This document shows positions 1 to 25,599 of a stretch of DNA of 25,599 nucleotides, piece by piece. The position numbers and the translations under genes were made by a program. Source of the DNA: a virus. Positions within the stretch are counted from its first letter, which is position 1; the number at the start of each line of letters is the position of its first letter. The stretch covers positions 1 through 25,599 of IMG/VR virus record IMGVR_UViG_3300031521_000330. One strand, 5' to 3'. The notes below the pieces were generated by a model, which did not search any database, was not told the DNA's origin, and worked only from the letters and a program-made list of their open reading frames with translations.

Positions 1-665
1 CCTACTGCAAGTTTTCTATTAAGCATACTACCTGGTACTTTATGCTTAATACGAATTTGTGACCATTCATTTCTCATTGCTACAGGAGATGTAAACCTTA
101 CATCACCTACACCTCTTGATAATTCACGTTCTACTGGAGAGTATTCAACACTAAAACGTTTATTAGCAAGTAACTCTTCTGAAGGTATACCAGAAGTAAC
201 ACCTCCCATGAGTTCTACTTTATAAACAGTGTTACTACCTTCTTGTTTACCTTCTCCAAGTAATCGTATAGGATAAAGTTCATTTTTTTCTCCTACAATA
301 ACATTACCATCTGCAAACCAATCTTCTGCAAAAACAAGATAGAAAATATCACCATTAACTCCTGCATTACTAGATGCTGATGTTATCACAGTGTTACTAG
401 AATCTCTTGCTTCTACCAAAGGAATATTACGTCTACTAGATCCAATTACATCCCATGTGTAATCATCATCTGTATCAAATTCTTTAACTGGGAACTGACT
501 TAAATATGTTTCAAGACTTTTACCTCTTGATGTAGCAAGCAACTGTACCATAAGATTAGTTGCCTTTTGTGGTTGAGCTTGAAATATTGCTCCCAAGTGG
601 TTTGTTTTAGTTAACCCTTTCCATGAGGTAAAACCAGTTGTTTGAAATTTTGATAATTGTGCCAT
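1..665 (-). CDS. Major capsid protein, crAss-like (N-terminal part; runs off the window)
   Basis: This gene encodes the HK97-fold subunit of the icosahedral head. The ATG lies at 665-663 and the frame stays open for 221 codons to the left edge, so the C-terminal half or more is missing. The start reads MAQLSKFQTTGF. Further in come WDVIGSSRRNIPLVEARD and then a segment beginning WFADGNVIVGEKNELYPIR, the kind of sequence I recognise from crAssphage major capsid proteins. It lies directly after the acidic scaffold-like gene, the usual scaffold-capsid order, and both are probably read from the promoter at 1831-1862. It is less AT-rich than its neighbours, as expected for an abundant virion protein. 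The family assignment comes from memory of crAss capsid sequences, not an alignment. Confidence 0.9.
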   Translation of the reverse strand, partial: MAQLSKFQTTGFTSWKGLTKTNHLGAIFQAQPQKATNLMVQLLATSRGKSLETYLSQFPVKEFDTDDDYTWDVIGSSRRNIPLVEARDSSNTVITSASSNAGVNGDIFYLVFAEDWFADGNVIVGEKNELYPIRLLGEGKQEGSNTVYKVELMGGVTSGIPSEELLANKRFSVEYSPVERELSRGVGDVRFTSPVAMRNEWSQIRIKHKVPGSMLNRKLAV

Positions 666-685
666 TTATTAATTTTAAGTTATGT

Positions 686-1807
686 TTAAACATCTAATTG
701 TAATCCTATATTCTTTTCTGTATCATCTGTATTTCCCATGTAATTTATAGACCCATCTGAAGTTATAGATGAAGAATTAAGTACATGTTCTATTTCTTTT
801 ATATTTTTTCTTGATTGTCTTTGAATTTCTCCTTTTACAAGACCATCTAAATTTTTAAAACCATCAGTAAGAGTAAAAATTAATCCTAATTTATATTGAT
901 AATCTACAGGATCTTCTTGAAATAATTTCTGTATTGCATTATATTGTACCCCATCATCATCTTTATATACTGGTTTTAATATAGTATCTTTGATTTGTTT
1001 TTTTACGTTATCTGTTAGTTTTAAACCTTTGAATGGTTCAGAAGTATCTGTAATTTTTTTATTTAGATCAGAATATTGTTTTTGTTGTCTTTTTACACTT
1101 TCTTCTTTTTCTTTCTTACCTATATTCAAAAAATCATCATATTTACTTTTGAAATGCTCTTTATTTCCTTCTAAAGATTCTAAAGCATCTTCTATATCAG
1201 TACCTGCTTTTATAGACTTATCTACTTCTTTTGCAGCCCTTTCTTTAGAAAATCCTTTATTTATATAATCTTGATAAATAATTTGTTTTCTTATATTTTC
1301 TGATTCCTTTGTTTCTGATGATAGAACTTCTTCATTAAGACTATTTAAATATTGAATAGTCTGTTCATATTCTTGTATTTCTGAAGAGTCAACTCCTCCT
1401 TCCAAAGCATCTTTAATTTTTCTTTGTGATTCATCTAACCCTGCATTAATTTGTTTTTGTACTAAATCTGCAAAATCTTCTGCTGATTTTACTGTTTTAA
1501 TATCCTCATCACTAAGGTTGGGGAAGATACCATCTTCTTTAAAAGCTTTGGCAGTGACTGAGTAGAAGTTTTCTTTGGGAGAAGTATCTTCACTACCTTT
1601 ATCTCCTAAATTGTTATCTTCCCCTTGAGTATCCTCAGTTTCAGTACCTACTCCCTCTGCATCTTTAAATAGAGTGTCTCCATCTATAATCTGCTCAGCA
1701 CTTTCTTTATCATTGTCTTTATTATCTACATCATTTTTTTCATCTGTTGTAGTTTCTAAATCTTCCATTGTAAACATATTATCTATGTTCAAATCTAAAT
1801 CTTCCAT
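686..1807 (-). CDS. Scaffold-like acidic coiled-coil protein upstream of major capsid
   Basis: A 373-aa, very acidic, charged protein lies just upstream of the capsid gene. The first ~90 residues are dominated by Asp/Glu/Asn/Thr. A Lys/Glu-rich, largely helical middle and C-terminal part follows, including KYDDFLNIGKKEKEESVKRQ. This composition and position fit a capsid scaffolding protein or a capsid-associated structural protein that guides head assembly and is then lost. I take the ATG at 1807-1805 as the start, because GGGAG lies a few bases before it at a normal ribosome-binding distance. An in-frame TTG at 1819 would add four residues but overlaps that site. The capsid gene starts 20 bases after its stop. 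No enzymatic motif is visible. The role is inferred from position and composition. Confidence 0.7.
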   Translation of the reverse strand: MEDLDLNIDNMFTMEDLETTTDEKNDVDNKDNDKESAEQIIDGDTLFKDAEGVGTETEDTQGEDNNLGDKGSEDTSPKENFYSVTAKAFKEDGIFPNLSDEDIKTVKSAEDFADLVQKQINAGLDESQRKIKDALEGGVDSSEIQEYEQTIQYLNSLNEEVLSSETKESENIRKQIIYQDYINKGFSKERAAKEVDKSIKAGTDIEDALESLEGNKEHFKSKYDDFLNIGKKEKEESVKRQQKQYSDLNKKITDTSEPFKGLKLTDNVKKQIKDTILKPVYKDDDGVQYNAIQKLFQEDPVDYQYKLGLIFTLTDGFKNLDGLVKGEIQRQSRKNIKEIEHVLNSSSITSDGSINYMGNTDDTEKNIGLQLDV

Positions 1808-1830
1808 TTTTTCTCCCAATTTTTAAAATG

Positions 1831-1862
1831 TAAAGATATGTAATATTAGTTAAATGTACAAC
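1831..1862 (-). promoter_or_regulatory. Promoter for scaffold/capsid genes
   Basis: Read on the minus strand, GTTG (1862-1859) is followed by 20 nt and TATCTTTA (1838-1831). This is close to the Bacteroidota consensus TTTG-N19-21-TAnnTTTG, with one mismatch in each box. The box context TTACATATCTTT is the same as at the promoters at 17217 and 18200. Transcription would begin about 15-20 nt before the scaffold start codon, giving head genes their own strong transcript. Confidence 0.6.
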
Positions 1863-1914
1863 ATGTATTACTAATATTATATAAAATTACTTATATTCTA
1901 CTCACTAAATTTTA

Positions 1915-2199
1915 TTATTTTTTATCTAAACAAGAAGAACAATTATTACAAATCATTTGTTTTTTTATCTCTTTTAACTCTTCTTTTACACTAAGTATCT
2001 CATCATCTACTTTAATATGTCTTTCATCACAAAATCTATTATCATCTTTATTTTGTTGTTGAATTGCTGAAATTACTTGTGATAATTCTCTTATAACTTC
2101 AGAGTTTTTTCTTACAATATTAAATCCCCATCCTAGTACAATTCCTATAAATGTTACTCCTCCTGTTAAACATGCTGTTAATAATGTGTTGCTTATCAT
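1915..2199 (-). CDS. Small membrane-anchored coiled-coil protein of the lysis region
   Basis: A 94-aa protein has one N-terminal membrane segment (about residues 6-26, LLTACLTGGVTFIGIVLGW). A charged helical, coiled-coil-like stretch follows (30-80), and the tail is short and cysteine-rich with C84, C87 and C90. It is the last gene of the lysis cluster before the promoter of the scaffold/capsid unit. A membrane anchor plus coiled coil is the general shape of spanins and other envelope-bridging lysis proteins, so a role in lysis is plausible but not shown. I do not recognise a named family. Its leader, just before the ATG, is the A-rich AATAAACAAAAATAAAC type common in Bacteroidota. Confidence 0.7.
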   Translation of the reverse strand: MISNTLLTACLTGGVTFIGIVLGWGFNIVRKNSEVIRELSQVISAIQQQNKDDNRFCDERHIKVDDEILSVKEELKEIKKQMICNNCSSCLDKK

Positions 2200-2218
2200 A
2201 TTTGTTTATTTTTGTTTA

Positions 2219-2788
2219 TTATCTAAGCAATAGTCCTCCTGTAAATCCTATTACAAGTGTTAACCACTTACTATTTTTTTCAAACCATGTTCTTTTATTT
2301 TTTAGAATTAAAGTTTTTATATTACTATTTGCCTCTTCAATAATAGAATCTTTTCTAGTTATACTATTTTGTAATAATGGTATAATTAATTTAGTTTCTT
2401 TGTATTGCTGATTTAAAGAATCTATTTGTTTACTTTGTAGTGTTATTAATCTAATTGCACTATCACGTAAAGAATCACATTCACTTGTTTTAATTGTATC
2501 ATTATTATAATTATCTACTGCAACATAAAAAGTTTTTTTTTCTACTTTAATTTTATTATTTTGTAAACTTATAATACTATCTCTATTGTGTATTTTTTTA
2601 CTATAAAAATTGACAGTATCCTTTAATTTTTTTGATAATAAACTATCATTCTTTTCTAACTTTTGCAGTTTAGAATCATCTATGGTAATATTACTATTTA
2701 CAGAGTATTGATATAATTTACCAACTATAAACAATAAAATTATAGCTATAATAAAATACCCAACATCCTTAAATATTATTTTTTTCAT
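2219..2788 (-). CDS. Spanin-like membrane-anchored coiled-coil protein
   Basis: A 189-aa protein has an N-terminal membrane anchor (residues 11-23, YFIIAIILLFIVG). A long, highly charged, Asn/Lys/Ser-rich helical region (about 35-165) is rich in heptad-like leucine/isoleucine spacing. The C-terminal end is hydrophobic (about 174-187, WLTLVIGFTGGLLL). An N-in anchor with a long periplasmic coiled coil is the layout of Rz-type inner-membrane spanins, which disrupt the outer membrane after endolysin action. The C-terminal hydrophobic stretch could be a second membrane contact and is unusual for classical Rz. It follows the signal-peptide protein within the lysis cassette by a 1-base gap. The function is inferred from architecture and position. 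Confidence 0.65.
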   Translation of the reverse strand: MKKIIFKDVGYFIIAIILLFIVGKLYQYSVNSNITIDDSKLQKLEKNDSLLSKKLKDTVNFYSKKIHNRDSIISLQNNKIKVEKKTFYVAVDNYNNDTIKTSECDSLRDSAIRLITLQSKQIDSLNQQYKETKLIIPLLQNSITRKDSIIEEANSNIKTLILKNKRTWFEKNSKWLTLVIGFTGGLLLR

Positions 2789-2789
2789 T

Positions 2790-3194
2790 TTAATATTTTA
2801 TATTATTTACATCATTTAATGTATATTTGTAAAAACCTAAAAACCATCCTGCCCAAAATCTTTTATATTTACTTGGATTTTTATATACTAAACAAGTTCT
2901 TTTGTAGATTATATTATAGTTTTGTAGTACTGCTATATCTACAATAGTTATTGGTACAGTGGTGTTGTAATTAACTTTACTATAATTATCATATATAATA
3001 GTATATGATTTTTTCCATAATTCAGTACGATTTTTATTATTTAATCCATAACTATAAACAGATTTAAGCCTTTTCATTTTGTCTAATTTTATGAAAGCTT
3101 TTTTATCTACATATAATTTATTATTAATAAGTACTTGGCTAAATAAAGAACTAGTAACTAAAAATAAAATTAAAATTGTTAATAACTTTTTCAT
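2790..3194 (-). CDS. Exported protein of the lysis cassette, unknown function
   Basis: A 134-aa protein opens with a clear Sec signal peptide (MKKLLTILILFLVTSSLFSQ, likely cut after residue 19 or 20; an SQ junction is typical of Bacteroidota exported proteins). There is no lipobox cysteine, so it is probably periplasmic or outer-membrane associated. The mature part is basic and aromatic and ends with a Trp/Phe/Tyr-rich stretch (around residue 113-123, FWAGWFLGFYK). Its start overlaps the endolysin stop by 4 bases (ATGA), implying translational coupling. Position between endolysin and the spanin-like gene suggests an envelope-targeted lysis accessory, for example an outer-membrane partner of the coiled-coil protein. 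No family is recognised. Confidence 0.65.
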   Translation of the reverse strand: MKKLLTILILFLVTSSLFSQVLINNKLYVDKKAFIKLDKMKRLKSVYSYGLNNKNRTELWKKSYTIIYDNYSKVNYNTTVPITIVDIAVLQNYNIIYKRTCLVYKNPSKYKRFWAGWFLGFYKYTLNDVNNIKY

Positions 3195-3601
3195 GTTAAA
3201 GAGTTTATAGTAGTAATTAATGTATTATCTATAATACCATTTTCTTTAAGTCCTAAAGCATTTTGTAGTCTTTTTACTGCTCCACTTATTCCTGCATTTA
3301 CAGCATCATTCATTACTAAGATAGCTATAGATTCTGGTAATTTATCCCCTTGTACTTTAGTCCAAAATTCATTATAATAAAAATTATTACATAATGTTTG
3401 TAATACAGAATCTTTACTAGGATTAATTTTACTGTCTTTACAAACCTTTAATCTGTCAAATATATTTTTATATTTAGTACCCCAATAATTTTGAGCTATT
3501 CCCCTAAATGTCCAACCTCCACTATCCCCTACAAGATTACATTCTCCACCCTCCCTTTGATATACAGTAATCATTACTGCATTAAATTTATCACTAAACA
3601 T
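3191..3601 (-). CDS. Endolysin, GH108-type N-acetylmuramidase
   Basis: A 136-aa peptidoglycan hydrolase cuts the glycan backbone at lysis. The glycosyl hydrolase 108 signature is visible near the N-terminus: R16-E17-G18-G19 with E17 the expected catalytic glutamate, followed by GDSGGWTFRGIAQNYWG (residues 25-41). The C-terminal half (MNDAVNAGISGAVKRLQNAL, then LGLKENGIID) matches the peptidoglycan-binding part usually fused to this family. The protein is shorter than many GH108 enzymes, mainly at its C-terminal end. There is no signal peptide, so it would need the upstream holin to reach the wall. It follows the holin-like gene by 6 bases and overlaps the next gene by 4 bases. Confidence in the family is high. 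Confidence 0.88.
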   Translation of the reverse strand: MFSDKFNAVMITVYQREGGECNLVGDSGGWTFRGIAQNYWGTKYKNIFDRLKVCKDSKINPSKDSVLQTLCNNFYYNEFWTKVQGDKLPESIAILVMNDAVNAGISGAVKRLQNALGLKENGIIDNTLITTINSLT

Positions 3602-3607
3602 ACATTA

Positions 3608-3814
3608 TTATTTATTACGATTAATAAATCCACTAGCAACATTACTTATAGTTCCTCCACCTGCCAGTGCAGCAAAAGAATATATTAGTTCAGAATCTAC
3701 TTGTTTACCTCTAAAATTTATAAATAAGCATATAAATAACACTATAGTTTTCATATCAATAGAGGTATTAGTTTCATCTAGTAGATTTTTAATAAAATTA
3801 ATTATTTTTTTCAT
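3608..3814 (-). CDS. Putative holin
   Basis: A 68-residue protein has two hydrophobic stretches (about 22-34, KTIVLFICLFINF, and about 43-60, LIYSFAALAGGGTISNVA), a basic N-terminus and a basic C-terminal tail (INRNK). Small size, two membrane spans and a position immediately before the endolysin are the usual marks of a holin, the protein that opens the inner membrane and times lysis. The Gly/Ala-rich second segment resembles those of small phage holins. It follows the second fibre gene by 2 bases. Holins are poorly conserved, so the call depends on topology and neighbourhood. Confidence 0.7.
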   Translation of the reverse strand: MKKIINFIKNLLDETNTSIDMKTIVLFICLFINFRGKQVDSELIYSFAALAGGGTISNVASGFINRNK

Positions 3815-3816
3815 AT

Positions 3817-4890
3817 TTATCTAATTCTCCTGGCATTTATTATACCATAAACTCCCATATCAGTAATTAAACTTGATACTGTCACACTTACACTAAGATA
3901 TACAGTAGTATTTACACTTACATTAATTTGTCTTGAAGGCAAAGAGGATGTTAATTGACTATCAGGAACTGCTATTAAAGGGGTACATGTAACTAAAGGA
4001 TTATTACTATCAGGTACATTATCACTTGAAGTAAGTAAATCTGATAATATATATCCTGTATTAGAAGATGGATTTAAAACACCAATATTACCTAATACAT
4101 TCCAATCTCCAGGAGTTAATACTAAACTAATAACATGAATTGGTATAGAAGTACTACCATTAAAAGTTATTTTATGTGCTGCAGTTATAGATGCTGTTAA
4201 ATATTCTCCTACATTTCCAGCGGTTGCAACAGATGCATCAGTTACTCCTATTATTCCTTTAGAATCTGCAAATAATAAATTCTGATTTAATGTTACTTTG
4301 TTATCATATAAATTAAAATATTTAGTACCAAAAGTACTAAAATCGGTTCCTAAATTATCTTCAGAAGTTATAGGATAGGAGGAAATTAAAGCACTACCTG
4401 CTCCATCATATAATGTTGTATTACTTCCATTTCCCACTAATAATGGTATATTATTAATGCTATTTAGTGTAGTACTAGTATAATTATGAATTAACCCCAT
4501 AGTTCCATGACTATCATACAAAGTAAATCCATCTGGATCACATGATAATACTGGTGTACTATTATAACCATAAAAAACTTGAGACCAGGTACTTCCAACA
4601 TAAACAGAACCACCATCAGTTCTAGTAATTGTATCTGTAACTAATCCATTAGTAAATGTTTTTACACCATTTATAGTTTGTGTAGATATAAGATCTACAA
4701 AACTTTTAGTAGTACTGCCCGTACCTCCATTTGCTATAGATAAAGGAAGTATTAAATCTGTACCTCCATTTAAAGTTAACCATCCATTACTACTAAATGT
4801 TTTTAGTACTGGATTTCCTGTGGAAGTATCTTCCCAAACACAATCTGTTGAAGGTTCTAGTAAAGAAGTAATTATTTGTTTTTTTGCCAT
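3817..4890 (-). CDS. Tail fibre / receptor-binding protein, shorter paralogue
   Basis: A 357-aa Ser/Thr/Gly/Asn-rich, beta-type protein carries the phage fibre motif LPLSIANGGTGSTTKSF (about residues 46-62), followed by a segment like TQTINGVKTFTNGL. Its C-terminal ~150 residues are related to those of the preceding fibre gene: both have a GxVG(E/Q)xL element, then LTxGDW(N/E)V, and both end in A(R/K)RIR. This shared domain is probably the receptor-binding or trimerising tip. The gene lies immediately downstream of the 622-aa fibre and before the holin. Two fibres with a common tip but different shafts point to duplication and diversification. An accessory fibre or tip attached to the first fibre is also possible. 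Confidence 0.75.
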   Translation of the reverse strand: MAKKQIITSLLEPSTDCVWEDTSTGNPVLKTFSSNGWLTLNGGTDLILPLSIANGGTGSTTKSFVDLISTQTINGVKTFTNGLVTDTITRTDGGSVYVGSTWSQVFYGYNSTPVLSCDPDGFTLYDSHGTMGLIHNYTSTTLNSINNIPLLVGNGSNTTLYDGAGSALISSYPITSEDNLGTDFSTFGTKYFNLYDNKVTLNQNLLFADSKGIIGVTDASVATAGNVGEYLTASITAAHKITFNGSTSIPIHVISLVLTPGDWNVLGNIGVLNPSSNTGYILSDLLTSSDNVPDSNNPLVTCTPLIAVPDSQLTSSLPSRQINVSVNTTVYLSVSVTVSSLITDMGVYGIINARRIR

Positions 4891-4907
4891 GGTTTTATCT
4901 TTTTAAA

Positions 4908-6776
4908 TTAACGAATTCTTTTTGCGTGTACTCTCCCAGTTGCTGAAACTCCGGTAGTATATGCTGCAACAACTAAATAAACAGGTGTTGTTGCTGAAAC
5001 TGTTATTTCCTTTGGAAGCGTAGTTCCTGAAAATCCATAAGCTGTGCTATTATCAGCCACAACTGCATCGCTTAAATCATTCACAATAGCACCGCTTGTA
5101 GTGCTAATGCTTATTCTCGCTGCACCTGCTGCCGTAGATGTTATATAACCAAGGCCTGTAACTTCCCAATCGCCTGCAGTTAAAGAAAGCGTTACAACAT
5201 TTGATTGTGAACCGGAAGAAATAGACACTGTACTCGTGGTAGTTGCTTCTAGTGTTTGGCCTACATATCCACCTGAAGCACTACTACCGTCGGTAACACC
5301 TACAAGTCCATTTGTAGGTGATAAATACAAATTTCTCCATGTTAGCAAACTGGTTCCTAAATCTCTAGTGTTATTTAGAGTAGGTGAAAATGCCGCACTA
5401 TTCCAGTTATAACGAGATGATCCTGCCGATTGAAGATACCCATTGGAGGATGCTGTATTTACATATAAATCAGTAGATGTCCCACTAGAAATTATATTTG
5501 AATATGTAGTAGCAGCAGTTAATGTAGGTGCACCAATAGTATAAGTATTAGTTGTTGAAAAAGTAATACTTTTAGTAGTTATAGTATTACCAAATGTAGT
5601 AGTACCATCTGCTAAAGTAGATATAGCAAATACTGCTCCAGTTGTACCTATTCTAGCTCCTATATTATAAGGTTGATATGCTAAACCATCAAAAGCTAAA
5701 GTTCTTGCACCATAAGTTGCAGATACATATTCTGCAATATAAGTTCCTACTCCTGAAGGTAAAGTACCACTATCTCCATAAAATATAGAACCCTTAGCAA
5801 AAGCTTTAGCTCCTAAAGTTGTTTGTGTAGTAGTTAAATCTAAAAAATTTTTAGTAGAAGATCCTGTACCACCATTTTCAACAAGTACTACACCAGTTAC
5901 ATTACTTGCAGTACCTGTAGTATTTTGATTCCATGTTGGAATTGTAGCATTTAATGATGTACTGTTTTGACGTGTTAAAGTTAATAATAAAGGAGTTAAA
6001 GCGGCACTAATTATACTAATTTGATAAGAAGTATTCCAATTTGTTGAATTATCAGTTAAATAAGCAATAGTTCCCGAAGTACTTGATACTATTCCAGTAC
6101 CTGATAAAGTTGCTTGTGCCCCTAAAGATGCTCTAGCATTAGTTATATTAGTTGCTCCAGTACCTCCATTTAATACAGATAAAGGTAAAGTGAAAGAGTC
6201 TAATTTGGTTTTATCTGTTGCAGACATTAATCCTGGATTAGAATCAGTTGCTACAGATATTAAATCATTTCCAAAATTAATCCAAGTACCATTAGCCCAT
6301 CCAAATATTACATTAGATTTAACTTCACCGTCACTACCAGTAAAACTAACTACATTATACAGATAACCATTTTTAAAATTAGTAGTATCTAATGCTAATA
6401 ATGAAGTATAATTTGCAACACTCCCCATTAATTGAAAACTACTTATAGTATAGTTTTTAAGAAATGTTTGCAATGCTTCTGCCCCTACTGTTACTTTATT
6501 ATTATAAACATCAGTTAAATTAAATGTATCTATTGTAGGGGCATTAAGAAAAAAATCTAGTAATGCTAGTAAAGTAGTTTTAGTATAAGCAGTTGTACCT
6601 GCCTCATCATATAAAATAGATACTAAATTTGAATAATTAAAATTATTTTGAATTATAGTATATGTAATACCATCATCAGTAATTCTAAATTCAGTATTAC
6701 TTGGTGATAATATAAGAGACTTGTCACCTGTGTCAAAGATAAATGCTCCATTATCTGTTTGATAAAATCTTGTCAT
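4908..6776 (-). CDS. Tail fibre protein, longer paralogue, with GC-shifted C-terminal domain
   Basis: A 622-aa beta-rich, Ser/Thr/Ala-rich fibre has two copies of the NGGTG fibre motif (LPLSVLNGGTGATN near residue 200 and VLVENGGTGSSTKNF near 300). The N-terminus (MTRFYQTDNGAFIFDTGD) may attach it to the tail. The C-terminal region (about residues 440-622) contains GYVGQTLEAT, LTAGDWEVTG and the AKRIR end shared with the next gene. Its coding DNA (4908 to about 5460) is visibly richer in G+C: by count 25/60 in 4921-4980 and in 5401-5460, against 16/60 in 5521-5580. This suggests the tip domain was acquired by recombination. It sits between the collar protein and the second fibre, and its job is host recognition at the tail end. 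Confidence 0.78.
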   Translation of the reverse strand: MTRFYQTDNGAFIFDTGDKSLILSPSNTEFRITDDGITYTIIQNNFNYSNLVSILYDEAGTTAYTKTTLLALLDFFLNAPTIDTFNLTDVYNNKVTVGAEALQTFLKNYTISSFQLMGSVANYTSLLALDTTNFKNGYLYNVVSFTGSDGEVKSNVIFGWANGTWINFGNDLISVATDSNPGLMSATDKTKLDSFTLPLSVLNGGTGATNITNARASLGAQATLSGTGIVSSTSGTIAYLTDNSTNWNTSYQISIISAALTPLLLTLTRQNSTSLNATIPTWNQNTTGTASNVTGVVLVENGGTGSSTKNFLDLTTTQTTLGAKAFAKGSIFYGDSGTLPSGVGTYIAEYVSATYGARTLAFDGLAYQPYNIGARIGTTGAVFAISTLADGTTTFGNTITTKSITFSTTNTYTIGAPTLTAATTYSNIISSGTSTDLYVNTASSNGYLQSAGSSRYNWNSAAFSPTLNNTRDLGTSLLTWRNLYLSPTNGLVGVTDGSSASGGYVGQTLEATTTSTVSISSGSQSNVVTLSLTAGDWEVTGLGYITSTAAGAARISISTTSGAIVNDLSDAVVADNSTAYGFSGTTLPKEITVSATTPVYLVVAAYTTGVSATGRVHAKRIR

Positions 6777-6796
6777 TTGTTTAATTATTTCTATTA

Positions 6797-8119
6797 TTAA
6801 TATTTTATTACGTAATAAACTGCAGCATAAGGTGGCATTATATCAAAGGCATTTGTATAATTATTAAAAGAAACTCCATCATATATTGAAGAACTTGTAA
6901 GCCCTTGATAATTATTACTAGCACCTGATATTTCAACTCTAGATTGATTTTTACGTTCATTTATATAAGCACCATACGTAAATACAGATGTATCAGCATC
7001 AGAACTTTCTATACCATCTAAATGTTGATGAGGAGGTATATTATGTATATTAAGTGTTTGAGTTGTTCTACCACCATAAGAAGTGCTATTATATAAATCA
7101 CCTGCTCCAAATAAAGTTTTATTTATATAGTTAGGTAAAGAAAAAGTAGTACCATTATCTTCATCAGTGCCACCTCCAAAAGTAATACCTATAATAGCAA
7201 ATAGTGCTGCATAAGTAGTTCTATCAAGACTTGCACCATTACATAATAAATAACCATTTGGTGGAGTTGGCATAGGATACATTTTTATAAAACCTACGTC
7301 AGAACTTTCAATTATAGTAATAACTTTAGTCTCTAATTCATTAATAGCGCCTACAACTTCTTTAGATGTAGTAGTTAAAGTAGAACATAATAATTTACTT
7401 TCAATAGTACTTTTAGTTTCATCTCCAGTATTAGTATTAGATGTATTATTTAATTTTAATTTATCCTCTTTATTTAATCTACCATCAATAAGAGTTGTTG
7501 CTAAAGGTATATAGTTAGAATCAATCATATGCCATCCATCAATATCATTATATTGATAAGTATAACCTGTATCTTTAACATTCACAGTCCAATATTGGAC
7601 TGGGATAGGATAAGTTGTTGTTATATCAGCAAATGTAGCAACTTCTGATTTCCAAATAGCACCTTTTAATGCTGTAGTTACATTAGTCTGTAATGTAGAT
7701 ATATCTGAATCAATTCGTATAACATTAGAATCTAAATCACTGGCAACATCACTTATTGCTAATTGTAAAGTATGATCTCCATTAATTCTATTAGTAATTT
7801 CTGTTGCTAGATTTGTATTTAATATTGATATATCTGAATCAATTCTTACAACATCAGCATGTAATTCAGTATAATTATATGTTATATTTGTATTAATATC
7901 TATAATCTCATTATCAATATTTGTAAGGTGTGTGTTAATAATACTTATATCATTAAGAATAATATCAAATTCATCATTCCAAAAATCAACCCATATTCCT
8001 CTATCTTGATTATAAGCTCTAAGATAATATTGATCAGGATTTTCAATCTTTAACCATAAACTGTGTTTATCAATTTCTGGTAAAGATACTACTGTTTGAG
8101 GTCTTTCTCCTGTGATCAT
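6797..8119 (-). CDS. Tail collar-domain fibre protein
   Basis: A 440-aa protein comes in three parts. The N-terminal head (about 1-50) is rich in aromatics and probably docks to the tail. A long heptad-like region (50-160) repeats I(D/N)xxI and DSDIS units and probably forms a trimeric coiled-coil shaft. The C-terminal phage tail collar domain (about 275-440) carries GFIKMYPMPTPPNGYLLCNG, then TTYAALFAIIG, FSLPNY and the family's typical ending MPPYAAVYYVIKY. Collar-domain proteins form short fibres or spikes. The start overlaps the portal stop by 4 bases (ATGA), so it is probably co-translated with the portal. The domain identification is firm; its exact place in this virion is inferred. Confidence 0.85.
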   Translation of the reverse strand: MITGERPQTVVSLPEIDKHSLWLKIENPDQYYLRAYNQDRGIWVDFWNDEFDIILNDISIINTHLTNIDNEIIDINTNITYNYTELHADVVRIDSDISILNTNLATEITNRINGDHTLQLAISDVASDLDSNVIRIDSDISTLQTNVTTALKGAIWKSEVATFADITTTYPIPVQYWTVNVKDTGYTYQYNDIDGWHMIDSNYIPLATTLIDGRLNKEDKLKLNNTSNTNTGDETKSTIESKLLCSTLTTTSKEVVGAINELETKVITIIESSDVGFIKMYPMPTPPNGYLLCNGASLDRTTYAALFAIIGITFGGGTDEDNGTTFSLPNYINKTLFGAGDLYNSTSYGGRTTQTLNIHNIPPHQHLDGIESSDADTSVFTYGAYINERKNQSRVEISGASNNYQGLTSSSIYDGVSFNNYTNAFDIMPPYAAVYYVIKY

Positions 8120-10470
8120 TTAGTACTTTTATTTAATTGTTGTTTTTTTAAAGCTACATTATCTGCATGTTTTTTCTCTTCAAAAGATAGTTTACTTGTA
8201 TCTAAGGCTAATCTAGCTTCAAATTGCCTAACTTTTTCATCTAAATCTATTTCAGAACCTTCATCAGTAGATTTAGATTGTGCTGATAGTTCAGCAATTA
8301 AAACCTTTGTACTATTGTCTCTAATATTATGTTGTTCTAATAAATCTCTATCTTTTTCTTTTTGTTCTAATTGCATTTGCAATTGTTGTTGTTGACTATC
8401 TCTTTCTGATTGAGCTTCTTGTGCTTTTTGCTTTTGTATATTTTTTTCATCATCTTCAATAGTTCTTTGTATTTCAGCAATAGAAGATGTACTATAAATT
8501 TTCATAATAGTAGAAAAAGAAAGTAAACTATTCTGTAGTGCTGCTTGAGCTAATGAATCTAATTTACCTGACAATTCTTGCGTAGCAGGTGAATTATCTA
8601 CAACAATACCATAATCACACTCTGAAAATTCATCCCCATCAATATCCATTATTTTAGAAGAATAGTCAGATAATATATATTGGAACTTTTTACTTCTCCC
8701 TTTTAATGCTATTTTAGATGTTTCTAATAAACATTCTAATACTCTTTTCTTAGTATTATCATGTATAGAAAATAACCATTCTGTAATATAAGAAGATTGT
8801 AATGTAGATCTTTCTACACCTCCAACAGTTTCTCTATTAGCTACTTGCCCTTCTCTTTGTCTTGTTACTCCAACACATTCTTTCATTTCTTGTTTTATAT
8901 TTTCAAGAAGTAAAATATGTTGCTGTATGAAATTACCAGTTTCAGCATCAATAACTCCAGATGATTGATTATTCATCATGCCTGAAAGTTTGCCTGTAGC
9001 TGCTCCTATATTTCCTTCTTTAAAAGAATCTACTACAGCTATTTTATTTATCTTAGCATAATGTAACCATTTATCAACTTCCCATCCTTTAGGAACCATT
9101 GCCAAATCCATCTTTATTATTTTACCCCAATTAGATGCAATTGCTTTATTTAATCTATCATGTATAGCATTGTATAAATAATTGAAAGGTTTCATCATAT
9201 CAACTAGAGAATATGGCTTTCTATCATTCAAGTTATATATAGTTCCTATAATTCCAAAATGACATTTAGAAGGGTTTGATAGTCTATTATATTGTACTAT
9301 TCTAGGTCGCATATTAACATAAATATCTTTTCCTATTTGTGTACCTTCCCAAGCCTCATTAATCCAGAAGGTTTGCTCTTCTTCTCCTTTTGCTTCATCA
9401 CATATATAAGTTTCAGGATAAAAATGATACTCTTCTTCTCCTGTATTAGTATCATAAGATTTTACTTTTTTAATCTTTCTTTTACTTTTCCAATACACTC
9501 TAAGAACTCTTAAATTACCATAATTATCATAGTATCTATTTCTAGAATAATTAAGACCTGTAAATAATCCATATACATCTACAAAAGGGTTTCCATAATC
9601 CATACCTTGATCTGCAATATTAAAAAAAGCATCTCTTTCATCTATGTTTTCCATAGCATCGGTATGACCGAGGGTAGGTAAAGTTTCTAAAGAAGTTATA
9701 TCTTTAGAAGATAAACTTTCATAAAATGTATCTATAATTTTACCAGGGTTCCAATAATCTTCTAATATAATTATATCTGCATCTTCAACTTTATTTGAAA
9801 ATCCAGATTGAAATACTCTGATATTAAGTGTATTAACTCTTTCCACAATAGGTTCTCCAGAAACAATATCACATTGATATATTTCTTCTCCTACTGTCAT
9901 ACAATCCATAAAACCACCATTGAATTTTATAGGTAAATCTAACTCCTTAACATAATGGGTTAAAATACAGTTAGCTCTAATTTCTCTTAAATCTTGCCAT
10001 TCATATACGAATTTATTATTTAATTCTTCTAATTGGCTATTGAAAGCATTCTCGTCCTTTGCTTCAGAAGATATTACAGCTTTTAACTCTTCAAAAAGTT
10101 TTGCTTTTTTATTATTTTCAATTTCTGATATAGCATTAGGATTAGTTATAGTAGCCCTAAAATCAAATCTTCTTTTAAATTCTTCACCTCTTAATACATT
10201 AAGAACAGAATTCATAATTGGATAATGCTGAATATTTTCAGGAATATAACTAGCTTTTACATTATCTGGATTAAGAACTAGACTCATATCTTCTAAATAT
10301 AATTTACCATTCAGAAGATCATAATTAATTTTTTTATGTAGTATAGACTTTCTTACAAGATTGTTATTGTAGAAAGTTTTATTTGAAGCCCACTCTAAAT
10401 GCTTTTTTCTCCAATCTTTTGTCTTGGATCTAAAAGATAATTGTTGGGATGGAAAAGAATCAAAGTTCAT
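8116..10470 (-). CDS. Portal protein, crAss-like
   Basis: A 784-aa protein forms the dodecameric ring through which DNA enters and leaves the head and to which the terminase docks. The N-terminal part (FNSFP-like start, then DWRKKHLEWASNKTFYNNNL) and the middle (VYWKSKRKIKKVKSY; IQYNRLSNPSK-like segment; MKPFNYLYNAIHDRLNKAIA; VTRQREGQVANRETVGGVER) match the large portal proteins of crAss-like and P22-like phages as I know them. The last ~110 residues are a Gln/Glu/Lys-rich coiled coil, as in barrel-bearing portals. It follows TerL with an 83-base gap holding a promoter and ends in TGA overlapping the collar gene. Length is in the usual range for this group. Confidence 0.87.
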   Translation of the reverse strand: MNFDSFPSQQLSFRSKTKDWRKKHLEWASNKTFYNNNLVRKSILHKKINYDLLNGKLYLEDMSLVLNPDNVKASYIPENIQHYPIMNSVLNVLRGEEFKRRFDFRATITNPNAISEIENNKKAKLFEELKAVISSEAKDENAFNSQLEELNNKFVYEWQDLREIRANCILTHYVKELDLPIKFNGGFMDCMTVGEEIYQCDIVSGEPIVERVNTLNIRVFQSGFSNKVEDADIIILEDYWNPGKIIDTFYESLSSKDITSLETLPTLGHTDAMENIDERDAFFNIADQGMDYGNPFVDVYGLFTGLNYSRNRYYDNYGNLRVLRVYWKSKRKIKKVKSYDTNTGEEEYHFYPETYICDEAKGEEEQTFWINEAWEGTQIGKDIYVNMRPRIVQYNRLSNPSKCHFGIIGTIYNLNDRKPYSLVDMMKPFNYLYNAIHDRLNKAIASNWGKIIKMDLAMVPKGWEVDKWLHYAKINKIAVVDSFKEGNIGAATGKLSGMMNNQSSGVIDAETGNFIQQHILLLENIKQEMKECVGVTRQREGQVANRETVGGVERSTLQSSYITEWLFSIHDNTKKRVLECLLETSKIALKGRSKKFQYILSDYSSKIMDIDGDEFSECDYGIVVDNSPATQELSGKLDSLAQAALQNSLLSFSTIMKIYSTSSIAEIQRTIEDDEKNIQKQKAQEAQSERDSQQQQLQMQLEQKEKDRDLLEQHNIRDNSTKVLIAELSAQSKSTDEGSEIDLDEKVRQFEARLALDTSKLSFEEKKHADNVALKKQQLNKSTK

Positions 10471-10491
10471 ATATTAGTATATTTAAAAGCA

Positions 10492-10523
10492 CAAAAATAA
10501 AAATTAAAATTAACAATAACAAT
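10492..10523 (-). promoter_or_regulatory. Promoter before the portal gene
   Basis: On the minus strand ATTG (10523-10520), a 20-nt spacer and TATTTTTG (10499-10492) fit the Bacteroidota promoter consensus with one mismatch in the upstream box. It lies in the 83-base gap between TerL and portal, with the predicted start of transcription about 15 nt before the portal ATG. The surrounding A/T richness makes chance matches possible. Confidence 0.5.
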
Positions 10524-10553
10524 AGATAAAGTAAAATACTATAATTTATTACA

Positions 10554-13500
10554 CTAATTATCTATTACCCAATTATTACTTTTAGGTTCTTTATAATTAA
10601 CATTAAAGAAATCATCATTACCTAAATAATTATTATCAACTATTTCTCTAGTATTAAAAGAATTATCTCCCATTAGTCTTAATTTATCTTCTCTAATAAG
10701 CATTAACATTGCTAAAGCATCATGTCTATCATAGTTACCATCACTACTCCAAAGTGTTAATTCTTTCAATAAGGCTCTGTTCTTAATAGTAAATAATCTT
10801 GATATAGATATTTCTTCATCTTCACCATTATTATTTTTAGTAATAATTGTAGGTTTTAACAAATAATCTCTAATAGCCCTTCTTCCATAAGCCTTTATAG
10901 GAGCAGTAGAAATAGTTCCTTTAGATTTATTTCCAATACCAACTTTTATCATTTCTTTATCCTTAAGAAATTCTAAAGTATCAGAAAGTAGATATAAACA
11001 ATTGTGTTTAGAAAAATAAGCAAACAAACCTTTTTTATTGTTTTCATAATTAGCTTCAGCATTATAAAATAATAATGCTTTTCTACAATTTTCATAAAAC
11101 TCATCAGCAAATTGTGGTCTTCCAGTGTATTCAAATACTATTTCATCTGTCCATAAATCTAATATTAGTAATGAACCTAAAGAAAGTGTTTCTGATTCAT
11201 CATCGTCATATGGATCGCAGCCAGAAATATATCTACCTCTTAATACATTACCATTACTATCTGTTTTAGGAAGTTCATAAATCTCTATACAGCCAGTAAG
11301 TTTATTATCTTTATGTGGAAATTCCCTAATAGGTTTTACATCATAAGAAGGTTCATATATAACCTTACCATTTTTAAAAGTTAAATTACCAATTAATACA
11401 TCATCTAAACTTTTAGGATTAAAATCAATCTCATTTATTCTATCTGTTAATTCAGATACAGGATAAATAGTTGATTCTCTCTTCATTATAGCCTCTTGTA
11501 TAGTAATAGGATTTTCAGCCTTATTTCTTGATAGTGATGTAGGATCAGAAGAGTTATATTTTAATTTATATCTATTGTTTAATACTTCTAGTAAAGCACT
11601 TATAACATCTGAATTACCATCTTTATCATAATGGCCTTTTCTACTTAAATAAGCACCATAAAAAAATATAGTTTTTTGTTTTCCTTGAGAATTTTTATCA
11701 TAGACATTTGGTACTGCATATACATTATAACCAATAGGATTATAAATCATTTCCATAGCTCCAGAAAAACTACTTCCTTCACTACCACCTGTAGCAATAC
11801 CAAGAGCTTGACCAAAAGCTATATCCCCTTCTTGTACAGAAGGTAAATTTACATTCCAAATATCCATAAATTTACGGAAGGCACCATATTCTTCATAAAT
11901 AAATATATTTGCCCTTTTACCTCTACTTTTATCTGCATCATCTCCTGCTGCAACTCCCATAGTAGTATTTTCAGTTCCTTTATTAGTATTAGAAGAACTG
12001 TCAATATATCCCATAGTCCATTGCATATCAGATAATGAACTTTTTAATCTTTGAGAAGGAAATTGTGTGTGTTCAGCACAAAAATCTATACAAGTTGCAA
12101 ACTTATTTAATGTACCATCTTTAATTAATTTTTCTTTATCTTGAGCAGTAACAATTCCAATAGTTTTATTATTAGAAAATTCATTATCTCCACATACAAA
12201 TAATCTAGCTAAAATAGATGCTGTACTATACGAATTATGTGTTGTTATAAAATCTCCTATTAAGTAACAATGTGATTCATTATCTACTGTTACACACTTA
12301 GCTTTTTCTTTATGTGAATATTCTATATTTATAATTCTAGATTGTATTTTATTACTTCTTGAGTATCCTGATTTAAATTCTGTTAGTTTATTATTCTTTC
12401 TATTCAGTTTAAATATTTTATCATTTGTAAATATAGATAATATATAAGTATCTAAACAAGGTATATAGACACCTTCTTTTTTATAACCTGCTTTTTGTTT
12501 TGTATATCTGCAATTATATCCTAAACTTCTTGCTATAAAAGCAATATCATCAATCATTCTTTTAGAAGATAAACCTATAGTAGGTATACCAGTATCCCCC
12601 ACATACCCATCAGAATCCATTAAACCTTTTAATAATTCTAGTCTGATTTCTTTAGAATTAAATTTATATTCATCTGGTATAAATTTCCCATCTGATTTAG
12701 TAAAGAATAAACCGTATTCTTTAAGTATAGTTGAGAATTTATCTATCTCTATACCATAACCCATCTTAGTATTCCATTTCTTTATCTTATATGGTATATA
12801 AGTCTTGTAAGTTTCCATATCAGATTCTTCAGAAGTAAAATATACATTATTTACCCCACTACCTCTAAAACTACCATCTCCTAATAATAATCCAAATGTG
12901 TAAGGATCTACTTTAGTAGATTGTATTGAAAATTCTACACTATTATTTATGGGTATTCCATATTTAAATTCTACTCCATTAGGATTTCTATCTGATATTT
13001 TTCTAGTACCTTTATAATTACATAATAACTCTTTAGTACTTTTAATAGTATATTTTTCTTTAAAACCATGTTGATATACTTTCCACAAGTGATCTTCTGA
13101 TGCATATACAATTCTACCATCTCTAGTAGTTATCTTATATATATCTGTAAAATCATCAAATGGAATATCTATTACTTTTGTTGTTTTACCATCATCTCCA
13201 AATAATAAATCACCAACTTTAATACTACCCCAAGTTTTTATTCCATCTGGAGTATATACATGTTGAGAGTATGGATGAGCTTTTGAACGTCCTCTTGCTG
13301 CAATTTGTAATCCATGCTGTCCCCCTTTAAAATCATTATAAATACCACCATTTCTAGCTTGATCTATATAATGAAACCATAAATATACACCATCCCAAAC
13401 TTCTGGAAAATCTACAATACGATCTGCTATTTTGGTACCTTCTCTAACTTTAGATTGTATTATAGGCATGTAATTAAGATAAAAATACATTTGTCCTGTA

Positions 13501-13874
13501 ATCCATTCCCCATCAGAAGGTCTTATCATTCCATGCCATATTCTATCTATCTCTTGTAATTGCCATTTACCAAAATCACTATTAGGATTAGGATTAGGAC
13601 GTAATTTAGTTATTACTCCATATTTTCTATAATAGTTACCAGTAGGTCTAAAGTATTCCATATCTTCTAATATATGTGGGTTACATACATCTACAATAAT
13701 CTTTTCTTTATCATCTCTTTGTAAATCTTTAGCATATTTTCTAATAGGAGAAATAAACCTCTTTATATACTCTACATTATTAACAAGATCAATAAATTCA
13801 TCAGATATTTCTTTAGGTAAAGAATCTAATAATTCATCTGTTATTTTAGTTTGATATTTATTCACTTGTACCAT
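10554..13874 (-). CDS. terL: Large terminase subunit (TerL) interrupted by an intein
   Basis: This is the DNA-packaging motor: an N-terminal ATPase and a C-terminal RNase H-fold nuclease that cuts concatemers. The frame is 1106 aa. Removing the intein (residues 199-547) leaves a 757-aa TerL. The P-loop region AARGRSK is split from SYSTASILA by the intein. Walker B with its catalytic pair is at 656-662 (NIFIYEE). Nuclease acidic motifs are at GCDPYDDD (D887) and YDRHDALAML (H1051, D1052). Both halves are in frame and every motif is intact, so the protein should be active only after splicing. The start overlaps the preceding 109-aa gene by 17 bases, and the portal follows. Confidence in TerL is very high. 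Confidence 0.95.
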   Translation of the reverse strand: MVQVNKYQTKITDELLDSLPKEISDEFIDLVNNVEYIKRFISPIRKYAKDLQRDDKEKIIVDVCNPHILEDMEYFRPTGNYYRKYGVITKLRPNPNPNSDFGKWQLQEIDRIWHGMIRPSDGEWITGQMYFYLNYMPIIQSKVREGTKIADRIVDFPEVWDGVYLWFHYIDQARNGGIYNDFKGGQHGLQIAARGRSKAHPYSQHVYTPDGIKTWGSIKVGDLLFGDDGKTTKVIDIPFDDFTDIYKITTRDGRIVYASEDHLWKVYQHGFKEKYTIKSTKELLCNYKGTRKISDRNPNGVEFKYGIPINNSVEFSIQSTKVDPYTFGLLLGDGSFRGSGVNNVYFTSEESDMETYKTYIPYKIKKWNTKMGYGIEIDKFSTILKEYGLFFTKSDGKFIPDEYKFNSKEIRLELLKGLMDSDGYVGDTGIPTIGLSSKRMIDDIAFIARSLGYNCRYTKQKAGYKKEGVYIPCLDTYILSIFTNDKIFKLNRKNNKLTEFKSGYSRSNKIQSRIINIEYSHKEKAKCVTVDNESHCYLIGDFITTHNSYSTASILARLFVCGDNEFSNNKTIGIVTAQDKEKLIKDGTLNKFATCIDFCAEHTQFPSQRLKSSLSDMQWTMGYIDSSSNTNKGTENTTMGVAAGDDADKSRGKRANIFIYEEYGAFRKFMDIWNVNLPSVQEGDIAFGQALGIATGGSEGSSFSGAMEMIYNPIGYNVYAVPNVYDKNSQGKQKTIFFYGAYLSRKGHYDKDGNSDVISALLEVLNNRYKLKYNSSDPTSLSRNKAENPITIQEAIMKRESTIYPVSELTDRINEIDFNPKSLDDVLIGNLTFKNGKVIYEPSYDVKPIREFPHKDNKLTGCIEIYELPKTDSNGNVLRGRYISGCDPYDDDESETLSLGSLLILDLWTDEIVFEYTGRPQFADEFYENCRKALLFYNAEANYENNKKGLFAYFSKHNCLYLLSDTLEFLKDKEMIKVGIGNKSKGTISTAPIKAYGRRAIRDYLLKPTIITKNNNGEDEEISISRLFTIKNRALLKELTLWSSDGNYDRHDALAMLMLIREDKLRLMGDNSFNTREIVDNNYLGNDDFFNVNYKEPKSNNWVIDN
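12234..13280 (-). mobile_element. Class 3-type intein with LAGLIDADG homing endonuclease inside TerL
   Basis: A 349-residue in-frame protein intron sits in the TerL P-loop, between RGRSK and SYSTAS. The N-terminal splicing block starts AHPYSQHVYTPDG and runs on to IKVGDLLFGDDG, so residue 1 is Ala, not Cys. Block B is ASEDHLW (H64 and W66, intein numbering). Block F is KCVTVDNESHCYL (C329). The end is FITTHN followed by Ser. Trp at B:12, Cys at F:4 and Thr before the terminal His-Asn are the 'WCT' signature of class 3 inteins, in which the internal Cys replaces Cys1 as first nucleophile. The endonuclease lies between the splicing halves: GLLLGDGSF (D135) and LLKGLMDSDGYV (D224) are the two LAGLIDADG helices with acidic residues intact. 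It should splice itself out and can home into intein-free terL genes. Confidence 0.9.
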
Positions 13875-14187
13875 TATTATCTAATATTCTTTTTAATTCA
13901 CCATTTTCTATAATCTTAAATATATTACTTAATAGAGAAGAGTATAATTCATTTTTAGTTTTTAAATCTTGTATGTCTGATTTGACTTTGTATGTATGTT
14001 CTACACTTAATAAATCTATTTTACTTCTATTAGAAATCATCCACAAAGTTAAACTTATAGTCTTTATAGAAGATGTAAATGAACTATATATATCTTTATT
14101 TTTAGTGATTATAAAAGTAACATTATTCTTTTTAAAAGTAATAGCATAATAATTACATAAAGCAAGTTCTATAATAGACTTTTCCAT
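13858..14187 (-). CDS. Conserved-position small protein upstream of TerL, unknown
   Basis: A 109-aa protein overlaps the TerL start by 17 bases, which implies coupled translation. The N-terminal half is mixed beta/alpha (SIIELALCNYYAITFKKNN). The second half is helical with a Leu/Lys-rich stretch (DLKTKNELYSSLLSNIFKI). No catalytic or metal-binding motif stands out. Its place directly before TerL would suit a small packaging factor, but I do not recognise a terminase small-subunit DNA-binding motif. Confidence 0.7.
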   Translation of the reverse strand: MEKSIIELALCNYYAITFKKNNVTFIITKNKDIYSSFTSSIKTISLTLWMISNRSKIDLLSVEHTYKVKSDIQDLKTKNELYSSLLSNIFKIIENGELKRILDNNGTSE

Positions 14188-14189
14188 AT

Positions 14190-14750
14190 TTATTTATTTA
14201 ACATTAAACCATCTTCAAAAAGTTTCTTTTGTTTTTGTCCTCTCATTTTACCATTTTCTTCTAATTCTTTATTAAGTGCTTCTTCTGCTTTTCTTAATTT
14301 TTCAGATAAATCAGGTATTTGATTTATTGCTGATATTACAGTATTAATGGTATATTTAGGTTTACCTTTCTCATCTTCTATAGATAAATCTAAATCTCTT
14401 AAAAACTTTCTCACACCTGCAATAGCAAATCTAGTATCTTCTAATAACAATGAAGAAGTAGTTTGAGTTAAAGATTTATATACTTCTATAGCTTCTAAAA
14501 CTGACTTATCTGGATGCCATTTAGAATCTAATCCTTCTTGTTCTTTAATAATATCTATTCTTTCTTGTTCATCTACTATATACATATAATCACTTCTAGG
14601 ATCATAAGCAAAATAAATAAATCCTAATTCTTGCTTAGCTCTATCCTTATTAACAGTTCTATCTCTTTTAAATAAAACAGCAAAAGCCTTGATACACAAG
14701 GCTTCTTCTGAAATACTTAATTCCCAATTATCGTATTTAAATAATTTCAT
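14190..14750 (-). CDS. Probable head/packaging-associated protein, unknown
   Basis: A 186-aa protein has an N-terminal mixed domain containing GFIYFAYDPRSDYMYIVDEQER (in two parts: GFIYFAYDPRSDY, then MYIVDEQER). This sequence style recurs in structural-region proteins of Bacteroidota phages. A helical C-terminal half follows with a coiled-coil segment (LSEKLRKAEEALNKELEEN, about 150-168). It begins 6 bases after the next upstream gene and ends 2 bases before the 109-aa gene, in the tightly packed cluster that precedes TerL. A role in packaging, such as a small terminase partner, or in head assembly is plausible from position only. Confidence 0.7.
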   Translation of the reverse strand: MKLFKYDNWELSISEEALCIKAFAVLFKRDRTVNKDRAKQELGFIYFAYDPRSDYMYIVDEQERIDIIKEQEGLDSKWHPDKSVLEAIEVYKSLTQTTSSLLLEDTRFAIAGVRKFLRDLDLSIEDEKGKPKYTINTVISAINQIPDLSEKLRKAEEALNKELEENGKMRGQKQKKLFEDGLMLNK

Positions 14751-14756
14751 AATATA

Positions 14757-15203
14757 TTATGCTTTAATAATCAGTGGTTTTTTAAGATCTTTTTCAGTGA
14801 TTATTTTAGATTTACTTTTAACAATTTCTTTTTCTTTATGTTTTAGTACTATTAATTCAATATCTCTATCTTGAATATATAACATAGGTGCACTATTTAC
14901 CTCAATTATATTAAAATTATAGTTAACAGTTGGAGTATAAGTTTCAACCATATCCTCTTTAATAGTATTTTTATACTTCTTATCTTGATATGCTGTAGGA
15001 TTAATCTTTACTAAATCACCAACTTTAACAGCAGTTACAAAGTTACCTATAGCTGTAACAGTTTGATACTCTGATAAAGTATCTATTTTTTTAGCATCTA
15101 TAATAGCAGAATCTCCAAATGTAGTGTCTGTATCATATTTTTCTGCAGTAGTTATAACTCCTGAAAATAAAGGTTGTATTTCTAATAATTCTATATCTTT
15201 CAT
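14757..15203 (-). CDS. Beta-barrel protein, possibly GroES-like co-chaperonin
   Basis: A 148-aa protein has a beta-strand-rich pattern: VITTAEKYDT, VTAIGNFVTAVKVGDLVKINP (in parts), then a mobile-loop-like gap, and MLYIQDRDIELIVLK. The order 'VG..V..VKVGDxV.......(loop)....DIE.I' resembles GroES-family and T4 gp31-like barrels, which help fold phage capsid proteins. The match is by shape only, and a minor virion or decoration protein is an alternative. The last 20 residues are Lys-rich. Its start overlaps the stop of the preceding 93-aa gene by one base (TAATG), indicating a single translational unit. Confidence 0.65.
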   Translation of the reverse strand: MKDIELLEIQPLFSGVITTAEKYDTDTTFGDSAIIDAKKIDTLSEYQTVTAIGNFVTAVKVGDLVKINPTAYQDKKYKNTIKEDMVETYTPTVNYNFNIIEVNSAPMLYIQDRDIELIVLKHKEKEIVKSKSKIITEKDLKKPLIIKA

Positions 15204-15484
15204 TATTTTTTATTATTCTTTTTTATTTCTTTAAATACTCTTAGACCATGGATAGTTTTCCAGCTAGGATACAATTTACCTATACTTGGTAAATTAAAAC
15301 TACCCTTAATCTTATTAAATTCTTCCTCTGTAAGTGTAGGATTAAATAACTCTAATTCTTGTATTTTAGATTTAATACATCCCCATTGAGAATAGTACAC
15401 TGCAGTAATAATCTCTATAGGGATGTCTAATTCTTTTGCTGCCTCTTGTATGGTTTCTTTTTGACTATTATCAAATGTTATCAT
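15203..15484 (-). CDS. Small helical protein of the packaging cluster, unknown
   Basis: A 93-aa protein is predominantly helical. The N-terminal part (KETIQEAAKELDIPIEIITA) looks like a three-helix, HTH-like unit, followed by YYSQWGCIKSKIQEL and the distinctive end PSIGKLYPSWKTIHGLR. I know similar 'PS(I/L)GKL' endings from other phage head-region proteins but no function. It overlaps its upstream neighbour by 4 bases and its downstream neighbour by 1, so it is tightly coupled in the cluster before TerL. Confidence 0.7.
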   Translation of the reverse strand: MITFDNSQKETIQEAAKELDIPIEIITAVYYSQWGCIKSKIQELELFNPTLTEEEFNKIKGSFNLPSIGKLYPSWKTIHGLRVFKEIKKNNKK

Positions 15485-15855
15485 TCTTTTAAATCAAAAT
15501 AAAATATAAGTTGAAAATCCTTAGAATTTTCACTAATATTAGGTATTAATTTTTTATTAAACTTATTATTAACAATAACCTTTTTTCTTTTTAAAACCCC
15601 CATCAAGAAATAATAATGTGATTGCGTTAGATCTCCTTCACCTATAAATTTCTTACTATTACTAAGCATAGTAGAATCTACTAAATCATCATCCTTAATA
15701 ATCTTTTCTAATTCAAATCTTTCTGATAGTAATCTAGCAGCTAATTTGCACTCTGTAGAAGTAAGTTTATTATAAGGTTTTAAGAATTCAAACCAATACA
15801 AAAAAAGTCTTTCTTTTGTAGAAGGAATTCTTATAATATTGGAATTTTTATTCAT
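15481..15855 (-). CDS. Possible winged-helix DNA-binding protein, unknown
   Basis: A 124-aa basic protein contains KERLFLYWFEFLKPYNKL, then LTSTECKLAARLLSERFEL, and later LTQSHYYFLMGVLKRKKVIV and NNKFNKKLIPN. Alternating helices followed by a KRKKVI...KKLIP hairpin resemble a winged-helix fold. A DNA-binding role, for example recognition of the packaging site, would suit its position upstream of TerL, but this is inference and no family is recognised. Its stop overlaps the next start by 4 bases (ATGA). Confidence 0.65.
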   Translation of the reverse strand: MNKNSNIIRIPSTKERLFLYWFEFLKPYNKLTSTECKLAARLLSERFELEKIIKDDDLVDSTMLSNSKKFIGEGDLTQSHYYFLMGVLKRKKVIVNNKFNKKLIPNISENSKDFQLIFYFDLKE

Positions 15856-15891
15856 TATTTACTTAAATATTTTATTAAACAATCTAGTAAT

Positions 15892-16326
15892 TCAAGAAGC
15901 ACTTACTATAGTATTATCTGTGGATGCATTAGTTGTTAAAGGTTCACTAACAACTGCATCTTCTGTAGTTGTTAAACTAGAATTAACAACTGCATTAACT
16001 TGCAAATTATCTGGAATATGAGGGTTATTAGTAGGAATACTAGTATCATCTTTTATAATAGGGTCAGAAGTAGTTTCAACTTTATCAGTAGTATCTTCTT
16101 TAGGTCCAACAATATTATAAGTTATTTCATTCACCACACTTTTAACAAGCTCACTATCAAACTTATCACTCATCTTTACAATAAGAAAAAGATAATCTAA
16201 TCTTTTAAATAAAGAAAAGTTTTCTAACTCTTTTACACGTTGAGAAAGTTTTTGATTTTGATCTGTAGCTTGGCCTGCCAATGCTTCTAATTGCTCGTAA
16301 CTTAATTTTAATTCTTTTGTATCCAT
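15892..16326 (-). CDS. Protein with coiled-coil N-terminus and Thr/Ser/Val-rich tail, unknown
   Basis: A 144-aa acidic protein: residues 3-36 form a coiled-coil-like helix (ELKLSYEQLEALAGQ, then NQKLSQRVKELE), and a compact helical part follows. The last ~65 residues are low-complexity and disordered in appearance, dominated by Thr, Ser, Val, Asp and Asn (for example TTEDAVVSEPLTTNASTDN). There are no catalytic motifs. A 36-base gap separates it from the winged-helix-like gene and 18 bases from the zinc-ribbon gene. Confidence 0.65.
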   Translation of the reverse strand: MDTKELKLSYEQLEALAGQATDQNQKLSQRVKELENFSLFKRLDYLFLIVKMSDKFDSELVKSVVNEITYNIVGPKEDTTDKVETTSDPIIKDDTSIPTNNPHIPDNLQVNAVVNSSLTTTEDAVVSEPLTTNASTDNTIVSAS

Positions 16327-16344
16327 TTTATTTTACTTTAATTT

Positions 16345-16536
16345 TTAATTTTCTAAAAATGATTTATTAAATTTATTTTTATATTTTTCTTCCCAATCTT
16401 CAATCTGAGTTTCTTGAATTGAAGTAGAACCACATTTTTCACAGTAGTCTAAATCTCCTATATTTCTTATATATAAAGATAAACATCTTGTACAATAATA
16501 AACAGGTTCTTTATTATAATCTACATCTTCTTCCAT
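16345..16536 (-). CDS. Small zinc-ribbon protein
   Basis: A 63-aa acidic protein has two CxxC knuckles (C15-C18 in YYCTRCLS and C32-C35 in YCEKCGST) spaced as in a zinc ribbon. The N-terminus and the C-terminus (EDWEEKYKNKF) are charged. Zinc ribbons of this size often bind nucleic acid or mediate protein contacts, but the specific role is unknown. It is separated by a single base from the upstream basic 71-aa gene, in the same operon. Confidence 0.75.
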   Translation of the reverse strand: MEEDVDYNKEPVYYCTRCLSLYIRNIGDLDYCEKCGSTSIQETQIEDWEEKYKNKFNKSFLEN

Positions 16537-16537
16537 A

Positions 16538-16753
16538 TTACATTACTTTTTTTAACTCTTTAATATTAAAATATATTAACCTTTTCTTATTCTCTAAAGG
16601 TTTATTTTTTCTATTATTAAAAGGTCTTTTTGGTAAAATTGTACCAAATGAATTTACATTATTATGTCTTATAGCTCTTCTAACAGATTTAAATTTCTTT
16701 ACTGAAGAGTAATCACTTATGTATAAAGGATCTATTGCTATCATGTCATTCAT
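16538..16753 (-). CDS. Small basic protein, unknown
   Basis: A 71-aa protein is rich in Lys, Arg and Asn. Its most striking segment is KKFKSVRRAIRHNNVNSFG followed by TILPKRPFNNRKNKPLENKK. The charge suggests nucleic-acid binding. It starts one base after the Dps-like gene and ends one base before the zinc-ribbon gene, so all three are read together from the promoter at 17217. No family is recognised. Confidence 0.65.
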   Translation of the reverse strand: MNDMIAIDPLYISDYSSVKKFKSVRRAIRHNNVNSFGTILPKRPFNNRKNKPLENKKRLIYFNIKELKKVM

Positions 16754-16754
16754 A

Positions 16755-17192
16755 TTAAATAGTTTTACAAAATGGTTGTGCTAAACAAATAAATCTTTTA
16801 AAAGTAGTAGCAGCACCTTCATTAATATTAATTGCTCCTATATAATCAGGATTAGATTTATAAATTAATTCAAAGTCTTTTATAATTTTATCTATACAAT
16901 TTAATACTGAACATAAATCTTTTTCTTCTGGTAAGATTGGAGATAATGTACCTATTTGAATTACTCCTAGAAATGATTGTAAATCTTCTGCTATATCATC
17001 TTGATAAGACATAACTTCATCTAGTACCTCATCTATAAATCTATGTTGTACTAAATCTCTTTTAGTTACATTCCAATGTAATTCTTTTAATCTTGTTTTA
17101 ATTCCTTCTAATTTATTAATAACTTCCATAGCATAAGTATTGTTATTAATACTTTGTATAGACTGAATATCTGGCATATCTGAAAATAACAT
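16755..17192 (-). CDS. Dps/ferritin-like helical protein
   Basis: A 145-aa, almost all-helical protein has the motif RLKELHWNVTKRDLVQHRFI (residues 34-53), followed by DEVLDEVMSYQDDIAEDLQSFLG. The spacing LHW-x10-H-x3-D, with a downstream D-D-x-x-E, resembles the first helices of Dps/ferritin-like four-helix bundles, in which these residues bind iron (H39, H50, D54, D65/D66, E69 here). The second half is helical but less similar. The role in the phage is unknown: a virion component, a DNA-protecting protein, or a fold reused without iron binding. It is the first gene after the promoter at 17217-17247, with an expected leader of about 20 nt. Confidence 0.65.
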   Translation of the reverse strand: MLFSDMPDIQSIQSINNNTYAMEVINKLEGIKTRLKELHWNVTKRDLVQHRFIDEVLDEVMSYQDDIAEDLQSFLGVIQIGTLSPILPEEKDLCSVLNCIDKIIKDFELIYKSNPDYIGAININEGAATTFKRFICLAQPFCKTI

Positions 17193-17216
17193 ATTATATA
17201 TTTTTAATTATGGTTG

Positions 17217-17247
17217 CAAAGATATGTAAAATATATTTAATATCAAA
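17217..17247 (-). promoter_or_regulatory. Consensus Bacteroidota-type promoter
   Basis: On the minus strand TTTG (17247-17244), a 19-nt spacer and TATCTTTG (17224-17217) match the consensus TTTG-N19-21-TAnnTTTG at every defined position. It stands in the 70-base gap between the HExxH gene and the Dps-like gene. The downstream box is embedded in TTTACATATCTTTG, shared with the promoters at 18200 and 1831. Confidence 0.8.
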
Positions 17248-17262
17248 ATATATTAACATTAT

Positions 17263-17652
17263 TTAACCTATGTATTTTTTTAATTGCTTGTAACTTTTGG
17301 TAAATAAAAAACCAAACAAATAAGTATAAGCTTCATCTGAACTATCTATATTAAATTTAATTCCTAAATCATCAAGAATAAAAAATGTAGCATGTAATAA
17401 TTCATGATTTAAAATGCTTAATGTATCTATTTTATCCTTTTGTGCAGTTAATCTTATTATAGCAACTTTACCTTCACTACTAAATGTACAATCTCCAGAC
17501 CTATTCTTAAATTCTCCTAATAAAGATTTAAAACTTTCAAAAGAAATAAAATACTTTTTTACTTTAATATGTAATTCTTCAGTAGTTTGATCTATACTTA
17601 CTATTACATTGTAAGGATATAAATCTGGTTTTATATTACAATACTTATTCAT
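17263..17652 (-). CDS. HExxH metallopeptidase-like protein
   Basis: A 129-aa protein contains HELLH (residues 83-87), the zinc-binding and catalytic motif of gluzincin-type metallopeptidases, inside LNHELLHATFFILDDLG. SDEAYTYLFGF follows, with E107 a likely third zinc ligand. The N-terminal half is beta-rich (YNVIVSIDQTTEELHIKVKK). This HELLH...DEA layout is seen in small putative metallopeptidases of Bacteroidota phages. The substrate is unknown: processing of a virion protein, such as scaffold, or of a host protein are both possible. Its start overlaps the preceding 85-aa gene by 8 bases. Confidence 0.7.
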   Translation of the reverse strand: MNKYCNIKPDLYPYNVIVSIDQTTEELHIKVKKYFISFESFKSLLGEFKNRSGDCTFSSEGKVAIIRLTAQKDKIDTLSILNHELLHATFFILDDLGIKFNIDSSDEAYTYLFGFLFTKSYKQLKKYIG

Positions 17653-17902
17653 ATATTATTACTTTTATTAAATCTCCTTTAGAAGAGTAAAGTTTATTAT
17701 ACTGTATATTCATCTTATCAAGTGTACTATAAAAAGCCTCTTTAAGATTAAAAAGATCAGATTGAAACATCTGAATTATAATTGGTATGTATTCCTTTTG
17801 TATAGGAATATTAAATAACTCACAATTCTTTACAATATAATTAATTAAATCTTCTTGCTTTATTTCATTACTATTTATATTTCTTTTTATAATATCTAAC
17901 AT
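17645..17902 (-). CDS. Small helical protein, unknown
   Basis: An 85-aa, mostly helical protein (for example EDLINYIVKNCELFNIP and YIPIIIQMFQSDLF) has no recognised motif. It overlaps the HExxH gene by 8 bases, which suggests the two products are made together. It starts just past the terminator hairpin at 17920-17947, so its own promoter is not obvious, and read-through from upstream is likely. Confidence 0.6.
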   Translation of the reverse strand: MLDIIKRNINSNEIKQEDLINYIVKNCELFNIPIQKEYIPIIIQMFQSDLFNLKEAFYSTLDKMNIQYNKLYSSKGDLIKVIIYE

Positions 17903-17909
17903 AAAATTA

Positions 17910-17947
17910 ATTTAAAAATAAACCCTAACTATTTCTAATTAGGGTTT
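17910..17947 (-). terminator. Intrinsic terminator after the 24-aa gene
   Basis: On the minus strand a perfect 9-bp stem AAACCCTAA/TTAGGGTTT (17947-17939 with 17928-17920) with a 10-nt loop is followed by TATTTTTAAA. It lies 5 bases after the stop codon of the 24-aa gene. It probably ends most transcripts from the 18200 promoter and lowers expression of the next two genes. Confidence 0.75.
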
Positions 17948-17952
17948 GATAA

Positions 17953-18027
17953 TTACTTACCTTTCTTACCACCCTTTGTAGGTTTAACTACTGTAGTTGG
18001 CATTCCTTTTGGAGTTGTTTTAGCCAT
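17953..18027 (-). CDS. 24-aa highly basic peptide
   Basis: A 24-residue reading frame starts MAKTTPKG and ends GGKKGK, with nine Lys, and Gly, Pro and Thr making up most of the rest. It has a good start context, coding-like composition, and a perfect terminator hairpin 5 bases after its stop, which together argue that it is a real gene despite its size. It follows the 46-aa gene by 11 bases. The basic, flexible composition suggests binding to DNA, RNA or an acidic protein. The function is unknown. Confidence 0.6.
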   Translation of the reverse strand: MAKTTPKGMPTTVVKPTKGGKKGK

Positions 18028-18038
18028 TATATATAAAA

Positions 18039-18179
18039 TTAATTAATAAAAAAATCAGGTTTAATATTCAAATCTTTTTCTTTCTTAGTACCTAAGTATG
18101 AATCATTATGTACTATATGTATAACACTTATTTTATCTTTATCTTTAAATCCATAAATAACATAATCTTTTTCTTCCAT
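18039..18179 (-). CDS. 46-aa charged protein, unknown
   Basis: A 46-residue frame, MEEKDYVIYGFKDKDKISV then IHIVHNDSYLGTKKEKD and KPDFFIN, lies about 20 bases after a perfect consensus promoter (18200-18231). It reads as a short beta-rich, Lys/Asp-rich protein. With the 24-aa gene that follows it probably forms a two-gene unit closed by the terminator at 17910-17947. No family is recognised. Confidence 0.6.
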   Translation of the reverse strand: MEEKDYVIYGFKDKDKISVIHIVHNDSYLGTKKEKDLNIKPDFFIN

Positions 18180-18199
18180 ACCTTATTATTTTAATACTA

Positions 18200-18231
18200 C
18201 AAAGATATGTAATTAAAATATAATAAACAAA
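18200..18231 (-). promoter_or_regulatory. Consensus Bacteroidota-type promoter
   Basis: On the minus strand TTTG (18231-18228), a 20-nt spacer and TATCTTTG (18207-18200) match the consensus perfectly. The downstream box has the same TTACATATCTTTG context as the promoter at 17217. It would start transcription about 15 nt before the 46-aa gene. Confidence 0.8.
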
Positions 18232-18241
18232 TATTTTAACA

Positions 18242-18561
18242 TTATTTAATAAATTTATATTTACATTTAAAATTGTCTTTTATAGAAGACATATAATCTA
18301 ATTCCTTTTGGCTGATAGGAAACCATATATTACAATCTCTATTACTATATATTCTACATCTCTTATCACTTAGATTTACATGATTACAATAACAATCAAA
18401 ATATTTTTCCTTAGTAGTTACAATTATATCTACAACATTCTAAACAATCAATACATACTTCTTCTCTATACTTAAGTTTTCTTTCTGTTAATAAATCAAA
18501 CCAATATAAAGGATAAGGATTATATTTTTGTTTTATAATATATAATATTTTTTTTAAACAT
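18242..18561 (-). pseudogene. Cys-rich small gene split over three frames
   Basis: An ATG at 18561-18559 overlaps the stop of the preceding 48-aa gene region (TAAATG) but closes after 13 codons. Past a run of eight A (18555-18548) the +1 frame continues with coding-like sequence to a stop at 18413-18411, including YPLYWFDLLTERKLKYREE and CIDCLECCRYNCNY. A third frame then runs to the stop at 18244-18242, with YFDCYCNHVNLSDKRC and RDCNIWFPISQKELDYM, and has no ATG of its own. The cysteine spacing suggests one zinc-binding or disulphide-rich protein of about 100 residues broken by two frameshifts. It is a decayed gene, a homopolymer sequencing error plus one real shift, or a recoded gene. Two separate genes with rare start codons are a weaker alternative. 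Confidence 0.45.
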
Positions 18562-18708
18562 TTATAATTTAGAATTAAATTTTTCTATTTCTTCTATAAA
18601 ATTATCTGTTAAATCTTTAATAACTATTTTATAAGATTCTTCTTTAATACTCTTATTCTTTTTACTTTGATTTTTCAATACTCTAGTATTATACTTCTTT
18701 AATTGCAT
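18562..18708 (-). CDS. 48-aa basic helical protein, unknown
   Basis: A 48-residue frame begins MQLKKYNTRVLKNQSKKNK and continues with an amphipathic helix-like part (KEESYKIVIKDLTDNFIEEI). It starts 3 bases after the nuclease gene's stop and ends in TAA directly followed by ATG of the broken Cys-rich gene, so it looks like an operon member. No family is recognised. Confidence 0.55.
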   Translation of the reverse strand: MQLKKYNTRVLKNQSKKNKSIKEESYKIVIKDLTDNFIEEIEKFNSKL

Positions 18709-18711
18709 ATA

Positions 18712-19173
18712 TTAATTATTAAATTTAAATGCTTTTTTATATCTATACTTATTATTCCAAATATTCTTTATAGTAGTGTTAGAATAAGTTTCTTCATTGG
18801 TTAATCTTAAAATATTAAAACCTCTACTTCTCAACATATTTTCTCTAACTATATCTTTTTCTAGTTGTGTTTTAGTAAAATGATATAAACCATCAATCTC
18901 TACAATCAGATTATATTTAGGAATGTAAAAATCAACAATATAAAAAAATTTTTCTTTTTTTGTTTTATAATCTCTTATAGAAATTATTTGTTGAAATTTA
19001 AAATCAACTCCAACAGAAATTAAATAAGAAGCAAAGTATTTTTCTGAATTTGTAGTTTTATCTATTAAACTCTGTTTAAAATCTTCTGCTATTTCATTGG
19101 TAGATTTAAAAGCAAAACCTTTAAAACTTTTTATACTTAAATCTACTTTATTATTATTTTTCTTGCTTGACAT
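18712..19173 (-). CDS. DUF559/Vsr-like PD-(D/E)XK endonuclease
   Basis: A 153-aa protein has the DUF559 layout. A helical part contains NSEKYFASYLISVGVDF (residues 42-58). The nuclease core follows: YIVDFYIPKYNLIVEIDGLYH (D81, then E92-x-D94 and H98; read as VDFYIPKYNLIVEIDG plus LYH), then RENMLRSRGFNILRLTNEE (111-129). The D...ExD pattern is the active site of this branch of PD-(D/E)XK enzymes, related to very-short-patch-repair nucleases. Stand-alone copies in phages are often selfish homing enzymes. It lies 75 bases after the end of the structured-RNA candidate and may share its transcript by read-through. Its own promoter is not apparent. Function on DNA is likely; the target is unknown. 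Confidence 0.75.
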   Translation of the reverse strand: MSSKKNNNKVDLSIKSFKGFAFKSTNEIAEDFKQSLIDKTTNSEKYFASYLISVGVDFKFQQIISIRDYKTKKEKFFYIVDFYIPKYNLIVEIDGLYHFTKTQLEKDIVRENMLRSRGFNILRLTNEETYSNTTIKNIWNNKYRYKKAFKFNN

Positions 19174-19246
19174 AGTATTCTCATTCTCATTATATAATTA
19201 AATATATATTAAGTTAAATATTAAATTAATTATTATCTTAATTTAA

Positions 19247-19274
19247 GAGTAAAAGAAACCTACACCAGTAGGTT
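19247..19274 (-). terminator. Intrinsic terminator of the structured RNA
   Basis: On the minus strand AACCTAC-TGGT-GTAGGTT forms a perfect 7-bp stem with a 4-nt loop, followed by TCTTTTACT. It sits 83 bases before the nuclease gene and fits as the 3' end of the RNA starting near 19549. Confidence 0.65.
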
Positions 19275-19549
19275 ACTCAATTCCTCTGATCTAGCAGTTA
19301 TATTTCATATACGGATATTTTCCTTAAACTTATAATAACTAATTAGCCTAAACTATTCTACTCCCTAAGTGTTTCATAAGACCCGTTTATATATTATTGG
19401 TTCTCATTCTTGTTATCTCATGGGGACTTTACCTGTACCACTTTCACACTACTCCTGGTGTCCCAATCTTACTAATCCTTACTTAGGGCATATTGTTAAT
19501 ATTACTATTAACTCAACCTCCTTAAATGGTAGATATTTAATTTTTAGTG
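19247..19549 (-). ncRNA. Candidate ~300-nt structured RNA in the divergent spacer
   Basis: This stretch on the minus strand is richer in G+C than its surroundings, has no plausible gene, and lies between a perfect promoter (19553-19584) and a terminator hairpin (19257-19274). Visible pairings in the minus-strand RNA are: CCCTAAGT (19488-19481) with ACTTAGGG (19370-19363), an 8-bp stem closing a 110-nt domain. Inside it, GGGAC (19464-19460) pairs with GTCCC (19427-19423), extended by ACC with GGT. In a second domain CTA-x3-AGTTAT (19346-19335) pairs with ATAACT-x2-TAG (19301-19291) around a small GGA/TCC hairpin. I do not recognise it as tmRNA, RNase P RNA, 6S or a group I/II intron. It could also be a long regulatory leader of the downstream nuclease gene. 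Confidence 0.6.
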
Positions 19550-19552
19550 TTG

Positions 19553-19584
19553 CAAATTTAGGTAAAAAAAATAACATATGCAAA
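19553..19584 (-). promoter_or_regulatory. Consensus Bacteroidota-type promoter for the structured RNA
   Basis: On the minus strand TTTG (19584-19581), a 20-nt spacer and TAAATTTG (19560-19553) match the consensus at every defined position. A run of eight T lies in the spacer. Transcription would start near 19547-19550. It is the most upstream promoter of the whole leftward gene arm. Confidence 0.75.
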
Positions 19585-19912
19585 TGTAGTATTAAAATAA
19601 TATGTTAAATAAAGTTAAAGTTATATCATATAAATGAATACTACCCCCTCTCCCCCTCTTCTTTTTTTTATTTTTAAGTCAAACTATTGATAATTAGAAA
19701 TTTATAATATAAAAAATTTTTAAAAAATATTTTTTTTTGAGTTTATAAAAGATGGGTAAGTGTAAGATAAGCACCTAAAACCTCCCCCCTTTCTTGGCCA
19801 TTGGGGTATATCCCCATGGGTTGTTAATTATTTTAACACTTTTAAAAATGGTGATTTTTAATTTTAACACTTTTTTTAACACTTATTTATTCATTATTTA
19901 AATTTTATTATT
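19585..19912. other. Divergent spacer: polypyrimidine tract, GC hairpin, repeats
   Basis: There is no gene in these 328 bases. It holds a C/T-only-like tract (19642-19673, CCCCCTCTCCCCCTCTTC then T's) and a very A/T-rich segment with long A and T runs (19700-19738). A C-rich stretch (19782-19790) follows. At 19798-19819 is a GC-rich hairpin (CCAT-GGGG, loop TATAT, CCCC-ATGG, one bulged T), and then three short direct repeats. This mix of DNA-unwinding-type A/T sequence, strand asymmetry and repeats at a divergent transcription point could be a replication origin or the promoter region of the rightward arm. No TTTG/TAnnTTTG promoter is seen on the plus strand here. Confidence 0.5.
19831..19883 (+). 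repeat. Three direct repeats of TTTTAACACT
   Basis: Copies lie at 19831-19840, 19862-19871 and 19874-19883, 31 and 12 bases apart, ending 30 bases before the ATG of the 95-aa gene. They could be operator or iteron-type protein-binding sites. Such short A/T-rich repeats can also arise by chance in this sequence. Confidence 0.55.
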
Positions 19913-20200
19913 ATGGCAGGTTTAACATTTAACAGTACATTTACTGTAAAGGAGTTTAAAGAAAAGAACAGTATTGAAAATCTCAACATCATTGAAGTTC
20001 CTAAAAAGGATGGAAGTGGTAACTGTCTTATCATGATTAATGCTGATACAAACAAATCCATTGGATTAGTTAGCAATGTAAAACCATTCAGTGAAATTAC
20101 CAAACCAGTTATTTCCGATGTAACTGGGGAAGATGGTACAACATTTTTTATGCTGCACCAGTTAGGGGAATCTAAAGCTACTGTTATTGCAACATTGTAG
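19913..20200 (+). CDS. 95-aa probably abundant early protein, unknown
   Basis: A 95-aa protein of beta-rich appearance (LTFNSTFTVKEF, NLNIIEVPKKDGSGNCLIMI, NKSIGLVSNVKPFSEI, TTFFMLHQLGESKATVIATL) has no recognised family. Several signs suggest heavy expression. Its coding sequence is less A/T-rich than the surrounding early genes, it is the first gene of the rightward arm, it has a single-gene transcript closed by a strong terminator 16 bases after its stop, and it has tandem stops (TAG TAA). A small DNA- or host-protein-binding factor made in bulk early in infection would fit, but nothing in the sequence proves that. The ATG at 19913 follows an A/T-rich leader with no Shine-Dalgarno sequence. 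Confidence 0.75.
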   Translation: MAGLTFNSTFTVKEFKEKNSIENLNIIEVPKKDGSGNCLIMINADTNKSIGLVSNVKPFSEITKPVISDVTGEDGTTFFMLHQLGESKATVIATL

Positions 20201-20216
20201 TAACTATTGCTAGTGA

Positions 20217-20251
20217 AAGGAGGTGTGAGAAATCACACTCTCTTGTTTTTT
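20217..20251 (+). terminator. Strong intrinsic terminator after the 95-aa gene
   Basis: A 12-position stem (20217-20228 with 20233-20244; core GTGTGA/TCACAC, with two G-T pairs and one mismatch lower down) closes on a GAAA tetraloop and is followed by GTTTTTTAATTTT. It is the clearest terminator on the plus strand. Confidence 0.85.
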
Positions 20252-20630
20252 AATTTTAATACTATTTACTCTTAGAATAGAATATAATTACCTCTATATA
20301 GAGGATAAAATATAGATGATTATTGTGTTGATGATTCATAATATGTTTATTTTTGTTTACATTAAAACTCTAGGTACTATTAAAAATTATAGGTAAGAAG
20401 TATTAATTACTCACCTAGAGTTTTATCATTTTAACATTTAATTTGACTACATTTACAATTCAATATACTTACCTACATTAAAACTCTTAGTATTAACTTC
20501 ACATAATACTATGATAGAGTTTGATTAAGACTTAAAGTCTATTTATGTAAACCTCTATATAGAGATTAAAGTAAAAAGACTTTAAGTTTTATCCTAACAT
20601 AATGATAATAACAATTTAAAATATAATACA
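20252..20630. other. Gene-free segment with two palindromes and three long hairpins
   Basis: No gene is seen. Structures include a 14-bp perfect palindrome CCTCTATATAGAGG (20291-20304) and a 13-bp perfect stem TAAAACTCTAGGT (20363-20375) with 20413-20425 around a 37-nt loop. A 7+7-bp stem pairs 20481-20487/20489-20495 with 20516-20522/20504-20510. An 11-bp stem ACTTAAAGTCT (20530-20540) with 20577-20587 has a loop holding a second copy of the palindrome (CTCTATATAGAG, 20553-20564). The two halves look like diverged copies of one module, since both hairpin 5' arms start ACATTAAAACTC. They may be small RNAs, promoters or protein-binding sites. Confidence 0.6.
20345..20364 (+). repeat. 20-nt inverted repeat, left copy
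   Basis: GTTTATTTTTGTTTACATTA here is the exact reverse complement of 22679-22698, about 2.3 kb away. A shorter relative, GTTTATTTTTGTTTA, occurs around 2204-2218. The core also contains a TATTTTTG box like the downstream promoter element, so these may be related control sites. Low sequence complexity tempers this. Confidence 0.5.
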
Positions 20631-20909
20631 ATGGAAACAGTTATAAAGAAATATACTCTAAAGACTACAGATACTACAGATGTAATTAACTTCTTAAAAA
20701 TAGTAGAAGTAGTTAGAGGTAGAATTAATGATCTTAAAGAAAATAGTGATAAAATAACTTTAAATAGTTATATAAACTCTCAAGGTAATCAAGAATTTTA
20801 TGTTAGTTGTGACATTAAATATAATAAATTATTACTATCTATTTTAGATATTAATGATGTAATATGTAGTGTTGTATTAACAGATAAAATTACTGTAATA
20901 GAGTATTAA
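20631..20909 (+). CDS. 92-aa early protein, unknown
   Basis: A 92-aa, Lys/Asp/Ile/Val-rich protein is beta-strand rich in appearance (VIKKYTLKTTDTTDVINFL, NSYINSQGNQEFYVSCDIKY, DVICSVVLTDKITVIEY). No motif is recognised. It follows the hairpin-rich segment with an A/T-rich leader and is followed 47 bases later by the lipoprotein gene. The even, short beta pattern could be a small inhibitor or a beta-barrel, but no function can be assigned. Confidence 0.7.
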   Translation: METVIKKYTLKTTDTTDVINFLKIVEVVRGRINDLKENSDKITLNSYINSQGNQEFYVSCDIKYNKLLLSILDINDVICSVVLTDKITVIEY

Positions 20910-20956
20910 TAAATACTCATACAAAAGGAAATATTAACAATTTAATTTTACATCTT

Positions 20957-21091
20957 ATGAAAAAGTTTATCATTTTATTCTTTATTGTTTTATTATTTTC
21001 CTCTTGTGTTTATACTGAAATAAACTGTATGAGTAGATCTGGTTATAGACTAGAATATGCTGTATCTTTTAAACATAACAATTACAATTAA
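20957..21091 (+). CDS. 44-aa phage lipoprotein
   Basis: A 44-residue frame begins MKKFIILFFIVLLFSSC. The basic N-terminus, hydrophobic core and LFSSC lipobox (lipidated Cys17) are a textbook signal peptidase II substrate. The mature peptide is only 28 residues (VYTEINCMSRSG, then YRLEYAVSFKHNNYN) and contains one more Cys. Small phage lipoproteins made early often block superinfection or receptor use, as known for T5 Llp and streptococcal phage Ltp. A spanin (Rz1-like) role is less likely because the lysis genes lie on the other arm. It is followed by a long hairpin-rich segment. Confidence 0.65.
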   Translation: MKKFIILFFIVLLFSSCVYTEINCMSRSGYRLEYAVSFKHNNYN

Positions 21092-21130
21092 TTCTATTTA
21101 ACATAATAGAGTGATTGAGATTATGATATT

Positions 21131-21300
21131 ATACACCTTATTATATAGTTAACTTAAAGAGTTAAGTTATGTTGTCCTATATATAAGGTGTATTTAACTT
21201 CCATCCACGTGCTAAATGCATACATCATTTAGGGTAACACTATAAGAGGTGGAAGTTATTTACGCACTTTCTTTAGTATGTATTAGAAAGTAAGTGCGTA
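21131..21300 (+). ncRNA. Three back-to-back long hairpins, candidate structured RNA
   Basis: No gene is seen. Hairpin 1 (21131-21193) pairs ATACACCTTAT (21131-21141) with 21183-21193, then seven-base TATATAG-type pairing (21043-style gap is one bulged T at 21142), with an inner 6-bp hairpin TAACTT/AAGTTA. Hairpin 2 (21196-21257) has AACTTCCA with TGGAAGTT, and an inner CTAAATG (21212-21218) with CATTTAG (21226-21232). Hairpin 3 (21261-21300) pairs TACGCACTT with AAGTGCGTA, one mismatch and then four more pairs. The three are separated by only 2-3 bases. Long, nearly perfect, abutting stems are not expected by chance and point to an RNA or a DNA cruciform array. The strand is uncertain; the plus strand is assumed from the neighbours. 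Confidence 0.6.
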
Positions 21301-21824
21301 GAAGGAGAAGAGACAGTATTTAGTTTAATTCTAAATAATATAAGTTAAGTTGTTAATACTTAGGAAGTTATAACTTTATAGGAATTAATTAGTTAAATAG
21401 TTGATTAATAGATAGTTATACTATTGTTATTTAGACTCATTCTAAATTATGTGAGCTAAGTGCTTGATTATCAACTCCCCCAACATATAATAACTATCCC
21501 TCTTAAAGTAATTATAATATCATTAAAAAATATTTAACTAAATTTAAACATATTAAAAACATTAATATATATGAAATAACTAAAACATAAAAGCTTTATT
21601 TGTTTTTAGCTGAATATAATATAGACATATTGTATTAAAAACAATAATTATGTATAGGAACTGTAATTAATTACAAGAAGTAATACGTACATAAGGATAA
21701 ATAAGGAGGATTGTCATAATTGTAATATTAAAAAGTGACAGTAATTTAATATTATAATTCCAATATATTATACTTCTAATATATTAAATGACACTTTAAA
21801 ATTTAAAAAATAAATACATTGTTT
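21301..21824 (+). other. Gene-free segment with further hairpins and a possible pseudoknot
   Basis: No gene is seen in ~520 bases. Hairpin TATTTAG/CTAAATA lies at 21317-21337. AGTTGAT (21399-21405) pairs with ATCAACT (21470-21476), and GATAGTTAT (21411-21419) pairs with ATAACTATC (21490-21498). These two stems cross, as in a pseudoknot. Nested inside is TTAG-A-CTCA (21431-21439) with TGAGCTAA (21452-21459). Just before the next gene, AAAGTG...TTTAATAT (21732-21752) pairs with ATATTAAA...CACTTT (21781-21797), a leader hairpin that could control its translation. The strand is assumed from the genes on either side. Confidence 0.5.
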
Positions 21825-22343
21825 ATGTATACAACATATAATTATTATGATAACACCAAAACAATCTTTAAAGGTTGTAAAACTCCTAAAAGAAATGCTG
21901 ATTATATTTCATATTCAAGTAGGCAAAAAGACATTGTAATTCCATTTAATGAGATACAAAAGTACTTACTAAAGTTACAAGATCCTAAAACTAAAGAAAC
22001 ATATTATACTTTAAATACTAAAGGAATATACTATGTTGAAAGTAAATATGGCAATACTGAAGAGTTTACCAGAAAAATACATTTAAATAAAACTAAATCT
22101 TACTGCACAATAGCAGGATTTCCAATATCTTCTAAATATTGGCATGGTAAAAATAGCAAAGGATCCTTTATTATAAGACAAAGTAATCATTGGTCTTATA
22201 TTACAAATTTTAATGGTGATTATGAATATGGTTGTGGTAAAGTAGCTTCATGTTTTTGGACATTAAAAACAAACAACAATGAAGACACCACTAACACAGG
22301 AAAAAGTTATTTACAATCTTTCAAACCAAATAATAAAATATAA
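21825..22343 (+). CDS. 172-aa early protein, unknown
   Basis: A 172-aa protein rich in Tyr, Lys, Asn and Thr reads MYTTYNYYDNTKTIFKG, then IVIPFNEIQKYLLKLQDP, KTYCTIAGFPISSKYWHGK-like and SNHWSYITNFNGDYEYGCGK. No family is recognised. The C-terminal ~25 residues are polar and probably disordered. I choose the ATG at 21825. An in-frame TTG at 21819 adds two residues but has no better context. A long leader hairpin (21732-21797) ends 27 bases before the start. The following membrane-protein gene begins 3 bases after the stop, so the two are likely co-expressed. Confidence 0.65.
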   Translation: MYTTYNYYDNTKTIFKGCKTPKRNADYISYSSRQKDIVIPFNEIQKYLLKLQDPKTKETYYTLNTKGIYYVESKYGNTEEFTRKIHLNKTKSYCTIAGFPISSKYWHGKNSKGSFIIRQSNHWSYITNFNGDYEYGCGKVASCFWTLKTNNNEDTTNTGKSYLQSFKPNNKI

Positions 22344-22346
22344 TAT

Positions 22347-22535
22347 ATGAAACTAATCAAACATTTAAAACATTTATCAGGAGAAATATGTATTATACTA
22401 GGTATAATATTCTCTTTTAATCCAATAAATAGTAATATAAGTACATATTTATGTGTTTTATTTCTAACAATTGGATTAATTTTACTATTTTTACAAGATT
22501 ATCTATGGTACAATAAAAACAAAGATAATCTTTAA
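22347..22535 (+). CDS. Small two-span membrane protein, unknown
   Basis: A 62-aa protein has two hydrophobic segments (about 12-25, EICIILGIIFSFNP, and about 33-51, TYLCVLFLTIGLILLFLQD) and a basic C-terminus (WYNKNKDNL). A small double-span membrane protein of an early phage region could modify the host inner membrane or exclude other phages. No family is recognised. It is tightly linked to the preceding 172-aa gene and followed 7 bases later by the tRNA gene. Confidence 0.65.
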   Translation: MKLIKHLKHLSGEICIILGIIFSFNPINSNISTYLCVLFLTIGLILLFLQDYLWYNKNKDNL

Positions 22536-22542
22536 TTAAAAT

Positions 22543-22627
22543 GCCTTAGTGGTGGAATGGTAGACACAAAGGACTTAAAATCCTTCAGTCAGAAATGGCT
22601 GTGCAGGTTCAACTCCTGTCTAAGGTA
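22543..22627 (+). tRNA. tRNA-Leu (anticodon UAA)
   Basis: This 85-nt class II tRNA has acceptor arm GCCTTAG with CTAAGGT (first pair G-U) and discriminator A at 22627, D-arm region GTGGTGGAATGGTAGAC, and anticodon stem AAGGA/TCCTT with loop CTTAAAA, giving UAA (22576-22578). A long variable arm (CAGTCAGAAATGGCTG) and T-arm CAGG-TTCAACT-CCTG complete it. The long variable arm and UAA anticodon identify leucine. CCA is not encoded. It reads UUA, a very frequent codon in this A/T-rich genome, and so probably boosts phage translation. Confidence 0.95.
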
Positions 22628-22678
22628 CAAACTTTTGCTTTTATTATTTTTTGCAACTTGTTAAGCTTATTGTTGGCT

Positions 22679-22698
22679 TAATGTAAACAAAAATAAAC
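22679..22698 (-). repeat. 20-nt inverted repeat, right copy
   Basis: TAATGTAAACAAAAATAAAC is the exact reverse complement of 20345-20364. It lies 52 bases past the tRNA, after a short stem TTAAGC/GCTTAA (22660-22680 region), and 38 bases before the next start codon. As an A-rich stretch it could also serve as part of a transcript leader. Confidence 0.5.
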
Positions 22699-22735
22699 CT
22701 TAACCCTATGGTCTTAATTAATAAAAAACACTATT

Positions 22736-22966
22736 ATGCTTTCAATTTGTATGTTTTATTTTAAAATCACAAGTAATGATGGTTCAGGTAGAGAATATGA
22801 AGGTTTTATAGAAACTAAATATAGTATTATAAATCCACAAGCTCATTTATGTGATCCTTTATTACCTTGTTGTATTGATTTTCCGTCTTTTAATCACCCT
22901 GATTATACTAAAGAAGGATATTATGTTGAAATACCAATAGATGATATTTCAAAATACAAAATTTAA
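22736..22966 (+). CDS. Small Cys-containing early protein, unknown
   Basis: A 76-aa protein reads FKITSNDGSGREYEGFIETK, then a cysteine-rich centre (HLCDPLLPCCIDFPSF, with three Cys) and YYVEIPIDDISKYKI at the end. No family is recognised. A second in-frame ATG at 22751 would give a 71-aa form starting MFYFKIT, which looks like a natural beta-strand beginning and may be the true start. The first ATG has the A-rich leader AATAAAAAACACTATT. It follows the tRNA and the inverted repeat. Confidence 0.6.
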   Translation: MLSICMFYFKITSNDGSGREYEGFIETKYSIINPQAHLCDPLLPCCIDFPSFNHPDYTKEGYYVEIPIDDISKYKI

Positions 22967-23042
22967 AACACTAAGTTATAAGTTATTGGTTTAACTTATA
23001 ACTACTAATCAACAAATAATTATTAATTTAAAAACAAATATT

Positions 23043-23717
23043 ATGTTTAAAAATTGTAGAGTTGTTATGCTTCCAACTAATCAAGAAAGCAATTTATTAC
23101 TTGATTATGAAAATTTAATGCATATTGCTAAAGCAAAATTAGCATGCCATAGACTTTATTATAAATATCAACATCTTTATATTATTTCAAATGAAGAAAT
23201 TAAAGACAATGATTGGTATTTAGATTTTAGAATTGCAACTCACCCCATTGTGAGTAATTCACCAATGCATGTTTTAAAAGTAGATTATTACAAAAAAATT
23301 ATTGCTACTACTGATACTTCACTTTCTATTATCAATCATAGTAATGGTACTTGGAAAAATTTACCTACGCCTTCACAATCTTTTATTGAAAAATATGTTG
23401 AACAATATAATAAAAGCAATAAAGGTAATAAAATTACTGATGTTAGAATTGAATATGTTGATAATGGTGAAGAAGATTGGAGTGGTGATAATATTACTGG
23501 ACTACCCGTTTGGATTGAATGTCTTGAACCAGTAGTTAAAAATGATAGTACTATTGTTATTAAGAAAGTTAAAGATTCTTTTGTTAAAGATGATTTACCT
23601 ATTGATATTATTGAAAGTATGATTGCTTATTGTGAAAAAAATCAAATTTATGATAAACTTGCTAACCACGGTGATTTTTATTACAAAGCCAAACAATGGT
23701 TGAGTAGTATACAATAA
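23043..23717 (+). CDS. 224-aa early protein of a Bacteroidota-phage family, function unknown
   Basis: A 224-aa protein contains HLYIISNEEIKDNDWYLD (about 46-63), a segment VDYYKKIIATTDTSL, then LPTPSQSFIEKYVEQYN and ITDVRIEYVD. This ordered set ('ISNEEIK..DW', 'KKIIATTD', 'LP.PSQSFIEKY') is familiar from hypothetical proteins of Bacteroidota phages and prophages, but no function is known to me. The C-terminal part is helical (DIIESMIAYCEKNQIYDKLA). It stands alone between gaps of 76 and 57 bases. Codon choice seems more regular than in its neighbours. Confidence 0.7.
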   Translation: MFKNCRVVMLPTNQESNLLLDYENLMHIAKAKLACHRLYYKYQHLYIISNEEIKDNDWYLDFRIATHPIVSNSPMHVLKVDYYKKIIATTDTSLSIINHSNGTWKNLPTPSQSFIEKYVEQYNKSNKGNKITDVRIEYVDNGEEDWSGDNITGLPVWIECLEPVVKNDSTIVIKKVKDSFVKDDLPIDIIESMIAYCEKNQIYDKLANHGDFYYKAKQWLSSIQ

Positions 23718-23774
23718 TTTACAACTTATACTAGTAATCATTAATTTGATTACTAGTATTTAAATTTTATAAAT

Positions 23775-24017
23775 ATGAAACATGATAAATCTAATTCTTT
23801 TAAATTTAATATTTCACCTCATTATTGGTTAGATTATTCTAAATTTAAAGCAGTTATTAATTATAAACGATTAGTTATTGAAGAAGACATTAAAACTTTA
23901 TATCAACAAGAATTAGATTATAAAGAACAATGTGATAAAGTATCTAAACTTAAAGCTAAACAATCATTTATTAGAAATAAAAAGAAACGTAAATCTAAAA
24001 CTAAACATCATGACTGA
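23775..24017 (+). CDS. 80-aa Lys-rich protein, unknown
   Basis: An 80-aa protein has an N-terminal part NSFKFNISPHYWLDYSKFK, a helical middle (VIEEDIKTLYQQELDYKEQ) and a very basic C-terminus (RNKKKRKSKTKHH). The C-terminal charge suggests nucleic-acid or membrane-surface contact. Its stop overlaps the start of the next membrane-protein gene by 8 bases, so translation is coupled. No family is recognised. Confidence 0.65.
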   Translation: MKHDKSNSFKFNISPHYWLDYSKFKAVINYKRLVIEEDIKTLYQQELDYKEQCDKVSKLKAKQSFIRNKKKRKSKTKHHD

Positions 24018-24246
24018 TAAAAACTTTTTACAGTTATTTATTTTTCTAACTACTACAATAGTAATAGCTGTGTTTTCTGGTCTTGTGTGTAATATTACAC
24101 ATATATCTCCTATTTTAATATTTACAGTTGCTATATTTATAGATATAGCAATATATGTAATTATACTATTATTATCAGATATAATATGGAAACTACATAA
24201 TACATTTGATGAATTTGGAAATTTTAATTTGTTATCTAAAAACTAA
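24010..24246 (+). CDS. Small two-span membrane protein, unknown
   Basis: A 78-aa protein starts at ATG 24010 (MTDKNFLQLFIFL), inside the end of the preceding gene. The frame is open further upstream from 23932, but those residues only shadow the Lys-rich gene. Two hydrophobic segments (about 6-27 and about 32-53, with VAIFIDIAIYVIILLLSDII) are followed by a short polar tail. It is the first of two adjacent membrane proteins of similar layout, with the next gene 5 bases on. Confidence 0.65.
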   Translation: MTDKNFLQLFIFLTTTIVIAVFSGLVCNITHISPILIFTVAIFIDIAIYVIILLLSDIIWKLHNTFDEFGNFNLLSKN

Positions 24247-24251
24247 ACATT

Positions 24252-24443
24252 ATGAAAAATTTAATAAGATCTTTATTATATTCTATGTTTTTATTATTAC
24301 AAGTGATAATTATTACTTATATTTATGAATTTTTCAAAGTAGATACTATTATAATAGTTCTAATTGATATAGATATAATTGTTATATATATAGCTTTATT
24401 AGTAATATGGGAAAAAATACAAACTTTTTTAAATAAAAAATAA
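24252..24443 (+). CDS. Small two-span membrane protein, unknown
   Basis: A 63-aa protein has membrane segments at about 8-28 (LLYSMFLLLQVIIITYIYEF) and about 32-53 (IIIVLIDIDIIVIYIALLVI) and a basic end (FLNKK). The layout, two spans ending in a TW/IW-containing turn, is like that of the preceding gene, so the pair may have arisen by duplication or work together in the membrane. Its start is preceded by AAACATT, the same short leader as its two neighbours. Confidence 0.65.
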   Translation: MKNLIRSLLYSMFLLLQVIIITYIYEFFKVDTIIIVLIDIDIIVIYIALLVIWEKIQTFLNKK

Positions 24444-24448
24444 ACATT

Positions 24449-24646
24449 ATGAACATATTAACAGCATCATCAGATTCTTACAAAAGTAAAGTATTAGTAT
24501 CTTTACATAAAATAAATCAAAAGTCTAAAAGACCTAGATTTAAAGTTAAAAAAAATATTAATTCTTTAGAAGCTTTTGAAGACAACTTAAAAAAAGACAT
24601 TGCTCAATTTAGAGTTAAAAATAATAAAAAAGTAATATTTAATTAA
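24449..24646 (+). CDS. 65-aa basic protein, unknown
   Basis: A 65-aa Lys/Ser-rich protein (LTASSDSYKSKVLVSLHKIN, then KSKRPRFKVKKNINSLEAF and KDIAQFRVKNNKK) has no recognised motif. High basic charge points to nucleic-acid binding. It is the last of four closely spaced genes (23775-24646) and is followed by a hairpin-rich non-coding segment. Confidence 0.6.
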   Translation: MNILTASSDSYKSKVLVSLHKINQKSKRPRFKVKKNINSLEAFEDNLKKDIAQFRVKNNKKVIFN

Positions 24647-24983
24647 ATTACCGCAGTTCTAATGCATTGTGAATGAGTAGGTACATTCTGTAATTGTAAT
24701 TAAATATTATAAAAACTTTAATTAATCCTTTGTTTTTTATCTACTGAAGAATTAGTTAAAGTTTTTAAAAACTCTCTATGTTAGTAATAACTACGTGGAA
24801 TAAACTATAGTGAGTCTATAGATAGAGAGTATTCATAGGTACATTTTTCATATTAATGGTTAACGTATAATTCTAACATCATATCTGTGAAGAAATAAGA
24901 TGTAGAGATAATGATAGTAACAAATAAGGCTATTGAATTGAGGTAAAAAACATCCCTCATATTTTAATTAAAAGTATAAAAAA
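24647..24983. other. Second gene-free hairpin array
   Basis: No gene is seen in ~340 bases. A 16-position stem pairs AAAAACTTTAATTAAT (24711-24726) with 24751-24766. Five bases later ACTCTCTAT (24771-24779) pairs with ATAGAGAGT (24822-24830). It encloses GTTA/TAAC (24780-24791) and CTATAG/CTATAG (24805-24821), that is, a three-way junction. Weaker stems follow (ACATC/GATGT around 24876-24902; TGAGG/CCTCA around 24939-24959). The style matches the array at 21131-21300. Confidence 0.55.
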
Positions 24984-25183
24984 ATGATAAAAAAGATCTA
25001 TACATATTTAAACCAAGACTGAATATTTGGAAATCAAGTAGAAAAGGTAAAAGTTTTATATATCCTCTAGATACTATTTATTGGAAAAAAGAAGGCATAT
25101 TTAATGATGGTTTATTTATTTTTTTGCAATTACATTACTTTGCTTTACATATCAAATTAACTTTTTGGAAATTAAAAATTTAA
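24984..25183 (+). CDS. 66-aa protein readable by -1 frameshift at A-AAA-AAG
   Basis: The ATG at 24984 opens MIKK and then hits TGA at 25020 in frame 0. The heptamer A-AAA-AAG at 24989-24995 is in the correct phase (ATA AAA AAG) for a -1 ribosomal shift. Resuming at GAT 24995 gives 62 more coding-like codons to TAA 25181-25183, with DLYIFKPRLNIWKSSRKGK, then YPLDTIYWKKEGIFNDG and FLQLHYFALHIKLTFWK. The -1 frame has no ATG of its own and is closed upstream by TAA. Programmed frameshifting, polymerase slippage on the A-run, a true one-base deletion or a homopolymer sequencing error would all give this picture. The product is an aromatic, basic, possibly membrane-touching small protein. Confidence 0.5.
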
Positions 25184-25198
25184 AAACAAAAAAATAAA

Positions 25199-25288
25199 AT
25201 GGAACAAACAATCTTTTACATTGGGGCAGCACTAGCTCCATCTCTAGCTTTTTTACTTACATTATTATTTACTAAAAAATCTAAATAA
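25199..25288 (+). CDS. 29-aa single-span membrane peptide
   Basis: A 29-residue frame, MEQTIFYIGAALAPSLAFLL followed by TLLFTKKSK, has one hydrophobic helix and a Lys-rich cytoplasmic end. It has an A-rich leader, and its stop overlaps the next start by one base (TAATG), which supports its being translated. No family is recognised. Tiny membrane peptides like this often regulate or partner a neighbouring membrane protein. Confidence 0.55.
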   Translation: MEQTIFYIGAALAPSLAFLLTLLFTKKSK

Positions 25289-25521
25289 TGCTTAAAAGTA
25301 AAAAGAATAAATTAAGTAATAAAATATATAGATTATCAGGACTATCATGTGTGGTAGTCTTGTTATTTTTAATATTAGGTACAATAGGTTATATATTAAA
25401 TATATATAAAATGTGTAAATGTAATTTTAATCCTATAGGTAAAGCAGAAGTACTTTATACAGTAGGCACATTCACAGGTACTGGAAGTGTAATAGGATGG
25501 TTTGATATTAAAGATAATTAA
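25288..25521 (+). CDS. 77-aa membrane protein, unknown
   Basis: A 77-aa protein has a basic N-terminus (MLKSKKNKLSNKIYRLSG) and one clear membrane span (about 19-40, LSCVVVLLFLILGTIGYIL). A KMCKCNF segment with two Cys follows, then a second moderately hydrophobic stretch (VLYTVGTFTGTGSVIGWF). It is coupled by one-base overlap to the 29-aa membrane peptide before it. No family is recognised. Confidence 0.6.
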   Translation: MLKSKKNKLSNKIYRLSGLSCVVVLLFLILGTIGYILNIYKMCKCNFNPIGKAEVLYTVGTFTGTGSVIGWFDIKDN

Positions 25522-25526
25522 TTATT

Positions 25527-25599
25527 ATGTATAAAACTATGAATATAGAAGATATAAAAATAGGTATGAAAGTAGTACCTATTGATAAAACTTGTGGAA
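25527..25599 (+). CDS. Start of a small phage protein, cut by the window edge
   Basis: The frame opens at ATG 25527 (MYKTMNIEDIKIGMKVVP...) or, more likely, at the in-frame ATG 25539, giving MNIEDIKIGMKVVPIDKTCG. A start like 'IKIGMKVVPI.KT' is common to small phage proteins of Bacteroidota that I know only as hypothetical. The rest lies outside the window. Confidence 0.6.
   Translation, partial: MYKTMNIEDIKIGMKVVPIDKTCG

Follow-up and report, generated by a model that had tools for sequence, protein, structure and literature searches.

Leader RNAs are already known in phages. Processive antitermination is mediated by put RNA in phage HK022 and by EAR RNA in Bacillus; both are leaders just behind the promoter of a long operon, act in cis on RNA polymerase and do so independently of the first gene. 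The crAss-like phages are among the most abundant human gut viruses, and the control of their late programme is poorly understood. ROOL and GOLLD are large structured phage RNAs with pseudoknots, often located near tRNA islands, and their function is not known (PMC12286853). A literature search (preprints and most subscription journals lay outside it) returned no work on structured or non-coding RNAs of crAss-like phages, and the main text of a survey of human-microbiome RNAs does not mention crAss (PMC8040213).

The window, that is, the whole stretch of 25.6 kb analysed here, is an IMG/VR virus record of a crAss-like phage. Its portal protein is 60–62% identical to the portals of Steigviridae such as cr106_1, tikkala and crAss001. 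Two gene arms diverge at ≈ 19.6–19.9 kb, and the minus-strand arm carries virion genes (portal, 8116–10470; tail proteins, 3817–8119). At the head of this arm, a sequence-only reading had named a promoter, an 8-bp stem, a GGGAC/GTCCC helix, a second domain and a final hairpin. All of these are present on the minus strand where it had placed them, and the sequence is locally GC-richer, as it had said (0.27–0.36 within the element versus 0.17–0.24 in both flanks). The features are as follows.

19553–19584, minus: promoter of Bacteroidota type, TTTG-N20-TAAATTTG, seen as a pattern in the sequence; TAnnTTTG is kept in homologues
19489–19552, minus: 5' extension from promoter to P1a with a small hairpin (TTAATAGTAATATTAA); length variable among homologues
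19481–19488, minus: 5' strand of P1a, CCCTAAGT; the helix covaries among homologues
19467–19471, minus: 5' strand of P1b, TAAGA; from model alignment and covariation
19460–19464, minus: 5' strand of P2, GGGAC; covaries, with all four Watson-Crick pair types
19437–19459, minus: hairpin P3, ACC...GGT with a GTGAAA loop; aligned to the model of the second form (see below)
19427–19436, minus: conserved tract ACAGGTAAAG leading from P3 to P2; from comparison of homologues
19423–19427, minus: 3' strand of P2, GTCCC; from covariation
19407–19411, minus: 5' strand of the pseudoknot, AAGAA; compensated variants in homologues
19382–19419, minus: near-invariant core GAGATAACAAGAATGAGAACCAATAATATATAAACGGG; from comparison of homologues
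19377–19381, minus: 3' strand of P1b, TCTTA; from model alignment and covariation
19363–19370, minus: 3' strand of P1a, ACTTAGGG; the helix covaries among homologues
19291–19346, minus: hairpin A of the 3' domain (CTAATTAGTTAT/ATAACTGCTAG); its pairs covary in homologues
19257–19274, minus: hairpin B of the 3' domain, AACCTACTGGTGTAGGTT; two of three modelled pairs covary
19253–19257, minus: 3' strand of the pseudoknot, TTCTT; compensated variants; the T-run of the earlier terminator reading
18712–19173, minus: first gene after the RNA, a DUF559/Vsr-like endonuclease of 153 aa (PF04480, 4e-13)

Single-sequence folding was uninformative (z = −0.07 and +0.40): the folding energy of the element equalled that of shuffled sequences (z = −0.07). 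The promoter pattern occurred three times in the window (1.6 expected), which is not significant by itself. Since neither the energy nor the promoter pattern went beyond chance alone, a comparison across homologues was required. Two further TTTG-N17-21-TAnnTTTG matches lie downstream of the RNA unit in the same direction (18200–18231 and 17217–17247, minus).

A blastn search with the element gave short interior matches, outside annotated genes, in tikkala and cr85_1; cr106_1 and bajarodcaudo virus were added next. The core pattern GATAAN{5,18}RACYAATARTATATAAMCG was present in 30 IMG/VR contigs. Using the covariance models R1 and R2, we aligned 38 copies, two of them from bacterial MAG contigs. 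The carriers are cultured and metagenomic Steigviridae: Kehishuvirus 'tikkala', cr85_1, cr106_1, bajarodcaudo virus and ≈ 30 IMG/VR contigs. R1, searched over contigs with portal relatives, also found L094, which is without the exact core. The pattern matches L186–L227 were mostly due to chance; only five passed the model, and one of these (L209) is the same contig as L094. The copies were selected by the core pattern, so the invariance of the core is partly an artefact; the core was recovered with looser patterns too (L094, L195), and covariation is not a selection effect because the helices were outside the search pattern. The homologues measure 167–247 nt on a model of 199–201 positions, each genome has one significant copy, and the near-invariant unpaired core is kept across phages whose portals are only ≈ 50–60% identical. 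A good copy (L161 5571–5750, E 8e-22) lies < 150 bases from the end of a 61.9-kb Bacteroidales MAG contig; this contig also encodes a Clp-type ATPase and could be phage or host.

The consensus order is P1a (8–9 bp), an internal loop, P1b (5–7 bp), P2 (5 bp) and P3, followed by P4 in most copies, the unpaired core, two hairpins and AGGTCTCTT. P3 is GCC/GGC in the consensus and ACC/GGT in the window, where it corresponds to GCC...GGC plus P4 of most homologues. The window version of hairpin A exceeds those of the homologues in length. In 22 sequences, 84% of the cells were paired versus 58% in shuffles, and 208 pair cells were doubly changed versus 77; all slid controls were far lower. For a tree-aware null, we used a procedure of our own (FastTree, Fitch reconstruction, substitutions re-placed along branches, G-test with APC, 40 null alignments). 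Strong covariation in homologues was borne out by this test, which is not R-scape: 33 of the 36 proposed base pairs covaried beyond the null at E ≤ 0.05. Further signals were an extra P1a pair (8–143) and columns 72–124/125, which join the ASAGG tract to ACGS; the variable S base of the ACAGGTAAAG tract covaries with the S of ACGS (columns 72–124). As regards conserved protein coding across the region, the outcome favoured an RNA. On comparative evidence far beyond chance, the structured RNA is real.

The pseudoknot is invisible to single-sequence folding. In its common form, AAGAG just 3' of GATAAC pairs with CTCTT after AGGT. The variants are AAGAA/TTCTT (window, L160), AAGGA/TCCTT (L094), AAGCA/TGCTT (L024, L033), AAGGG/CCCTT (L030) and GAGAG/CTCTC (L020, L026, L031). 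At least four pairs can form in 33 of 33 copies tested. Variant 3' strands matched their own partner in 8 of 8 cases and other partners in 0 of 248, and the observed number of matches was reached by none of 100,000 permutations. This comparison does not support the "perfect terminator" of the earlier reading: the T-run serves as the 3' strand of the pseudoknot, where it covaries with the core, and 32 of 38 copies are without a terminator-like hairpin in the stretch scanned. From the alignments, the window hairpin and T-run are probably not a terminator, and the element is best described as an mRNA leader that may undergo processing, not as an established free-standing transcript.

A TAnnTTTG element lies 8–77 nt upstream of the RNA in 36 of 38 homologues. 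This agrees with the proposal that the RNA has its own host-type promoter (TTTG-N20-TAAATTTG at 19584–19553 in the window) and is the first element of the late arm. No second promoter was found within 300 nt downstream in 35 of 38 copies; in tikkala and cr106_1, further promoters precede the tRNAs. The first ORF mostly begins 35–220 nt downstream of the RNA, and the first gene is unrelated between copies: a DUF559 endonuclease (window, L010, L020, L027, L030, L035), a PI-PLC (L002, L011), a virion-like gene (L014, L016, L025, L028), an exonuclease (L013, L036), a GroEL-like chaperonin (L094, gene at about 1137–2699) or, in the remaining loci, other kinds. The suggested link to the adjoining nuclease gene is incidental, and we rejected the endonuclease as the partner of the RNA, since it comes first at only 6 of 38 loci. 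tRNA islands lie near the RNA in cr85_1, cr106_1, tikkala, L012, L016, L018 and L023; none were found near it in L008, L020 and L026 or in the same arm of the window. The link to tRNA islands holds for some copies and not for others, which places the RNA with the late-arm leader rather than with the tRNAs. Because the promoter is just upstream and the first gene varies, the RNA, as judged from the sequences, belongs to the late arm as its structured 5' leader and not to one gene.

Some observations on the neighbouring genes are given here. The genes after the RNA in L007 and L009 read through TAG, and L007, L009 and L018 have tRNAs with anticodon CTA; TAG recoding of the late genes of these three is probable. 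In L002 (MT774390), the start of the annotated first gene (400–1086) overlaps the 3' end of the RNA (184–430), and an ATG at ≈ 508 fits better. Beside the portal gene of the window, an ORF of 1106 aa (10554–13874, minus) is probably a terminase with an intein, because a homing-endonuclease domain (PF05204) lies inside it at residues 405–494.

A second, diverged form occupies the same slot in crAss001, cr111, cr112, cr128 and the IMG/VR genomes G009–G012, G022 and G023, and TAnnTTTG precedes it in cr111, G009–G012, G022 and G023. Up to the first transcribed bases, the DNA of crAss001 matches that of tikkala at 97% identity; the stretch after this differs, and from the first gene on the identity is 90%. 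The crAss001 leader is conserved (98.6–100%) in cr112 and 25 PhiCrAssBcn phages and is 79% identical to cr128 over 87 nt. By inspection, the second form has the order P1a-P1b-P2-P3, an NASAGGnTAAA tract and compensated P2 helices (AGCAC/GTGCT, AGCCT/AGGCT, GAGAC/GTCTC, TGAGA/TCTCA, CCCC/GGGG). It shares with the first form the slot, the promoter type, the order of helices and the ASAGGnTAAA and GRGATWA tracts, but it is without the AACTAATAATATATAAACG core and has another 3' domain. The first-form model detected nothing in crAss001, cr112 and cr128, and a sequence-only profile of the second form did not find the first. The structure-aware model R3, built from the second form alone, found the first form at weak E-values (0.02–0.07) and at the exact place: its top match in the window is 19490–19413 (minus), in the expected register (E 0.024), and its best match in L094 is also on the RNA. 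We dropped the view of the crAss001 leader as an unrelated RNA because R3 finds the window RNA in register. Homology of the two forms is probable on these model matches; the E-values are modest, and it is the agreement in place that carries weight. The minus-strand gene annotated as crAss001_2 (L163 279–680) overlaps both the leader promoter and a frame on the plus strand (≈ 287–588) that is 93% identical in tikkala; this annotation is likely to be wrong.

The complete records of DAC15, cr126 and frurule contain neither form; they keep the promoter, but their leader is only some tens of bases long. Neither form was found in the complete records of cr108_1, cr116_1 and Dulem virus 41, nor in those of cr50_1 and cr4_1, crAss-like phages of another family, and the R3 match in phi14:2 was at chance level only. 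Absence from some relatives indicates that the RNA is common in Steigviridae and not obligatory. A phi29-like packaging RNA was rejected, given that frurule, cr126 and DAC15 have ≈ 60% identical portals but not the RNA. A Y RNA with a TROVE partner was rejected for lack of co-occurrence: 13 first-form genomes gave one clear TROVE protein (cr106_1) and one below the cut-off. The protein is also found in cr111, crAss001 and cr112, all carriers of the second form.

Rfam 15 at the gathering threshold gave only a tRNA (22543–22627) in the whole window. There was no match at E ≤ 10 on 19160–19700 and no plausible match on the RNA at seven other loci (E ≤ 1), consistent with the earlier exclusion of tmRNA, RNase P, 6S and self-splicing introns. 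That the RNA is of an unrecognised kind is upheld by 38 homologues with covarying helices and no Rfam match; within Rfam and the literature searched, its sequence and fold point to a new class. A match resembling a type III hammerhead ribozyme (42.4 bits, E 2e-6, just below the gathering score) was seen at L021:17–75 (minus). With ROOL and GOLLD the RNA has in common a structured phage RNA and a pseudoknot; tRNA islands lie near some of its copies and not near others. It differs in being ≈ 200–240 nt rather than ≈ 660 and > 800 nt (no homologue reaches 600 nt), in being tied to a promoter and not to tRNAs, and in matching no Rfam model. With put and EAR it has in common the place behind the promoter and the irrelevance of the first gene; a cis action on polymerase is here only proposed. 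Its length exceeds that of put, its pseudoknotted core is its own, and the likeness seen is one of position rather than of sequence or structure.

By analogy with put and EAR, we tentatively favour a leader acting in cis to modify host RNA polymerase, a reading that we place slightly ahead of a processed, trans-acting RNA. Host RNA polymerase would start at the TAnnTTTG promoter and transcribe the leader first. P1, P2 and P3 would fold, and the pseudoknot would close once the AGGTnnCTT strand emerges. The folded leader would then act in cis on the same polymerase, directly or via a host factor reading the near-invariant unpaired tracts, and the polymerase would pass later pause or termination sites of the long late arm. 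Possibly, the RNA is also cut off and persists. The leader position speaks for an effect on the entire transcript, and the invariant unpaired tracts speak for a conserved partner in the host; the varying first genes argue against gene-specific control. The scarcity of terminators, the single copy per genome and the exchange of forms between phages also favour a cis-acting leader, as does the host-RNA-polymerase dependence ascribed to middle and late genes in crAss001 (PMC8375218). Against it, DAC15, cr126 and frurule have similar late arms with the short leader only, which means that the function of the RNA is not obligatory. Moreover, given the additional late-arm promoters downstream (18231 and 17247 in the window), a single antitermination site may be insufficient for all of the arm.

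Somewhat less probable, yet a serious contender, is an RNA cut from the late transcript that is stable and binds a conserved host machine (the ribosome, RNA polymerase or another) late in infection, a mode of action also suspected for ROOL and GOLLD. The near-invariant core in phages with such diverged portals, the compact pseudoknotted fold and the behaviour of the leader as an interchangeable cassette (crAss001 versus tikkala) would suit such an RNA, as would the location of some copies just upstream of tRNA islands, as for ROOL and GOLLD (PMC12286853). However, no processing site was identified, most copies are without a terminator, and neither the same arm of the window nor the surroundings of several other copies contain tRNA islands. 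Antisense action on phage mRNAs was rejected as no exceptionally long complement to the core was seen in three carrier phage genomes: outside the RNA's own locus, the longest one was no better than for shuffled cores; a 16-nt core match in cr111 is same-sense core sequence within a gene and not a complement.

We consider it unlikely that the RNA is a gene-specific 5' UTR element (riboswitch, translational operator or mRNA-stability element) serving the first gene. The spacing to the first ORF is UTR-like, but the first genes (endonuclease, PI-PLC, GroEL-like, exonuclease, virion-like and others) are unrelated. The RNA may instead be a stability element that protects the whole mRNA.

The proposal of the sequence-only reading, a free-standing sRNA ending at an intrinsic terminator, now appears very unlikely. 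In the window, hairpin B directly precedes the pseudoknot 3' strand and is followed by TCTTTT, and similar hairpins are found at the same place in L011, L016, L161 and L094; yet most copies show no terminator in the stretch scanned, and the T-run is conserved in its capacity to pair. Least credible of all is a self-splicing or mobile element, such as the remnant of a group I-like intron with its homing endonuclease: its pseudoknot joins a long-range helix with a downstream helix in a P1/pseudoknot topology resembling P3/P7 of group I introns, its presence is patchy and endonucleases follow 6 of 38 copies, but neither an intron model match (E ≤ 10 in the window, E ≤ 1 at the seven other loci) nor an interrupted gene or exon pair was found, and its place is fixed behind a promoter within an untranslated leader.

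A broader proposal, on which we are evenly divided, is that these RNAs make up a new superfamily of phage leaders with a pseudoknot, in at least two diverged forms, and would capture a host machine, either RNA polymerase or the ribosome, at the late switch. Because a diverged form is present in crAss001, which is cultured and for which infection-time RNA-seq is published (PMC8375218), the abundance, ends and effect of the RNA are open to direct checking. A conserved RNA that heads the late arm and is missing from Rfam offers a concrete entry point to the late programme, and its fold, shared by many crAss-like phages, suggests that this programme includes a so far unrecognised step based on RNA. 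Action on host RNA polymerase would make it an RNA-based late switch of Bacteroidota phages; excision and action in trans would place it beside ROOL and GOLLD as a further class of large phage RNA.
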